Shown here: positions 1 through 64,000 of the stretch, in pieces | Layout: every line of letters begins with the position of its first letter | Position numbering within the stretch: position 1 is the first letter of the stretch | DNA from: Flavobacterium piscinae | GTDB taxonomy: Bacteria; Bacteroidota; Bacteroidia; Flavobacteriales; Flavobacteriaceae | Length of the DNA stretch: 64,000 bases | Assembly (NCBI RefSeq): GCF_004122145.1 | Contig: NZ_SBKQ01000003.1 | Span: 124,001-188,000, forward strand | Direction of reading: 5' to 3' | Made by a program: the position numbers and the translations under genes | Notes under the pieces: generated by a model | Told to the model about the DNA's origin: nothing | The model's input: the letters and a program-made list of their open reading frames with translations, nothing else | The model's database searches: none

Positions 1-4
1 TTTG

Positions 5-12
5 TATATTTG
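5..12 (+). promoter_or_regulatory. -7 promoter box for the HU gene
   Basis: TATATTTG is an exact match to the Bacteroidota -7 consensus TAnnTTTG. It is followed by CACTC, the same bases that follow the boxes of tRNA-Asn and atpD in this window. The start codon lies about 42 bases downstream, giving an A-rich leader. The -33 half lies before the window. Confidence 0.7.
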
Positions 13-53
13 CACTCTCAAAAATTTACACATAAAATTTAATACGCAAGAAA

Positions 54-347
54 ATGACGAAAGCAGATATCGTAGCGAAGATTTCAGAAAAATTAGGACT
101 TGAAAAAGGAGATGTTCAAGCAACAGTAGAGTCTTTTATGGAAGAAGTTAAAAACTCATTAGAAACCGGAGACAATGTTTACTTAAGAGGTTTTGGAAGT
201 TTTATTATCAAAACTAGAGCTGAAAAAACAGGAAGAAACATTTCTAAAAACACAACAATTAAAATTCCTGCTCACAACATTCCGGCATTCAAGCCTGCAA
301 AAGTATTTGTAGAAGGTGTGAAAACCAACACTGAAGTAGCAGTATAA
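54..347 (+). CDS. HU family DNA-binding protein
   Basis: Small basic nucleoid protein of the HU/IHF family, 97 residues, expected to bind and bend DNA as a dimer. The N-terminal helical body (MTKADIVAKISEKLG), the central strand GDNVYLRGFGSF and the DNA-binding arm followed by IPAFKPAKVF are all visible. The arm carries GRNISKN where many HUs read GRNPRTG. The last nine residues (VKTNTEVAV) extend the usual ~90-residue length. ATG 54 is preceded by an A-rich stretch and no Shine-Dalgarno site, normal for this phylum. A 30-codon gene follows after 30 bases and the pair ends at one hairpin, so they are probably co-transcribed. Confidence 0.95.
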   Translation: MTKADIVAKISEKLGLEKGDVQATVESFMEEVKNSLETGDNVYLRGFGSFIIKTRAEKTGRNISKNTTIKIPAHNIPAFKPAKVFVEGVKTNTEVAV

Positions 348-377
348 CTCATTTATTAATACCAAAAAGATCACACT

Positions 378-470
378 ATGCCAAGTGGAAAAAAGAGAAA
401 AAGACATAAGGTAGCGACGCACAAACGCAAGAAAAGAGCGAGAGCTAACCGTCACAAAAAGAAAAAGTAG
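378..470 (+). CDS. 30-residue Lys/Arg-rich protein, bS22/mS38-like (AURKAIP1/COX24 domain)
   Basis: ATG 378 to TAG 470 encodes 30 residues, more than half Lys or Arg, beginning MPSGKKRKRHKVATHKRK. The pattern K-x-R-K-R-H-K-x-x-x-H-K-R-K-K-R-x-R-x-N-R resembles the AURKAIP1/COX24 C-terminal domain found in mitochondrial ribosomal protein mS38 and in the tiny mycobacterial ribosomal protein bS22. Such a short, very basic protein behind HU and ahead of RNase G is best explained as a small-subunit ribosomal component near the decoding site. That role is inferred from sequence resemblance. The transcription terminator overlaps the last codons. Confidence 0.75.
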   Translation: MPSGKKRKRHKVATHKRKKRARANRHKKKK

Positions 471-488
471 TTCTAAACTACTTTTTTC
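462..488 (+). terminator. rho-independent terminator of the HU operon
   Basis: An 11-bp stem (AAAAAGTAGTT at 462-472 with AACTACTTTTT at 476-486, loop CTA) continues into T residues. It begins inside the last codons of the 30-residue gene. Confidence 0.75.
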
Positions 489-605
489 TTTTACAAAAAG
501 TTCTTTGAAATGAAACAGTAAAAAACAATAACTGTTTCACCGGGTACAAACTACCTGTTTAAAATATTGTTTAATCCATCTGTACAATTAAGTTGGTGGT
601 GAGTA

Positions 606-671
606 GTTTCAAGTTTCAAGTTTCAAGTTGGTTATACTAATTTTTAACTTCCAGCTTTAAACTTCCAGCTT
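606..671. repeat. short tandem repeats in the leader region of rng
   Basis: Three head-to-tail copies of GTTTCAA occupy 606-626, and two copies of AACTTCCAGCTT start at 646 and 660. An imperfect stem (GAAACAGT with ACTGTTTC) lies just upstream near 511-540. The 489-703 stretch holds no other coding signal. The arrays are too short for CRISPR; they look like slipped-strand leader repeats. Confidence 0.6.
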
Positions 672-703
672 CTGGCTAAAAGGTATAGATAAAAATTTAC
701 AAC

Positions 704-2248
704 GTGAATAAAGAGTTGATCATCAGGTCAGGTTCTGAAGCTGTAGATTTTGCCTTATTAAAAGATGGAAAACTAGTAGAATTACACAAAGAAGAAGAGC
801 AAAAGAGCGGTTTTCAAGTGGGTGATATTTTTATTGCCAAAATCAGAAAACCGGTTCCCGGTCTTAACGCGGCTTTTGTAAATTTAGGCTTTGAAAAAGA
901 TGCCTTTTTACATTATCACGATTTAGGACCCAACTTAGCTTCGATGTTGAAGTTCACAAAACTTGTAAGCACAGGTAAACAAAAAGATTTCTCCCTTAAA
1001 AACTTTCAGTTTGAAAAAGAAATCGACAAAGACGGTATCATCACCGATGTGTTGAGTGCCAATCAGTCGGTTTTAGTACAAATCGTTAAAGAACCTATTT
1101 CTACCAAAGGTCCAAGAATTAGCTCAGAGCTATCATTGGCCGGAAGATATATCGTTCTGGTTCCATTTTCAGATCGCGTTTCTGTTTCTCAAAAAATAGA
1201 ATCGAAAGAAGAAAAAGACCGTTTAAAGAAACTTGTACAATCGATCAAACCAAAAGGATTTGGTGTTATTGTTCGCACAGTAGCAGAAGGCAAAAAAATA
1301 GCCGAACTAGACCAAGACATGCAGAATTTACTCAGTAAATGGACTGCCATGTGTAAAAAATTACCAACGGCTCATCATCCGTCAAAAGTTTTAAGTGAAA
1401 TGAACAGAGCTTCATCCATCCTTAGAGACGTATTTAATGATTCCTTTACCGGAATTTACATCGACGATGAAGAGTTGTTTGAGCAAACCAAGGAATCAAT
1501 TGAAGAAATTGATCCCTCAAAAGTATCTATTGTCAAGTTATACCAATCGAAAGAATTGCCCATCTTTGAAAAATACCATATCGAAAGACAAATCAAAACG
1601 TCTTTTGGCAGAACGGTATCGATGAGCAAAGGAGCTTATTTAATTATTGAACACACCGAAGCTCTTCACGTTATTGATGTGAACAGCGGAAATCGTTCCA
1701 ATAAAGCTCAAAATCAAGAAGATACTGCCTTAGAAGTAAACCTAATTGCTGCAGCAGAAGTTGCCAGACAATTGCGTTTGCGAGATATGGGCGGAATTAT
1801 TGTAGTCGATTTTATCGATATGCAAAATCCCGAAAACCGAAAAGTGCTTTTTGATTTCTTGCGAGAGGAAATGAGCGATGACAAAGCCAAACACAAAATC
1901 TTACCGCCAAGTAAGTTTGGATTAATCCAAATTACACGACAACGCGTAAGACCGGAAGTTAACATTAAAACAAGAGAAGAAGATCCAAACAAAGGAACTG
2001 GAGAAATAGATGCTCCCATTCAAGTAATTGATAAAATCTCTCTCGATGTTGAACGACTAAAAGACCACAAAAAATTGGTGCTAAATGCCCATCCCTTTGT
2101 GGCAGCCTACCTAACCAAAGGTTTTCCATCATTACGTTCAAAATGGTTTTTTGAACATAAAAAATGGGTGAAAATTATACCTCGTGATGCTTACACGTTT
2201 TTACAATATCATTTTTTTGACAAAGATGGTAATGAAATCAAAGATTAA
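704..2248 (+). CDS. rng: ribonuclease G (RNase E/G family)
   Basis: Endoribonuclease of the RNase E/G family, acting in rRNA maturation and mRNA decay; 514 residues, start codon GTG 704. An S1-like RNA-binding domain (VGDIFIAKIRKPVPGLNAAF, about residues 39-58) has an inserted segment. The catalytic magnesium ligands are visible as D325 in HVIDVNSGN and D369 in VVDFIDM. The zinc-link CPxC motif that joins protomers in E. coli RNase E/G is absent: the matching stretch after ITRQRVRPEVN contains no cysteine, and the whole protein has only one Cys, elsewhere. There is no long C-terminal degradosome scaffold, so RNase G rather than RNase E. It ends at a clear terminator. Confidence 0.93.
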   Translation: MNKELIIRSGSEAVDFALLKDGKLVELHKEEEQKSGFQVGDIFIAKIRKPVPGLNAAFVNLGFEKDAFLHYHDLGPNLASMLKFTKLVSTGKQKDFSLKNFQFEKEIDKDGIITDVLSANQSVLVQIVKEPISTKGPRISSELSLAGRYIVLVPFSDRVSVSQKIESKEEKDRLKKLVQSIKPKGFGVIVRTVAEGKKIAELDQDMQNLLSKWTAMCKKLPTAHHPSKVLSEMNRASSILRDVFNDSFTGIYIDDEELFEQTKESIEEIDPSKVSIVKLYQSKELPIFEKYHIERQIKTSFGRTVSMSKGAYLIIEHTEALHVIDVNSGNRSNKAQNQEDTALEVNLIAAAEVARQLRLRDMGGIIVVDFIDMQNPENRKVLFDFLREEMSDDKAKHKILPPSKFGLIQITRQRVRPEVNIKTREEDPNKGTGEIDAPIQVIDKISLDVERLKDHKKLVLNAHPFVAAYLTKGFPSLRSKWFFEHKKWVKIIPRDAYTFLQYHFFDKDGNEIKD

Positions 2249-2252
2249 AAAT

Positions 2253-2286
2253 AAACGTCTGCCTTTTTGGTGGGCGTTTTTTTTTG
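2253..2286 (+). terminator. terminator after rng
   Basis: An 11-bp stem with some G-U pairs (AAACGTCTGCC with GGTGGGCGTTT, loop TTTTT) is followed by a T run, starting five bases after the rng stop. Confidence 0.85.
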
Positions 2287-2337
2287 GTTTTTAACTAATT
2301 TGTTCATTTGATTTGCCACGCATTACTCTAATTCCGC

Positions 2338-2345
2338 TAATTTTG
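2338..2345 (+). promoter_or_regulatory. -7 promoter box for the 2369 gene
   Basis: TAATTTTG matches TAnnTTTG exactly; a candidate -33 TTTG lies at 2312-2315, 22 bases upstream. The start codon is 24 bases downstream. Confidence 0.55.
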
Positions 2346-2368
2346 AAAATTACTTTTTACTTCTTTTG

Positions 2369-3325
2369 ATGAAATTTCAATTTATTATTACTATTTTATG
2401 TTGGATACTTTTCCATACTTCAACCTCAGCTCAATCGGGCTGCAAAGACGTTTTTGCTAAAAATTACGATGGCAATGCCACTGAAAATGATGGCAGTTGT
2501 CGCTATAAAAAACTAAAAATAAAAGAATTTAAATCCATAATTTTAAGCGATTCTTTAAATGAAGTTTCCGGATTGATGGAATGGGAAAATCATCTTTACA
2601 CCCATAACGATGACACCGATTTGTATCTTTATCAATTAAATAAAGAAGGAAACATTACAAGAAGCATTAAGCTAGAGGGAATAAAAAACAAGGATTGTGA
2701 GGAAATTTCACAAGATGATACTCATATATATTTAGGTGATTTTGGTAATAATTCCAAAGGTAACCGAACTGATTTATCCATTTACAAAATCGCAAAAGAA
2801 TCTCTTTTTGACCATCCCAAAATTGAAAAAATTACCTTTTCTTATCCTGAACAAACTGACTTTTCCAAGCAAAAAAGCAATACAACCAACTTTGATTGTG
2901 AAGCGTTTATTGCAACCGAAAATGAATTAATTTTGTTTACCAAACAATGGTCAACTAAACAAACAGCCGTTTATCGTTTACCTAAAGAACCCGGAAATCA
3001 TAAAGCAGAATACATTACCAGTTTACAAGTTAATGGTTTGATAACTGGAGCCAATTATTTAGCATCTAAAAACCTAATCTCACTTTGTGGTTATTCAAAA
3101 AAATTAAAACCATTTATATATCTCATTTCCGATTGGAATGAGTTAAATTTTGAAAAAACGAATCAACGTAAAATTAAACTTCAACTGCCATTTCACCAAA
3201 TTGAAGGGATTAGTACAACCAACGGTCTAGATTATTTTCTTATAAACGAAGGATTTACAAAAAAATTGATTGGAACAATTCAACAACAGTTGCATTTTTT
3301 TTCATTGGATGTTAGTCCAAAATAA
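2369..3325 (+). CDS. exported protein of unknown function with Cys-rich N-terminal motif
   Basis: 318 residues from ATG 2369 (an in-frame TTG three bases upstream is an alternative). A Sec signal peptide (MKFQFIITILCWILF, cut after TSAQ) is followed directly by CKDVFAKNYDGNATENDGSC, the two-cysteine motif with NY and DGSC seen at the start of many secreted Bacteroidota proteins. The remaining ~270 residues have alternating strands with GLMEWENHLYTHNDD and YLGDFGNN segments, suggestive of a beta-propeller, but I do not recognise a family. No T9SS sorting domain is visible. It has its own promoter and stands alone between rng and pbpC. Confidence 0.8.
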   Translation: MKFQFIITILCWILFHTSTSAQSGCKDVFAKNYDGNATENDGSCRYKKLKIKEFKSIILSDSLNEVSGLMEWENHLYTHNDDTDLYLYQLNKEGNITRSIKLEGIKNKDCEEISQDDTHIYLGDFGNNSKGNRTDLSIYKIAKESLFDHPKIEKITFSYPEQTDFSKQKSNTTNFDCEAFIATENELILFTKQWSTKQTAVYRLPKEPGNHKAEYITSLQVNGLITGANYLASKNLISLCGYSKKLKPFIYLISDWNELNFEKTNQRKIKLQLPFHQIEGISTTNGLDYFLINEGFTKKLIGTIQQQLHFFSLDVSPK

Positions 3326-3459
3326 TTTAAAAATTTGCACATCATTACTAAAAATAGGAGTGAAAATTCCTGAAAAATTTCTATCTTTATAATTAATCTT
3401 ATTTATATTCTTTGATTATTAAGGATTTATTTCTTGATAAAATTTTTAAAAGACTGCTA

Positions 3460-3603
3460 ATGACCGTAAGACAACACCGAAAAAACTGTATTTATGTCGC
3501 TTCTTTGTTATATGATTTAGACATCTATTCAGAAGAATTTTATGATTATTTAGTATTGCCGAAATGCGTAGTTAAATTAGACATTTTACATGCGAAAAGA
3601 TAG
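3460..3603 (+). CDS. hypothetical 47-residue protein
   Basis: ATG 3460 opens 47 codons beginning MTVRQHRKNCIYVASLLYDL. A TTG at 3412 would extend it to 63 residues. I recognise no family. It ends 12 bases before the convergent pbpC stop codon. Codon composition resembles the surrounding AT-rich DNA, so it may be a chance frame. Confidence 0.3.
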   Translation: MTVRQHRKNCIYVASLLYDLDIYSEEFYDYLVLPKCVVKLDILHAKR

Positions 3604-3615
3604 TGATTTGGATTT

Positions 3616-5985
3616 TTAATCCTCCCTCACCAACTCCACTTTCCGCTTAATCTCTCCCCCATTTTCATCTACCACCGTTATGTAATGAATGCCGGATGTC
3701 GCTTTCAATGGCATATCGTGAAAGTTTTGCGTGATTCCTAAATACGTATTGTTCACATACCAATACAATTTTATATTGGGTTGCGAATGGGCCACTTTTA
3801 AAATGACCGGTTGTACTTCGCTGTCAAAGTTTTTGGTCAAATAAATTTTACTGTTCGTTTTTGGATAAATAAAATCCATAAAAGGGGTTTGATTGTCATC
3901 ACAATCCGAACGAAAAGGCGGCAAAACCCAATAATCCATGTTTTTGCTTTTATAATACCATTCCATCACCGGAGGCAACACAAACCAGGTTTTGGTAACC
4001 ATTTCATCCACATTTTCACAACTGCTGTTCACCCGAAATTGTTCTGTTTTATCCAAATGAACAATTTTGTGATACGAACATTGAACAGTCTGTTTGGCCG
4101 TTACCGGAATCCATTGCATGCTTTTTGGACAATTTTCACTGGCTAAATAACCGCTTTTAGCACATACTTCGGCTTGTTGCATATTGTTCAATGGCTTTTC
4201 AAACCAATTACTTCTAGGCAATAAATTAAACACGTCAAACAAAATAGGAGCCGCATGACTGACACCGGTAAGCAACGGACGACCTTCTCCTGTGGCGTTA
4301 CCAACCCAAATTCCAACGACATATTTCTTGCTTGTTCCCACTGCCCACGCATCGCGGTTCCCAAAACTCGTTCCGGTTTTCCAAGCAATGGGTAAGGAAG
4401 AATCGTAAAAACGCCACGCTTCATCGCCTTCGGGTCGGTTGACTTCCTTCATCGCTTCGTAGGTTAGGTAAATTGAACCGGCTCCTACGATATTTTTTTG
4501 ATACGATAATTTTCCAAAATCAATTTTTTGAGTCGCATCATAATTCAACTCCGAAAACTCGTTTTTGCGGTATTGAAACTTATTTTTCTGATAGTGATTC
4601 AATGTTCCGGTGAGTCCGGCATAGGTTTTACACAAATCCCACAAATTGCTTTCGGCTCCTCCTAAAATGAGCGACAATCCATAATGATTCGGATGTCGTT
4701 TCATCGTTGAAAAACCATATTGTTGTAATTGGTCATAAAAGCGATAGACCCCAAAATCCTGCAACATCAATACTGACGGAATATTTAGCGAACGTGACAA
4801 AGCCCGTCGTGCCGGAACCGCTCCATCATAAGTCAAATTAAAATTCTGCGGAGTGTAGCCTGAAATTTGGGTTGGAATATCAGGAACTAAGGTGTTGGGT
4901 AACAATTCGCCATCGTCTAACATTCCGGCAAAAAGCAACGGTTTCAAAATACTTCCCGTACTACGCGGAGCCGAAATAATATCGACATCTTTTTGGTGGT
5001 TTTTATCCGTGGGAGCGTTACCCACATAACCCACAATGTTTCGAGTTTCCACATCCACCACCAAAATGGCCAAATTATAGACTTCATTTTGTTTGTACTG
5101 GTAATAATAATTTTGAGCAATTTGATTCAAGCGTTCTTGCAAAGCAAAATCAATCGTGGTTTTTATTTTTTGTCCTTCTTGATTTTTGGCCGTGCGTTGC
5201 AATAAATGTGGAGCCATTTGCGGTAAATCATAAGGTTTTTGAGGTAAGGGTTCTTGCAACGCCATTTCGTATGAAAGTTGGTCTATTACCTTATTCTCAT
5301 ACAATTTTTGCAACAACCGATTGCGTTTTTCGAGTAATCGTTGTTGGTTTTTTCCGGGATAAATTAAGCTTGGAGCATTCGGTAAAACCGCCAATGTAGC
5401 CGTTTCTGCCCACGATAACTGATGCGATTGCACACCAAAATACCGCCACGAAGCCATTTCTAATCCCACCACATTGCTACCAAACGGAGCGTGAGCGGAA
5501 TACAATTTTAGGATATTTTTTTTTGAATGACGAAGTTCCAAACGCGTAGCCAAAACCACTTCAATGACTTTTTCAAAATACGTTCTGTTTTGTCCTTTTC
5601 GGGAAAGGCGAATAACTTGTTGGGTTAAGGTACTTCCGCCTCGAACTACTCTGTTGGCTTTGCGGTTTTGCCGAAAGGCATTCCACATTGAAATCGGGTT
5701 AAAACCCGGATGATAATAAAAATGTTGATCTTCAAAAGCAATGATACAATGTTGAAACTTCTCCGGCACACTATCCGAAGCCGGAAACCGCCATTGCCCA
5801 TCACGAGCGATTTTGGCTCCTAATAAATTACCTTCTTTGCTTTCAATCACGGTGGAATACGGTTCGTTAAAAAGCGTTCGTGGCAAACAAAAGTAATAAC
5901 CAACCAACAATAGCAAAATCAAAATGGATTTGATTTTGTCTTGAAGGATTTTGGTTTTTGTTTTATGGAGGAAGGGTTTAAGCAC
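3616..5985 (-). CDS. pbpC: penicillin-binding protein 1C (bifunctional transglycosylase/transpeptidase)
   Basis: Peptidoglycan synthase anchored in the inner membrane, 789 residues, GTG start at 5985. A membrane anchor (about residues 19-35) precedes a GT51 glycosyltransferase domain with catalytic Glu85 in EDQHFYYHPG and the RGGSTLTQQ motif at 115-123. The transpeptidase domain has SxxK at S345-K348, SLN at 399-401 and KTGTS at 536-540. A C-terminal region with paired cysteines and Ig-like strands fits the PBP1C-specific C-terminal domain. In many bacteria pbpC is adjacent to an alpha-2-macroglobulin gene; here that gene lies on the same strand about 1.9 kb upstream, with small lipoprotein genes between. 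Confidence 0.93.
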   Translation of the reverse strand: MLKPFLHKTKTKILQDKIKSILILLLLVGYYFCLPRTLFNEPYSTVIESKEGNLLGAKIARDGQWRFPASDSVPEKFQHCIIAFEDQHFYYHPGFNPISMWNAFRQNRKANRVVRGGSTLTQQVIRLSRKGQNRTYFEKVIEVVLATRLELRHSKKNILKLYSAHAPFGSNVVGLEMASWRYFGVQSHQLSWAETATLAVLPNAPSLIYPGKNQQRLLEKRNRLLQKLYENKVIDQLSYEMALQEPLPQKPYDLPQMAPHLLQRTAKNQEGQKIKTTIDFALQERLNQIAQNYYYQYKQNEVYNLAILVVDVETRNIVGYVGNAPTDKNHQKDVDIISAPRSTGSILKPLLFAGMLDDGELLPNTLVPDIPTQISGYTPQNFNLTYDGAVPARRALSRSLNIPSVLMLQDFGVYRFYDQLQQYGFSTMKRHPNHYGLSLILGGAESNLWDLCKTYAGLTGTLNHYQKNKFQYRKNEFSELNYDATQKIDFGKLSYQKNIVGAGSIYLTYEAMKEVNRPEGDEAWRFYDSSLPIAWKTGTSFGNRDAWAVGTSKKYVVGIWVGNATGEGRPLLTGVSHAAPILFDVFNLLPRSNWFEKPLNNMQQAEVCAKSGYLASENCPKSMQWIPVTAKQTVQCSYHKIVHLDKTEQFRVNSSCENVDEMVTKTWFVLPPVMEWYYKSKNMDYWVLPPFRSDCDDNQTPFMDFIYPKTNSKIYLTKNFDSEVQPVILKVAHSQPNIKLYWYVNNTYLGITQNFHDMPLKATSGIHYITVVDENGGEIKRKVELVRED

Positions 5986-6022
5986 GATGCGAAAGTGTAG
6001 CTTTTTATAATTCTAAGATGTT

Positions 6023-6256
6023 TTACTTATTTGTTTCTTCCATTGGCGGCGGGGGCGGGGGTGGCGAATCATATGGTGAAAAATCACCTTTTAAATCATC
6101 ATAATTCTCCGAAAAATCTGTTCTTATGTGAAATGGAATTTCTTCTGAAAGTAATTCTAATTCTTCTTTTGACAAATCGCAAACTAGCTTTCCAAACTTT
6201 CTATATGCTTGTTTATTTAAAAATCCGGCATATCCTTTTAGCGTTTCCAAAATCAA
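6023..6256 (-). pseudogene. stop-separated 3' portion of the lipoprotein gene at 6260
   Basis: 77 codons in the same frame as the preceding lipoprotein gene, separated from it only by TAA (6262-6260) and one codon. Its only upstream start candidate is TTG 6256. The text (LETLKGYAGFLNKQAYRKFG) reads as a natural continuation of ...FFWDKKVNKSLL, suggesting one ancestral ~243-residue protein cut by a nonsense change. It ends in a run of seven prolines before MEETNK, encoded opposite a G-rich tract. Alternatives: a separately translated small protein, or a base-call error at the TAA. Confidence 0.5.
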
Positions 6257-6259
6257 TTC

Positions 6260-6757
6260 TTATAAAAGACTTTTATTAACTTTCTTATCCCAAAAAAAGG
6301 TAATAATTATATATTGAAAATTATCTTCTCCTCTTTCAAAATAAAAATCTTCGATACTTTGACCAACTTGATTTAATCTTTTGTTTTCTTCTTCAATAAA
6401 AATAGAATTATTTTCAGACAAATAAATATGAAAAAAATTTCTAATTGAAAAAAAAGGAGGGTTTTCAACAAATGTGTAATTACAGGAATGAAAAGCCAAT
6501 GGGATTTTAACATCTTCTGATAATTCTAAATTTAGAATAATATCAGCATAACCCGAGTCTGAATTTCTAAACAAACTATCCAACTTAGTTTTATAATCGT
6601 CTCTGAAATCTACTAATGAAAAATTGGTTTTTGGTAACGAATCAAATGTTTTGAATATTTGGAGTTCGTTTTCGCAAAATAGTGGTGGTTCAATTTCTTT
6701 TTTTTGACAGGAAATTGAAAGGAAAAGTACAACGAATATAATTTTGAAATTTTTCAT
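6260..6757 (-). CDS. hypothetical lipoprotein, probably truncated by an in-frame stop
   Basis: 165 residues beginning MKNFKIIFVVLFLSISCQKK: a lipoprotein signal peptide with lipobox LSISC (lipidated Cys17), so membrane anchored and periplasm- or surface-facing. I recognise no domain in the body. Translation ends at TAA 6260-6262, but the same frame stays open for another 77 codons, so the product may lack its natural C-terminal third. The gene sits in the AT-rich block between pbpC and the alpha-2-macroglobulin gene. Confidence 0.7.
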   Translation of the reverse strand: MKNFKIIFVVLFLSISCQKKEIEPPLFCENELQIFKTFDSLPKTNFSLVDFRDDYKTKLDSLFRNSDSGYADIILNLELSEDVKIPLAFHSCNYTFVENPPFFSIRNFFHIYLSENNSIFIEEENKRLNQVGQSIEDFYFERGEDNFQYIIITFFWDKKVNKSLL

Positions 6758-6815
6758 TTTATTTCTTTAAAGACTTATTATAAGAAAAGAAGAATCTGAT
6801 GAGTTATGATAAAAA

Positions 6816-7676
6816 CTAATTATAATTAACTTTCATTCTAAAATTTAATTGTTCCGTAAATTTTAAATATTCTATCATTGACGAATGATTTGATTCATTC
6901 TGAAAATATTTTATCTTCTCCCTTACATAATCACTTTCTGTATTAAAAGTATGTAAGAGTCCTGATTGTGGAATCTTATTTTCTTTAATAAAATTCATAA
7001 ATAAACTATCTTCAATATACAAGTAATCTTTTACCGTATAAAAATCTTCGAATGATTCACTATGTGTAATTAGCTCCACTTTATAAATTTCACACAATAA
7101 AGTCCAACAATAAGTTTTTAATAAATCATTAATTTCAATTTCTGTACCTAAATATAGATATAATTTTGGCTTACTATATCGTCCATAATTAAGAAATTCT
7201 GGAATTGAGCTTAAATCAGATATCTTATCATTCAATATCACTTTCGCTTCAGAGTTGTTCTTAATTAAGTGAATAATCATAGAATTAGAGTGAGGTTTAA
7301 ATCTGCTTTTTGATTGAAATCCAGTTAATTCATATGGCTCGGTTTTTGAAAGATTATCTTCATTGGTTCTAATAAATTTCATTTTGGCAAACTCTATAAT
7401 ACTGTCTGATATTATTGAAATGGGATACTTCTTTTCAATTCCATTTTTAAAATTTAATAAGATCGTATCATTTTTTTTCTTGTAGATAGCAATCTGTTTA
7501 AAGTTATGACTGCTTTGAATTATTAATGTATCTTTTTTAAAATATAATACATCAGGATAAATTGAGCTGTCTTTTACTTCATCAAAATGTATAGTCCAAT
7601 AACCTTGTTCGTCTTGTTTACTTTCACAAGAAAAAATAATCAAACCTAAAATAACTATTGAAAATATTCTTTTCAT
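6816..7676 (-). CDS. hypothetical lipoprotein
   Basis: 286 residues with a short lipoprotein signal (MKRIFSIVILGLIIFSC, lipidated Cys17). The N-terminal half contains strand-rich text (GYWTIHFDEVKDSSIYPDV), and the C-terminal half is helical and charged. No family recognised. It precedes the truncated lipoprotein gene by 58 bases on the same strand, and both are markedly richer in A+T than pbpC and the alpha-2-macroglobulin gene that flank them, which fits later insertion into an older pair. Confidence 0.75.
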   Translation of the reverse strand: MKRIFSIVILGLIIFSCESKQDEQGYWTIHFDEVKDSSIYPDVLYFKKDTLIIQSSHNFKQIAIYKKKNDTILLNFKNGIEKKYPISIISDSIIEFAKMKFIRTNEDNLSKTEPYELTGFQSKSRFKPHSNSMIIHLIKNNSEAKVILNDKISDLSSIPEFLNYGRYSKPKLYLYLGTEIEINDLLKTYCWTLLCEIYKVELITHSESFEDFYTVKDYLYIEDSLFMNFIKENKIPQSGLLHTFNTESDYVREKIKYFQNESNHSSMIEYLKFTEQLNFRMKVNYN

Positions 7677-7755
7677 ATTAATACCTTATTTTAGAATTAC
7701 AAACATTTAGCATAAAACAACTAAAATCTAAATTTATTAAGCATTTCATCTTTAA

Positions 7756-7911
7756 GCACCAACCCCCTAGCCCCGATTGCAATGGAAGCCTTGTGCAGTC
7801 AAAGCTGATTTTTTCTTGCTGACCCAAAGCGACCGGCGGAAGCTCTTGGGGCGGCTTAGAAAAAACAGCTTTAACAAACAAGCTTGGAATGGAAAGCGGG
7901 ATTGGCTTCTA
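7756..7911 (+). repeat. structured intergenic element, copy 1 of 3
   Basis: One of three related ~145-base elements in the window. Shared boxes: GCCCCGAT at 7770, GCGACC at 7829 and a GGAATGGAAAGCGGG box near 7886. The predicted fold has an outer stem AAAGCTG (7801-7807) with CAGCTTT (7866-7872), an unpaired A at 7808, TTTTTTC (7809-7815) with GAAAAAA (7859-7865), and an inner stem CCCAA (7823-7827) with TTGGG (7846-7850). It ends six bases from the alpha-2-macroglobulin stop codon. Frames crossing it are not genes. Confidence 0.75.
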
Positions 7912-7917
7912 ATAAAA

Positions 7918-10900
7918 CTACTCCTTCACCACTTCCACCCACTGCCCCAAGGTTCGTGCCGCATACGTGTTGTCGTACATCGCTTCGGCTTGCATGCCGG
8001 GTAAATAGTAACGACCCAAATACGACGCATTCAACAGCACCCGGAATGTTCTGGACTCGTAGGCTTTGAGACCAAAATAGAAATTGGTGCGGTCGTCACG
8101 AATGTCAATATGGTCAGCTACATTGTTGCCAAAACTGCCAAAATCGGTGAAACGCGTATTCACAATTTCAAATCCGGACGGTAAAATTTGCGTCAACGCC
8201 ACGTTTTCTATTCGTTCATTAGTTTGATTTCGAACAGTGATTTCAGCAATAAACTCAGTGCCTTGAGCAATTTTAGTCACGTTTATCGGTGCTCCGCTTC
8301 GGTTTTTGAAAACCAAATTGGTGAACAACTTACTTTGCATGGCTTTTTCCTGCCCGATTGGTAAAATGCCACTCGTTAGCACCCGCACATACAAGGTATT
8401 GGATTGGGTGTTTTTGAGCGTAATGGAATTGCTTCCGGTTTTGATTTCCAAATTTCGATTGGCCAACGATTTGGCGGTTTTAATATTTTGCGGTTTTCCA
8501 TTAACGGAATACGTAACAGCTACCCCTTTTCCGCCGTTTTGTTGAGCAAATTTGGACATGGCATACAAACTATACGCCGTGGTTTGGGTGCTCATCCATT
8601 GATCAGAAGCCATATTTTTAGCCAAATCGGTTGCCATTTTGAACGCTCTCTGTTTGTTGCCAATTAAAATTAAGGCTTCCAATGCCATCGCTTTATTGCG
8701 GTCAGACGAGCCGTAATAGTAGTAATAATTGGGGTTGGAATCGTCAATTTTACTTTGGTTGAATACGCTCTGAGCCGCTTGTTTTTGGCCGGCCAAGGCA
8801 TACGCAGCCGCTAAACGCAATTTACTTTCGTTGGAAATTCCTGTGGTTTCACGCAAACGGTTCATCGAAGCCATATCGGGTGAGCCGGCCAAAGCCAACG
8901 TATATAAGCGATAGGCTTGAGCAAAATCGTTTCCGTTTTTGGCAAATCGCCATTCTTTGGCTGTTTTTTGTTGGTATCCTATCCATTTGGCTTTGAAATT
9001 CAGTGGCAATACATAGCCTTTTTTCTCGGCTTCAATCAAGAAATGTCCTACGTAGGATGAACTCCAATCGTCGGCATAATTTTGTCCGCTCCAATATGAG
9101 AATCCGCCATTTGATATTTGGAAACCGCCTAATTTTTGAATGCCGATTTTGATGTTTTTCTGAATTTCGTTTTTGCGATTTTGGTCTAAATCGAAAATAT
9201 CGGCCAAATACAATTGCGGAAACACACTCGACGTGGTTTGCTCCAAACAACCGTGTGGATACTGAATCAAATACTGTAATCTTCTGCTAAAATCAATGGT
9301 CGGGAAAGACGAAACTTCCAATTGAGCTTTGTTGCTTCCGGCGACACCAAAGGTAGAAACAGCTATTGTTTTTGAAGCATTGGGCTCTAACACAATATCG
9401 GTAAACTCATTCGTTATCGGATTTGGGTTTGTGATATCGAGTTCTACTTCGTATGTGGCTTTTTCGTTTCCGGAAGTGGCGATGATTTGTACTTTAGCCA
9501 ATCCGGTGGCACTGCCGACTTCCAAATTGAAATACGCCATTTTTTCATCGGGTTGAGAAAAAGTCACACTTTGTGAACTGCTTCCCACTACTTTCACGCC
9601 GTTATTGGTTTTGATTTGTACGTTAACATTTTTCACTTGGGGTTCCATTGCAAAAAGGGTCACAGGTAACGTTACTTTTTCGGAAGGTGAAATTTTTCGT
9701 GGCAGCGAAGCCAATACCATCAACGGTTTTCGAACCGGAGTGGTTTTTTCAGCTGCTCCGTAAGCACTAGATTTTACATCGCCCGCCACTACCATCGTGC
9801 GAACCGAACCGACATAATTGGGTAGCTTGATTTGATGCGTTTTGCTTTGTCCTTTTTCCAACTTGAATGGTCCTAAATAAATGACCACCGGTTTAAAACG
9901 ATTGGCTTTTTTGGCTTTACTTCCGCCTAAATCTTCATCCCCACCAATACTGAACACTTGGTTGATTCTTCCGCCGTATGCTCCAATTACGTCATCAAAA
10001 ATATCCCAAGTTTTTACGCCTAATGCTTCACGCGTGTAGAAACTATTCCATGCGTTGGGAGTTTTGAAACGGGTCAAATCCAACAAACCATCATCTACAA
10101 TAGCCAAAGTATAAGTCATGGCTTTTCCTGATTTTTCGCTTACACGGATACTGGTTTTGCTTTCCGGTTTCAACACTTCGGGCATACTGATTTGTGGTTC
10201 TAGAATCGTGTTTTTATCGATGACCTCTATTGGAACAATGCCATACAAACGAATAGGCGAATCATTCAAAGTGGACGCATGCGGTTGTAATAAGGTAATG
10301 TGGACAAACACGTTCGGAGCAATGTCGCCCGTAATTGGAATTTCCACTTTGGTTTCTCCTTTTTGTGTGGTTGCCCAAAGGGTTTTTACCACACGTGAAC
10401 CATTTTCCAACGAAATTAAGGCTCTTCCTCCGGCACTCGATGGAAAGGAAATTTTGGCTTTTTCGCCTACGGAATAGTTCTTTTTATCCGTAGAAAATAG
10501 CAACATCGAAGCGTTGGAGGAATCGGTGTTTCGAGTTTTTCCCGACCAATACGGCCAATCAATCATTACGGTAGAACCGGTAGCGTGTCCACCCTCTTCA
10601 TCCATTACTCGGATTAAATAGCGACCCCATTCATTTTCTTCGTTTTTGAATTGAATGCTGGCTTTGCCACTTGCATTCGTATTTACGGTGAAATTCTTAA
10701 ACGCTGTTGTGGAATTAGACGACACATAGCTGGAAAGGTTATCATAACTCGCATCCCACCACCAACGCCATTCTACTTTATACACTTGTACTTTTAGGTT
10801 TTGAACTGCTTTTGGATTTCCTTTTTCATCTAAGGTTACAATGTCAAAGCGATTCATTTTTCCGGTTTCCAATAAACCGTAACGGTTTGGATCAGGCGTT

Positions 10901-13416
10901 TTAAGTCCAATATACGTTTGGTAAGGCGAAAGTGTCGCCGCCATCACATCGGTACTAAAATCGCCCCCGTTTTCATAGACTTTGGTCATCAAACTGGCTT
11001 TCAACATGCCGGGTGATTCGGTGCTTACTTTCGGTTGAAAACTGACGGTTGCTTTTCCTTCTGCATTTACTTTTCCGCTGAAAATATTGGTTTCTTCCGT
11101 TTCAAATTGCCGAATCGGGTCATCAAAATTGTAATTAGCAAATCCTTTGAACGTCGTTTTTTGTTGCATGATTTTGGCTTGCATTTCCATTTTGAGGTCT
11201 TTCGCTACAGCACCATGCAACCAAGCGACTTCCACTTGACTCGTATTGATTTTTGAGGTGGATAACATCTCAGCATTAAATTTGTTTTTGATTTTTAACC
11301 GGTTAGGTTTAATCGTTTCAATTTTGATGTTTTTGTAAAACCGAGCTCCACCGACACTGATTACCGCTTCCCAACTTCCGGTAGGATGAGCCTCACGAGT
11401 AGGAATGATAAATTTATAATGATTAAGTTCATTGTATTTTTGAACGGATTGAAACGTCAATTTTCCGGTAGGGTCATTCAATTTGAATTTAATCGGATGT
11501 GATTTATCCAATTTACTGGCAGCATCATTCAGCATAAACCCTAAAAACAAGGTATCACCGGGACGCCAAACGCCTCTTTCGCCATAAATATAGCCTTTGA
11601 GTCCTTTTTGTAATTTTTCACCGGATACATCAAAATTACTCACGGAGAGCGAATAGCCTTCATCTAACTTCACATAAGTAGCTTGTTTATCTTTGGAAAC
11701 AATAGCAAAAAAGGCATATTTATCCACTTGAAACGAAGTCATTCCTTCCGCATTAGTGTTTCCGGATGCTAATTTTTGTTGTTGAAAATCATACAATTCT
11801 ACTTTTGCTCCGCTTATTGGTTGTGTCGTAACAATGTTGGTAACCGCCAAAGTATAAGAACCGTTTTCCCCACGTTTGGCAATTACACCCAAATCGGAAG
11901 CCAATACATTCATGCCGATTGGACCACGACGGTAATAATCTAATTCGCATGGGTCTTGACTGTCATACCAATCGTAATCATCATACCAATAATAATCGTA
12001 ATAATCGTCATCGTTGGAACGCACTTCTTCACTTTCTTCTTCACTATCGGATTCCGATTCCGTTACAGAATTACTACAACTGTACAAAGAATAACTTTTT
12101 TTGAACGACATTTCCACCCGATAAATCGCACCTGGTTCGGGAGTGATAATTTTAGATAAATCAATAGCAAATGTGTTCCACTTACTGTAATTGGGTAATT
12201 TTTTATCTAACAAATTAATTGTTTGTTTGGCTACAGGCGAAGCAACTTTTCGCAGGTTTCGCTTGCCGTTCAAATTGTTGTCTTGTAAGAATTGAAGAAT
12301 GTTGTTTTTGTAGATTTTATATACTTTGACATCCACCGCTTTTAAGTTGGCCGATTCAAAATTGATTTTTAAATTGTTAGAACTCGGTAAAATCGTTCCA
12401 TTTTTCACAAATCGAATATTGGGTTTCATTTCGTTGAACGCCACACGTTGCGAATGCGTTTCTTTCATTTTATAGCCTTCGTCGCTCGAAATTCCCTGAA
12501 AAACTTCTACCAACAAATCGCCTTTGAGTGGTTCACTAAAAAAGACTTTAAGTAAATTACCTTCGATAATAAATTTAGAAGTTTGAGCCAATTCAACCGC
12601 CACTAATCCTTGTAAATCCTGTCCTTTTTTGATAGGGTCAGAAAAATTAATGAACAACGATTGATTGTCTTCATCGCCTACTTCCATTCCAACAATTTTA
12701 AAATTGTTTTTGCCCGGAATGTCATACTCTACACTTCCTTTTTGGTCGATGTTGAACGGTTTTCCGTTCCATGAAATAGTGATTTTACTGTCTTCAACTT
12801 TACGTTGAATGCTATCGATGATGAATTTGAATTCGGTTTTCGTGCTAAGCGATTTATCGAACTTCATTTTTAATTTCTTCCCGTCTTGTGTAGCCTCTAC
12901 CAATTGTGAAGCCGTTTCAAAATCCATCCAATCACTGGTTTGAATGGTTCCGTTTAAATAATTCAACTCTCGGCTATACGATTGTAAATCCAAAAGGTTC
13001 ACTGTAAAATCTTGTTTGACTGTTTTAACAGAAAACTTAAATTCTTCCAATCCTTTTTCCGTTTTGATAAGCTTGGCTAATTTGAAAATAATACGATATT
13101 CGGTGTCTTGTTCCAATGGTTTTTCAGGCACAAAAGCAATAGTGTTGGTCGCCAATGCAACCATTTTACCTTTAATACTCGGAGAAATGTCAAATAAACC
13201 CGCATCAATTTCCTGATTCGGCTGCCATTCTGTTTTGTCAAACGCTAACGTCACCCTGATGTCCGAGTGAGCCGATTGCAATCCGGAACTAAAACTAAGG
13301 ATATAGTTTTCGTACTTCGAAAAATCAGAATTGAATTCTTCGGTAGAAACTTTTTTGCCACAAGAGTGTAGCACAACAACCGCAACAAAAAGTTGCATCA
13401 AACGTTGGATTGACAT
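7918..13416 (-). CDS. alpha-2-macroglobulin family lipoprotein
   Basis: 1832-residue bacterial alpha-2-macroglobulin (YfhM type), thought to trap attacking proteases by a thioester and to work with PBP1C in guarding or repairing the envelope. The signal MSIQRLMQLFVAVVVLHSC has a lipobox (Cys19). The body is a chain of macroglobulin-like beta domains followed by a helical thioester domain with the intact HGCLEQ motif (Cys1390, Gln1393) and a C-terminal receptor-like domain. A low-complexity acidic and Tyr-rich segment, about residues 447-495, is bracketed by cysteines and is not typical of the family. pbpC lies downstream on the same strand. Confidence 0.92.
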   Translation of the reverse strand: MSIQRLMQLFVAVVVLHSCGKKVSTEEFNSDFSKYENYILSFSSGLQSAHSDIRVTLAFDKTEWQPNQEIDAGLFDISPSIKGKMVALATNTIAFVPEKPLEQDTEYRIIFKLAKLIKTEKGLEEFKFSVKTVKQDFTVNLLDLQSYSRELNYLNGTIQTSDWMDFETASQLVEATQDGKKLKMKFDKSLSTKTEFKFIIDSIQRKVEDSKITISWNGKPFNIDQKGSVEYDIPGKNNFKIVGMEVGDEDNQSLFINFSDPIKKGQDLQGLVAVELAQTSKFIIEGNLLKVFFSEPLKGDLLVEVFQGISSDEGYKMKETHSQRVAFNEMKPNIRFVKNGTILPSSNNLKINFESANLKAVDVKVYKIYKNNILQFLQDNNLNGKRNLRKVASPVAKQTINLLDKKLPNYSKWNTFAIDLSKIITPEPGAIYRVEMSFKKSYSLYSCSNSVTESESDSEEESEEVRSNDDDYYDYYWYDDYDWYDSQDPCELDYYRRGPIGMNVLASDLGVIAKRGENGSYTLAVTNIVTTQPISGAKVELYDFQQQKLASGNTNAEGMTSFQVDKYAFFAIVSKDKQATYVKLDEGYSLSVSNFDVSGEKLQKGLKGYIYGERGVWRPGDTLFLGFMLNDAASKLDKSHPIKFKLNDPTGKLTFQSVQKYNELNHYKFIIPTREAHPTGSWEAVISVGGARFYKNIKIETIKPNRLKIKNKFNAEMLSTSKINTSQVEVAWLHGAVAKDLKMEMQAKIMQQKTTFKGFANYNFDDPIRQFETEETNIFSGKVNAEGKATVSFQPKVSTESPGMLKASLMTKVYENGGDFSTDVMAATLSPYQTYIGLKTPDPNRYGLLETGKMNRFDIVTLDEKGNPKAVQNLKVQVYKVEWRWWWDASYDNLSSYVSSNSTTAFKNFTVNTNASGKASIQFKNEENEWGRYLIRVMDEEGGHATGSTVMIDWPYWSGKTRNTDSSNASMLLFSTDKKNYSVGEKAKISFPSSAGGRALISLENGSRVVKTLWATTQKGETKVEIPITGDIAPNVFVHITLLQPHASTLNDSPIRLYGIVPIEVIDKNTILEPQISMPEVLKPESKTSIRVSEKSGKAMTYTLAIVDDGLLDLTRFKTPNAWNSFYTREALGVKTWDIFDDVIGAYGGRINQVFSIGGDEDLGGSKAKKANRFKPVVIYLGPFKLEKGQSKTHQIKLPNYVGSVRTMVVAGDVKSSAYGAAEKTTPVRKPLMVLASLPRKISPSEKVTLPVTLFAMEPQVKNVNVQIKTNNGVKVVGSSSQSVTFSQPDEKMAYFNLEVGSATGLAKVQIIATSGNEKATYEVELDITNPNPITNEFTDIVLEPNASKTIAVSTFGVAGSNKAQLEVSSFPTIDFSRRLQYLIQYPHGCLEQTTSSVFPQLYLADIFDLDQNRKNEIQKNIKIGIQKLGGFQISNGGFSYWSGQNYADDWSSSYVGHFLIEAEKKGYVLPLNFKAKWIGYQQKTAKEWRFAKNGNDFAQAYRLYTLALAGSPDMASMNRLRETTGISNESKLRLAAAYALAGQKQAAQSVFNQSKIDDSNPNYYYYYGSSDRNKAMALEALILIGNKQRAFKMATDLAKNMASDQWMSTQTTAYSLYAMSKFAQQNGGKGVAVTYSVNGKPQNIKTAKSLANRNLEIKTGSNSITLKNTQSNTLYVRVLTSGILPIGQEKAMQSKLFTNLVFKNRSGAPINVTKIAQGTEFIAEITVRNQTNERIENVALTQILPSGFEIVNTRFTDFGSFGNNVADHIDIRDDRTNFYFGLKAYESRTFRVLLNASYLGRYYLPGMQAEAMYDNTYAARTLGQWVEVVKE

Positions 13417-13536
13417 TGTTCAAAAAGATTAAAAATGAAACGAAAAAGGTGTGGGTACTTATTGACGATAACACAAAAAGTATTCCAAATATTGTGTTAA
13501 AGTTAATTATTTTTTAAGAAGAATTTTTGGAATAAA

Positions 13537-13980
13537 TTATTTCCGTTTGGAGGCGAAAAAACGCACCATTAAATCGGAGGCTTCATCAGCTAAAACCCCT
13601 GAAACCACCTCTGTTTTCGGGTGAAGTTGCGTGCCCATCGTCATAAAACCGCGTTGTTCGTCACGGGCTCCAAAAACGATTTTAGTAATCTGACTCCAAT
13701 ACAACGCACCGGCACACATTTGACAAGGTTCTAAAGTAACGTAAAGCGTGCATCCTTTTAAATATTTTCCGCCTAAGAAATTGGCAGCTGAGGTAATGGC
13801 TTGCATTTCGGCATGAGCCGTCACATCGTGGAGCAATTCGGTTAAATTATGCGTTCTAGCGATGATTTTATTATCCACCACAATTACGGCACCAACAGGA
13901 ATCTCGCCTTTTTCAAAAGCAATTTCAGCTTCTTGCAAAGCTTTTTTCATGAAATAGTTATCGTTGAAAGGATTTTCCAT
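13537..13980 (-). CDS. tadA: tRNA-specific adenosine-34 deaminase
   Basis: Zinc-dependent deaminase converting A34 to inosine in the anticodon of tRNA-Arg(ACG). 147 residues with the cytidine/deoxycytidylate deaminase signature: HAE at residues 56-58 (zinc His and proton-shuttling Glu) and PCQMC at 85-89 (zinc cysteines). Length and the N-terminal NDNYFMKKALQEAEIA are typical of TadA. It is transcribed divergently from dxs with only 38 bases between start codons, and a -7 box (TATTTTTG on the minus strand) ends six bases before its ATG. Confidence 0.93.
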   Translation of the reverse strand: MENPFNDNYFMKKALQEAEIAFEKGEIPVGAVIVVDNKIIARTHNLTELLHDVTAHAEMQAITSAANFLGGKYLKGCTLYVTLEPCQMCAGALYWSQITKIVFGARDEQRGFMTMGTQLHPKTEVVSGVLADEASDLMVRFFASKRK

Positions 13981-13985
13981 AGAAA

Positions 13986-13993
13986 CAAAAATA
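13986..13993 (-). promoter_or_regulatory. -7 box for tadA
   Basis: CAAAAATA on the plus strand reads TATTTTTG on the minus strand, an exact TAnnTTTG. With usual spacing, transcription would begin at or next to the tadA ATG (13980), predicting a leaderless or near-leaderless mRNA. Confidence 0.55.
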
Positions 13994-14006
13994 CAATTTC
14001 AATTCG

Positions 14007-14014
14007 TACATTTG
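14007..14014 (+). promoter_or_regulatory. -7 box for dxs
   Basis: TACATTTG matches TAnnTTTG and ends four bases before the dxs ATG (14019), again predicting a transcript that starts at or next to the start codon. It is back to back with the tadA box, 13 bases apart. Confidence 0.55.
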
Positions 14015-14018
14015 TGCT

Positions 14019-15785
14019 ATGGTTGAATATTTACTGCAACATATCGAATTTCCTTCGGATTTACGAAAACTAAAGGTAAATCAGTTGCCGCAATTGGCTC
14101 AGGAATTACGCGACTTTATCATTGATATTGTTTCCGTAAAAGAGGGGCATTTGGGTGCAAGTTTAGGTGTGGTGGAATTGACCATTGCTTTGCACTATGT
14201 CTTCAATACACCTAATGATTTATTGGTTTGGGATGTAGGTCATCAAGCCTACGGTCATAAAATTTTAACCGGTCGAAAATCGGTTTTTCATACCAATAGG
14301 CAATGGAATGGCATTTCAGGATTTCCTAAACGAAGTGAAAGTGATTATGACACATTTGGTGTCGGGCATTCTTCTACTTCTATTTCAGCCGCTTTGGGAA
14401 TGGCGATTGCTTCCCAATTAAAAGAGGAAGACAAACATCATATTGCGGTGATTGGCGATGCATCGATTGCCAGCGGAATGGCATTTGAAGGCTTGAATCA
14501 CGCCGGGGTGACTGATGCTAATTTATTAGTAATATTAAATGACAACGCAATTGGAATTGATCCAAGCGTTGGAGCGTTAAAAAATTATCTTACGGCTGTC
14601 AAAGAGGGAAAAAATCCGAAAGTCAACAATATGATCAAATCATTGAATTTTGATTATTCAGGACCTATTGACGGTCATGATCTTTTTGCGTTGATTTCGG
14701 AATTGGAACGGCTGAAGAAAGTAAAAGGACCGAAGTTTCTGCACGTCATCACCACTAAAGGAAAAGGATTGCAAAAAGCAGAAGAAGATCAAGTGAAATA
14801 CCATGCTCCGGGGAAATTTGATAAAATTACCGGAGAAATTCATTTAAAAGAAGAAAGTCATTTACCTCCAAAATTTCAAGATGTTTTTGGGTTGACGTTG
14901 GTGGAATTGGCCGAGCAAAACGAAAAAATTATTGGTATTACACCTGCCATGCCAACCGGAAGTTCCCTCAAATTCATGATGGATACGTTCCCGGAAAGAG
15001 CTTTTGATGTGGGTATTGCCGAACAACATGCCGTGACATTATCAGCAGGGATGGCTACGCAAGGAATGGTTGTTTTTTGCAACATTTATTCCACTTTTTT
15101 GCAACGGGCTTATGACCAAGTAATTCATGATGTGGCGTTGCAAAATTTACCGGTTATTTTTTGTTTAGACCGAGCCGGTTTAGTTGGTGAAGATGGAGCA
15201 ACGCATCACGGCGTTTTTGATTTGGCGTATTTGCGATGCATCCCGAATATGATCATTTTCTCACCAAGAAATGAAATTGAATTACGAAATATACTTTACA
15301 CCGCTCAATTGGGATTAAATCATCCCATCTCAATTCGTTATCCGAGAGGAAGAGGCGAAATAGTCGATTGGCAACAACCGCTTCAAAAAATTGAAATTGG
15401 AAAAGCAACTTTGTTGAAAAAAGGGTCAAAAGTAGCCATTTTATCGAATGGATTTATTGGAAGAAATGTAACTTTATCCTTTGCCGAAATAGATAATGCA
15501 GAGCTTTTTTCGCACTATGATTTTCCTTTTATAAAACCGTTAGACGAAGAAATGTTACATCAAATTTTCTCGAATTATGAAAGCCTCATAACGATTGAAG
15601 ATGGCACCATCATTGGTGGATTTGGTTCGAGTATTGCGGAATTCAAATCAAAATATAACTACAAAAATGATGTTCAAATACTAGGAATTCCTGACCAATT
15701 TATTGAGCAAGGAACTATTGAAGAACTACAACCTTATTGTGAAATTAATGTGAAAAGTCTGGTTTCAATTTTGTCAACTTATTGA
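14019..15785 (+). CDS. dxs: 1-deoxy-D-xylulose-5-phosphate synthase
   Basis: First enzyme of the MEP isoprenoid pathway: condenses pyruvate and glyceraldehyde 3-phosphate using thiamine diphosphate; also feeds thiamine and pyridoxal synthesis. 588 residues (E. coli 620; shorter forms are usual here). Visible: the N-terminal GHLGASLGVVELT, the ThDP/magnesium motif GDASIASGMAFEGLNHAG with NDN, and the pyrimidine-domain AEQHAVTLSAGMA carrying the conserved Glu. The C-terminal transketolase domain follows LDRAGLVGEDGATHHG. It is followed after 41 bases by a DUF3078 gene. Confidence 0.95.
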   Translation: MVEYLLQHIEFPSDLRKLKVNQLPQLAQELRDFIIDIVSVKEGHLGASLGVVELTIALHYVFNTPNDLLVWDVGHQAYGHKILTGRKSVFHTNRQWNGISGFPKRSESDYDTFGVGHSSTSISAALGMAIASQLKEEDKHHIAVIGDASIASGMAFEGLNHAGVTDANLLVILNDNAIGIDPSVGALKNYLTAVKEGKNPKVNNMIKSLNFDYSGPIDGHDLFALISELERLKKVKGPKFLHVITTKGKGLQKAEEDQVKYHAPGKFDKITGEIHLKEESHLPPKFQDVFGLTLVELAEQNEKIIGITPAMPTGSSLKFMMDTFPERAFDVGIAEQHAVTLSAGMATQGMVVFCNIYSTFLQRAYDQVIHDVALQNLPVIFCLDRAGLVGEDGATHHGVFDLAYLRCIPNMIIFSPRNEIELRNILYTAQLGLNHPISIRYPRGRGEIVDWQQPLQKIEIGKATLLKKGSKVAILSNGFIGRNVTLSFAEIDNAELFSHYDFPFIKPLDEEMLHQIFSNYESLITIEDGTIIGGFGSSIAEFKSKYNYKNDVQILGIPDQFIEQGTIEELQPYCEINVKSLVSILSTY

Positions 15786-15826
15786 AAATGGTCAATTTTG
15801 CAATTCCTAATCAACTTTAAATATAA

Positions 15827-16774
15827 ATGAGGTATTATCTGCTTTTTTTATTTTTTCCTGTTTCGCAATTACTTTTTTCTCAAACACTTGTTACTGAAAG
15901 CGATACAATTCCAAGAGATACTACATATTGGACAAAAAAGAACATTACCGGTTTAGATTTTAGTCAAATTGCTTTCATGAATTGGAATGCAGGGGGGAAT
16001 AGTTCAGTTTCAGGACTTTTGAAAGGAGACTTTTCCAGAAAATATGTTCGAGGGAACGTCATTTGGAATAATGAAATGTCACTTCGATATGGTGTCAATA
16101 AGCAAGAAGGTAGGGAACTGAGAAAAACAGACGATGCTTTTTCATTACTTTCCAATTACGGATATAAAAAAGACCCCATTTCAAACTGGTATTATTCTGC
16201 CCGATTTAGTTTCAATACACAGTTTACGGATGGATATGCCTATCCGAATACTGAGGATCCTATATCAAGATTATTTGCTCCGGCATATCTTTTTTTGGGA
16301 ATTGGTTCAGAATATAACCGGAAGGAATTGAATATGAATTTTTATTTCTCCCCTTTAACCGTAAAAACCACACTTGTTTTAGATCAACGCTTGGCAGATT
16401 TAGGATCTTTTGGGGTTTCAAAAGCAATTTTTGATGAAGAAGGTAACTTATTACGAAGAGGTCGAAAATCGAGAACAGAATTCGGTTTGCTTTTTACTAG
16501 TTATTGGAAAAAAGAATTCTATAAAAATATGTTTTTTGAAAATAGACTTTCTTTGTATTCTGATTATATCAACAAGTTTGGTAATATTGATGTTGATTGG
16601 CAATTGAATGTAGATTTAGTTGTTAATCAATATTTTAAAGCCAACGTAGGTATTCATTTGATTTATGATGATGATATTAAAGCCAAAGAAGAAATTGCTG
16701 GAGAACAAGTGATTGTTGGTCCAAAAATACAACTTAAACAAGCTTTAGGAATTGGTGTTACTTATGCTTTCTAA
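15827..16774 (+). CDS. DUF3078 family protein, probable outer-membrane barrel
   Basis: 315 residues with a Sec signal peptide (MRYYLLFLFFPVSQLLFSQ). Repeated amphipathic strands rich in aromatic residues, with GLDFSQIAFMNWNAGGNSS near the start and a C-terminal ...QALGIGVTYAF ending in Phe, fit a Bacteroidota DUF3078 outer-membrane beta-barrel. Function unknown. Its last four bases overlap the convergent dgt stop codon (16771-16774), so no terminator separates them; dxs and this gene may share a transcript. Confidence 0.85.
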   Translation: MRYYLLFLFFPVSQLLFSQTLVTESDTIPRDTTYWTKKNITGLDFSQIAFMNWNAGGNSSVSGLLKGDFSRKYVRGNVIWNNEMSLRYGVNKQEGRELRKTDDAFSLLSNYGYKKDPISNWYYSARFSFNTQFTDGYAYPNTEDPISRLFAPAYLFLGIGSEYNRKELNMNFYFSPLTVKTTLVLDQRLADLGSFGVSKAIFDEEGNLLRRGRKSRTEFGLLFTSYWKKEFYKNMFFENRLSLYSDYINKFGNIDVDWQLNVDLVVNQYFKANVGIHLIYDDDIKAKEEIAGEQVIVGPKIQLKQALGIGVTYAF

Positions 16775-18114
16775 CTATTATTAGAAGAAATAATCTTATT
16801 CAACAAAACTGCGTTTCCATCCGTTAACAAAGAAATAAAATGTGAAATATGCAGTAATCGTTCGTATAAATTTGCTTTCTCCACTTGGTATTTTTCAGGC
16901 AAAAGTTTCAACAACAATTGATCGTAATTTGACATTTTCCCTTCATGCTTGTTATTAAATGCAGTAATAAATTTATCCAACAAGTTATTGATGATATGAT
17001 ATCCGGTAATCTCTTTTTGAATGACTTCTTGACTTTGGTATATCTTTTTGACACTCAATTTGATGATATCATCCATTTGGGCTTTGTATTTGCTTTTGTC
17101 AGTTAACGCGTACGGGAATTTTCCTTGCAAAATAGCTTCTTCGTTTTCGATAAAAACACGAACAGCATCATTAATTAAGCTCCCAATTGCCAAGGCTCGC
17201 AAATAACTTATTCGGTCTTCTTTTGTGGTTAAGGAGTTATATTTAGATGAATCAATACTATCTTTTACTAATTTTATTAAATATTCTAAAGCAAAATCCT
17301 CCTCTACTAATCCTAAATTAATTCCGTCTTCAAAGTCGATAATGGTGTAACAAATATCGTCTGCAGCCTCTACTAAATAGGCTAACGGATGACGTTCATA
17401 GCCTATGTCTTCGCCTGATTTATTTGGAATTAAGCCCAATTCCTCTGCTACTTCTTTAAAAAAGGGTTTATCTTGTTGAAAGAATCCATACTTTTTATCA
17501 GCAATGGCATTGGTCGGTTTTTTAGGTAAGCTTTCTTTGGGGTATTTCATAAAAGCACCTAATGTAGCATACGAAATTCGCAATCCCCCTTCGATACCGG
17601 CACGATTTCCGGTTAAAACTGAAAAACCATTGGCATTTCCTTCAAAATCGATTAAATCCTGCCATTCTTTTTCCGTGAGTTGGTCTTTGTATTGCTGACC
17701 GTTTCCGGTCTTAAAATATTCTCCTATCGCTTTTTCGCCTGAATGTCCGAAAGGTGGATTTCCGATATCGTGAGCCAAGCAAGCTGCGGCCACAATGGCT
17801 CCAAAATCGTTCATATGAAAACCATGAGCCTCTTTGAGATAGGGATATTTTTCGATGATTTTTTTCCCCACTAATCGTCCGATGGAGCGGCCGACAACGG
17901 AAACTTCCAAACTATGTGTCAAACGTGTGTGAACAAAATCGGTTTTTGAAAGCGGAATAACTTGCGTTTTATCTTGCAGGCTTCGAAACGCTGCCGAAAA
18001 AATGATTCGGTCATAATCTACTTCAAAACCCAAACGGGTGTCGTCTTGTTCTATTCTAAGTCGTTTTCCTTTATCGCCTTGACGTTTTAAGGATAAAAGT
18101 TGTTCCCACTTCAT
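16771..18114 (-). CDS. dgt: deoxyguanosinetriphosphate triphosphohydrolase
   Basis: HD-domain enzyme hydrolysing dGTP (or dNTPs) to the nucleoside and tripolyphosphate, controlling dNTP pools. 447 residues. Metal ligands are in place: H67 in TRLTHSLEV, H115-D116 in ACLAHDIGNPPFGHSGE, and a later Asp in AADDICYTIIDFEDG. The N-terminal DYDRIIFSAAFRSLQDKTQV is characteristic of dGTPases. It is encoded downstream of the GNAT gene with 28 bases between, so probably in the same transcription unit. Confidence 0.93.
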   Translation of the reverse strand: MKWEQLLSLKRQGDKGKRLRIEQDDTRLGFEVDYDRIIFSAAFRSLQDKTQVIPLSKTDFVHTRLTHSLEVSVVGRSIGRLVGKKIIEKYPYLKEAHGFHMNDFGAIVAAACLAHDIGNPPFGHSGEKAIGEYFKTGNGQQYKDQLTEKEWQDLIDFEGNANGFSVLTGNRAGIEGGLRISYATLGAFMKYPKESLPKKPTNAIADKKYGFFQQDKPFFKEVAEELGLIPNKSGEDIGYERHPLAYLVEAADDICYTIIDFEDGINLGLVEEDFALEYLIKLVKDSIDSSKYNSLTTKEDRISYLRALAIGSLINDAVRVFIENEEAILQGKFPYALTDKSKYKAQMDDIIKLSVKKIYQSQEVIQKEITGYHIINNLLDKFITAFNNKHEGKMSNYDQLLLKLLPEKYQVEKANLYERLLHISHFISLLTDGNAVLLNKIISSNNS

Positions 18115-18142
18115 AGTTTAATTTTATAATATCTAGTATATT

Positions 18143-18592
18143 CTAAAGGTGTTTTTTCATGCAAATACTATTTTCAACCCCGCTGTATTGTCCATAGTTT
18201 TCAATTAGCTGATAGCCCATTTTTTGATATAAAGAAATGGCAACTTTTAACTCTACACCGGTTTCAAGAATAGCTATAGAATAATTTTCTTCTCTTGCCC
18301 AATTTTCCAATTCAGTTAAAATTGTTTTTGCTATTCCTTTTCCTCTTTGTTCTGGAAAGGTAAACATTCTTTTTATTTCTATTGTTTCAGAATCGTATTC
18401 TTTGTAAGCCCCAATGCCAACAGGAATTGTATTTTCATACGCTATTAGTGCATTTTTTAATAAATTCGATTTATTGTATTGGGAATAAAATGCATGGTCT
18501 TCTCCATCAATCTCCTGTAAATAAGCATCGAGTTGAACTACCAAACTTTGAAAATCTGTATGATCTGATGTTGTGCGAAGTAAATCAATCAT
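18143..18592 (-). CDS. GNAT family N-acetyltransferase
   Basis: 149 residues of the GNAT fold. The acetyl-CoA loop is EQRGKGIAKTIL and the preceding strand is TIEIKRMFTFP; the C-terminal part (YQKMGYQLIENYGQYSG) is typical of small-molecule GNATs. The acceptor cannot be told from sequence. The start codon lies five bases beyond the stop of the 74-residue gene upstream, so they are translated from one mRNA. Confidence 0.85.
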   Translation of the reverse strand: MIDLLRTTSDHTDFQSLVVQLDAYLQEIDGEDHAFYSQYNKSNLLKNALIAYENTIPVGIGAYKEYDSETIEIKRMFTFPEQRGKGIAKTILTELENWAREENYSIAILETGVELKVAISLYQKMGYQLIENYGQYSGVENSICMKKHL

Positions 18593-18597
18593 TGAAC

Positions 18598-18822
18598 TTA
18601 CTTTTTGTCGTTTGCTAAGAAGAATATTTTAGATTTCTTTGGGTATTGATTATAACTGATATCGCTTGGGTTTTCAATTACCGATTTAATATTAATTTCG
18701 TCGCCGAGATTGAAATTGGCTTCGGTATATTTGTAGTCTAACAAATATTCTCCACAGAAATAATTCCCCTTCTCATCCTTTTCGATGATGCCGGTGTAGA
18801 TTCCTTTTTTATCTTTTGACAT
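18598..18822 (-). CDS. hypothetical 74-residue protein
   Basis: Starts at ATG 18822 (MSKDKKGIYTGIIEKDEKGN). The open frame extends further upstream, but that part translates a repeat element and lies before the promoter box, so the short start is chosen. Predicted to be strand-rich, with GEYLLDYKYTEANFNLGDEI; possibly a small OB- or SH3-like protein. No recognised family. A TACATTTG box on the minus strand lies 19 bases upstream of the ATG. Confidence 0.75.
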   Translation of the reverse strand: MSKDKKGIYTGIIEKDEKGNYFCGEYLLDYKYTEANFNLGDEINIKSVIENPSDISYNQYPKKSKIFFLANDKK

Positions 18823-18840
18823 GATTGTTGAATTGATTTT

Positions 18841-18848
18841 CAAATGTA
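18841..18848 (-). promoter_or_regulatory. -7 box for the 74-residue gene and the acetyltransferase
   Basis: CAAATGTA reads TACATTTG on the minus strand, an exact consensus match placing the transcript start about 13 bases before ATG 18822. It separates this transcription unit from atpD-atpC upstream. Confidence 0.5.
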
Positions 18849-18903
18849 CGAATTGAAAGTTGAAATAAGAAGAATTTGAAAGGAATTGGTTTCGAAGTCG
18901 GTT

Positions 18904-19046
18904 ATAGCCCCGATAGTAGTGAAAAGCCTTTTGCAGGATTGTTGCATTTTTTCTTGGTAAAAAAGAGCGACCTTGGGAGCTACTTTTTTGACTTAGAAAA
19001 AAGCAACAAGACAAAAAAGCTTGTAACGAATAGCGGAAAATAGCTT
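18904..19046 (+). repeat. structured intergenic element, copy 2 of 3
   Basis: Second copy of the ~145-base element. Boxes: GCCCCGATAGTAGTG at 18907, GCGACC at 18967, and AATAGCGGAAAATAGC at the end. The fold is clearest here: TTGTTGC (18939-18945) with GCAACAA (19003-19009), an unpaired A at 18946, TTTTTTC (18947-18953) with GAAAAAA (18996-19002), and an inner stem AAAAAAG (18959-18965) with CTTTTTT (18983-18989) around a loop starting AGCGACC and ending GGGAGCT. It lies between the atpC terminator and the next gene. Confidence 0.8.
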
Positions 19047-19080
19047 CAAAAAAAAAGTCACACATTGCTGTATGACTTTA
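19046..19080 (-). terminator. atpC terminator
   Basis: Stem AAAGTCA (19054-19060) with TGACTTT (19073-19079). Read on the minus strand it runs into nine T residues, 23 bases after the atpC stop. Confidence 0.75.
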
Positions 19081-19102
19081 GTCTTTGTTATTTTTAAAAA
19101 GA

Positions 19103-19384
19103 TTAATCGGCTAGAACGATTACTTTATTGTCTTTCATTTCGATTGTTCCCGAAGCAATTTCCAATGTATAAGTTTGGTCATTTACTTTGGCAAACTTTC
19201 CGGCTACCTCTTTGTTTATTTTGAAACTTGGAGCAAAAATTTTTATAGTTCCTTGCTTTAAAATAGAAACGATAGGTGCGTGATTATTTAAAATTTGAAA
19301 GGATCCGTCAACACCCGGTAGGGTGATTGAGTTGATTTCGCCTTTAAATAAAGTGGCTTCCGGGGATACTATTTCTAAAATCAT
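19103..19384 (-). CDS. atpC: ATP synthase F1 epsilon subunit
   Basis: 93-residue epsilon subunit of the F1 sector, linking the rotor to the catalytic head. It has only the N-terminal beta-sandwich (LEIVSPEATLFKGEINSITL, DGSFQILNNHAPIVS); the C-terminal inhibitory helical hairpin found in ~135-residue homologues is absent, as usual in Bacteroidota. It follows atpD with a 70-base spacer. The other F1Fo genes are not in the window, so the atpD-atpC pair is split from the main atp operon. Confidence 0.93.
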   Translation of the reverse strand: MILEIVSPEATLFKGEINSITLPGVDGSFQILNNHAPIVSILKQGTIKIFAPSFKINKEVAGKFAKVNDQTYTLEIASGTIEMKDNKVIVLAD

Positions 19385-19390
19385 TTTATT

Positions 19391-19451
19391 TAGTTTACAG
19401 TCTCAGTTTGCAGTCTCAGTCCTGAAAACTGAAAACTGAAAACTGACAACT
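19391..19451. repeat. short tandem repeats in the atpD-atpC spacer
   Basis: Two copies of CAGTCTCAGT-like sequence are followed by three head-to-tail CTGAAAA units. They fill most of the spacer between the two F1 genes and may tune the relative yield of epsilon, though that is speculation. Confidence 0.55.
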
Positions 19452-19454
19452 TGA

Positions 19455-20969
<1,515 letters not shown>

Positions 20970-21027
20970 TTATGTATTTATTTAATAGCTATTTATGTTT
21001 ATGAAAAACACGTCTTTTTTCAGAGTG

Positions 21028-21057
21028 CAAAGATAATTTTTAAAAATATATAATCAA
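21028..21057 (-). promoter_or_regulatory. atpD promoter
   Basis: On the minus strand: TTG (21057-21055), 19 bases, then TATCTTTG (21035-21028), exact matches to both halves of the Bacteroidota promoter. The bases after the -7 box are CACTC, as at HU and tRNA-Asn. Leader of about 55 bases. Confidence 0.75.
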
Positions 21058-21139
21058 TAGTAAATGGATGTTTTTTTTAGGTTTTTTTGAAGTATTCGAA
21101 GTAATGCTTCTCAAGACCTAAAAATAGTGTAGAAAAATA

Positions 21140-21169
21140 AAAAAACCACCTGTATTAGAGGTGGTTTTG
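21140..21169 (-). terminator. terminator of the SGNH lipoprotein operon
   Basis: Ten-base stem AAAACCACCT with AGGTGGTTTT, seven-base loop; on the minus strand it is followed by a T-rich run. It lies 17 bases beyond the stop codon of the 21186-22751 gene. Confidence 0.85.
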
Positions 21170-21185
21170 ATAATATTTAATCTAA

Positions 21186-22751
21186 TTAAAAGTTTGCTGA
21201 ATTTTGGGGATACAATATTCTGTAATCACCTATATTAACCCCTTTAAAGTTTGAACCATACGTTGCGTTAATTGCTTCAAAAAATTTATTAGCAATTAAT
21301 GCATAGCCTCTTGGGCTAGGATGAACTCCGTCTAATGAAAACCCTCCTCCAGTTACAAAGTTTGAAGTAACTGTAAAGTTATTAGCTGTAATCCCTCCGT
21401 TTGAAACTTGATTTAAAAGTGAATTAGCATCAACAAAAGCAAGTCCTTTAGCTGAAGCTAAAGATTGAATAGTTGCATTAAAAGCGTCAGTTGCAGTTTT
21501 GACTTGAGCAGTCTCATCAGCTGTCAACACTGTGTTATCTTGCATTGGATAAGAAACTCCAACAGTGTTAAATGGTGCCGGAGCAGCTGATGTGGTCGTT
21601 CCAATCAATCCGCTAGCGGTTAAAACAATATAATCTCTCGAACCCGATGCATTACTGGCGTGTCTTGTTTGTCCAAACAAATTCCCTAAGAAAGCCGCTG
21701 TAGGAGCTCCATAAATAGGCGTAAGTGCTGCTGTTATTTGAGCTGAAATATTGATTAAGGATTCATCAACTATTAACAAAGGATTTGCCTCAACAGTAGC
21801 CGAATTTCCATCATCAGCCAACAATGTTACATAACGAGCCGGTAATCCTGCCCCTGCAAGAGCTGCATTGATTCCACCAAATAATTGATTTAATGAAGTT
21901 GCATTAGCACTTGGCAATCCTGGTATTGGGTTGGTAGGAACAGTAGTAAAATATGGAACTGAAGTAACATCAGGAATATTAGCTACAATCCCTTTGGCTC
22001 CTCCTGCAGTTAGTCCATCTAAAATAGTGGAATAAACGCTTGCAAAAACGGTTGGGTCTGTAATATCATTTCCACCATAAGTAGCTGGGTTTAAATTTCC
22101 TAATTGATTTGTACCGGCTCCTCCAGAGGTGGCATAACCTAATACATCATTATTTCCAATCCATAATGAAAAAAATGTTGGGTTTTGAGCAACTGCATCT
22201 CCTAATACTGTTGCAGACGGAGAAGATGCAAAGCGAACATAGTAAGGATTAGATTGTCCTAAAGCTACACCTGCAACGTTTCCGTAACCAGGAGCTACCA
22301 AATGATAACTTTTTGCTCCTGGAACACCCATGTTATTAAAAGGTCCTGACAAAACAGTTGAAACCTCTGTCGAAGGAATTTCTGATACCGGAACCGGACC
22401 AGAACCATTAAAATATAGTCTTGGACCTGCAATTAGATTTCCTCCTAGGAGTAATCCACCAACGTTATCATTCATGAACGGAATTTTGAATTCTCCACCA
22501 CCCACTAAGGCAAATTGACTTGCTAAAATGGCCGGAAATGAATTCGTTTGTCCTTCTATAAAAAGGGCATTGTCACTATATCCTGCTGTTAATGAATTTC
22601 CTAAAGAAACATATTTAGAAAAATCAGCAGAACCAGCAGTTAAAGGTAATCCATCAGCAGTTTCATTAACAACTACTGTATCGTCGTCACTACATGCTAT
22701 CATGGTCATAGCAACCAATAAAAGCCATTTATTATTTTTTATCATTTTCAT
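21186..22751 (-). CDS. SGNH/GDSL-type hydrolase lipoprotein
   Basis: 521 residues. The lipoprotein signal MKMIKNNKWLLLVAMTMIAC has lipidated Cys20. SGNH esterase blocks are visible: block I GNSLTAGYSD (nucleophile Ser53), block III-like WIGNNDVLG, and block V DGVHPSPRGYALIANKF with Asp and His. The middle is rich in Gly, Ala, Asn and Thr. It follows a TonB-dependent receptor gene by 19 bases, so the two are one operon; such pairs probably hydrolyse an esterified substrate at the cell surface and import the product. The substrate is not evident. Confidence 0.88.
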   Translation of the reverse strand: MKMIKNNKWLLLVAMTMIACSDDDTVVVNETADGLPLTAGSADFSKYVSLGNSLTAGYSDNALFIEGQTNSFPAILASQFALVGGGEFKIPFMNDNVGGLLLGGNLIAGPRLYFNGSGPVPVSEIPSTEVSTVLSGPFNNMGVPGAKSYHLVAPGYGNVAGVALGQSNPYYVRFASSPSATVLGDAVAQNPTFFSLWIGNNDVLGYATSGGAGTNQLGNLNPATYGGNDITDPTVFASVYSTILDGLTAGGAKGIVANIPDVTSVPYFTTVPTNPIPGLPSANATSLNQLFGGINAALAGAGLPARYVTLLADDGNSATVEANPLLIVDESLINISAQITAALTPIYGAPTAAFLGNLFGQTRHASNASGSRDYIVLTASGLIGTTTSAAPAPFNTVGVSYPMQDNTVLTADETAQVKTATDAFNATIQSLASAKGLAFVDANSLLNQVSNGGITANNFTVTSNFVTGGGFSLDGVHPSPRGYALIANKFFEAINATYGSNFKGVNIGDYRILYPQNSANF

Positions 22752-22770
22752 ATAAATTTAAATTCGTTGA

Positions 22771-25650
22771 TTATTGGTTAATAGTTAATCCAACAAAGAA
22801 TTGTTGACCAATTGCACCTGCACCTAATACTTGAATATACTCTTGTCCTCCTAGATTAGTTGCTCCCACTTTCACTATTGTTTTTAATTTAGGAATAGCA
22901 TAGTTAATTTGTGCATCGATAACGGTAGCTTCTTCTATTATACCATCAACAAAAGTGGATTGCCATAAATATTCTGAATTCCATCTTGCACTAACGTTAA
23001 ATCCAAAGTTTTTGAACAATTTATCATTACTTAACGATCCTTTTACTCTATGTTTTGGTGTGTTAAATCCGGCTTCAAAACTTGGATCTAAAGCTTGGTC
23101 AAAGCTAAACTCAGCATAGTTGTAATTAGCTCCAATTTCAAAATCTTTGTAGATTTTAGTGGAAAGGCCTAAACCAAAACCTAATGATTTAATTTCGATG
23201 TCAGTGTTTGTATATAATTGATAAGCTCTGATATTTCCTGTTTGAATAGCGTGTAGAGTTTGGAAACCTAAATCGGTTGGACCTGCAGCAGGATTAGGAG
23301 AATCTTGTGCTATTCCATATAAAGGAGCAACAACGTTAAGATTACCAATAAAGTCATTATAAATATTATAGTATCCATTAATGTCGTATGAGAAATTTTC
23401 AAACTGACCTCTGTAGCCCAATTCAAAAGCTTTTACCGTTTCTGGTTTTACTAGATCTACATTTGTTCTTCTTAATAATGCTGAAGCTGCAACAGGGTCT
23501 GAACCAGCTAAAGCTGCAAATGCCTGAACAGAGGTAGCAGTATAGGAATTGTAATAGGCGTTTTGTCCAGTTAACACAACAGAGTTACCTCCAGCGAAAA
23601 ATTGTCCCTCAGCTGTTGTTACAGGTAACGTTTCTCTGTAACGATCTAAATTATCCGGTGCAGAACCGATTAAAACTGCATTCCCTACATTAAACCCAAT
23701 GTATTGATCTTGTGTAGTTGGGTTACGGAAACCGGTTTGAAATGAAGCTCTAAAGTTGTGGTTTTTTCTTTCATCCGGTGAAAAAACCAAAGATACTCTA
23801 GGAGAAAAATTGCCGTCGAAATTTTGGCTTTTATCATAGCGAACCGAACCTGTGAATTTGAATTTATCTTTTAAAAATTTCTTTTGAACTTGAGTATAAA
23901 CACCATATTCTTCGTAATCTATCGGTCCAAATTCAGGTGTATCCGTATAAATTCTTCCAAAAGAATTCAAATCATAAATTCTATACGAACCTCCTATTTG
24001 AATTTCAGCAAATTTTAAAAGGTCTCTAAAGTTATAATTAGCGTCTGCATGATAAATTTTTGAATTATCCACTAACTTAGAACCAGTTAAAACATCTGGA
24101 TCAGCAATCACCTGATTGAATGCATTAATAAACTCAGGCGTTCCCGGTAAAAATCTTCCTGTATCGGCAACATTTCTTGCTGAAGCATGAGCTTGAGCAG
24201 GTGTAGCTCCAGCTAGGGTAGATTGCACATAAGCCCCAGCATACTGACCAAACCAAGTAGAATCGGGTTTCCATCTTCTGTTTACATTTACCGCAGTAAA
24301 TTCCATATCATAGGAGTTACCTCCATCTTCAGAGGTTACATATCCTCTAGCAAAGAAATTTTTACCTATTACTTCTATTTTGTGCTGTTGCATTTCAAAA
24401 CCGTTTAAGTAATATCTATTTGCACCTTGATAAACTGTATTTCCGAATCCAAATTTACTTTGCCATATAAATTCTATCTCTTTTGCCCACTCTGTACTTC
24501 CGGTAGCCCAAGGTTTAAAGTGTAAAGAAAAATCAATTTTTGCATTTCTAACTTTATTATCAGTAATATCAACTTCGTTATATCCAGTTCTAGAAACATT
24601 TACGTTTGGCAATACTGCATTGAAAACAGTAAATTGAGCTGGTGTAATTGCACCTGCATTAAGCAATCCTGAAGCTACACTTCTAATATTAGTGGAAACC
24701 ACATCACCATATACATTAATACCATTATAGTTTGGATCTGTTCTATCAGCCCCAATTTTATTTACCAAATCTTTATCTCTATAATCTGTAGCAAACCAAT
24801 CTGTTCCGCTCATAAAAGTGAAATTTGCTTTGGCTGCAAAATGAGGTGTAAATGCTTTGGCTGCTCTAACTCCGTAATCATAATACAAGTTATTTCCTGC
24901 TGCTTCTTGGCTGGTTTGTCCAACCTTGGCATAAGCACTTATTCCTTGGTGAGTAAATGGACTCTTGCTGGTCATGAACAAAATACCATTAAAAGCATTT
25001 GCCCCATATAATGCAGAAGATGCACCCGGTAATAATTCAACACTAGCTACATCGATTTCAGATACTCCAATTAAATTTCCTAATACAAAATTTAATAATG
25101 GAGATGAGTTGTCCATTCCGTCAACCAATTGCATAAAACGTGTGTTAGCAACAGTTGCAAAACCCCTAGTATTGATAGATTTAAATGACATACTACTAGT
25201 ATTCATGTGTACCTCTTTAAGGTTTTCTAGACCATCATAAAAAGTAACGGATGCCGATTTTTTTATATCTCTAACACTCATTCTTTCAATTGTAACCGGA
25301 GACTCCCTTACCCTTTCCGGTGCTCTTGATGCTGATACTACAATTTCATCAAGTCTTGTTTCTTCCTCAGCCAAAACGGCACTGATTTTTTGGTTATTAG
25401 ACTTAATTTCTTCTCTTTTGGTTGCAAAACCAATTGAAGAAATCTCTATTGTAAAAGGTGGTTTTTTTTGTGTGGTTAAGGTAAAATTTCCGTCAAAATC
25501 GGTTGTTGTACCTATATCTTCGCCAACAATTTTGATGTTAGCCCCCGGAATTGGCTGATTTGTATTATCAGCAACTGATCCCTTAATTGTTGTTTGAGCA
25601 AGAGAAATGCTACAAAAAAACAATGTGAGAAGAATTAATTTCAATTTCAT
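22771..25650 (-). CDS. TonB-dependent outer-membrane receptor
   Basis: 959 residues. The signal peptide (MKLKLILLTLFFCSISLAQ) is followed by a carboxypeptidase-regulatory-like beta domain (IKGSVADNTNQPIPGANIKI, roughly 21-105), the plug (about 110-235, with IVVSASRAPERVRESPVTIE) and a ~22-strand barrel ending GQQFFVGLTINQ. It couples to TonB-ExbBD to import a ligand. The partner is an SGNH-hydrolase lipoprotein rather than SusD, so a lipid or ester-containing nutrient is more likely than a glycan; this is inference. Confidence 0.92.
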   Translation of the reverse strand: MKLKLILLTLFFCSISLAQTTIKGSVADNTNQPIPGANIKIVGEDIGTTTDFDGNFTLTTQKKPPFTIEISSIGFATKREEIKSNNQKISAVLAEEETRLDEIVVSASRAPERVRESPVTIERMSVRDIKKSASVTFYDGLENLKEVHMNTSSMSFKSINTRGFATVANTRFMQLVDGMDNSSPLLNFVLGNLIGVSEIDVASVELLPGASSALYGANAFNGILFMTSKSPFTHQGISAYAKVGQTSQEAAGNNLYYDYGVRAAKAFTPHFAAKANFTFMSGTDWFATDYRDKDLVNKIGADRTDPNYNGINVYGDVVSTNIRSVASGLLNAGAITPAQFTVFNAVLPNVNVSRTGYNEVDITDNKVRNAKIDFSLHFKPWATGSTEWAKEIEFIWQSKFGFGNTVYQGANRYYLNGFEMQQHKIEVIGKNFFARGYVTSEDGGNSYDMEFTAVNVNRRWKPDSTWFGQYAGAYVQSTLAGATPAQAHASARNVADTGRFLPGTPEFINAFNQVIADPDVLTGSKLVDNSKIYHADANYNFRDLLKFAEIQIGGSYRIYDLNSFGRIYTDTPEFGPIDYEEYGVYTQVQKKFLKDKFKFTGSVRYDKSQNFDGNFSPRVSLVFSPDERKNHNFRASFQTGFRNPTTQDQYIGFNVGNAVLIGSAPDNLDRYRETLPVTTAEGQFFAGGNSVVLTGQNAYYNSYTATSVQAFAALAGSDPVAASALLRRTNVDLVKPETVKAFELGYRGQFENFSYDINGYYNIYNDFIGNLNVVAPLYGIAQDSPNPAAGPTDLGFQTLHAIQTGNIRAYQLYTNTDIEIKSLGFGLGLSTKIYKDFEIGANYNYAEFSFDQALDPSFEAGFNTPKHRVKGSLSNDKLFKNFGFNVSARWNSEYLWQSTFVDGIIEEATVIDAQINYAIPKLKTIVKVGATNLGGQEYIQVLGAGAIGQQFFVGLTINQ

Positions 25651-25944
25651 AAAGTTAGAGTTTTTGTTAGTTTACGTTACCAAAGTACAAATATTTTTGA
25701 AATTAATAAAAAAAGTGACATAATTTATAACTTTTATCATTTAAAATATTTCATTTTTAAACATTTCGTAACACAAATCATTGAATTATTTTTAAGAATT
25801 TGAAGAATTTAACATTATTTACTATGCGTTCATATAAATTTTTAAGCTTTAGTTAACAATTTAGCAACTTTATTGAAAAAATAAAAAAAATAAAAAAGCG
25901 AACATAAAAATGTTCGCTTCAAGATATAATTGTAGAAATTAAAT
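25651..25944. other. intergenic region upstream of the TonB receptor
   Basis: Very AT-rich. It contains the glmS terminator at its right end and must hold the receptor promoter at its left end. The nearest resemblance is TACTTTG (minus strand, around 25682), one base short of the consensus. No other structure or gene seen. Confidence 0.5.
25880..25919 (-). terminator. terminator after glmS
   Basis: Stem AAGCGAACA (25896-25904) with TGTTCGCTT (25911-25919); on the minus strand it is followed by a long T-rich run, 26 bases past the glmS stop. Confidence 0.88.
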
Positions 25945-27792
25945 TTATTCAACCGTAACTGATTTGGCTAAATTTCTTGGTTGGTCTACATTACAACCTC
26001 TCATTACTGCAATGTGATAGGAAAGTAATTGTAATGGTATGGTTGTCAATAAAGGTGAAAGAGCATCTGATGTTTCAGGGATCTCTATCACATGGTCTGC
26101 TAATTCTCTTACTTGTGTATCTCCTTTGGTTACGACCGCAATTATTTTTCCACTTCTGGATTTAATTTCTTGAATGTTACTCACTACTTTATCATAGTGA
26201 CCCATTTTTGGTGCAATTACAACCACAGGCATCGATTCATCAATTAAAGCAATTGGTCCGTGCTTCATTTCTGCCGCAGGATATCCTTCTGCATGAATAT
26301 AGGAAATTTCTTTTAATTTCAAAGCCCCTTCTAATGCTACAGGGAAATTATACCCTCTTCCTAAATACAAACAGTTCGGAGAGTCTTTGTAAATTCCTGC
26401 AATTTCTTTAGCAATATCATTTGTTTCAAGAGCTTCTTCTACTTTTTCCGGAATCATTTCCAATTCTAATAAATAACGATGGTAATCAGAATTTGACATG
26501 GTTCCTTTTGCTTTTGCCAAACGTAAAGCAATAAGGGTTAAAACCGTAATTTGTGTTGTAAATGCTTTTGTGGATGCCACTCCGATTTCCGGACCGGCAT
26601 GTGTGTAGGCTCCTGCATCCGTTTCTCTTGAAATGGACGAACCAACCACGTTACAAACGCCAAAAACAAAAGCTCCGTTTTCTTTAGCTAATTTGATAGC
26701 AGCCAAAGTATCAGCTGTTTCTCCTGATTGAGAAATAGCGACAACAATATCTTTTTTATTGATAATTGGGTTTCTATATCTGAATTCAGATGCATATTCT
26801 ACTTCTACCGGAATTCTGGCAAATTCCTCAAAAATGTATTCTGCGACCAATCCGGCATGCCATGAAGTTCCACAAGCAACGATAATGATACGTTCCGCAT
26901 TTAGGAATTTTTCCAAATTATCTTCCACTCCTGCCATTTGAATAATACCTTTGTTTGAAAGTAATCTTCCGCGATAGGTATCTTTAATTACGTTGGGTTG
27001 CTCATAGATTTCTTTCAACATGAAATGATCGTAGCCGCCTTTTTCAATTTGTTCTAAGTTCATTTTTAACTCTTGAACATAAGGATCTACTAAAGTGTCG
27101 TCTTTAATTTTGCGTACTTTAATAGGTTTGTGTAAACGAACAATTGCCATTTCTTCATCTTCCAAATAGATCGCATTGGAGGTATATTCAATAAATGGAG
27201 AAGCATCGGAAGCTACAAAAAATTCGCCTTCGCCAATTCCAATAGCAAGAGGACTTCCTAATCTAGCTACTACTATTTCGTCAGGTTTATTTTTGTCAAA
27301 AACAGCAATAGCATAAGCTCCAACAACTTGGTTTAAGGCAACTTGAACGGCTTTTCCGAGTTTTAAATTTTCATTTTTCTGAACGTCTTCAATTAAATTA
27401 ACTAAAACTTCGGTGTCAGTATCAGAATGAAATACATAACCTCGTTTCATTAACTCCTTTTTTAAAGGTTCATAATTTTCTATGATACCATTATGAATTA
27501 TTGCAATGTTACCTGAATTTGATAAATGAGGATGTGAATTCACATCATTTGGTACTCCATGCGTAGCCCAACGCGTGTGACCCATTCCAATAGACCCAAA
27601 GAAATTATTATCTTTTGATGACACTTCTTCTAAGTCTGTTACTTTTCCTTTGGTTTTTGAAACCTTGAGGTCTTTGCCATCATGTAGCATGATTCCGGCA
27701 CTGTCATAACCTCTGTACTCTAAACGCTTAAGTCCTTTTATAACAATTGAATAAGCGTCACGTTTTCCAATATATCCAACAATTCCACACAT
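25945..27792 (-). CDS. glmS: glutamine-fructose-6-phosphate aminotransferase (isomerizing)
   Basis: Makes glucosamine 6-phosphate from fructose 6-phosphate and glutamine, the entry step to peptidoglycan and LPS amino sugars. 615 residues. Cys2 of MCGIVGYIG is the glutaminase nucleophile, the class II amidotransferase domain spans about 1-225, and two SIS domains follow (SQSGETADTLAA and LGRGYNFPVALEGALKLKEI). The C-terminal PRNLAKSVTVE is the family signature. It is third in an operon behind a DUF4270 lipoprotein gene, 12 bases away. No glmS ribozyme is expected or seen. Confidence 0.96.
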   Translation of the reverse strand: MCGIVGYIGKRDAYSIVIKGLKRLEYRGYDSAGIMLHDGKDLKVSKTKGKVTDLEEVSSKDNNFFGSIGMGHTRWATHGVPNDVNSHPHLSNSGNIAIIHNGIIENYEPLKKELMKRGYVFHSDTDTEVLVNLIEDVQKNENLKLGKAVQVALNQVVGAYAIAVFDKNKPDEIVVARLGSPLAIGIGEGEFFVASDASPFIEYTSNAIYLEDEEMAIVRLHKPIKVRKIKDDTLVDPYVQELKMNLEQIEKGGYDHFMLKEIYEQPNVIKDTYRGRLLSNKGIIQMAGVEDNLEKFLNAERIIIVACGTSWHAGLVAEYIFEEFARIPVEVEYASEFRYRNPIINKKDIVVAISQSGETADTLAAIKLAKENGAFVFGVCNVVGSSISRETDAGAYTHAGPEIGVASTKAFTTQITVLTLIALRLAKAKGTMSNSDYHRYLLELEMIPEKVEEALETNDIAKEIAGIYKDSPNCLYLGRGYNFPVALEGALKLKEISYIHAEGYPAAEMKHGPIALIDESMPVVVIAPKMGHYDKVVSNIQEIKSRSGKIIAVVTKGDTQVRELADHVIEIPETSDALSPLLTTIPLQLLSYHIAVMRGCNVDQPRNLAKSVTVE

Positions 27793-27804
27793 AATTTTAA
27801 CTAT

Positions 27805-29448
27805 TTAGTCAGGTTTAGTATAGTAAATTTCTAATTTTAATCTTTTTTCCAAAGGTACAGAAGATTTACTTCCGTACAACACCGTCCCCAAAGGATTCAT
27901 AATAGAAGCAATAGGTACGTCGCTTATACCACTTGTCGTTGAGTTTTTTAATTTATAATTTCCAACATTTGCAATGTCTTCCGTTACAACTAAACCTAAC
28001 TGTACGTTAGTAGAATCTGGGTTTTTTAATAAATTTGAAATATGATTTGTTATTCTAATTTTGTACATAACTCCCTTTTCATCTTCTATTCTGATTATAC
28101 CATCATGGACAGATTTACCAAATTTAGGTTTACTAGCATTCACAGTAAAATCGTTTACATAATCTATTAGTGCTCTTTTATTTTTCAAATCATATAAATA
28201 TATTCTTCTTGGTTCATTATTATCTCCCATAATATCACGATCGATTCTGAAAGTTAAATTAGCTTCATTAATCAACCATCTATTAGAACGATATTCCTCT
28301 AACTCGGCCGATTCGCCATTTTCATCACGGTTAAATAAATTAATTACAGCCATAGAACCAGGTCCTCCATGCATATATAACCGTTCATCTCCTTGAGTCG
28401 TGTTAGTAGAATTTAATATATTCGTATAATTGGTTGTTCTATCTTGATCTATCAAACTGACTGTATTTCCACTTAAATTAATATCTAATATTTTATTTGT
28501 TCTTTCAACTACATTTGTTCCGTTAACATTTGTCTCTTTATCTTCCTTATATTTTATGCTTAATTTTCCTCCGGCAAAATTAAGCATTGCTAAACCATTA
28601 CCATTTGGTTCTACGTCTGAAGCTTCAACTTTAAAATACAAACCTCGAAAATAATCTTTAAATACGTTATTGTTGATTAGCTTGTTTTGATTGTAGCCCC
28701 CAATAATTTTCTTTTGAAAAAAGTCTTTATTCAAATTTAGATAAATTCCGGGTGCTAATTTGGTTGTTTGAAACTCACCTTCTTCATCGACATTAATGAC
28801 ACTAATTTCAGAATTATCAAAAAAGAATTGATCATTTTCGGCAATATCTAATGCATTATTCAATCGTTCTCCACCTAGTATAGAAGTCCCATCAGCTGAT
28901 GCCCCTCTTTTATTATTTTCGAAGTCAACTAATTGATCAGAATAATATTTTTGTGCTTCTGTAAACTGAGTGTTTGGATCAAAATCCCTAAGAAAGTATC
29001 CGTTTTCAAAAACACTTAATTTTAATTTTGATGTTCCATAAACTGAATCAATTGTGTAACTAGTAATACCTTCATCATCAGTTATACCTTTATTACTGAA
29101 ATATGGAATATAAAGTGTTACCTCCTCTATCATTGGAGGATTGTTAATCATAGTAAATGCTGGAACAGTTGTAGGAAGAGACAACTGGGTCACAAAATGA
29201 GCCGTAGTTCTACCAAATGCCGTGTTATGATAAATCCCTAAAGGATTAACCGTTAAATTATTGGTTTGTACAGCTCCTAAATCTTGGTTAAAAGCAATTA
29301 CGGTAGCGTTTTGATCTTTTATTCCAAATTGAAAGTGATCATCGCCAATCACATTACCCCCTATTGTATTAAACTCCTTGTCACATGAAAAAAGTGATAA
29401 AAAAAGTACTGCAATAGAAGTATATTGAATTATTTTTTTTGAAATCAT
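27805..29448 (-). CDS. DUF4270 family lipoprotein
   Basis: 547 residues. Lipoprotein signal ending SLFSC (Cys22), then DKEFNTIGGNVIGDDHFQF, the usual opening of DUF4270 proteins of Bacteroidota. The body is strand-rich with repeated Asn/Asp loops. Function is unknown; the family is surface or periplasmic. The order glycogen-synthase-like gene, DUF4270, glmS with 16- and 12-base gaps indicates one operon, which hints at an envelope-biogenesis role but does not prove one. Confidence 0.88.
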   Translation of the reverse strand: MISKKIIQYTSIAVLFLSLFSCDKEFNTIGGNVIGDDHFQFGIKDQNATVIAFNQDLGAVQTNNLTVNPLGIYHNTAFGRTTAHFVTQLSLPTTVPAFTMINNPPMIEEVTLYIPYFSNKGITDDEGITSYTIDSVYGTSKLKLSVFENGYFLRDFDPNTQFTEAQKYYSDQLVDFENNKRGASADGTSILGGERLNNALDIAENDQFFFDNSEISVINVDEEGEFQTTKLAPGIYLNLNKDFFQKKIIGGYNQNKLINNNVFKDYFRGLYFKVEASDVEPNGNGLAMLNFAGGKLSIKYKEDKETNVNGTNVVERTNKILDINLSGNTVSLIDQDRTTNYTNILNSTNTTQGDERLYMHGGPGSMAVINLFNRDENGESAELEEYRSNRWLINEANLTFRIDRDIMGDNNEPRRIYLYDLKNKRALIDYVNDFTVNASKPKFGKSVHDGIIRIEDEKGVMYKIRITNHISNLLKNPDSTNVQLGLVVTEDIANVGNYKLKNSTTSGISDVPIASIMNPLGTVLYGSKSSVPLEKRLKLEIYYTKPD

Positions 29449-29464
29449 TTGTAATAAATAAAAT

Positions 29465-30271
29465 TTAAAGAACCTTGTTTTTATAGAAATTAGTATAATG
29501 TTCTGGATATTCCTCTTTCGGGATGAAAGGTAAAAAAGGTTTTCCTGAAGCTTCTATAAATTTTGTTAAACTTGAAGATAAATTTTCAGAGGCAATTATC
29601 ACAGCATCAGAATTTTCTACCGAAGCTTTAATCAAATTTTCATAATTTGGTAGTTCTAATACCGAAACTGATTCATGAGGAACTCCATCAAATTTAATTT
29701 TATTAATCAGTTCCATGTCTAAGTTACCTTCAAAAGTTTGGGCGTAAACGGATGTCACAATTTTCGTGTCCGAAAAAAGAGCTTCGTCTTTGTAGTAATG
29801 TTTCATGTAAATAGGCAATAATGAAGCTAACCAACCGTGTACATGAATAATATCCGGAACCCAATTTAATTTTTTTACTGTTTCAACCACTCCTTTGGCA
29901 AAAAAGATAGCTCTTTCGTCATTATCTGCGTATAATTTTCCGTCTTCATCAGTAAAAGTTGCTTTCCGTTTAAAATACTCATCATTGTCAATAAAATAAA
30001 CCTGAATTCTTTCTTTAGGAATGGAAGCAACTTTAATAATCAAAGGCATATCTAAATCATTCACCACCAAATTCATTCCAGACAACCTGATTACCTCATG
30101 CAATTGATGTCTTCTCTCATTAATATTTCCATATCTTGGCATGAAAATTCGTATTTGACCACCCAAATCATTGACCATTTTGGGAACATCATACGACATG
30201 ATTGACACTTCATTTTCTGCTAAATAAGGCACTACCTCAGATGATACATACAATATCCTCTTATCCTCCAT
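29465..30271 (-). CDS. glycogen/starch synthase-like protein, N-terminal domain only
   Basis: 268 residues matching the N-terminal Rossmann half of GT5 glycogen synthases: RILYVSSEVVPYLA, IRIFMPRYGNINERR, and PDIIHVHGWLASLLPIYMK. Two catalytic features are missing. The ADP-glucose binding KTGGL motif is replaced (text after EVVPYLA reads ENEVSIMSYD), and the whole C-terminal GT-B domain is absent (family proteins are ~475 residues). So it is probably not an active glycogen synthase; it may be a regulatory or sugar-binding protein. First gene of the operon with DUF4270 and glmS, divergent from panC. Confidence 0.85.
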   Translation of the reverse strand: MEDKRILYVSSEVVPYLAENEVSIMSYDVPKMVNDLGGQIRIFMPRYGNINERRHQLHEVIRLSGMNLVVNDLDMPLIIKVASIPKERIQVYFIDNDEYFKRKATFTDEDGKLYADNDERAIFFAKGVVETVKKLNWVPDIIHVHGWLASLLPIYMKHYYKDEALFSDTKIVTSVYAQTFEGNLDMELINKIKFDGVPHESVSVLELPNYENLIKASVENSDAVIIASENLSSSLTKFIEASGKPFLPFIPKEEYPEHYTNFYKNKVL

Positions 30272-30308
30272 ACGTTTTGAACTTTATCGTTTAGGTTTTT
30301 AAAGCATG

Positions 30309-30316
30309 CAAAATTA
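30309..30316 (-). promoter_or_regulatory. -7 box for the glgA-like/DUF4270/glmS operon
   Basis: CAAAATTA reads TAATTTTG on the minus strand, an exact match; predicted leader about 32 bases. A -33 element is not convincing. Confidence 0.55.
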
Positions 30317-30348
30317 CAAAATTTTATGCAGATATTTAAGTAAAATAG

Positions 30349-30356
30349 TAAGTTTG
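30349..30356 (+). promoter_or_regulatory. -7 box for panC
   Basis: TAAGTTTG matches the consensus and is followed by CACC. ATG of panC is 23 bases downstream. Confidence 0.5.
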
Positions 30357-30378
30357 CACCGAAACAAATAAAAAATAT

Positions 30379-31227
30379 ATGCTCATTTTCAACAAACAAA
30401 CCGATCTTAAAGCCTATTTATTTCCTTTTTTGGCTTCAAAAACCACCATCGGATTTGTACCTACTATGGGAGCACTGCACGACGGACACCTGTCGTTACT
30501 CAGAAAAGCACTACAAGAAAATGAAATCGTTGTGATGAGTATATTTGTAAATCCTACGCAATTTAACAATGCCGAAGATCTAGAAAAATATCCCCGCACA
30601 CTAGAAAGAGATGTAAAGAAAATTGCAACAATAAGCAATAAAATAATAGTTTTTGCTCCATCTGTTGATGATATTTACGAGGGAAATACTGTTTCAGAAT
30701 CGTTTGATTATGATGGTTTAGAACATCAAATGGAAGGTAAACACCGACCGGGACATTTTGACGGAGTTGGAACAATTGTAAAACGATTATTTGAAATCGT
30801 TCAACCTACCAATTCCTATTTCGGCGAAAAAGATTTTCAACAATTACAGATTATCAAAAAATTAGTTCAGAAATATAAAATACCGGTAAATGTCATTGGT
30901 TGTCCAATCCATCGTGAAAAAAACGGTTTAGCCATGAGTTCACGAAACGAACGTTTATCAGTCACAGAAAAAGAAGAAGCCGCATTGATTTTCAAAACAT
31001 TAACCGCTTCTAAAAAAATGTTTGGCACGAAATCTGCTAATGAAGTTTCGAATTTTGTTAAAAAAACATTTGAAAATTATCCGAAATTCTCATTGGAATA
31101 TTTTCAAATTGCCGATGAAGCCACGTTAAAACCTTGTTTACGCAGATCGAAAAACAAAAAATACCGTGCTTTTATTGCTGTTTTTGTTAACAACATTCGA
31201 TTGATTGATACTATTTCATTAAATTAA
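30379..31227 (+). CDS. panC: pantothenate synthetase (pantoate-beta-alanine ligase)
   Basis: ATP-dependent ligation of pantoate and beta-alanine, last step of pantothenate (vitamin B5, coenzyme A precursor) synthesis. 282 residues. Motifs: [15 protein letters not shown] with the HxGH nucleotide-binding signature, [11 protein letters not shown], and the KMSKS-equivalent MSSRNERLS. The next gene, panD, supplies its beta-alanine. Confidence 0.95.
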
Positions 31228-31228
31228 T

Positions 31229-31236
31229 TACCTTTG
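31229..31236 (+). promoter_or_regulatory. -7 box immediately before panD
   Basis: TACCTTTG, exact consensus, followed by CACC and the panD ATG at 31241. Predicted transcript start coincides with the ATG. It starts one base after the panC stop codon, so panD may be expressed both from its own start and by readthrough. Confidence 0.5.
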
Positions 31237-31240
31237 CACC

Positions 31241-31591
31241 ATGCAAATTCAAGTTGTAAAATCCAAGATTCACCGTGTTAAGGTGACTGGAGCAGATTTA
31301 AATTACATCGGTAGTATTACTATCGACGAGGCCCTCATGGAAGCTTCCAATCTTGTGGAAGGTGAAAAAGTTGCTATCGTGAACATAAACAATGGCGAAC
31401 GATTAGAAACCTATGTAATTAAGGGAAATCGCAATAGCGGCGAAATTACTTTGAATGGTCCGGCCGCAAGAAAAGTGCAAAAAGGAGATATTATAATCAT
31501 TATAGCCTACGGAATTCTTGATTTTGAGGAAGCAAAAACTTTCAAACCAGCCTTGGTTTTTCCTAATGAAAACGATAATTCGTTGACCTAA
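31241..31591 (+). CDS. panD: aspartate 1-decarboxylase
   Basis: Pyruvoyl-dependent enzyme making beta-alanine from aspartate. 116 residues synthesised as a proenzyme that cleaves itself between Gly24 and Ser25 (YIGSITID), the Ser becoming the pyruvoyl group. The [21 protein letters not shown] and [16 protein letters not shown] segments are family hallmarks. No separate PanZ/PanM-type activator is visible nearby. Confidence 0.95.
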
Positions 31592-31595
31592 TCCC

Positions 31596-32558
31596 TTGAA
31601 ACAAAAAATCGGCAAATGGCTTTCAATTCTTCTCCCAATTTTATTGGGATTGGCATTAGTTATTTATACTTACAATAAATTTACTCCGGAACAATTAGAA
31701 GAAATTAAACTGCAATTTAAAAATGCAGATTATTTCTATATTTATATCTCGTTGCTAATTAGTGCAGTGGCTTTGTGGTCAAGAGGTTATCGATGGAGAT
31801 ACACCTTGGAACATTTGGGTTATAAACCAAAAATTTCTACAAATGTAATGGCTGTTTGCATTGGCTATTTCATCAACATGTCGATTCCGCGTTCTGGCGA
31901 AGTTTCTAGGGCTTTGATTCTAAAAAAATATGAGGATGTTCCGTTTGATAAAGCCTTCGGTACCATCATTGCTGAAAGAGTAGTCGATACTTTTTTTCTA
32001 TTATCATTTATTGGATTAGCTTTTTTTCTGGAATTTGATGTTTTAAAAGCATTTGTTTTAGATAAAATTCCATTCCAAAAATTAATGTTTATTATAGGAA
32101 TTGGTGTGACTTTATTGATAAGTGTTATTTTGATGTTTCGCTATTCTAAGTTTAAATTAATCCAAACTATAAAACAAAAAATTTCCGGTTTATTGGATGG
32201 TGTTTTCAGCATCTGGCAAATGGAGAAAAAATGGGCTTTCCTATTTCACTCATTACTGATTTGGGCCAGTTATTTTTTTATGTTTTACATTACCATTTTT
32301 GCCCTACCCGAAACAAGTGACTTGACTTTAAGTACTGTTGTCATTTCTTTTATAGTGGGTGGACTTGCCATCACATTAACCAATTCCGGTTTTGGAGCCT
32401 ATCCGTTTTTGATGGCAGAAATTCTTTTATTGTATAATGTTCCTGAAACAGCCGGAACCGCGTTTGGTTGGTTGGTATGGACTTCGCAAACACTTATGGT
32501 TGTCCTTTTAGGTACTCTTTCATTTTTATTGCTTCCCATTTTAAACAAAAACAAATAA
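31596..32558 (+). CDS. lysylphosphatidylglycerol synthase-type/UPF0104 membrane protein
   Basis: 320 residues, TTG start at 31596, four bases after the panD stop. About eight membrane-spanning segments, an internal SRGYRWRYTLEHLGYKP loop and the conserved segment FINMSIPRSGEVSRALILKK characteristic of the flippase-like UPF0104/DUF2156-less family. It resembles the transmembrane half of MprF but lacks the aminoacyl-transferase domain, so lipid flipping or export is a guess. The TTG is favoured because QKIGKWLSILLPILLGLAL begins right after it and no ATG is close. Confidence 0.85.
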   Translation: MKQKIGKWLSILLPILLGLALVIYTYNKFTPEQLEEIKLQFKNADYFYIYISLLISAVALWSRGYRWRYTLEHLGYKPKISTNVMAVCIGYFINMSIPRSGEVSRALILKKYEDVPFDKAFGTIIAERVVDTFFLLSFIGLAFFLEFDVLKAFVLDKIPFQKLMFIIGIGVTLLISVILMFRYSKFKLIQTIKQKISGLLDGVFSIWQMEKKWAFLFHSLLIWASYFFMFYITIFALPETSDLTLSTVVISFIVGGLAITLTNSGFGAYPFLMAEILLLYNVPETAGTAFGWLVWTSQTLMVVLLGTLSFLLLPILNKNK

Positions 32559-32619
32559 TTTACTATCTTGCTTTCGAAAAAATTGAAGTGAATCACTTCA
32601 TTTCCAAAACCGAAAACAG

Positions 32620-33768
32620 ATGAAATTAGTTCAAATTATTGCCGTTTTATTTTTTGCATTGAGTGGTTATGCTCAAAAAACAGTAGAAACCTTTTCTTCT
32701 CAAAAACTAGGTGGAGATCGCGACATTTATATAACGCTTCCTCCTTCATACGAAAAAGATAATAATCAAAAATTTCCGTTGTTGTTGGTTTTGGATGGTG
32801 AATATTTATTCGAGCCATTTCAAGGTGCTTTAAAATTTGGAAATTATTGGGATGATTTACCTGAAGTGATTTTAGTGGGGATTTCTCAAAACAAACAAGA
32901 AGAACGATACGCAGATAGTGAGTATGATGAAGAAAGTGGCTTACCCATTGAAACAGGTGCTAATTTTTTTGATTTTATCGGTACAGAATTAATGCCTTAT
33001 TTACAAAAAACCTATCGAGTTGCTCCTTTTAAAATTATTGCCGGACATGACACTACCGCTGGTTTTATAAACTTCTTTTTATATAAAGATAATCCCATAT
33101 TTGATGCATTTATTTCATTAAGCCCAGAACTAGCTTTAGATATGGAAAACCGTATTCCGGAACGATTAAATGCCATTGCAAAACCAATCTATTATTATCA
33201 ATCTACTGCAGATGGTGATTTGAAAAAAATTCAAAAACAAACAAAAGAATTAGATGAAAAAGTAAAAGTTATTCAAAAAGAAACGTTGAATTATAAATTT
33301 GATGAATTCATTGGTGCTTCACATTACTCACTCGTTCTACATTCTATACCAAATGCTTTATATCAATTTTTTGCCGTTTATCAGCCGATAACAACCAATG
33401 AATTCAACGATAAAATTGTAAAGTTAGAATACGGTTATGTTGAGTATTTAAAAGAAAAATATAACACCTTAGAAAAAACACTTAACATTCAAATGCCCAT
33501 TCGTTTAAATGATTTTAGAGCAATAGAAGCCGCTATTGTCAAGAATAAAATGTATAATGAATTCGATGAATTAGCCATTTTGGCAGACAAACATTATGGA
33601 AAATCAATGTTGTCGGATTATTATATGGCTCAAATGTATGAACGCAAAGAAGATTATAAAAGAGCTCAGAAAAAATACTTAAGTGCTTTTCAGAAGGAAC
33701 CAATTGGTGAATTGACCAAAGATATGATGTATGACAAATCGGAAGAAATGAAGCAATTAATGAACTAA
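32620..33768 (+). CDS. exported alpha/beta-hydrolase-fold protein, esterase-like (Fes/esterase D type)
   Basis: 382 residues with a signal peptide (MKLVQIIAVLFFALSGYAQ). The segment FPLLLVLDGEYLFEPFQG is the family opening and the C-terminal third contains TPR-like helices (YYMAQMYERKEDYKRAQKKY). Where esterases have GxSxG with the nucleophilic Ser, this reads AGHDTTAGF, putting Asp at the nucleophile position. It may be a non-enzymatic binding protein or use an Asp nucleophile. Its stop is immediately followed by radA. Confidence 0.82.
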   Translation: MKLVQIIAVLFFALSGYAQKTVETFSSQKLGGDRDIYITLPPSYEKDNNQKFPLLLVLDGEYLFEPFQGALKFGNYWDDLPEVILVGISQNKQEERYADSEYDEESGLPIETGANFFDFIGTELMPYLQKTYRVAPFKIIAGHDTTAGFINFFLYKDNPIFDAFISLSPELALDMENRIPERLNAIAKPIYYYQSTADGDLKKIQKQTKELDEKVKVIQKETLNYKFDEFIGASHYSLVLHSIPNALYQFFAVYQPITTNEFNDKIVKLEYGYVEYLKEKYNTLEKTLNIQMPIRLNDFRAIEAAIVKNKMYNEFDELAILADKHYGKSMLSDYYMAQMYERKEDYKRAQKKYLSAFQKEPIGELTKDMMYDKSEEMKQLMN

Positions 33769-35127
33769 ATGGCTAAAATTAAAACCTCCTTTTTTTGTCA
33801 AAATTGCGGCTCACAATATTCTAAGTGGCAAGGTCAATGTAACGCTTGCAAAGAATGGAACACTATCGTTGAAGAAGTAATTCAAAAAGAAGAAAAAACC
33901 AGTTGGAAGCCCACTTCTGAAGTAAAAAAAACTCCAAAACCCCTTCGTATTAAAGATATTGATTCCACTCAAGAAATTCGTCTGGATACTTCAGACGGCG
34001 AATTGAATCGAGTGCTTGGTGGCGGATTAGTGCCCGGCTCTTTGACTCTTTTGGGCGGCGAACCAGGTATTGGAAAAAGTACGCTTTTATTACAAATTGC
34101 TTTAAAATTACCTTATAAAACCTTATATGTTTCCGGAGAAGAAAGCCAGAAACAAATCAAAATGCGTGCGGAGCGAATTGAAAACCGATTTGAAAACTGT
34201 TTTATTCTTACGGAAACTAAAACACAAAACATCTTCAAACAAATTCAGGAAATGGAACCGGAGATAGTCATCATCGATTCCATTCAAACCTTACATACCG
34301 ATTATATTGAATCGACTGCCGGAAGTATTTCGCAAATCCGCGAATGTACCGCAGAACTCATCAAATTTGCCAAAGAAACGAATGTCCCAGTGCTTTTGAT
34401 TGGTCACATTACGAAAGACGGAACCATTGCCGGTCCAAAAATTTTAGAACACATGGTGGATACCGTTCTGCAATTCGAAGGCGACCGCAATCACGTGTAC
34501 CGAATTTTACGTTCACTCAAAAACCGTTTTGGTTCTACCGCCGAAATCGGCATTTATGAAATGCAAGGTTCCGGTTTGCGTGAAGTCGCCAATCCATCCG
34601 AAATACTGATTTCGCATAAAAACGAAGAACTGTCCGGAACTGCCATCGCTTCTACGTTAGAAGGTATGCGACCGCTGATGATAGAGATTCAAGCGTTAGT
34701 CAGCACCGCAGTTTATGGTACACCTCAACGCAGTACGACAGGATACAATGCCAAACGGCTCAATATGATTTTGGCGGTTTTAGAAAAACGAGCCGGATTT
34801 CGTTTGGGAGCAAAAGACGTTTTTTTGAATGTGACCGGCGGAATTTCTGTCGATGATCCGGCGATTGATTTAGCTGTAGTTGCTGCCATTCTATCCTCCA
34901 ATGAAGACATTCCGGTGGGGAAAGATTTTTGCTTTGCCGGAGAAGTAGGTTTAGCCGGAGAAATTCGTCCCGTGAACCGTGTGGAACAACGTATTTTGGA
35001 AGCGGAAAAATTAGGTTTTTCGACCATCTTTGTTTCGAAATACAATAAAATTTCGTTGAAAGAAACCTTGATTCAAGTGAAATTAGTGGCGAAGATTGAA
35101 GATGTGGTAAGCGAACTATTTGGCTAA
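33769..35127 (+). CDS. radA: DNA repair protein RadA
   Basis: RecA-like branch-migration ATPase acting in recombination and repair. 452 residues. A zinc finger (C10, C13, C24, C27), Walker A GGEPGIGKST at 96-105, the RadA-specific KNRFG motif at 251-255, and a C-terminal Lon-protease-like domain (VNVTGGISVDDPAIDLA, FAGEVGLAGEIRPVNR). ATG abuts the esterase-like gene's stop. The final codons (LFG-stop) and following bases are repeated about 720 bases downstream, bounding a small cassette. Confidence 0.96.
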   Translation: MAKIKTSFFCQNCGSQYSKWQGQCNACKEWNTIVEEVIQKEEKTSWKPTSEVKKTPKPLRIKDIDSTQEIRLDTSDGELNRVLGGGLVPGSLTLLGGEPGIGKSTLLLQIALKLPYKTLYVSGEESQKQIKMRAERIENRFENCFILTETKTQNIFKQIQEMEPEIVIIDSIQTLHTDYIESTAGSISQIRECTAELIKFAKETNVPVLLIGHITKDGTIAGPKILEHMVDTVLQFEGDRNHVYRILRSLKNRFGSTAEIGIYEMQGSGLREVANPSEILISHKNEELSGTAIASTLEGMRPLMIEIQALVSTAVYGTPQRSTTGYNAKRLNMILAVLEKRAGFRLGAKDVFLNVTGGISVDDPAIDLAVVAAILSSNEDIPVGKDFCFAGEVGLAGEIRPVNRVEQRILEAEKLGFSTIFVSKYNKISLKETLIQVKLVAKIEDVVSELFG

Positions 35128-35156
35128 AAAATATCTTTTGAAAGCATATCAGGAAA
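35117..35156 (+). repeat. left direct repeat bounding the accessory cassette
   Basis: Forty bases covering the last codons of radA, its stop, and a sequence equal to the first codons of the metalloprotease gene (TTGAAAGCATATCA). 36 of 40 positions match the copy at 35839. Confidence 0.8.
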
Positions 35157-35190
35157 CGAAAGGATACCAAAGTTTGATAAATTTAAAATT

Positions 35191-35673
35191 ATGGAAATTA
35201 AACTAATTAAAGAACAGTTTTCAAATGAAAAGATATTCAATAAAATCATTCCTAAAATAATTGAATGGGATAATTCTGATTTACATGGAAGAGGATTGTA
35301 TAAAAAGATGGAAAAGTATGCGTATATTGAGTTAAAAATATCTGTCAATATTAAAGAATCATTTGTTTCAACTATTGAATGGAATGAGGACTTAATCCCA
35401 TTAGAATTTTCAGAAACCGTAATAGATGTATTAAACTTTTTTATTTCATTAGTAAAAGTTTTGAAAAATGAAGACATGTACTTCAAAGTTGAAATGATTG
35501 ATGGAGGCTACAGCCCTGTTGATTCTACCAATAAATTATATGAAATAGCAACTATTTTTGCAATTCTTGATTGTTTTGATAGTTCAGATAGAATTATCAC
35601 AAAACTAGACATAGAAAGAATTGAAAAAATCAAAAAAGTGTATTCTAAGTTCCCAAAAAATAGTAACCCTTAA
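35191..35673 (+). CDS. hypothetical cassette protein
   Basis: 160 residues beginning MEIKLIKEQFSNEKIF. It is acidic and mixed alpha/beta, with the segment WDNSDLHGRGLYKKMEKYAY and a helical C-terminus. I do not recognise a family; size and composition recall polymorphic-toxin immunity proteins, but that is only an impression. The gene is AT-rich compared with radA and lies between two 40-bp direct repeats, so it appears to have been inserted between radA and the metalloprotease gene. Confidence 0.7.
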   Translation: MEIKLIKEQFSNEKIFNKIIPKIIEWDNSDLHGRGLYKKMEKYAYIELKISVNIKESFVSTIEWNEDLIPLEFSETVIDVLNFFISLVKVLKNEDMYFKVEMIDGGYSPVDSTNKLYEIATIFAILDCFDSSDRIITKLDIERIEKIKKVYSKFPKNSNP

Positions 35674-35687
35674 GTATATAAAATACT

Positions 35688-35837
35688 ATGACAACAATTG
35701 AGAAACAAATCGAAATAAAAAATAAAATAATCGAAGGTCTCGAAAAAACGTATGAAAAATTACTTGTTTTTAAAAAGCAGAAGCAATCATATTTAGTTGT
35801 GATACGTAAAGACAAAATCGTAAAAATTAAACCTTAG
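35688..35837 (+). CDS. hypothetical 49-residue cassette protein
   Basis: ATG 35688 to TAG 35837 encodes 49 residues starting MTTIEKQIEIKNKIIEGLEK, then YEKLLVFKKQKQSYLVVI and a Lys-rich end. Predicted: a long helix followed by a beta hairpin (LVVIRKDKIVKIK). It follows the 160-residue gene by 14 bases and the right direct repeat begins one base after its stop. Small Lys-rich proteins of this shape occur in other Bacteroidota, but I know no function for them. Confidence 0.6.
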   Translation: MTTIEKQIEIKNKIIEGLEKTYEKLLVFKKQKQSYLVVIRKDKIVKIKP

Positions 35838-35838
35838 T

Positions 35839-35878
35839 TATTTGGCTAAGAAATGACTTTTGAAAGCATATCAAGAAA
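35839..35878 (+). repeat. right direct repeat bounding the accessory cassette
   Basis: Copy of the radA tail (in-frame LFG-stop) joined to the metalloprotease start codon TTG 35860. This copy is the functional start of the downstream gene. Confidence 0.8.
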
Positions 35879-36372
35879 TCATTCAATGGGTGAATAGTTT
35901 TCACGAACAAGGTGAAACGATTCATGTTGCCGAATTTTTAATTACAGAATACAACTTAAACCATCCCAATTTCAAAGGTTTTGAGTTGAGAGAAAAAGCC
36001 AAACCTGATTTTATTTTAATGACTACCGAAGGAATTTTGGGTGGTCCGCAAATCATTCGAATTCCGGAAAATACATTTGAATTTCCTTTAAATCTGATGC
36101 TGAATTTATTGGCACACGAAATGATTCATGTGCAACAAAAAGCAATAGAAACACTTGTAGAAGATAAAAACGAACGCGAATGGCAAGCCTACTACGAAAA
36201 TTTATTTCATAAACAATTTCCTCAAATTCCGGAACTTTCTGATTTCCATAAAAAAGCATTTGCAAGTAAAGCATTGGACTATTATAACCGAATGGAAGTT
36301 GGTTCGGAATTGCAGAAAAAATATGTTGAACAAAAAGTAAAGGTCGAAATGTTATTGAGCACGCTTATTTAA
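35860..36372 (+). CDS. putative zinc metalloprotease with HEMIH motif
   Basis: 170 residues, TTG start at 35860. The motif LLAHEMIHVQQ (H86, E87, H90) is a HExxH zinc site, flanked by a helical C-terminus with EREWQAYYENLFHKQF that could carry the third ligand. No signal peptide, so cytoplasmic. It resembles SprT-like or DUF45-type small peptidases, but the exact family is not clear to me. The first codons are duplicated upstream after radA. The last eight bases overlap the convergent LytTR gene. Confidence 0.72.
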   Translation: MKAYQEIIQWVNSFHEQGETIHVAEFLITEYNLNHPNFKGFELREKAKPDFILMTTEGILGGPQIIRIPENTFEFPLNLMLNLLAHEMIHVQQKAIETLVEDKNEREWQAYYENLFHKQFPQIPELSDFHKKAFASKALDYYNRMEVGSELQKKYVEQKVKVEMLLSTLI

Positions 36373-37120
36373 ATTTTCTCAAAAACTCCTCCTTATAACC
36401 CACAGAAATCTCAATCTCTGTTTCATCAAAAAGCATCACATAACCACCCAATGATTTGTGATAGGATTTCACATAATTCAAATTGATGATGTGCGATTTG
36501 TGCACCCTCATAAACGGAAAATCCAATAGTTCATCAAAGTGTTTCAAAAAACGGCAGACCATTTTTTTTGAACCATCGGCTAAATGAATATCCGTAAAGT
36601 TGCCATTGCCTCGCAAACGGACGATCTCTTCCATTTTCACCACTTCAAAACCTTCTAAGGTGGGCAGAATGACTTGTTGCTTTTCAATTTTTGGTTCCCT
36701 AAAATTTTGAACAATGATTTGATTTCGGTTGAATAATTCCTGTTTCATCAATTGTTGCTGTACTTTGTTGACGGCCAAAATCAATTCTTCAATGCTGATG
36801 GGTTTCAGCAAATAATACGCCGCACTTTGGTTCAACGCTTTCAACGAATATTCGGAAAAAGCAGTGACAAAAATCGTTTCAAAATGCAAATCTTTGCAGC
36901 CTTCCAACACATCAAACGCATTGCCAAACGGCATTTCTACATCCAAAAAAACCAATTGTGGTTGTAGTTCGTGCAACAACGGAATCGCTTCCCGACTGTT
37001 TTGTGCTTCGCGAATGATTTGAATTTGAGGACAATATTTGGCCAAGTAATTTTTCAACGCTTCGCGAGCCGCCGATTCATCCTCAACAATGACACTTTTT
37101 ATTTTTTGAAAATCGTTCAT
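36365..37120 (-). CDS. LytTR family response regulator
   Basis: 251 residues: receiver domain (about 8-125) with phosphoacceptor Asp60 in LVFLDVEMP and a LytTR DNA-binding domain (about 145-250; FMRVHKSHIINLNYVK). Encoded downstream of its sensor kinase with a four-base ATGA overlap, so translationally coupled. The pair is divergent from the toroid/VWA genes, which are plausible targets. Confidence 0.93.
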   Translation of the reverse strand: MNDFQKIKSVIVEDESAAREALKNYLAKYCPQIQIIREAQNSREAIPLLHELQPQLVFLDVEMPFGNAFDVLEGCKDLHFETIFVTAFSEYSLKALNQSAAYYLLKPISIEELILAVNKVQQQLMKQELFNRNQIIVQNFREPKIEKQQVILPTLEGFEVVKMEEIVRLRGNGNFTDIHLADGSKKMVCRFLKHFDELLDFPFMRVHKSHIINLNYVKSYHKSLGGYVMLFDETEIEISVGYKEEFLRKFK

Positions 37121-38916
37121 ACCACTTTGGTGGTTTTAGAAAAATAAAGTGTGACCAACGTTCCGTTTCCGTCTGAACCGGAAGAAATCGTATAAGAAAT
37201 CTGTTGATGATACAAATCATTTAGTAAATTAATTCGTTCCTCCACATTGTTTAATCCTCTGGATTCGTGCACTTTTTGGTTTTGCGTTTTCAATTCTTTG
37301 TTTTTTTCAACACCTATGCCGTTATCTTCAATCGAAACTTTGATTAATTGATTTTCTTCCGTAAAGGTCACTTTCAGTTTTCCTTTTGTTTCTCTGTACC
37401 GCAAACCATGCCATATGGCGTTTTCCAAATGGGGTTGAATCAACATATTCGGAACTAAAATCGCATCGGTATCCAGCTTTTCATCCACCTTAATTTCATA
37501 CTTAAATTTGTCTTGAAAACGTAAATGTTCTAAATCTAAATACTTCTTTATCTGCTCTAATTCATTGGCTAGCGAAATAAAATCTTTGTTCGAGGTTTCC
37601 ATCATATTCCGCATCAAATTAGAATAGGAAGTCAAGTATTTATTGGCTTCCAACTCATTATTTTGAGCAATAAATTGGTTCACACTATTCAAACTATTGA
37701 AAATAAAATGCGGATTCATTTCTCTTCGCAACGATTGCAACGCAATTTTTTTATTCTTTTTTTTGATGGAAAACAACGCTTTTGCAATTAATCCCAATAA
37801 AATCAGCATCAAAATCACCGAACCAATCAAGACGTAATTGAATTTATTTTTCTTCGTAATCAACTCATCTTTTAACGCTCGTTCTTTCTCCAATTGCTTT
37901 ATTTTTTCTTCCGTAACTTGAAAAATCTTCGCATCCACCAACGAACTGTCTGCTTGAATCATGCGGTCAAAATCATTTAGAAATTGATCATATAACTCAA
38001 TTGCTTTTGCTTGATTGCCTTTTTCTCGATAATAATCTGACAGAGCCAACATTGCTTTTTTGGCATCAAAAGTACGTCCGTTTTTTAACGCCAAATTATA
38101 GGTTTCTTCTAATAAAACAATCGCATCGTCTTGGTTTTCATTTTTAAAATACAAATCGGCCAACGTTTGCTGTTGCTCAATTTGTTGCGAAACACTTCCG
38201 ATTTTTTCCGCTTCCGAAATGGTGTTTTTTGTAATTTCAATCGCTTTATCCAAGTTGTTTTCCGAAGCATAGACTTTTGAAATTTCACTTTTTAATTTCA
38301 ACACTTCTTCCGGTTTATCTTTGGAAACAGCAATGGCTTTTTCATAATTTTCAATCGCCATTTCTTTATTTTCCGATTTTAAATCAACTACCGCTTTTTG
38401 TTTATAGGCTTCAGCTGCATCATCCAATTTCCCATTATTTTCTAAAATTTTGATATTCGAATCTAAATATTCGGCTTGCACTTTCGGACTTTTGTTTTGC
38501 AATCGGCTCGCGTCATTCGAGTTCACACGTGAATAACCCACATCAACCGCTTCTTCACTCGCTGATTGATAACTAACAATCGCTTCTTTCACCTTATTCT
38601 GCTTCTCTTGCATTTGAGCAATCGAACGTGTTGTACTCGCTATTTTGTCTTTATTTTTTTGCTTTTGATAAATTGGTAAAGCTCGTTTCAGATAATCTTC
38701 TGCTTTGGCATAATCCCCTTTTTTATCTAATTCATTCGCCAATTCTACATATTTATCTGCGGTGGCTTCCGGATTACTTTTAGACAACGTTTGTTCCACT
38801 TCCTTAGCTTTTTTGCTCACAGAAGTTTTACCCGATTTCGTTTTAGTGCTGTCTTGAGCCACCATCACCAAAGGGAAAAGCAAAGCAAACAGTATTATTT
38901 TCAGTCGATTATACAT
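37117..38916 (-). CDS. TPR-containing LytS-type sensor histidine kinase
   Basis: 599 residues. A signal peptide (MYNRLKIILFALLFPLVMVAQ), then six or more tetratricopeptide repeats (about 50-340) facing the periplasm, a coiled-coil, one membrane span (about 365-385), then a His_kinase domain with phosphoacceptor His403 in MNPHFIFNSLNSVNQF and an ATPase domain with IEDNGIGVEKN. Typical Bacteroidota LytS-like kinase whose TPRs sense an envelope signal. Co-transcribed with its LytTR regulator. Confidence 0.93.
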   Translation of the reverse strand: MYNRLKIILFALLFPLVMVAQDSTKTKSGKTSVSKKAKEVEQTLSKSNPEATADKYVELANELDKKGDYAKAEDYLKRALPIYQKQKNKDKIASTTRSIAQMQEKQNKVKEAIVSYQSASEEAVDVGYSRVNSNDASRLQNKSPKVQAEYLDSNIKILENNGKLDDAAEAYKQKAVVDLKSENKEMAIENYEKAIAVSKDKPEEVLKLKSEISKVYASENNLDKAIEITKNTISEAEKIGSVSQQIEQQQTLADLYFKNENQDDAIVLLEETYNLALKNGRTFDAKKAMLALSDYYREKGNQAKAIELYDQFLNDFDRMIQADSSLVDAKIFQVTEEKIKQLEKERALKDELITKKNKFNYVLIGSVILMLILLGLIAKALFSIKKKNKKIALQSLRREMNPHFIFNSLNSVNQFIAQNNELEANKYLTSYSNLMRNMMETSNKDFISLANELEQIKKYLDLEHLRFQDKFKYEIKVDEKLDTDAILVPNMLIQPHLENAIWHGLRYRETKGKLKVTFTEENQLIKVSIEDNGIGVEKNKELKTQNQKVHESRGLNNVEERINLLNDLYHQQISYTISSGSDGNGTLVTLYFSKTTKVV

Positions 38917-39388
38917 CTCATTTATATTATAGTGTAAAGTACGAAAATTAATTCGGGTTTAAAAAACGATTTCACCAAGTCAGAAATGGGTTTCACCAAG
39001 TCGCCCAAAGTTGGGTTGTTCATCTTGGTAATTTTATCAAAAAATCAACGCAAAATCTTTTTCACAGATGATGTAATGAGCCACTGATTCGCTGATTTTT
39101 TAGCATATCATCACAAAATAATCTGTGAATCAGCGGCAAATAATTAACTGTGTTGAATACATAAAAAAAATAACAAGCCGCAGATTCGCAGATTATTTAT
39201 TGTAAATGCCATTTAACTACATAGAAACACAGGAAAATATAGTCCAAAACTTTGGTTCACATAACTATCCTTTTCTATTGCAAAGTGAAACGCCTTTAAA
39301 ATCTGTAAATAACTATGTTTCTATGTGGTTAAAAATAAATCAGTGAATTAGTGTCAAAATAATACGTAATAATCAAAATCAATACAAT
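38917..39388. other. repeat-rich intergenic region between divergent sensor kinase and toroid gene
   Basis: 472 bases without a gene. A 17-base inverted repeat with one mismatch, TTAACTACATAGAAACA (39213-39229) with its partner at 39316-39332, encloses ~86 bases. A second inverted pair is CCACTGATTC (39081-39090) with GAATCAGCGG (39126-39135), and related AATCAGTGAAT words recur near 39340. No exact TAnnTTTG box was found for either neighbouring gene. Confidence 0.6.
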
Positions 39389-40711
39389 ATGAAAACAAAA
39401 ATCATGCTAGGAATATCCGCTTTAGTAAGCTGTGTTCCGTTTATTTATTTGTTGGGAAATGATTCAGCACCAACAAAAGAACTACTTCCCAAAAAAGAAA
39501 TTGCTCAAAATCAAATTATGGAAGACGAAGAACAACCTTGTGTTTTTATGTCGTTGATGGGAGAACAATCCATTGAAGGAGCTGCCGAAGTCAAAACCAA
39601 CCAAAAATTCATCGAAACCATTTCTAAAGGGGAAGAATGGCTCATTCAAGCTCAAAATGCTGATGGTGGTTGGGGAGCGGGTTCTCGAAATAATCAAAAG
39701 GAAAGAAATCCGCATGCCGTTTCTTCCGATCCGGCTACCACAGCCATGTCGGCAATGGCGTTGTACCGTTGTGGTCATTCAATGGAAAAAGGTCAGCACA
39801 AAGAAACCCTTAAAAAATCGGTTTTATTCCTTTTAAACGAAATCGAAAAAAACCAAAATTCACCTTACATCACACAAATCAGAGGAACACAAATTCAGGG
39901 AAAATTAGGCGAACATATTGATGCCATTATGACCTTACAATTTTTCAATCAATTGCTTCCTACTCTGAAGGATGCTACGATGAAAAAAAGAGTGAAAGAC
40001 GGTATTCAGGTTTGTGTGGACAAAATTGAAAAATCAATGGGCGATTCCGGAAAAGTGGGAGGCTCCGGTTGGGCGGGCGTTTTGCAATCATCTTTTGCCA
40101 ATTCCGGATTAGAAATGGCGGCTAAAATTGAAGATGTTAAAGTGAATAAAGACAAAATTCAACAAGCCAGAGCCTACCAAAAAAGCAATTACAATCCGGA
40201 AAGTCAATCGGCAAAAACCGAAGATGGTGCCGGAATTATGTTGTATGCCGTGAGTAGTTCGGTTCGAAACAGTGCCGAAGAAGCCAAAGAAGCTGAACAA
40301 CTCTTTAAAAAAGCCAAAGCCGAAGGCAAAATGGAACGCGATGCCGTTTTAAACGAACAAAATTTAGAGCGTTTAGGTTACTCCAAAGAAAAAGCAAAAT
40401 CGTATGATGTGGCAACTAAAGTCTATCAATCTGCAAAAGTTACTGCGATGCGAGAAGATGTATTAAATGGCTTTGGCAACAACGGCGGTGAGGAATTCTT
40501 GAGTTTCCTTCAAACCGGCGAATCGATGGTGGTCAATCACGATGACGATTGGAAAAAATGGTATGACAACATCGGCGGCAGAATGATGCAAATTCAAAAT
40601 CCCGACGGTAGCTGGAACGGTCACCACTGCATCACAAGTCCTTCCTTTTGTACTGCCACTTGCTTAATGATCCTTTCGATAGAAAATGACATTCAAAACC
40701 TTCAAAAATAA
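39389..40711 (+). CDS. exported prenyltransferase/squalene-cyclase-like toroid protein
   Basis: 440 residues with an N-terminal signal or anchor (MLGISALVSCVPFIYLLG). QW-type repeats of the alpha/alpha-toroid fold: QNADGGWG near residue 90, and QNPDGSWNGHHC near 410, each followed by TTAMSAMAL-like helices. The cyclase DxDD catalytic motif is not visible, so terpene cyclisation is unlikely. A charged insert of about 100 residues (EEAKEAEQLFKKAKAEGK) interrupts the toroid. It is followed 26 bases later by a VWA-domain lipoprotein gene, suggesting a complex outside the cytoplasm. Confidence 0.8.
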   Translation: MKTKIMLGISALVSCVPFIYLLGNDSAPTKELLPKKEIAQNQIMEDEEQPCVFMSLMGEQSIEGAAEVKTNQKFIETISKGEEWLIQAQNADGGWGAGSRNNQKERNPHAVSSDPATTAMSAMALYRCGHSMEKGQHKETLKKSVLFLLNEIEKNQNSPYITQIRGTQIQGKLGEHIDAIMTLQFFNQLLPTLKDATMKKRVKDGIQVCVDKIEKSMGDSGKVGGSGWAGVLQSSFANSGLEMAAKIEDVKVNKDKIQQARAYQKSNYNPESQSAKTEDGAGIMLYAVSSSVRNSAEEAKEAEQLFKKAKAEGKMERDAVLNEQNLERLGYSKEKAKSYDVATKVYQSAKVTAMREDVLNGFGNNGGEEFLSFLQTGESMVVNHDDDWKKWYDNIGGRMMQIQNPDGSWNGHHCITSPSFCTATCLMILSIENDIQNLQK

Positions 40712-40737
40712 TTTCAACCATTTAAAAACACAATCTT

Positions 40738-41913
40738 ATGAAAAATTTAGTTTTAACCTTTTCTTTACTCACTTCGATGGTGCTATTCAGCTGCGAAAAG
40801 AAAATCAACGCTGCTACTCTTGCTGATAATACAAATGGAAAAAACAGTCCACAACTAGAAGAAACCACAGCTGAAGGAACCATTCAAGTTGCTTTATTGT
40901 TAGACACGTCCAACAGCATGGATGGACTGATTGAACAAGCCAAATCCCGTTTGTGGAACATTGTAAACACCCTGACCACTTTGAAATACGAAGGAAAAAC
41001 ACCCGATATTGAAATTGCTTTGTATGAATACGGCAACGATGGATTGAGCAGTGCATCCAATTATATCCGACAAGTAACCCCGTTGACCAATGATTTGGAT
41101 TTAATTTCGGAAAAACTTTTCGATTTGCGAACCAATGGCGGCAGCGAATATTGTGGTGCAGTGATTCAAGATGCCTCGCAAAAACTGACCTGGAAAGACG
41201 GCTTAAAAAACATGAAACTCATTTACATTGCAGGAAATGAGCCCTTTACTCAAGGTGCCATCAACTACAAAGAAGCCATTGCCGATGCGTTAATAAAAGG
41301 CATTTATATCAACACCATTTATTGTGGTGGTGCGGAAGAAGGTATTCGTGGATTGTGGAAAGACGGTGCCGATGTAGGACAAGGAAAATATTTTAACATC
41401 GATTCCAATGCCAAAGTGCGGTATATCGTGACGCCCTTTGACGATCAGATTTCACAATGCAACGTGCGATTGAACAAAACGTATATTGGGTATGGTTCTA
41501 AAGGAGTGGAGAAAAAAATGGCTCAGGAAGTGCAAGATGCCAATGCTCAATCCATTTCGGGAGCGAATTATGCTGAACGAGCGGTAAGTAAATCAAAAGC
41601 CGTATATAAAAATGACAGTTGGGATTTGGTGGATAAAGCTAAAAACGACAGCAAAGCTTTAGACAATTTGAAAAAAGAAGAATTGCCTTCGGAGTTGAAA
41701 AACAAATCGAAAGAAGAAATTAAAACCATCGTAGCTCAAAAAACGAAAGAACGTGAAACCATTCAAAAAGAAATGGAAGAACTTTCCAAAAAACGACAAG
41801 CTTTCATTGATGCCGAATCAAAAAAAACTAAGACGCAAGACGATTTGGGTAATGCCATTACAACCTCCATTCATAGCGTTGCCAAAACAAAAGGTTATGT
41901 TGTAGTAAACTAA
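40738..41913 (+). CDS. VWA-domain lipoprotein
   Basis: 391 residues. Lipoprotein signal MKNLVLTFSLLTSMVLFSC (Cys19). The von Willebrand A domain (about 48-235) has the metal-binding MIDAS motif DTSNS at residues 56-60 and IYIAGNEPFTQG later in the Rossmann core. The C-terminal third is a Lys/Glu-rich coiled-coil (KNKSKEEIKTIVAQKTKERE). Probably a metal-dependent adhesion or assembly protein that acts with the toroid protein encoded just upstream; no chaperone MoxR is present, unlike many VWA systems. Confidence 0.85.
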   Translation: MKNLVLTFSLLTSMVLFSCEKKINAATLADNTNGKNSPQLEETTAEGTIQVALLLDTSNSMDGLIEQAKSRLWNIVNTLTTLKYEGKTPDIEIALYEYGNDGLSSASNYIRQVTPLTNDLDLISEKLFDLRTNGGSEYCGAVIQDASQKLTWKDGLKNMKLIYIAGNEPFTQGAINYKEAIADALIKGIYINTIYCGGAEEGIRGLWKDGADVGQGKYFNIDSNAKVRYIVTPFDDQISQCNVRLNKTYIGYGSKGVEKKMAQEVQDANAQSISGANYAERAVSKSKAVYKNDSWDLVDKAKNDSKALDNLKKEELPSELKNKSKEEIKTIVAQKTKERETIQKEMEELSKKRQAFIDAESKKTKTQDDLGNAITTSIHSVAKTKGYVVVN

Positions 41914-41933
41914 TTTTAGTTGGATTGTGGTTG

Positions 41934-41967
41934 AACCGCCTTGAAGAAATTTAAGGCGGTTTTTTTT
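41934..41967 (+). terminator. terminator after the VWA gene
   Basis: Nine-base stem AACCGCCTT (41934-41942) with AAGGCGGTT (41953-41961), followed by TTTTTT. Confidence 0.9.
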
Positions 41968-42039
41968 GTAACTAATTAAAAATGAAAACTATTTAAAAAT
42001 ATTTTATTATTTTTACGAAATCCAAAAACTAAAAATGCT

Positions 42040-43416
42040 ATGAAAAAAATTCTACAATTCTGTGTTTTATTTCTAACCACTGCCTCTTTTTCGCAAACCA
42101 TTGCGTTAGAAACGTTTGCCACCGGTTTTTCAAGTCCGGTTGCTATCGTGAATGCTGGCGATGACCGTTTATTTGTGGTCCAACGTGGCGGTTTAATTCG
42201 TATTGTCAATCCAAATGGAACGGTTAATACTACCCCATTTTTATCCTTAACATCCATCATAACAGCGGGTGGTGAACGCGGCTTGTTGGGCTTAGCTTTT
42301 CACCCTGATTATGCCACGAATGGGCGATTTTATGTTAACTACACCCGTTCGGGCGATGGTGCGACCGTGATTGCAAGATATAATGTAAGCGATACCGATG
42401 AAAATATAGCTAATGCAAATAGTGGCGAAATTTTATTAACCATTGCACAACCATTTTCAAATCACAACGGTGGCTCGCTTAATTTTGGTCCGGATGGTTA
42501 TTTATATATCGGAATGGGTGACGGCGGAAGTGGTGGCGATCCAAATAATTACGGACAAAACCTCAATTCGCTCTTAGGCAAAATGCTTCGTATAGATGTT
42601 AACGGAGAAACCGGTTATACAATACCGGCAGATAATCCGTATGCAGACATTGCCGGTGAAGATGAAATCTGGTCGGTTGGAATGCGAAATCCTTGGAAAT
42701 TTTCATTCGACAGGCAAACCGGCGATCTTTGGATTGCTGATGTGGGACAAAACGCCATTGAAGAAATCAACAAAGCGGCTTCCTCCGAGGCTGGTTTAAA
42801 TTACGGCTGGCGTTGTTATGAAGGAAATTCTCCTTACAACACAACCGGTTGCGGTGGTTCATCCAACTATACTTTTCCCGTGGCTCAGTATACTCATGCG
42901 TCTACTGGGGGTTGTTCCTTAACTGGGGGTTATGTTTACACAGGCACAACTTATCCAAACTTACAAAACAAATACCTTTTTGCCGATTATTGTAACAATA
43001 GAATCGGTTTTGTTTCGACCGGTGGTGGAGCAATTACTTGGACACCCAATTCATTTACCGGAAATATCGCTTCGTTTGGGGAAGATGTTAACGGAGAATT
43101 GTATGTAGCAGGAATCTCAAATGGTATTATTTCAAGAGTCGTTGATACTAGCTTAAGTACAACTGATTTTGAGCAAAATGGGTTGAGTTTATTTCCAAAT
43201 CCGGCCGATAATTCATTTACTATAAGAAATTCAAATTTATTGAATTTATATGACCTTTCTATTTATGATTCGATGGGAAAAAGAGTGGCTAGCCAAACAA
43301 TAGATGGTTTAGAATTAACTGAAGTAGCCATTGATAACCTTTCTCCCGGTTTGTATTTTGTTTCGGTAGCAGTGTTGAATGGAGCTAGTTTTACTAGTAA
43401 ATTGATGGTGAAATAA
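42040..43416 (+). CDS. PQQ-dependent sugar dehydrogenase (GSDH family) with T9SS sorting domain
   Basis: 458 residues. Signal peptide MKKILQFCVLFLTTASFSQ, then a six-bladed glucose/sorbosone dehydrogenase propeller (LFVVQRGGLIRIV, GLLGLAFHPDYATNGRFYV, NHNGGSLNFGPDGYLYIGMG, SVGMRNPWKFSFD). The last ~75 residues (LFPNPADNSFTIRNS to ASFTSKLMVK) are a type A T9SS C-terminal domain, so it is secreted or displayed on the surface. The oxidised sugar is unknown. A long hairpin terminator follows. Confidence 0.92.
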   Translation: MKKILQFCVLFLTTASFSQTIALETFATGFSSPVAIVNAGDDRLFVVQRGGLIRIVNPNGTVNTTPFLSLTSIITAGGERGLLGLAFHPDYATNGRFYVNYTRSGDGATVIARYNVSDTDENIANANSGEILLTIAQPFSNHNGGSLNFGPDGYLYIGMGDGGSGGDPNNYGQNLNSLLGKMLRIDVNGETGYTIPADNPYADIAGEDEIWSVGMRNPWKFSFDRQTGDLWIADVGQNAIEEINKAASSEAGLNYGWRCYEGNSPYNTTGCGGSSNYTFPVAQYTHASTGGCSLTGGYVYTGTTYPNLQNKYLFADYCNNRIGFVSTGGGAITWTPNSFTGNIASFGEDVNGELYVAGISNGIISRVVDTSLSTTDFEQNGLSLFPNPADNSFTIRNSNLLNLYDLSIYDSMGKRVASQTIDGLELTEVAIDNLSPGLYFVSVAVLNGASFTSKLMVK

Positions 43417-43444
43417 CAATATTTAATATCTAAAAAAGTTGTCA

Positions 43445-43489
43445 TTCCGTAGGAATCTCAGTGATATGAGATTCCTAAGGAATTTTTTT
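43445..43489 (+). terminator. terminator after the sugar dehydrogenase gene
   Basis: Stem TTCC-g-TAGGAATCTCA with TGAGATTCCTA-a-GGAA around loop GTGATA, followed by seven T residues. Confidence 0.88.
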
Positions 43490-43740
43490 CGATTACTATT
43501 TACGGGAAACCACAATGAAAAAGGCAGAAAACCGTAACACATTCTGAGTAAAACCGTATTTAGATTTCAAGTAGGCCGTTATATCTTTACATCATCAATA
43601 ACGAAGTAATTATTCATAATTAAAAATATTGACCCAAGAACGTTCTAAGTAGCCATTATCGAAAAAGAAATACCACCCTTTTGCCCCAACGAAAGATCTG
43701 ATTCAACCAAAAACAACTACTTAGCAAAGTTAAACACTAG

Positions 43741-43772
43741 AAAAAGCGATGCACCCCAATGCAACGCTTTTT
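43741..43772. terminator. bidirectional hairpin downstream of the aldo/keto reductase gene
   Basis: AAAAAGCG-a-TGCA pairs with TGCA-a-CGCTTTTT around CCCCAA, with T runs on both strands. Confidence 0.7.
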
Positions 43773-43877
43773 TTGTTTTGAATAATTGTGAGAAGCAAAT
43801 TACATCAATTAACAAGAATTTTTCTTTTGCAAAATATTTCTAATTTTTTCTGTTAGATGTACCAACTTCCAACTAAC

Positions 43878-44912
43878 TTATGGAGCCGGATTCGGAATCA
43901 TCTCTTGAATTAAATCAATCTCATTTAAAATTTCCTTTGACAGAACAATTTTATGAGCATCAATATTTTCTTTTAGTTGTTCAATAGAAGTTGCTCCGAT
44001 TATGGTGCTCATCACAAAAGGTTGTTGTTGCACAAAAGCCAATGCCATTTGAGATAAAGTTAAACCATGGCTATTGGCCAATTCTTGGTATAATTTTGTT
44101 GCTTTGGTAGCATTTTCAGAGGTGTAACGTGTAAATTGCGGAAACAAAGCAATTCGGGAATTGGGCTGTGTACCGTTTAAATGTTTGCCGGATAAAATGC
44201 CGAAACCTAACGGAGAATAAGCCATTAGCCCAATATTTTCTCGCATACAAACTTCGGTCAATCCTACTTCAAACAATCGGTTTAATAGTGAATACGGATT
44301 TTGAATCGTTGCAATGCGAGGTAAATTATTTTTTTCGCTTTCGCTGATGAACTTCATCACTGCCCACGGAGCTTCGTTGGAAACACCGATATGTCGAATC
44401 TTTCCGGCTTTAATGAGTTTGTCATACACGAATAAAACATCTGCGATATTTTCTTTCCAATTTGAATCAATTTCGGTTAGACCTCTTTTCCCAAACATAT
44501 TCATGACGCGTTCCGGCCAGTGCATTTGGTATAAATCGATGTAATCCGTTTGAAGGTTTTTTAAACTCAAATCAACTGCTTCATTGATGCTTTTGGCAGA
44601 AAAATCGAGTGGTTTCCTGATGTACTCCATCCCACGATTAGGACCGGCGATTTTAGTAGCAATGACTAAGTCGTCACGTTTCCCTCTTTTTTTTAACCAA
44701 CTCCCTATAAATCGTTCAGTGCTTCCCAAAGTTTCTTTTCGGGCGGCAATGGGATACATTTCAGCCGTGTCAATAAAATTAATGCCTTGGGAAACAGCAA
44801 AACTCAATTGCTCATGAGCCTCGCTTTCTGTATTTTGTTCTCCAAAAGTCATGGTTCCCAAACAGACTTTACTGATGGAAAGGTTGGTGTTAGGAATAAT
44901 CGTGTATTTCAT
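43878..44912 (-). CDS. aldo/keto reductase, Tas-like
   Basis: NADPH-dependent oxidoreductase of the AKR superfamily, 344 residues, the length of E. coli Tas. The catalytic tetrad is visible: Asp and Tyr in IDTAEMYPI, Lys in IATKIAGPN, His in YQMHWPE. The insertion MNMFGKRGLTEIDSNW is typical of Tas/YajO-like reductases. Physiological substrate not deducible. A pair of inverted GCTAAGGT/ACCTTAGC words lies between it and the OmpA gene upstream. Confidence 0.88.
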   Translation of the reverse strand: MKYTIIPNTNLSISKVCLGTMTFGEQNTESEAHEQLSFAVSQGINFIDTAEMYPIAARKETLGSTERFIGSWLKKRGKRDDLVIATKIAGPNRGMEYIRKPLDFSAKSINEAVDLSLKNLQTDYIDLYQMHWPERVMNMFGKRGLTEIDSNWKENIADVLFVYDKLIKAGKIRHIGVSNEAPWAVMKFISESEKNNLPRIATIQNPYSLLNRLFEVGLTEVCMRENIGLMAYSPLGFGILSGKHLNGTQPNSRIALFPQFTRYTSENATKATKLYQELANSHGLTLSQMALAFVQQQPFVMSTIIGATSIEQLKENIDAHKIVLSKEILNEIDLIQEMIPNPAP

Positions 44913-45003
44913 TTTTAGATGCTAAGGTAATAAAGTACTAAGCTGCAGCGTTAAGATTGAAAACCTAAGTAAATCAGCACCTTAGCGACTCAGAACCTGT
45001 TTT

Positions 45004-45969
45004 TTATAATTCGTTCAACATTTTAGAAATTTCATCTAATTTTGGTGTCAAAATAATTTCAATTCTGCGGTTCTTGGCTTTGCCTTCCGGAGAATCATTT
45101 GACATCAATGGGGCAAATTCCCCACGTCCGGCAGCAGTTAAGTTTTCTTTTAAAATATTTTTGTTTTCTGCTAATATATTGACAATTGCTGTAGCTCTTT
45201 TGGTTGATAAATCCCAATTGTTTTCGATTCCGCCTCCTAATGTTCCGGTAATTTTATCATTGTCAGTATGTCCTTCTATCAAAACAGAAATGTCAGGGTT
45301 TTGAGCTAATACTTTTCCAACTTCCACAACTGCTCTTTTCCCTTCGGCTCCAACAGCCCAACTTCCGGTTTGAAAAAGTAATTTATTTTCCATTGAAACA
45401 TATACTTTCCCGTTTTTTTGTTCCACAGTAAGTCCTTTCCCTTCAAAACTGTTCAAGGCTTTGGAAAGCGTTTCTTTTAGTTTTCGCATGTTTTCCTCTT
45501 TGGCAGAAATCAGTCCTTCCAATTCATCCACGCGTTGCGATCGATCTTTTAAATCGGCTTGTAATTTATTTAAACGTTCTTGCTCGGCTGCTAAGGCTTT
45601 TTCTTTGGCATCCAATTCAGCTAATAATTCTCTGTTTTTCTTCATATTGGCCTGTAACGCTTCATCCGAATTCTTTTCTAACGCCGCATAAGAAGATTGA
45701 AGTGTTTTTAAATTATTGGAAGCGGCATCGTAATCGGTTTTTAATTTGTCACGTTCAGCTTTTATTTTCGCTAATTCACCTTGGTTGAGTTTTAAATCAT
45801 TTTCCAATTGATTTTTTGCTTTTTCTAAACCGTGGTTTTCGTCGGATAATTCACGTTGTTGTTTTTTTAAGGTAGCGTATTTTCCTTCTAATTCATTATA
45901 CACTTTTTTAGAAACGCACGAGGTAGACAAAGCAGCAACAAGTAAGAGTAAGGAAACTTTTTTAATCAT
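45004..45969 (-). CDS. OmpA family lipoprotein with coiled coil
   Basis: 321 residues. Lipoprotein signal MIKKVSLLLLVAALSTSC (Cys18), a long coiled coil (about 22-180, heptads rich in Leu, Lys, Glu) and a C-terminal OmpA/MotB peptidoglycan-binding domain (about 195-310; IEGHTDNDKI, STKRATAIVNIL, GRGEFAP, NRRIEIILTPK). Anchors the outer membrane to the wall. Confidence 0.92.
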   Translation of the reverse strand: MIKKVSLLLLVAALSTSCVSKKVYNELEGKYATLKKQQRELSDENHGLEKAKNQLENDLKLNQGELAKIKAERDKLKTDYDAASNNLKTLQSSYAALEKNSDEALQANMKKNRELLAELDAKEKALAAEQERLNKLQADLKDRSQRVDELEGLISAKEENMRKLKETLSKALNSFEGKGLTVEQKNGKVYVSMENKLLFQTGSWAVGAEGKRAVVEVGKVLAQNPDISVLIEGHTDNDKITGTLGGGIENNWDLSTKRATAIVNILAENKNILKENLTAAGRGEFAPLMSNDSPEGKAKNRRIEIILTPKLDEISKMLNEL

Positions 45970-45995
45970 TTTGTTATTTATTTGAGGTTTTATTG

Positions 45996-46757
45996 TTAAT
46001 CAATTTCTACTAAAATCGGGCAATGATCGGAATGCTTGGCTTCCGGAAGAATCACCGCTCTTTTTAATCGGTTTCGCATGGGTTCACTGACTAAATTATA
46101 ATCAATCCGCCATCCTTTATTATTATTTCTTGCATTAGCTCGGTAACTCCACCATGAATAATGATGGGGTTCTTTGTTAAAATGACGAAAGCTGTCTATG
46201 AATCCACTTTTCATAAAACCGTCCAACCAACGGCGTTCTTCGGGTAAAAATCCGGAAACTGTAGCATTTCTAATAGGGTCATGAATATCGATGGCTTCGT
46301 GACAAATATTATAGTCGCCACCAATTATTAAATTTGGAATGTCTACTTTTAACGTGTTGATGTACTGTTGAAAGTCATCCATGTATTTGAATTTATGTTC
46401 CAATCGGTCAATGTTTGTTCCCGATGGAAGATATAAACTCATCACTGAAAAATCGTCGAAATCGGCTCTTAGGTTTCTTCCTTCAAAATCCATTTCAGGG
46501 ATTCCTGTACCGAAAACCACGTTTTTAGGTTCAGTTTTAGAAAGAATAGCAACACCACTATACCCTTTTTTTTGAGCCGAAAAATAATATTGATAAGGAT
46601 AACCGGCGGCAGTGATTATTTCAGTAGGAATCTGATCTTCCGTGGCTTTGATTTCTTGTAAACAAATGATGTCCGGATTTGCTTGTTGGAGCCAATCTAA
46701 AAAACCTTTAGTGATTGCGGCCCGAATTCCATTTACATTATAAGAGATAATCTTCAT
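45996..46757 (-). CDS. xth: exodeoxyribonuclease III
   Basis: AP endonuclease and 3'-5' exonuclease of base-excision repair, 253 residues. Signatures: SYNVNGIRAAI, CLQEIKATEDQ (metal Glu), GGDYNICHEAIDIHDP (catalytic Asp and Asn) and the terminal SDHCPILVEID (catalytic His). No DNA-binding extension. Promoter at 46781. Confidence 0.95.
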   Translation of the reverse strand: MKIISYNVNGIRAAITKGFLDWLQQANPDIICLQEIKATEDQIPTEIITAAGYPYQYYFSAQKKGYSGVAILSKTEPKNVVFGTGIPEMDFEGRNLRADFDDFSVMSLYLPSGTNIDRLEHKFKYMDDFQQYINTLKVDIPNLIIGGDYNICHEAIDIHDPIRNATVSGFLPEERRWLDGFMKSGFIDSFRHFNKEPHHYSWWSYRANARNNNKGWRIDYNLVSEPMRNRLKRAVILPEAKHSDHCPILVEID

Positions 46758-46780
46758 TACTATTTTTTGATTACGTTTTT

Positions 46781-46810
46781 CAAAAATAGTTAAAAACCTT
46801 TAGTATCAAA
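46781..46810 (-). promoter_or_regulatory. xth promoter
   Basis: On the minus strand TTTG (46810-46807), 18 bases, then TATTTTTG (46788-46781): both promoter halves exact. Predicted leader about 18 bases. Confidence 0.7.
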
Positions 46811-46871
46811 ACGTGAATGCCATATTATAATAAATGTTTAACAACTTATTGTTTTTATTCATTTTTGTGAA

Positions 46872-46899
46872 TTTGATACTATCAGAATTACTATATTTG
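46872..46899 (+). promoter_or_regulatory. promoter of the olsF-like gene
   Basis: TTTG (46872-46875), 16 bases, TATATTTG (46892-46899). ATG 46937 is 37 bases downstream. Confidence 0.65.
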
Positions 46900-46936
46900 T
46901 TACTTTCTCCAAAACCATACAAACAATAAATAACGA

Positions 46937-48733
46937 ATGGGGTTAGTTACCGCAAAAGAGGTTGCCAAAGCAATCAAGGTTGACAAATACGGTTTTATTG
47001 GTACTGCCATTGGTTGGTTGCTAATGAAAGTGTTGAAGATTTCTACGTTAAACAAAATTTATAACCGAAAAAAACATTTAACTGAATTAAATTTCCTCAA
47101 TAGCATTTTAGATGAATTTCAAATTAAATTCGAAATTCCGGAGGAAGATTTAAAACGCCTCCCGAAAGAAGGTCCTTATATTACTGTTTCCAATCATCCA
47201 TTGGGAGGAATTGATGGAATTTTATTGTTGAAATTGATGTTGGAACGTGAACCCAATTTCAAAATCATTGCCAATTTTTTATTGCATAGAATCGAACCGA
47301 TGAAACCGTATATCATGCCGGTTAATCCGTTTGAAAATCATAAAGATGCAAAATCCAGTGTAGTAGGTCTAAAAGAAACACTCCGCCATTTGAGTGATGG
47401 AAAACCGTTGGGGATGTTTCCTGCCGGAGAAGTTTCCACCTATAAAGACGGTATTTTGGTCGTTGATAAACCTTGGGAAGAAGGAGCTATTAAAGTAATT
47501 CGAAAAGCTCAGGTTCCGGTGGTTCCCATTTATTTTCACGCTAAAAACAGTAAATTATTTTATTTTTTATCCAATTTAAATGACACGCTTCGGACGGCTA
47601 AATTACCTTCGGAATTGTTAACCCAAAAAAAGCGTGTGATTAAAGTTCGCATCGGGAAACCAATATCTGTGGCTGAACAAAACGAGTATGATACATTAGA
47701 ATCGTATTCGGAGTTTCTTCGCAAAAAAACCTACATGTTAGCCAATGCTTTTGAAAAAGGAAATAAATTATTAGCTGCTCCAAATTTGAAATTTCCTAAA
47801 AGTCCGAAAGAAATTGCCAAACCGGCCAATCATGATAAAATTTTGGAGGAAATGGCCATGTTGAAAGAAAACAGTGATTTCCGATTATTACAGAGTAAAA
47901 ACTATCAAGTCTATTTGGTTACAGCGGATAAAATTCCAAATATTTTGCATGAAATTGGACGATTACGTGAAATTACCTTTAGAGCAATTGGTGAAGGAAC
48001 CAATGAATCGTTGGATTTAGACCAATATGACAAATATTATCACCACATGTTTTTGTGGGATGAAGATGCACAAATGATTGCCGGAGCTTATCGAATGGGA
48101 TTGGGGTCTGAAATTTATGGCAAATACGGTATTGACGGCTTCTATTTACACGAATTGTTTCGATTTGAACCGGAGTTATATGACATGATGAGCAAGTCTA
48201 TCGAAATGGGACGTGCTTTTATTATAGAAGAATACCAACAAAAACCCATGCCGTTGTTCTTGTTATGGAAAGGAATTGTACATACGACACTACGTCATCC
48301 GGAACATAAATACTTAATTGGAGGCGTGAGTATAAGTAATCAATTTTCCGATTTTTCAAAATCATTGATGATTGAGTTTATGAAATCCCACTATTATGAT
48401 CCGTGGGTCGCACAATACATTCATCCGAAAAAAGAATACAAAGTAAAATTGAAAGATGCTGACAAAGACTTTGTTTTTAACGAAACGGAATCCGATTTAA
48501 ATAAATTCGATAAAATCATTGATGAAGTAGAACCGGGTAATTTACGTTTACCGGTTTTGATTAAAAAATACATCAAGCAAAATGCTCGCGTAGTTGCCTT
48601 TAACGTGGACCCACTCTTTAATAATGCAGTAGATGGCTTGATGTATATTCGAATTTCCGACTTACCGGAAAGTACAGTAAAACCCGTCATGGAAGAATTT
48701 CAAGCGGAATTGGAGAAAAAAGATAAAGGTTAA
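46937..48733 (+). CDS. bifunctional acyltransferase, OlsF-like (ornithine lipid synthesis)
   Basis: 598 residues with two acyltransferase halves. The N-terminal half (about 60-280) is PlsC-like: SNHPLGGIDGILL with H87 and D93, PAGEVST and VPVVPIYFH. The C-terminal half (about 310-590) is the GNAT-like N-acyltransferase of OlsB/hemolysin type: RLREITFRAIGEGTNESLDLD, DPWVAQYIHP. This two-domain layout is that of OlsF, which makes ornithine lipids in Serratia and was also tested from Flavobacterium johnsoniae. Here the PlsC motif is H-x5-D rather than the usual H-x4-D. Expressed alone from its own promoter. Confidence 0.85.
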   Translation: MGLVTAKEVAKAIKVDKYGFIGTAIGWLLMKVLKISTLNKIYNRKKHLTELNFLNSILDEFQIKFEIPEEDLKRLPKEGPYITVSNHPLGGIDGILLLKLMLEREPNFKIIANFLLHRIEPMKPYIMPVNPFENHKDAKSSVVGLKETLRHLSDGKPLGMFPAGEVSTYKDGILVVDKPWEEGAIKVIRKAQVPVVPIYFHAKNSKLFYFLSNLNDTLRTAKLPSELLTQKKRVIKVRIGKPISVAEQNEYDTLESYSEFLRKKTYMLANAFEKGNKLLAAPNLKFPKSPKEIAKPANHDKILEEMAMLKENSDFRLLQSKNYQVYLVTADKIPNILHEIGRLREITFRAIGEGTNESLDLDQYDKYYHHMFLWDEDAQMIAGAYRMGLGSEIYGKYGIDGFYLHELFRFEPELYDMMSKSIEMGRAFIIEEYQQKPMPLFLLWKGIVHTTLRHPEHKYLIGGVSISNQFSDFSKSLMIEFMKSHYYDPWVAQYIHPKKEYKVKLKDADKDFVFNETESDLNKFDKIIDEVEPGNLRLPVLIKKYIKQNARVVAFNVDPLFNNAVDGLMYIRISDLPESTVKPVMEEFQAELEKKDKG

Positions 48734-48752
48734 AAGTCCCAAACGGGACTCT
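48733..48752. terminator. short hairpin between convergent genes
   Basis: AGTCCC-aaac-GGGACT flanked by A and T runs, three bases after the olsF-like stop. Confidence 0.6.
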
Positions 48753-48757
48753 TTATC

Positions 48758-49081
48758 TTAAAACCAAGGTCGTTTATTGGCCTGATAAGTATTGTAAAAC
48801 TCTTCGTCAGTTTTGGTTAGATAAATTATTCCTTCAATTAAACCGATAATCCCCGGAATCCAAACAATAAAAGCACCAATTAGTAAGCAAAGGGTTGCAT
48901 AGCCAACAATTGTTATCCCCAGTAAAATTATTCCTTCCTGGTTATAGCCAAGTATAAATTTATGAACACCAAGCGAACCCAATAAAATGGCTAAAATCCC
49001 GGCTAAAATCTTTTTGTTTTCTTGTCTTGGTACATCATGATTTGGTTTATTCCAATCTTCTGTTGGTCTAGTTGTTTCCAT
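48758..49081 (-). CDS. TM2 domain-containing protein
   Basis: 107 residues. A polar N-terminus (METTRPTEDWNKPNHD), then the TM2 domain: ILAGILAILLGSLGVHKFIL with GxxGxHKF, a turn, and a second and third hydrophobic stretch (LLGITIVGYATLCLLIGAF, IPGIIGLIEGIIYL). Small membrane protein of unknown function. Confidence 0.88.
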   Translation of the reverse strand: METTRPTEDWNKPNHDVPRQENKKILAGILAILLGSLGVHKFILGYNQEGIILLGITIVGYATLCLLIGAFIVWIPGIIGLIEGIIYLTKTDEEFYNTYQANKRPWF

Positions 49082-49126
49082 AAAAGTTGATTGATTAGTT
49101 GATAATTGATTATAAAAATATAAAAA

Positions 49127-50482
49127 TTATTGAAATGCTTTGTCAATTGGTTCCCAAAGTTCAATTTTATTTCCTTCCGGATCTAAAATCCAACCAAATT
49201 TTCCGTAATCATAAGTCTCCATTTCACCTACAATGGTAACACCTTCTTGTTTTAATTTATTCAATAGTAATTCTACATTTTCAACACGGAAATTTTGCAT
49301 GAATTGTTTCTTTGAAGGAGAAAAATAGGTGGTGTCATCAGAAAATGGTGACCATTGCGTAGAACAATCGTTTCCTTCTTTGTCTTTCCACCAAAAAGTA
49401 GAACCATATTGGTCTGTTTTTAGTCCTAAATGTTTATTATACCATTCAATTAGTTTTTTAGAATCTTTTGATTTGAAGAAAAATCCACCTATTCCGGTTA
49501 CTCGTTTTAGTTCTGCTGTTTCTTTTGTTGGAAAATAAATGGCTTTGATTTTATCAACAATCACTTGTGCCAATTTTTCATGACTTTCAAACGTCCAACC
49601 GCCAATGTGTGGCGAAAGCAAGACATTTTCAGTTTCTAATAAATAAGTAAAAGCAGCTGGTTTTTCACCATCGAATAATTTTTCGAAGGAAAGTTTTTCG
49701 TATTCCAACACATCTAATCCGGCTCCCAGAATTTTTCCGGTTTGAAGAGCTTTGACTAAATCGGCTGTAACCACCGATTTCCCTCTGGCGGTATTGATGA
49801 ACCAAAACGGTTTGGCAAATGCATTGATAAATTCTTTATCTACCATTTTATCGGTTTCCGGTGTCCACGGTGTATGAAGCGAAAGTACATCTGCTTTTTG
49901 TTGTAATTCTTCCAATGCAACCTGTTTAGCATTTTGGTCGCCTACATTGGGAAGAATATCATAGCACAACACCTCAACCTCAAATCCGCGTAATTTTTTG
50001 GCGAATGATTTCCCCATGTTGCCAAACCCAATAATCCCAACGGTTTTTCCTTCCAATTCATGGCCGCGATGACCTTCTCTAATCCAATTTCCGTTTTTGA
50101 CCGATAGATTGGCTTGGTTTAACTTGTTCATTAGTGAAAGTAACATGCCTAAAGCGTGTTCACCAACCGCATTTCGGTTGCCTTCGGGAGCAGCAATAAG
50201 ATGAATTTTTTTAGCATTCGCATATTCACAATCGATACTTTCTAAACCAGCTCCTACTCTGGCGATAAATTCTAAATTGGTGGCTTTGTCTAAAAATACT
50301 TTATCAATTTTAAATCGGCTTCGAATCACAATGCCTTGATAATCCTGAATTTTTGCTTCAATTTCTTCTTTGGTAGAAGCAAAATCTTGGTGATTTTCAA
50401 AACCTAACTCTTCCAATTGTTTCCACAAAAGCGAATGATTGGAATCGAGGTGAAGGATTTTTATTTTTTTTAAATTTTCCAT
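49127..50482 (-). CDS. D-2-hydroxyacid dehydrogenase fused to a VOC (glyoxalase-like) domain
   Basis: 451 residues. Residues ~1-320 are a complete D-isomer-specific 2-hydroxyacid dehydrogenase (SerA-like): NAD-binding VGIIGFGNMGKSFA, catalytic Arg in INTARGKSVV, Glu in GLDVLEYE, His in LLSPHIGGWT. Residues ~330-451 form a VOC domain (GIGGFFFKSKDSKKLIEWYN to NKIELWEP). The join (ETAELKRVTGIGG) looks like a stand-alone VOC start fused in frame. The dehydrogenase may act on 3-phosphoglycerate or glyoxylate-type acids; the VOC role is unknown. The frame is continuous, so it is a true fusion unless there is an assembly error. Confidence 0.85.
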   Translation of the reverse strand: MENLKKIKILHLDSNHSLLWKQLEELGFENHQDFASTKEEIEAKIQDYQGIVIRSRFKIDKVFLDKATNLEFIARVGAGLESIDCEYANAKKIHLIAAPEGNRNAVGEHALGMLLSLMNKLNQANLSVKNGNWIREGHRGHELEGKTVGIIGFGNMGKSFAKKLRGFEVEVLCYDILPNVGDQNAKQVALEELQQKADVLSLHTPWTPETDKMVDKEFINAFAKPFWFINTARGKSVVTADLVKALQTGKILGAGLDVLEYEKLSFEKLFDGEKPAAFTYLLETENVLLSPHIGGWTFESHEKLAQVIVDKIKAIYFPTKETAELKRVTGIGGFFFKSKDSKKLIEWYNKHLGLKTDQYGSTFWWKDKEGNDCSTQWSPFSDDTTYFSPSKKQFMQNFRVENVELLLNKLKQEGVTIVGEMETYDYGKFGWILDPEGNKIELWEPIDKAFQ

Positions 50483-50500
50483 TTTATTTGTATAAAACCA

Positions 50501-51277
50501 CTACTCTTTAATCTTTAGCAACGACGTTTTTATCCCACGAATCAAAGCCGAACTAAATCCTTGATGCTCCATTTCATTTAAACCAACAATGGTACAACCT
50601 TGTGGAGTAGTTACTCGGTCTATCAATTGTTCGGGATGAATTTTTTCCTCTAAAGCCATTTTGGCTGCTCCTTTGGCGGTTTGGGAGGCAATGGCTAAGG
50701 CGGTTTGAGCATCAAAACCGATTTCGATGCCGGCTTGCATCGAAGCACGGATGTATCGCAAGGCATAAGCAGTGCCGCACGCACCCAGAACCGTGGCGGC
50801 ATCCATTAATTTTTCTTCAATAACAATTGCTGTTCCTAAGTGGTTAAATAGCGAAACAACTTGTTCTCCAGCTTCTTTATTTTTCTCTGAAAACGAAATA
50901 CACGTAGCACTTTCGGCAAATTGTGCGGCAATGTTTGGCATAATCCGAACGATGGGATGTGCTACTTTTGTTTTTTGTTGTAAAGTTTCCAATGAAACGC
51001 CACTGACTGCAGAAGCGATTATTTTGTTGGAAATATGTGGTAAAATCTCGTTTACTACCGTGTCAATTTGATAGGGTTTAATGGTGAGAATAATTACATC
51101 AGCTTGATCAATATTTTCGATGTTGTTGGAGGAAACAGTGATTCCGTTTTGAGAAAGATGCTGAATTTGAGCCGTATTTCTTCGGGTAATCGTGATGTGA
51201 TTTCCTTTGGAAAAATTGGCTAATCCAACTGCAATGGCAACACCAAGGTTACCTCCTCCGATGATATGAATGTTCAT
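50501..51277 (-). CDS. proC: pyrroline-5-carboxylate reductase
   Basis: Last step of proline synthesis, NADPH-dependent. 258 residues. N-terminal Rossmann motif IIGGGNLGVAIA, the ASAVSGVSLETLQQ segment, and the C-terminal dimerisation helix with ALAIASQTAKGAAKM and DRVTTPQGCTIVGL (family consensus has SPGGTT). 18 bases upstream of the dehydrogenase-VOC gene and on the same strand. Confidence 0.9.
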   Translation of the reverse strand: MNIHIIGGGNLGVAIAVGLANFSKGNHITITRRNTAQIQHLSQNGITVSSNNIENIDQADVIILTIKPYQIDTVVNEILPHISNKIIASAVSGVSLETLQQKTKVAHPIVRIMPNIAAQFAESATCISFSEKNKEAGEQVVSLFNHLGTAIVIEEKLMDAATVLGACGTAYALRYIRASMQAGIEIGFDAQTALAIASQTAKGAAKMALEEKIHPEQLIDRVTTPQGCTIVGLNEMEHQGFSSALIRGIKTSLLKIKE

Positions 51278-51301
51278 GGTTATAGATTGATTTACGGTTT
51301 G

Positions 51302-51448
51302 TGCCCCTGATAGTAGCGGAAATCCTTTTGAAAGGCGGGCTTAGTTTTTGTTGCTCAAAAATTGCGACCAAAGGAAGCACATTTTTGGGCTTATAAAAAC
51401 AAGCCTGACTGAAAAAGATTGAAGCGGATAGCAGGTTTTGGCACCCTA
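51302..51448 (+). repeat. structured intergenic element, copy 3 of 3
   Basis: Third copy. Boxes: GCCCCTGATAGTAGCGG at 51303, GCGACC at 51364, GAAGCGGATAGC at 51421. Fold: GGCTT (51338-51342) with AAGCC (51401-51405), unpaired A at 51343, GTTTTT (51344-51349) with AAAAAC (51395-51400), inner stem CAAAAAT (51356-51362) with ATTTTTG (51381-51387). It ends 13 bases before the mgtE stop codon and precedes proC. Confidence 0.8.
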
Positions 51449-51460
51449 AAAATACAAATT

Positions 51461-52813
51461 TTAGAATCCCAAGATGGCTTTTGCGATGGAAAAATAGATT
51501 AAAATCCCAAAGATGTCGTTACTGGTGGTAATAAATGGTCCGGTGGCCAATGCGGGATCGATACCATATTTATTTAAAGTGATGGGCACAAACGTTCCGA
51601 TGAGTGATGCGATGACGATGACGGAAATAAGTGCGATGGCCACAGTGATGCCGATAATATATTCAACTCCGAGTAGAAAATGACTACCGAGAAGAAGAAT
51701 TATGGAAAGAATAAGTCCGTTAAAAAGGCTCAATCGCATTTCTTTATAAAGCCGTTGCCAAATAGTTCCACCTAATGTATTATTGGCTAAACCCTGCACA
51801 ATAATTGCGGATGATTGTACACCCACATTTCCTGCCATGGCGGCAATAAGAGGTGTAAAAAAGAATAAAACGCCGTATTTTTCCATGGCTCCTTCAAATT
51901 GTCCGGAGACTTTAACGGCGATGAATCCACCCAAAAGTGCTAAAACCAGCCAAGGAAGTCTTGCTTTGGTGAGTTCGAGAATGCTGTCATCTGCTTCAAC
52001 GTCTTGCGAGATACCGGCGGCTAATTGGTAATCTTTATCGGCTTCATCTTTGATGACATCGATGATGTCGTCGATGGTAATTCGACCCACTAATCGTCCT
52101 AATTCATCCACAACCGGAATGGCTTCTAAGTCGTATTTTTGCATGATACGAGCGACTTCAACGTCTTTGGTATCTACTTTTACATAATCCACTTTTGGAA
52201 TATAGACTTCGCTAATAGGTGTTTTGGTGGAAGTGGTTAATAAATCTTTAAGCGATAATCGTCCTTTGAGTCGATTTTCGTCATCCACCACATAAATAGA
52301 ATGAACACGTGAAACATTTTCGGCTTGGATTCGCATTTCTTTCACACAAGTGAGTACGTTCCAGTTTTCATTGACTTTCACGAGCTCTTTCCCCATTAAC
52401 CCTCCGGCAGAATCTTCGTCGTAACGCAACAAATCGACAATGTCTTTGGCGTGTTCAACATCTTCTAATTCGGAAATTACCTGTTCTTTTCGCTCTTGCG
52501 GAAGTTCAGCAATAATGTCGGCCGCATCATCGGTGGAAAGCTCGTCTAACTCTTCGGCAATTTCTTTTGGGGTTAGTTTTCGCAGGATTTTTTCACGTAC
52601 TTCTTCATCTAATTCGAGAAGAATTTCGGATGTTTTTTCGGAATCAAGCGTGTTAAAAATATAAATAGCTCCGTAATCATCAAGTTCTTCCATGATTTCG
52701 GCAATATCAGCATAATGGATTTCCTGAAGCAAGTCGAGAAGTTCCTGCTCCTTATTTTCCTTAATTAATTGCTCAATTTGACTGAGAAATTCTCTGCTGA
52801 TTTTAAACTCCAT
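51461..52813 (-). CDS. mgtE: magnesium transporter MgtE
   Basis: Mg2+ channel of the inner membrane, 450 residues, normal length. Cytoplasmic N domain (about 1-130, superhelical [17 protein letters not shown]), two CBS domains (about 135-255) that gate the pore on Mg2+ binding, then five membrane helices (about 280-448; [20 protein letters not shown]). Its first 11 bases overlap the end of rsmA, so the two are translationally coupled. Confidence 0.93.
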
Positions 52814-53582
52814 CGGCGGCTATTTTTTGCGTGAGTTCGATAAACTGTTCAACCGAAAGTTGCTCCGGTCTGAGGTCAAAGATACTATCTTCTTTTAAAT
52901 TATCAGACAGTTGGTATGTTTTTAAACTGTTACGTAATGTTTTTCTGCGTTGATTAAATGCTGTTTTCACCACAGTAAAAAACAATTTTTCGTCACAAGG
53001 CAAATGATAGTTTTCTTTTCGCTTTAATCGTAAAACACCCGATTTTACTTTTGGTGGTGGTGTGAAAACATGTTCAGAAACCGTAAAAAGGTATTCCGCT
53101 TCATAAAAAGCTTGGGTTAACACCGATAGTATGCCGTAGGCTTTTGTTCCTTTTTTTTCGCAAATGCGTTCGGCGACTTCCTTTTGAAACATACCGGAGA
53201 ATTCGGGAATTTGATTGCGAAGTTCTAACGTTTTAAAAACAATTTGAGTAGATATATTGTAAGGGAAATTTCCAATGATGGCAAAGGGTTCGGTTCCTAA
53301 CACTTCCGTTAAATTGTATTTTAGAAAATCTTTTGAAATGATTTTTTCATCTAATTTTGGATAATGGTTTTGTAAATAAGTTACTGATTCAGTATCAATT
53401 TCAATTACATACGTTGTAATGGGTTTTTCGAGCAGGTATTTGGTAAGCACACCCATTCCGGGACCGATTTCCAATACGTTTTGATAACCTTCTAACGTGA
53501 GTGAATCGGCAATTTTTTGAGCGATGTTTTCATCGTTTAGAAAATGTTGACCGAGGTGTTTTTTTGCTTTTACTTTTTCCAT
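52803..53582 (-). CDS. rsmA: 16S rRNA dimethyladenosine transferase
   Basis: SAM-dependent dimethylation of A1518/A1519 in 16S rRNA, late in small-subunit assembly. 259 residues. [21 protein letters not shown] loop [15 protein letters not shown], acidic IEIDTESV, and catalytic NFPYNIST are all visible; the C-terminal domain ends [12 protein letters not shown]. The reading frame overlaps mgtE. Confidence 0.95.
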
Positions 53583-53610
53583 ATTAGGCTAAGGTTCTGA
53601 GGAACTGAAG

Positions 53611-53940
53611 TTACTGCAAGGCAGATTTCGGGAAATGTTCACTGATGACTAGTAATTCTGTTCGAAATGAGAGCATCTTATCCGCAAAAAGTGACAGTCC
53701 TTCTTGCCGTAAACGTGGAGCATCCTCACGGTAATAGCTTTCTAATTTTTCTTTGTTTTCTGCAGTATATTGAATGGAGTAAGTCGTACTGCTTTCTTCT
53801 TCCACTAATACTTTTACCATGCGGGCAGAAGTGAATTTTCCGGTGGCTAAAACGTCACTAATGTGTTTACTTTGCATCCAATGGAGCCATTGGTCGTGTA
53901 CGCTTTGATCGATGTTGATGGTTACGTTGTATAGTATCAT
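53611..53940 (-). CDS. DUF4286 family protein
   Basis: 109 residues, MILYNVTINIDQSVHDQWLHWM followed by a ferredoxin-like alpha/beta fold with STTYSIQYTAENKEKLESYY. DUF4286 is conserved in Bacteroidota, function unknown. A hairpin (53958-53980) lies just upstream between it and the TPR gene. Confidence 0.85.
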   Translation of the reverse strand: MILYNVTINIDQSVHDQWLHWMQSKHISDVLATGKFTSARMVKVLVEEESSTTYSIQYTAENKEKLESYYREDAPRLRQEGLSLFADKMLSFRTELLVISEHFPKSALQ

Positions 53941-53957
53941 ATTTTTTCCTCCACCCG

Positions 53958-53980
53958 CTCTCCCTCCAAAAGAGGGGGAG
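53958..53980. other. hairpin between the TPR gene and DUF4286
   Basis: CTCTCCCTC pairs with GAGGGGGAG around CAAAA, with a poly-T/A stretch on the DUF4286 side. It could terminate the TPR transcript on the minus strand. Confidence 0.5.
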
Positions 53981-54013
53981 ACAAGGTGTGATTATGTTAG
54001 TAAAATATTTTTT

Positions 54014-55792
54014 TTATAAATTTGAATCACCACGAAGTTGCCTGAAATTCTTTCTGGCCTCGACAAAATGAATGCTGTCTTGGTGATTAAAAAGTACGGC
54101 TTCGTATAATGGTTTTGCTTTTTCAGGTTGATTAAGGTGCTTGTTGTAGATTTCTGCCGAGAAAAATAAAGCTTCATCTCGGTAAATGCTTTCCGGATGA
54201 TTGTCAATGATTTGTTGGTAGAACGACAAGGCGTTGTTGTAATCCGTTAATTCTTGATAGGTTTGCCCTATTCTTAAGATTGTTTCATCTTCAATTTCTT
54301 CGCCTTTATGGTCTTTTAAAATCTGTTGAAATTGCGTTAAAGCCTCTTGGTTTTTGTTTTGATAAAGGTAAAAATCGCCTTTCGAAAATTTCTTTAAAGC
54401 GGTTCGGGTCGAATCGGCGACCGTGTTGTCGTTGATTAGCAGGAACAATTCTAATGCATCGTTGGCAATGAGTTGAGTAGAAGCCGATTTTAAGACTTTT
54501 AACTGCGTTAAAGCCCAATCGAAATCGGCTTTAAAGTAACTGGTTTTGGCTGCTTTCAAACTGGCTTCATGACCCAAAACGTCATTTTTTAAATCTTCTT
54601 CAATTTGTGAATAATACAATAAGGCTTGATTGAATTTCTCTTCATACAATAAAATATCAGCCAATTCCATTTTGGCTTCCGCTAATTGAAATTTATTCAA
54701 CGGTAATTCCATCGCTTTTTGCAAAACTAATTTTCCTTTTTCTGGATTATTTTGATAAAAGGCTGAAAATTCTGCCAGTAAGCGTTGTAAAGCCAATGAA
54801 TACGGACTAACGCCGTATTGTTTTAAAAGAATTTCCAGTTCAGACTCAATTTTTGAATAATCGGATTTTTGGGCTTTTTCAATTTTAATTCGCATCAAAT
54901 ATTCTTGGGCAAAAATTTGCAAGTCCAAATCTTGGGTATTTTCTAAAATGAAAGTCAGAATTTCGCCGGCAATTTCATTTTCACCTTCTTCAATAGCTAA
55001 CTCGGCTAAATTAACAATATTGGAAAAAGAATCCGGCTCTCTTTTATATATGGCTTTTTCTTGAATAAAAGCTTTTCCGTATTCTTTTTGTTGTACGAAA
55101 AACCAACTTAGCATTTGATTCCAAAAAAGATCTTGGTTTTTTTGAACTTTAACCAGTAACGCTTTTCGAAGCATTTCATTGAAAGAATCTCCGGCTTCAT
55201 CATTCATAAATCGTGTCAATTGATTTTGAACCATGACGCTGTTTTGCGGATTTTCATACATTTCTTCCAAATACTTTTCGATCATCAAATCTTGCTTGCC
55301 CATTTGTCCGTAAACTTGAGCCATTTGATAATTAAATTTGTATTTCGGGTCTAAAGAAATAGCCGTTTGATACGCTTCTAATGCATAATCCAATAGCACT
55401 TTCTTTTCAAAAGAAGAAGCTATTCCATATACATTCGATGGATTTTCTTTTATTTTTTCAATGGCGATTTTATAATTTAAATCGGCTTTTTCCTGATTTT
55501 TTTGTAATTGAAAATTATAACCCAATTCCACATACAAATTGGCCATATTAAATTTAGTCAATCGTTCCTGAAGAGCTGTCTCTGCTTTATCAAACTGAAG
55601 TAACTGTTGATAACAATCAATCACTCGAAGAAAATAAACTCCATTGGATGGTTGAGTTTTCAAAAGTTCTTGATAACTCAGCAATGCTTTTTCAAATTCG
55701 CCTCGTTCATAATAATGCTGTGCCAATTGTTCATTTTGCGATGAAACTATCGACGAGCAAATCAGAAACAGTAAAATGAAAAATTTGTGCAT
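54014..55792 (-). CDS. exported tetratricopeptide-repeat protein
   Basis: 592 residues with a signal peptide (MHKFFILLFLICSSIVSSQ) and TPR helices through most of its length (AQHYYERGEFEKALLSYQELL, ILLYEEKFNQALLYYSQIEE, DYNNALSFYQQIIDNHPES). Scaffold or envelope-associated role expected; no enzymatic domain. An inverted repeat (AATGTACTAA with TTAGTACATT, 55807-55845) separates it from serS upstream. Confidence 0.88.
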   Translation of the reverse strand: MHKFFILLFLICSSIVSSQNEQLAQHYYERGEFEKALLSYQELLKTQPSNGVYFLRVIDCYQQLLQFDKAETALQERLTKFNMANLYVELGYNFQLQKNQEKADLNYKIAIEKIKENPSNVYGIASSFEKKVLLDYALEAYQTAISLDPKYKFNYQMAQVYGQMGKQDLMIEKYLEEMYENPQNSVMVQNQLTRFMNDEAGDSFNEMLRKALLVKVQKNQDLFWNQMLSWFFVQQKEYGKAFIQEKAIYKREPDSFSNIVNLAELAIEEGENEIAGEILTFILENTQDLDLQIFAQEYLMRIKIEKAQKSDYSKIESELEILLKQYGVSPYSLALQRLLAEFSAFYQNNPEKGKLVLQKAMELPLNKFQLAEAKMELADILLYEEKFNQALLYYSQIEEDLKNDVLGHEASLKAAKTSYFKADFDWALTQLKVLKSASTQLIANDALELFLLINDNTVADSTRTALKKFSKGDFYLYQNKNQEALTQFQQILKDHKGEEIEDETILRIGQTYQELTDYNNALSFYQQIIDNHPESIYRDEALFFSAEIYNKHLNQPEKAKPLYEAVLFNHQDSIHFVEARKNFRQLRGDSNL

Positions 55793-55806
55793 AGTATTTA
55801 AAAAAC

Positions 55807-55845
55807 AATGTACTAAAATAGCTTTTTTTGGCCAATTAGTACATT
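55807..55845. repeat. inverted repeat between serS and the TPR gene
   Basis: Perfect ten-base arms AATGTACTAA and TTAGTACATT enclose 19 bases, downstream of the serS stop. The loop contains TTTTTTT on the plus strand. Possibly a terminator on the minus strand or an operator for the TPR gene. Confidence 0.5.
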
Positions 55846-55867
55846 GATTGTAGAAAGATTAACTTTT

Positions 55868-57139
55868 TTAATTGATAATGTCGAATCCGGTATACGGACG
55901 TAATACTTCCGGAATCACAATTCCTTCCGGCGTTTGATAATTTTCGATGATTCCTGCCATAACGCGTGGCAAAGCCAGCGAACTTCCATTTAAGGTATGA
56001 ACCAATTGATTTTTCCCGTCTTTGTCTTTAAAACGCAACTTCAAACGATTGGATTGAAACGTTTCGAAATTAGAGACAGAACTAATTTCTAACCAACGTT
56101 CTTGAGCGGTTGAAAACACCTCAAAATCATAGGTTAAAGCCGAAGCAAAACTCATATCGCCACCGCATAAACGTAGAATTCGATATGGTAATTTCAATTC
56201 TTTCAAAATAGTTTTTACGTGTTCCACCATTCCATCCAAAGCGGTATAGGAATTATCCGGATGTTCAATACGAACGATTTCTACTTTGTCAAATTGGTGC
56301 AAACGGTTTAATCCTCGAACATGAGCACCATATGAACCTGCTTCTCTTCGGAAACAAGGGGTGTAACCGGTGCATAAAACCGGCAATTCATTTTCGTTTA
56401 AAATCACATCGCGAAACAAGTTTGTAACCGGAACTTCAGCGGTTGGAATCAAATATAAATCGTCTACCCCTACGTGGTACATTTGTCCTTCTTTGTCTGG
56501 TAATTGACCTGTTCCAAAACCAGAAGCTTCGTTCACCAAGTGTGGCACTTGGTATTCTTGGTAACCTGCTTCGGTATTTTTATCTAAAAAATAAGCAATC
56601 AATGCACGTTGTAATTTAGCTCCTTTTCCTTTATAAACAGGAAATCCGGCTCCGGTGATTTTCACCCCTAATTCAAAGTCGATGATGTCGTATTTTTTTA
56701 CTAAATCCCAATGTGGCAAAGCACCTTCATGTAAAACCGGAATAGCACCTTCTTGATGTACCGTTACGTTATCGTCAGGTGTTTTTCCTTCCGGAACGAT
56801 ATCGGCTGGCGTGTTTGGAATTTTATATAATTCTTCGGAAAGAGAAGTAGTAAACACTTCCAATTTTTCAGACAATTCTTTGCTTTTCTCTTTTAATTGA
56901 GCTGTTTTTTGCTTGACGATTTCCGCTTTTGCTTTTTCGCCTGATTTCATCATTTCGCCAATTTCTTTGGAAAGTAAATTGGATTCAGCCAAAATATTGT
57001 CTAATTCAACTTGTGTTGCTCTGCGTTTTTCATCTAAATCTAATACAGTTTCCACTAAACGGTTGGCGTCTAAATTTTTTTTAGCCAACGCTTTAATCAC
57101 TTTTTCTTTCTGCTCACGGATAACAGCCAATTGTAACAT
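55868..57139 (-). CDS. serS: seryl-tRNA synthetase
   Basis: Class II synthetase charging tRNA-Ser, 423 residues from ATG 57139 (MLQLAVIREQKEKVIKALAK). The open frame runs 40 codons further upstream, but the upstream part crosses the promoter box at 57162 and is not conserved-looking. An N-terminal coiled-coil arm (about 25-105) binds the tRNA long variable arm; motif 2 is FRREAGSYGAHVRG and motif 3 ends LPRVMAGIIENYQTPEG. Confidence 0.95.
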   Translation of the reverse strand: MLQLAVIREQKEKVIKALAKKNLDANRLVETVLDLDEKRRATQVELDNILAESNLLSKEIGEMMKSGEKAKAEIVKQKTAQLKEKSKELSEKLEVFTTSLSEELYKIPNTPADIVPEGKTPDDNVTVHQEGAIPVLHEGALPHWDLVKKYDIIDFELGVKITGAGFPVYKGKGAKLQRALIAYFLDKNTEAGYQEYQVPHLVNEASGFGTGQLPDKEGQMYHVGVDDLYLIPTAEVPVTNLFRDVILNENELPVLCTGYTPCFRREAGSYGAHVRGLNRLHQFDKVEIVRIEHPDNSYTALDGMVEHVKTILKELKLPYRILRLCGGDMSFASALTYDFEVFSTAQERWLEISSVSNFETFQSNRLKLRFKDKDGKNQLVHTLNGSSLALPRVMAGIIENYQTPEGIVIPEVLRPYTGFDIIN

Positions 57140-57161
57140 AATAATACTTTTTTTGCGAAGG

Positions 57162-57169
57162 CAAATGTA
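57162..57169 (-). promoter_or_regulatory. -7 box for serS
   Basis: CAAATGTA reads TACATTTG on the minus strand; predicted leader about 17 bases, supporting the short serS start. Confidence 0.55.
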
Positions 57170-57269
57170 CATAAATGTTTTGGAACGAAAAGAAAGGATT
57201 TTGAAAATGAAGCACGTTTGAACAAATGCTAAAAAACAGAAAGAAATATGATAAATCAATACAATTTTC

Positions 57270-57277
57270 TACATTTG
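57270..57277 (+). promoter_or_regulatory. -7 box for the M1 peptidase gene
   Basis: TACATTTG, exact consensus, 20 bases before ATG 57298. It lies inside the longer open frame starting at 57226, arguing against that earlier start. Confidence 0.55.
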
Positions 57278-57297
57278 GCAATCAATTTTCAAATAAA

Positions 57298-59250
57298 ATG
57301 AATAAAATACTACTTAATTTCTTTCTTTTGTTAAGCTTTTCAATTTCTGCACAAGATTATTTGAAAGAAATTAATGAAATTGCAGAAGCGGAATTAAAAT
57401 CTTCTTCTTCCCTTGTTGATATTCAAGTTAATCCAAATACTTTGAATTATGATGTGGTTTATCATCGTTTAGAATTTGAGGTAGATCCGGCAGAATATTT
57501 TATCAGCGGCAATGTGACCACCGATTTCATTGCTTTGGAAAACATGAATTCGATTACATTTGATTTGGGAAGAATTACCAACACAAATAATCCTTACTAC
57601 AACAACAGAATTACGGTAGGTTCTGTAATGATGAATGAAGAACCGCTAGATTTTGAACATAATTCAGCATCAAAAGAATTGATTATTCAATTTCCAAACA
57701 CTCTTTTGTCGGGAACAACCAACTCCGTATCCATCAGTTATGTCGGAGCTCCCAATACAACCGAACAAGGTTTTTCAATAAGTACGCATAGTGGTGTGCC
57801 TGTTTTATGGACATTATCTGAACCTTTTGGGGCTAGGGATTGGTGGCCATGTAAACAAGATTTAAATGACAAAATCGACTCAATTGATGTTTTTATTACG
57901 GCTCCCTCGCAGTATGTAAGTGTTTCCAATGGTGTGCAACAAAGTGTGGTTGACAACGGGAACGGCACTAAAACAACTCATTTTCAACACAATTACAAAA
58001 TTCCCGCCTATTTAATTGCCATTGCAGTAACGAATTACAGTATATTTAATCAACAAGCAGGAACAGCTCCCAACGACTTTCCGGTTGTAAATTACATTTA
58101 TCCGGAAAATTTAACTTCGGCTCAAAACAGTTTGGCGGTCACTTTACCTATCATGGATTTGTTTGAAGAATTGTTTGAAACCTATCCGTTTGCCAACGAA
58201 AAATACGGTCATGCTCAAACGAACATGGGCGGAGGAATGGAGCACACGACGGTTTCGTTTATGGGAAGTTTTGGTCGAAATTTAATTGCTCACGAATTGG
58301 CTCACCAATGGTTTGGCAATAAAGTCACTTGTGGAACATGGAAAGACATTTGGCTAAACGAAGGTTTCGCAACCTATCTATCAGGGTTAGTAGTTGAGGA
58401 TTTTGATGGCCCAACCAGTTTTGTGAGTTGGAAAAACAGTTTAATCAACAACATTACCTCATCGAATAATGGTGCGGTTTATTTAACTGATTCAGAAGCT
58501 ACAAGTGTCAATCGAATTTTCAACAGTCGATTGAGCTATAACAAAGGAGCGATGGTTGCACACATGTTACGATGGAAAATGGGTGATGAAGATTTTTATC
58601 AAGGAATTAAGAATTACTTAGCAGATCCTCTTTTGGCTTTTGGCTATGTGGTGACAGACGATTTGCAAATACATTTGGAAGCCGCCTCCGGCATGGATTT
58701 AACGGAGTTTTTTGAAGATTGGGTATATGGTCAAGGACATCCTTCTTATACCGTTTCGGTGAGTAATAGTGGAAACAATCAAGCTGCAATCACAATAAAC
58801 CAAAGTCAATCAAATGCAAGTGTAGATTTTTTCGAAATGCCGGTAGAAGTTAGACTTTATGGCCAAGGGAATCAAGTTTTTGACGTGGTGTTAGAACACA
58901 CCACTAACGGACAACAATTCATTGTAAACGTTCCTTTTGTAGTGACGGATGTTGATTTTGACCCAAACAGACACATCATTTCAAGAAATAACTCGGCTAC
59001 TTTGGGGCTCAACACATTGGATTTATCAAATGTCATTCAACTTGTTCCAAATCCGACTAAAGCTGATTTGAGAGTGGACTATCCTCAAAACATCAACATA
59101 GAGAACATTCAGGTTTTTTCTAATTTAGGTCAACTTGTTTTAGAATCTCAAAATCCGTTGTTGAATGTGAATTCCTTATCAACCGGCGTATATTATATGA
59201 CAATATCTACTTCTGAAGGAACTTTTCATAAAAAATTTATAAAAAACTAA
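57298..59250 (+). CDS. M1 family metallopeptidase with T9SS sorting domain
   Basis: 650 residues from ATG 57298 (MNKILLNFFLLLSFSISAQ signal peptide). M1 aminopeptidase: beta domain, the exopeptidase-like loop GGGMEHTT (GAMEN in most members), zinc site HELAHQWFGNKVT with the downstream Glu in WLNEGFATY, and a Tyr-bearing SRLSYNKGAMV helix. The C-terminus (LVPNPTKADLRVDYP to FHKKFIKN) is a type A T9SS domain, so it is exported across the outer membrane. Likely nutritional peptidase. Confidence 0.92.
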   Translation: MNKILLNFFLLLSFSISAQDYLKEINEIAEAELKSSSSLVDIQVNPNTLNYDVVYHRLEFEVDPAEYFISGNVTTDFIALENMNSITFDLGRITNTNNPYYNNRITVGSVMMNEEPLDFEHNSASKELIIQFPNTLLSGTTNSVSISYVGAPNTTEQGFSISTHSGVPVLWTLSEPFGARDWWPCKQDLNDKIDSIDVFITAPSQYVSVSNGVQQSVVDNGNGTKTTHFQHNYKIPAYLIAIAVTNYSIFNQQAGTAPNDFPVVNYIYPENLTSAQNSLAVTLPIMDLFEELFETYPFANEKYGHAQTNMGGGMEHTTVSFMGSFGRNLIAHELAHQWFGNKVTCGTWKDIWLNEGFATYLSGLVVEDFDGPTSFVSWKNSLINNITSSNNGAVYLTDSEATSVNRIFNSRLSYNKGAMVAHMLRWKMGDEDFYQGIKNYLADPLLAFGYVVTDDLQIHLEAASGMDLTEFFEDWVYGQGHPSYTVSVSNSGNNQAAITINQSQSNASVDFFEMPVEVRLYGQGNQVFDVVLEHTTNGQQFIVNVPFVVTDVDFDPNRHIISRNNSATLGLNTLDLSNVIQLVPNPTKADLRVDYPQNINIENIQVFSNLGQLVLESQNPLLNVNSLSTGVYYMTISTSEGTFHKKFIKN

Positions 59251-59291
59251 TGCCTTTCTACAAAATCAATTCAATTGTAATGTGAAAACCT

Positions 59292-59299
59292 TACTTTTG
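59292..59299 (+). promoter_or_regulatory. -7 box for rseP
   Basis: TACTTTTG, exact consensus; TTG at 59275-59277 is 14 bases upstream. ATG 59329 is 29 bases downstream. Confidence 0.5.
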
Positions 59300-59328
59300 T
59301 GCACGATTTTGAAATTTAAAACACATCA

Positions 59329-60651
59329 ATGGAAACATTAATTCAAATAGCACAATTAATTTTGTGTCTTTCTTTTTTGGTTATTCTGCACGAGTTAGGT
59401 CATTTTTTACCGGCAAAATATTTTAAAACAAAAATTGAAAAATTCTATCTTTTCTTTAATCCTTGGTTTTCGTTGGTAAAGAAAAAAATCGGCGAAACCG
59501 AATACGGTATCGGATGGTTGCCAATGGGTGGTTATGTAAAAATTGCCGGAATGATTGATGAAAGCATGGACAAGGAGCAATTGAAACAAGAACCTCAACC
59601 ATGGGAATACCGCAGTAAACCGGCTTGGCAACGCTTAATCATCATCATGGGTGGTGTGATTGTCAATTTCTTTTTGGCTTGGATCATTTATGCGTGTTTA
59701 TTCATTAACCACGGAGATAATTTTGTAGATAATTCAAAAATTAAACACGGAATTGCAGTCGATTCGGTTGGAACCATTTTGGGATTAAAAAACGGAGATC
59801 AAATTTTAAAAGTGGATGGAAAAACGCAAACAAAATTTGAGCAATTGCCTTTGGAAATTTTATTTGGCGATAATATTACCATTTTAAGAGATGGCAAAGA
59901 ATTGACTTTTGATTTGTCTGACGAAGGTAAACGTGATGTAATCAAAAGAGCCGGAAAAAACTTTTTAGCTGCACGAGAAGAAACCGTTGTGGATTCACTA
60001 CTTCCCGGGAAGCAAGCAGAAATGGCCGGATTAAAAGTGGGTGATAAAATTGTGGCTATTAATGATAAAAATACCACTTTTTTTGATGAATTCAACACGG
60101 TAATCGGTCAACATAAAAATGATTCCATAGATTTAAAAGTAATTAGAGGAAATGAAACGCTAAACATAAAAGCCAAAACAACCAAAGAAGGAAAACTTGG
60201 TTTTGCAAACCGTTTTAGTGTTTTGGAAAAAGCATATGTAACAAAAGAAGTTTCTTTTATACAATCTATTCCTGCCGGCTTTCATAAAACCATTTCCACC
60301 TTAACCGGACAAATCAAACAATTTAAAATTATCTTTAATACCAAAACCGAAGCATACAAACAAGTGAGTGGTCCGTTGCGAATGTTTAAAATTTTCAAAC
60401 CAACGTGGGATTGGACCTTCTTTTGGTCGTTTACGGCGATGTTTTCAGTGTGGTTAGCATTCTTGAATGTGCTTCCGATTCCTGGCTTAGATGGCGGTCA
60501 TGCTGTTTTTATTCTAATCGAAATGATAACCCGCAAAAAACCAACGGAAAAAACATTAGAAGTGGCTCAAACGATTGGTGTAGTTATTTTGCTGACATTG
60601 ATGGCATTAGTATTTGGTAACGACATCTGGCATTTGGTCACCGGAAAATAA
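59329..60651 (+). CDS. rseP: RIP metalloprotease RseP (site-2 protease)
   Basis: Inner-membrane zinc protease that cuts anti-sigma factors or signal-peptide remnants within the membrane. 440 residues. HELGH at 21-25 in the first helix, LDGGH near 387 in the last third, a PDZ domain in the loop (two PDZ-like stretches, LPGKQAEMAGLKVGDKIVAI), and four membrane segments. Its partner anti-sigma factor is not in the window. Confidence 0.93.
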   Translation: METLIQIAQLILCLSFLVILHELGHFLPAKYFKTKIEKFYLFFNPWFSLVKKKIGETEYGIGWLPMGGYVKIAGMIDESMDKEQLKQEPQPWEYRSKPAWQRLIIIMGGVIVNFFLAWIIYACLFINHGDNFVDNSKIKHGIAVDSVGTILGLKNGDQILKVDGKTQTKFEQLPLEILFGDNITILRDGKELTFDLSDEGKRDVIKRAGKNFLAAREETVVDSLLPGKQAEMAGLKVGDKIVAINDKNTTFFDEFNTVIGQHKNDSIDLKVIRGNETLNIKAKTTKEGKLGFANRFSVLEKAYVTKEVSFIQSIPAGFHKTISTLTGQIKQFKIIFNTKTEAYKQVSGPLRMFKIFKPTWDWTFFWSFTAMFSVWLAFLNVLPIPGLDGGHAVFILIEMITRKKPTEKTLEVAQTIGVVILLTLMALVFGNDIWHLVTGK

Positions 60652-60684
60652 TAAAGTAAAAAGTGTAAAAAAGTGCAGAATTTG

Positions 60685-60715
60685 TTTGGATAAATCATTT
60701 TTCGCTTTATATTTG
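60685..60715 (+). promoter_or_regulatory. tRNA-Asn promoter
   Basis: TTTG (60685-60688), 19 bases, TATATTTG (60708-60715), then CACTC: exact at both halves, the cleanest promoter in the window. Confidence 0.8.
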
Positions 60716-60740
60716 CACTCGCAAAAAAGGTTATACACCT

Positions 60741-60814
60741 TCCTCCTTAGCTCAGTTGGTTAGAGCATCTGACTGTTAATCAGAGGGTCCTTGGTTCGAG
60801 CCCAAGAGGGGGAG
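60741..60814 (+). tRNA. tRNA-Asn (GTT)
   Basis: 74-base cloverleaf: acceptor TCCTCCT with AGGGGGA, D-loop CTCAGTTGGTTAGAG, anticodon loop CTGTTAA (anticodon GTT), T-loop GGTTCGAGCC, discriminator G. CCA is not encoded (CAA follows). A terminator begins two bases later. No duplicated tRNA 3' end was found nearby, so no integrated element is apparent. Confidence 0.97.
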
Positions 60815-60815
60815 C

Positions 60816-60849
60816 AAAAAGCTTGACAGCAATGTCAGGCTTTTTTTTA
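60816..60849 (+). terminator. tRNA-Asn terminator
   Basis: AAAAAGCTTGACA pairs with TGTCAGGCTTTTT (one G-U) around GCAA, followed by more T. Confidence 0.88.
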
Positions 60850-60877
60850 TTGACTGAAACATATCTGAAACATTTTC

Positions 60878-60885
60878 TATTTTTG
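60878..60885 (+). promoter_or_regulatory. -7 box for the small membrane protein gene
   Basis: TATTTTTG, exact consensus, seven bases before ATG 60893 and 58 before ATG 60944. Confidence 0.45.
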
Positions 60886-60892
60886 TTATAAG

Positions 60893-61135
60893 ATGGAAAG
60901 GGATCAAGTCCAAAACCAATTTTATAGATTCAAAACAAAAAAAATGTCTGGAGGTCATTTTACTATAGTAGTATTAGGTGGATTTTTTATATGGATTTTT
61001 TCAAATAAAAGTAAATCCTTTACTGAATGTAGAAAGCATAAATTTGCGTTTGTAATAGGCTGTATTGGTGTGCTTGTAATTACTTATGGTGTTTTGCTAT
61101 TTCTTTGGCTTATAGATTTTTTAAACACAATTTAA
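60893..61135 (+). CDS. hypothetical small membrane protein
   Basis: 80 residues from ATG 60893, or 63 from ATG 60944 (MSGGHFTIVVLGGFFIWIF), which leaves a more usual leader after the promoter box and starts right at the first membrane helix. Two membrane segments (FTIVVLGGFFIWIF and FVIGCIGVLVITYGVLLFLW) joined by a basic loop (SNKSKSFTECRKHKF). No recognised family. Confidence 0.6.
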   Translation: MERDQVQNQFYRFKTKKMSGGHFTIVVLGGFFIWIFSNKSKSFTECRKHKFAFVIGCIGVLVITYGVLLFLWLIDFLNTI

Positions 61136-61213
61136 CAAAATAATATTCATTTAAAATTTATCAGAAATGTGAGGTCTTTTTTTATTTAAAAAAAATAAAC
61201 GATTTTCAATTAT

Positions 61214-63508
61214 CTACCTTACAATCATCACCTTCTTAACCGTAGTATCCAACGCATCATCCGTAGAAATAAAAATCATATAGACACCGGAAGCTACTTT
61301 GTATTTTCCAAATGCGGTGGTATCCCATTCAATCGTGCCACCTTCGGAGATTTCTTCGTAGACTAGATTCCCTTCGATGTCGGTCACTTTTACGTTGGCT
61401 TTGCTTGTGAGTCCGGAGATTTTTACAGTACCTTCAAACCCAGGACGAACCGGATTGGGGTAAACATACACGTCTTTAAGATTGTCATTGGGTTTGGTGG
61501 AGGTTCCTTTGAAAGACACCATTCCTTTGGAAGTGGCAATAAAAACTTCACCTGTGGTTCCATTTATTTCGATATCATTGATAACATTGCTTGGCAAAGG
61601 CGAATTGGCCGAAGTAAAACGCTGTAACGTTTGCTGACCATTTGGCGAAAACTGAAACACACCGGCATCGGCTGTACCAATCCATTTGTTGTTGGCTCCA
61701 TCTACAGCAATATCGGTAATAAATTGACCGAATAAAAGTTCTTGAGCCAAACCTTCATCTAAAATAATAATGGAATTGGTAGTGAGTTCTTCTTCATTTA
61801 AAAAACGATCAACAGAGGGCAAAACGCGTAATCCTCTTCGGGTGCCAATCCACAATTGATTTCTATTGTCCACAACAGCACATTGCACAGCAGATGAGGG
61901 TAAATTCCCTTCGTTTTGTCCTTCTGTAATTTTTATCAAACGGTTGCCGAAATTTTCGTTAAAAGCAAGAAGTCCCTCATCTAAAGTACAAAGCCATTTG
62001 GTATTGTTCTTGTCTACAGACATTCTGGAGTTACTGGTAAAACCTCCTAAAACATCACTTACATCATAAGACTGCCATTGTCCATTTGCACGAAACACTT
62101 TAAGCATATTGGCAATTAAACCGTTTGAAACCCAAAGATTACCTTCTTTGTCAAAAGCGGTTTGTTCAACCCGAATATCAGGACCGTAGGTTGGGTTACC
62201 GGGGATAACTAAAGATTGTAACCCACTATTTGTAGTGTTATAAATTGTGGTAGCAACATCATCTTCTAATTTTAATAAACCAGAAAAATAAGAACTTGCA
62301 TAAACAATGTTTTCGTTGGTTGGGTCTACGGTTACACGAACAATAGATTTTGCCTCAAGTAATTCTTCATAGGGTATGTTCAACCATTCTTCTTGAGACA
62401 ATTTACTGATTCCAAATTCGTCTAAAGGGTAAGGATTGTTGAATTGAGAATAATCCCCAAAAGTAGCCCATAACGTTCCTGATGGTGTAATGGTGATCGA
62501 AAAAATATTATTTTTATTTGGTCCTTGTGGTAACAAAACTTCGAATAAAGATGGATTCGTTATTGTTGTTTCTATCACACCGTTTTCAAATGTGCCAATA
62601 TAAATGGAGTCTCCGATGATAGTGCCTGATGTAAAAGTTAAGGTTAAATCCGGGATTGATGAACTTTGAACCGTTACTATTTGTGCAAACGATTCATTCA
62701 TCACCACAACACGAGAGGATGTAGTTGCCACCAATTTATCTCCCCTACTTCGTAAATCAACAAAAGGCTGACCAACATTTAATATTGCAATTGGATTGGT
62801 TCCGTTAAACCTATACAGTATGTTATTGGAGTTAATCGCTACAAGTTGATTGTTAAACGTAACAATCCCTTTCCAAAAATCACCATAGAACGTTTGCCAA
62901 GCATTAAAATTAACCAAATTTGGATTAGATAATGGAGCCTGACGAATCCCGTGATTTAAGGTAACAGCATAAATTTCTTCGTTTAATACTGTCGTTTCTA
63001 ATACTTCTGCTTGGGCTCCGGTTGGACTGATATAAAACGTGTCGCCAAATGTAAAATCGGTTAATTTGAATTCTACTAAAGCAAAATCTGTGGAAATATA
63101 GAGTTTATCATTGTACTCATAAATGTGATTGATTTTCTTTTTATTGGGCGGAATTCCACCGGCTTGATCACGAATTCCAACTAATAAAGTTATTTCTTCA
63201 GTGGCTTCATTAATCATAATTAATAACCCGTTGTTATGCCCCACAAAAGTTCTGTTATATTGTTGACTGTGGTAAACTGTGGAAATGGTTTCTCCGGAAA
63301 GTCCATCAACCGTGTTGACTGTATTTATTTCGTTGGTAGAACGATTTTTAGAAAACAATGCTGTTTCACAAGCGGCAAAAAGTCGGTTTTCAGATTCTGA
63401 CAGATCGCGAACTTCGTTATAGGAAAAATAACCTTGCCACAAAAGGTTTTGTGAAATATTCTCAAACGGAAATATAAATAATACTACAATCCAAAAAAAG
63501 TTCTTCAT
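61214..63508 (-). CDS. PorZ-like T9SS-associated beta-propeller protein
   Basis: 764 residues from ATG 63508 (MKNFFWIVVLFIFPFENISQ signal); an ATG 21 bases upstream adds seven residues but precedes the promoter-proximal region. Two-component-regulator-type propeller repeats (GLSGETISTVYHSQQ, NKWIGTADAGVFQFSPNG, NNTKWLCTLDEGLLAFNE) fill ~670 residues, followed by a C-terminal sorting-type domain (VYPNPVRPGFEGTVKISG to VKKVMIVR). Length and layout fit PorZ, which delivers anionic LPS to cargo at the T9SS attachment complex; a secreted cargo protein with a CTD is the alternative. Confidence 0.78.
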   Translation of the reverse strand: MKNFFWIVVLFIFPFENISQNLLWQGYFSYNEVRDLSESENRLFAACETALFSKNRSTNEINTVNTVDGLSGETISTVYHSQQYNRTFVGHNNGLLIMINEATEEITLLVGIRDQAGGIPPNKKKINHIYEYNDKLYISTDFALVEFKLTDFTFGDTFYISPTGAQAEVLETTVLNEEIYAVTLNHGIRQAPLSNPNLVNFNAWQTFYGDFWKGIVTFNNQLVAINSNNILYRFNGTNPIAILNVGQPFVDLRSRGDKLVATTSSRVVVMNESFAQIVTVQSSSIPDLTLTFTSGTIIGDSIYIGTFENGVIETTITNPSLFEVLLPQGPNKNNIFSITITPSGTLWATFGDYSQFNNPYPLDEFGISKLSQEEWLNIPYEELLEAKSIVRVTVDPTNENIVYASSYFSGLLKLEDDVATTIYNTTNSGLQSLVIPGNPTYGPDIRVEQTAFDKEGNLWVSNGLIANMLKVFRANGQWQSYDVSDVLGGFTSNSRMSVDKNNTKWLCTLDEGLLAFNENFGNRLIKITEGQNEGNLPSSAVQCAVVDNRNQLWIGTRRGLRVLPSVDRFLNEEELTTNSIIILDEGLAQELLFGQFITDIAVDGANNKWIGTADAGVFQFSPNGQQTLQRFTSANSPLPSNVINDIEINGTTGEVFIATSKGMVSFKGTSTKPNDNLKDVYVYPNPVRPGFEGTVKISGLTSKANVKVTDIEGNLVYEEISEGGTIEWDTTAFGKYKVASGVYMIFISTDDALDTTVKKVMIVR

Positions 63509-63528
63509 CAGCAGATTAAATTGACACA

Positions 63529-63536
63529 CAAATATA
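63529..63536 (-). promoter_or_regulatory. -7 box for the PorZ-like gene
   Basis: CAAATATA reads TATATTTG on the minus strand, about 15 bases of leader to ATG 63508. The upstream ATG at 63529 overlaps it and so is unlikely to be used. Confidence 0.6.
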
Positions 63537-63572
63537 GTTAAAACGAAAGAATCCTACTTTTAATATTTGGAG

Positions 63573-63604
63573 AATAAAAAAAGCTGTCATTTTCAGACAG
63601 CTCT
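63573..63604 (-). terminator. terminator after gdhA
   Basis: AGCTGTC (63582-63588) pairs with GACAGCT (63596-63602); on the minus strand a T run follows. Confidence 0.8.
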
Positions 63605-63628
63605 TTATTTTAATTATTAAGGTTGAAA

Positions 63629-64000
63629 TTATACTACTCCTTGACCTAACATGGCATCGGCTACTTTAACAAAACCGGCCACATTTGCTCCTTTTACATA
63701 GTCAACATAGCCCTTCCCGTCTGAACCATATTTTACACATGCTTCGTGAATATTGGCCATAATTCCTTTTAAACGTTGGTCAACTTCTTCAGATGTCCAG
63801 CTTAAACGCAAGGAATTTTGCGACATTTCTAAACCAGAAGTAGCTACACCACCTGCATTAGATGCTTTTCCCGGGGCAAATAATATTTTTGCTTTTAAGA
63901 ATGCTTCAATAGCTTCCGGTGTAGAAGGCATGTTGGCTCCTTCAGACACACAAATACATCCATTGGCAATTAAAGCTTTTGCTTCTGCTTCGTTTAATTC
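63629..64000 (-). CDS. gdhA: NADP-type glutamate dehydrogenase, 3' part
   Basis: The last 123 codons of a gene that runs off the window: the frame stays open to base 64000 (ELNEAEAKALIANGCICVSE). The segment VSEGANMPSTPEAIEAFLK, followed by FAPGKASNAGGVATSGLEMSQ, is the C-terminal coenzyme domain of hexameric glutamate dehydrogenases (ammonia assimilation). NADP preference is from the family branch, not seen directly. A GTG within VSEGANMP is not a start. Confidence 0.93.
   Translation of the reverse strand, partial: ELNEAEAKALIANGCICVSEGANMPSTPEAIEAFLKAKILFAPGKASNAGGVATSGLEMSQNSLRLSWTSEEVDQRLKGIMANIHEACVKYGSDGKGYVDYVKGANVAGFVKVADAMLGQGVV

Follow-up and report, generated by a model that had tools for sequence, protein, structure and literature searches.

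Three hairpins in gene spacers of Flavobacterium piscinae lie within a 64,000-nucleotide stretch of contig NZ_SBKQ01000003.1 (hereafter the window) and share a fold while differing in much of their sequence, raising the question of what kind of element they are and whether the fold serves a function where it stands. Covariation among dispersed copies does not on its own tell an RNA gene apart from a mobile palindrome; a comparison of orthologous sites can do so. A covariance model of the whole hairpin (R1, 148 positions) recovers the three copies in the window, all on the + strand and located as in the initial annotation, and a model of the 60-nt inner arm (R2) finds the inner part of each. 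The features are:

7765-7911, + strand: copy 1, long Flavo-1 (R1 142.7 bits; RF01705 39.8 bits, cut-off 42)
7809-7868, + strand: inner arm of copy 1, with conserved apex GCGACC..GRAGC (R2 73.9 bits)
18902-19049, + strand: copy 2, long Flavo-1 (R1 149.3 bits; RF01705 52.7 bits)
18947-19005, + strand: inner arm of copy 2 (R2 71.6 bits)
19054-19079, - strand: intrinsic terminator of atpC, beside copy 2 and outside the element (consensus scan)
51299-51446, + strand: copy 3, long Flavo-1 (R1 142.4 bits; RF01705 48.9 bits)
51344-51403, + strand: inner arm of copy 3 (R2 76 bits)

The spacing from the GCCCC box to the GCGACC box, described initially as near-constant, is 59, 60 and 61 bases when counted from the sequence.

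Family identity

Judged by sequence and model scores, the three hairpins are elements of a known family, Flavo-1 (Rfam RF01705), and belong to a long subform of ~148 nt with an integral inner arm. The initial annotation knew of no named family and mentioned Flavo-1 only as a comparison; that comparison supplies the name, with copies 2 and 3 passing the RF01705 gathering cut-off in an Rfam search and copy 1 scoring just under it. In all three copies, positions 1-76 of the 76 in the Rfam model are covered with their structure, the apex being enlarged by the long arm. The long form shares the core sequence, the outer stems and the Bacteroidetes hosts of the Rfam family, but where the Rfam model has a short variable apical stretch (15 positions), long copies hold ~82 nt, including the 60-nt arm of conserved fold and length. 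Ten further long copies of the same genome score 38.6 to 60.8 bits against RF01705, nine of them above cut-off; these ten are absent from an earlier RF01705 list for the genome, in which 150 of 1017 first-look candidates were scored. The inner arm was considered as a separate element and this was rejected: it is an integral part of the long subform, because all 10 R2 matches in 1.264 Mb fall within long copies that R1 also finds.

Further copies had been expected in the genome and the genus, and searching with a covariance model, as had been proposed, finds them in both: nine more copies were aligned from F. piscinae, and R1, with 31 candidates per genome scored, has matches in 91 of the 101 Flavobacterium genomes. 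RF01705 is matched in 22 of 148 Bacteroidota genomes, 17 of them above cut-off (29 candidates scored per genome). With 150 candidates scored, R1 matches 81 places in genome G246, 75 in F. lacus, 52 in G157 and 68 in G192, where all four lists mix in short forms and several entries for G246 and F. lacus are the opposite strand of another match. These copy numbers are lower bounds, part of the first-look candidates having been scored (150 of 1017, or 29 or 31 per genome), and there are several dozen Flavo-1 copies per genome. A 400-kb sample of the F. piscinae genome holds three long copies and one short (R1), and an 800-kb sample of G157 and G192 holds four long copies among 14 R1 matches.

Weinberg et al. 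(2010, PMC2864571), who list Flavo-1 from Bacteroidetes, consider it a probable RNA that is unlikely to be cis-regulatory and is no riboswitch. It is classed by Rfam as type Gene; sRNA, and a review places it among the bacterial sRNA families of highest abundance (PMC9029176). In a transcriptome study of F. psychrophilum, Flavo-1 hits showed no preference for the sense or the antisense side of transcribed regions, many of them mapped outside such regions, and the data offered no real clue to function (PMC9723704). The portions of these three papers available to us give no function for Flavo-1 and do not describe insertion, in-place conservation or polarity; a literature search covering sources other than subscription journals and supplements found no paper on its mobility, in-place conservation or polarity. 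What is new here is the long form and its site-level behaviour, which we did not find described, the family itself being already known.

Fold and covariation

As single-stranded RNA, copies 2 and 3 fold into the same long hairpin, with energies of -40.3 kcal/mol (z -3.46) and -55.0 kcal/mol (z -5.20). The minimum free energy fold of copy 1 (-52.4, z -2.45) deviates in its outer part and has only the inner hairpin in common, its centroid being nearer to the common fold. The + strand folds more stably than the - strand in every case (-52.4 against -47.9, -40.3 against -36.5 and -55.0 against -42.0 for copies 1, 2 and 3).

In a model-free alignment of 12 long copies from the F. piscinae genome, RNAalifold predicts a single long hairpin with 43 pairs, and at 26 of these one or more double changes preserve pairing. 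Paired cells amount to 95.5% (77.4% when shuffled), and the covariation score is 0.502, compared with 0.156 when shuffled (0 of 500 shuffles reach the observed score) and at most 0.140 for slid partners. The single common fold and the pair-keeping base changes proposed in the initial annotation are borne out by these values; covariation no better than chance, named there as grounds for refutation, is contradicted by a score far outside both column shuffles and slid partners. In an 88-row alignment from three genomes, which was fitted to the model and in which two rows stand for a wrong-strand match and an additional, weaker match in L374, 96.4% of cells are paired, 37 of 43 pairs have double changes and the covariation score is 0.546, compared with 0.149. 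The long form is in this sense a defined unit with one fold and demonstrable compensatory change. Palindrome-templated mutation can also yield paired changes, so that covariation among paralogues alone is no proof of function.

The outer core reads approximately TAGCCCYGATWGnAGYGGMAKCC .. ARCGRAWAGCRGG, and the outer stem is broken by two symmetric internal loops of G.A type, whose purines are invariant in the 12 long copies (model-free alignment). Pair letters were parsed in 87 of 103 copies with a parser that fixed or restricted several letters (among them the internal-loop G and A and the letters of two pairs), so that invariance in this set is partly built in; one freely parsed pair is CG in 48 copies, TA in 28, GC in 6, AT in 3 and TG in 2. 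In a set made up mostly of short forms (92 left and 100 right flanks), conservation runs from YYTAGCC to GCTYC, after which comes an A-rich stretch; long copies are conserved for about ten more bases on the left. Upstream motifs and outer repeats were counted at those of the 54 distinct long sites that parsed (40 and 43). An outer inverted repeat, TTTTAGAAGC/GCTTCTGAAAA, is found in a few long copies, and an [AG]AGCAC box lies to the left of 5 of 43 long sites (0.3 when shuffled). The Bacteroidetes promoter box, TAnnTTTG, occurs in 2 of the 92 left flanks (mostly short forms) and at 2 of 40 long sites, giving no conserved promoter upstream.

Mismatches within copies are G.T rather than A.C at 66:18 by site, or 24:15 without the four busiest pairs, and at 26:12 in short-form inner stems (parsed set). 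The + strand is taken as the folded strand with moderate confidence only.

Variants of the unit were also seen. Eight short copies of the F. piscinae genome (L001, L002, L004, L005, L006, L008, L018, L020) have an extra 3' module like CTGAAAAAGCCCGAGCCATTCGCTTC. A related element has the same core and other outer ends (GCGTGAGGGATWG .. GCCCGACCC .. CACGCCCA) at L019, L021, L022, L024, L025, L027, L051, L053 and L054. At L121, L123, L126, L133, L135, L144, L146 and L152, ~35 nt stand before GTGCTCC or GTGCTTC, replacing some five bases before the end GCTCCTAAA.

Presence at orthologous sites and probable mobile origin

By our own ORF calls, 10 nt separate the 3' end of copy 1 from the stop codon of a convergent A2M-like gene (7918-13416, - strand), the 3' end of copy 2 abuts the T-tract of the atpC terminator, and copy 3 is placed between mgtE (51461-52813, - strand) and proC (50501-51277, - strand). 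The atpC terminator is also present at atpC loci that have no element. Copy 2 was itself considered as an intrinsic terminator and rejected, since the atpC terminator is the sole hit of a scan over 18500-19500. SINE-like retroposition (an A-rich 3' end at T-runs) was also considered; the T-run belongs to the atpC terminator even at element-free loci.

Among 30 loci fetched for each site across the genus, three filled orthologous sites were found for atpC, one for proC/mgtE and one for A2M, the latter two being filled in F. piscinae only. The atpC loci come from 58 genomes with a match, negatives being judged by eye on 250 bases, with two loci (L079 and L090) ending 156 and 115 bases after the stop; the proC set is 30 loci of 73 and the A2M set 30 of 52, with presence judged by pattern and eye. 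At the atpC site, F. piscinae and G160 carry a long element and G152 a short one, all in the same orientation and after the terminator, and orthologous copies of copy 2 are present in L273 and L276. In seven close relatives, the copy 3 site is filled in three (G246, G248, F. lacus), carries a scar in two (F. orientale, G251) and lacks the element in two (F. filum, G247); no base-exact empty site was obtained among these seven. Presence is thus lineage-specific.

The ends of the element are constant while the flanks are unrelated (92 left and 100 right flanks, mostly of short forms), and no target-site duplication is evident in these flank profiles. The right end comes after a terminator-like hairpin in 15 of 100 type-1 copies, compared with 3.3 in shuffled flanks (range 0-8); the left end does so in 7. 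We infer a mobile origin from three observations: the element is present at some orthologous sites and absent from others, its ends stay constant although the flanks are unrelated, and some ends adjoin terminators.

No autonomous partner was found, PF01797 (Y1/RAYT) being the sole family sought. None of 34 PF01797 loci has a Flavo-1 core within 1.5 kb, with a core pattern that recovers 81 of 119 known copies, and G084 and G138 have no PF01797 match. Two ORFs that are RAYT-like by eye match no Pfam family, so that diverged RAYTs may escape this search. Flavo-1 was accordingly not assigned to the RAYT-linked REPs. It resembles REP/BIME elements with RAYT in being a dispersed chromosomal hairpin of gene spacers, often at gene 3' ends, but is longer, has no PF01797 gene within that distance, and is kept at orthologous sites between species. 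With ERIC, NEMIS/Correia and other MITE-like palindromes it shares the form of an imperfect spacer palindrome of 100-150 nt that is probably non-autonomous; those differ in sequence and hosts, whereas Flavo-1 has an outer inverted repeat in few copies, no target duplication in the flank profiles and two G.A-type internal loops. Searches of plasmids and phages with one long copy gave no match, and viral contigs contain no exact match to two consensus patterns.

Other repeats occur at these sites. In the spacer after the A2M gene, relatives (L188, L191, L194, L197, L201, L205, L211) have paired hairpins CCTAACAGGTTTnnAAACCTGTTAGG and an ORF that is RAYT-like by eye, with a YHVYNRGNN motif that we take to be a likeness to RAYT transposases, the two ORFs without a Pfam match being among these; this spacer seems open to many repeats. 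Some orthologous copies of Flavo-1 contain nested palindromes. The palindrome TCCCGATAGCTATCGGGA, or a close variant, stands in place of the apex in three copies (L317 and L318 at the copy 3 site, and L276:3505-3662 at the copy 1 site), and may be a collapsed Flavo-1 derivative because one half of it, CCCGATAG, is identical to the Flavo-1 left arm. Assembly contigs end near Flavo-1 copies in G084 (C4, C6 and C22, at L121, L119 and L123) and in F. piscinae (C2 and C8, at L025 and L013), as expected for a repeat.

Conservation at shared sites

Shared sites were taken from the 30 best-scoring R1 loci of each of G246 (UBA2787) and F. lacus, a choice that may favour conserved copies, together with the window sites in these genomes, and were matched by both flanks to 24 F. 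piscinae sites, 18 of which are filled in G246 or F. lacus. In 42 pairs, which are not independent (five of 47 having been dropped as repeats of the atpC site), the median identity is 0.909 for the element, 0.844 for coding sequence, 0.569 for 4-fold sites and 0.774 for other spacer. With one pair per shared site (n=24), the medians are 0.915, 0.849, 0.577 and 0.744, and element identity is above that of 4-fold sites at all 24 sites, of coding sequence at 19 and of other spacer at 20. The median identity of paralogues within the F. piscinae genome is 0.655.

In 28 orthologous pairs the identity is >0.85, the two copies having the same arms, and in ten it is <=0.80; four pairs of 0.80-0.85 lie outside both groups. 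In the 28 same-arm pairs, 98 of 2393 paired columns (4.1%) and 217 of 1709 unpaired columns (12.7%) are changed, the stems evolving about three times more slowly than the loops. There are 19 double changes, compared with 2.0 expected if changes were independent, and 15 of the 19 keep pairing; the 13 G246/F. lacus pairs alone have 8 compared with 0.8 expected. Single changes that break a pair outnumber those that keep one by 38 to 19, and as outcomes of single changes G.U (19) and A.C (15) are about equal. In the ten pairs of <=0.80, the copies lie at the same site and in the same orientation but differ in their arms; of the 118 double changes here, 110 preserve pairing. At L274:3745-3892, L034 and L035, the junction and site are those of the orthologous copy while the arms are quite different and fully paired; such differences at the same junction would reflect arm replacement, conversion or repeated insertion.

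Function in place is suggested because elements at shared sites evolve slowly and with compensated changes. A plain mobile palindrome, of MITE or REP type and possibly mobilised in the form of folded ssDNA by a transposase of the HUH or another class, would owe its covariation to recognition during movement, with single copies being functionless. The presence-absence pattern, the constant and T-tract-adjacent ends, the several dozen copies per genome, the nested inserts and scars, and the excess of pair-breaking single changes in same-arm orthologues would all suit such an element, but 91.5% identity at the 24 shared sites against 57.7% at 4-fold sites, stems that change more slowly than loops, and the lack of an adjacent PF01797 gene make this explanation rather unlikely.

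Gene context and strand

At the 54 distinct long sites, the element is placed antisense to co-directional neighbours in 22 cases and sense in 6. At 33 sites it has its 3' end towards a gene stop, at a median distance of 13 nt, and at 14 sites its 5' end, at a median of 75.5 nt. Antisense placement is also seen in a mixed set (42:21) of 100 of 119 copies, from which 16 C-type and three untyped copies were left out. Gene-specific control, as by a cis-regulator of one gene family, was rejected: 13 copies have between them 16 neighbour proteins, 14 with differing Pfam families and two with none.

Proposed origin and action of the element

On balance, Flavo-1 is probably a non-autonomous repeat dispersed over the chromosome, which inserted into spacers as it spread and whose copies were then retained for what the fold does in place. 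The long form is best read as a REP/MITE-like repeat that is now a structure-selected polar element. The initial choice between a structured RNA and a mobilised palindrome stands in so far as the hairpins are more than plain spacer and have a covarying fold; as an either-or it was too sharp, since there is evidence for both a mobile origin and in-place function, which are compatible and which the data ask for together.

In this process, the non-autonomous unit would insert into spacers, its 3' end often coming to lie just past a stop codon or a terminator T-tract, and the inserted copies would be retained as their fold acts in place. The + strand, as RNA or ssDNA, would act in a folded, single-stranded state and be recognised by a protein, serving gene boundaries in general instead of controlling one given gene. 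The most likely mechanism, though we hold it at less than an even chance, is a polar boundary hairpin that would stop or mark transcripts, or a replication fork, as they run into a gene from the 3' end, an action also considered for REP- and ERIC-like repeats.

The Rfam classification suggests instead a structured RNA made from the + strand, acting in trans or in cis and amplified by recombination. The greater stability of + strand folds in copies 1-3, the excess of G.T over A.C mismatches and the in-place conservation are consistent with it, but the G.T bias is carried by few pairs, no conserved promoter motif lies upstream, and the copies number in the dozens with diverged arms beside unlike genes. 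In F. psychrophilum, too, the hits lie sense or antisense indistinctly, many outside transcribed regions, in the portion of that study available to us (PMC9723704), and we regard such an RNA as improbable. Equally doubtful is palindrome-templated mutation, in which one arm is copied from the other in replication and paired changes arise with no selection on the fold: the ten orthologous pairs with different arms and L274, which keeps the junction at the A2M site with other arms, would fit it, but templating would erase the G.A-type loop positions that are invariant in the model-free alignment, and same-arm orthologues change slowly in absolute terms.

Replication polarity of the long form

Orientation to replication was assessed in two complete genomes, G157 and G192, with ori and ter located by a fit to GC skew at third codon positions in which gene strand had its own term. 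The + strand of long copies is opposite to the leading strand at 16:3 in G157 (p = 0.004) and 14:5 in G192 (p = 0.064), or 30:8 in both genomes together (30/38, p = 0.0005). The gene bias and the replication bias look separate, because gene-neutral (convergent or divergent) sites are at 10:2 among 30 loci of the two genomes, with ori and ter placed by eye, and coding sequence is nearly balanced, 51% (G157) and 49% (G192) of it being on the leading strand.

Slow compensated evolution, antisense placement near stops and the polarity of the long form turn an RNA motif of unknown function into a set of testable statements. Beyond the retained-repeat reading favoured above, a bolder one, to which we give little credence, is that long Flavo-1 elements are genus-wide polar hairpins, conserved copy by copy, that mark chromosome direction: a folded-single-strand signal of ~150 nt, oriented by replication and independent of gene direction, derived from a mobile repeat. 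Like the polar chromosome signals KOPS, Chi and AIMS, long copies follow replication in their orientation; unlike these short oligomers, they are ~150 nt long, structured, and present in a few dozen copies. Short copies have no such polarity (21:12 in G157 and 24:25 in G192).
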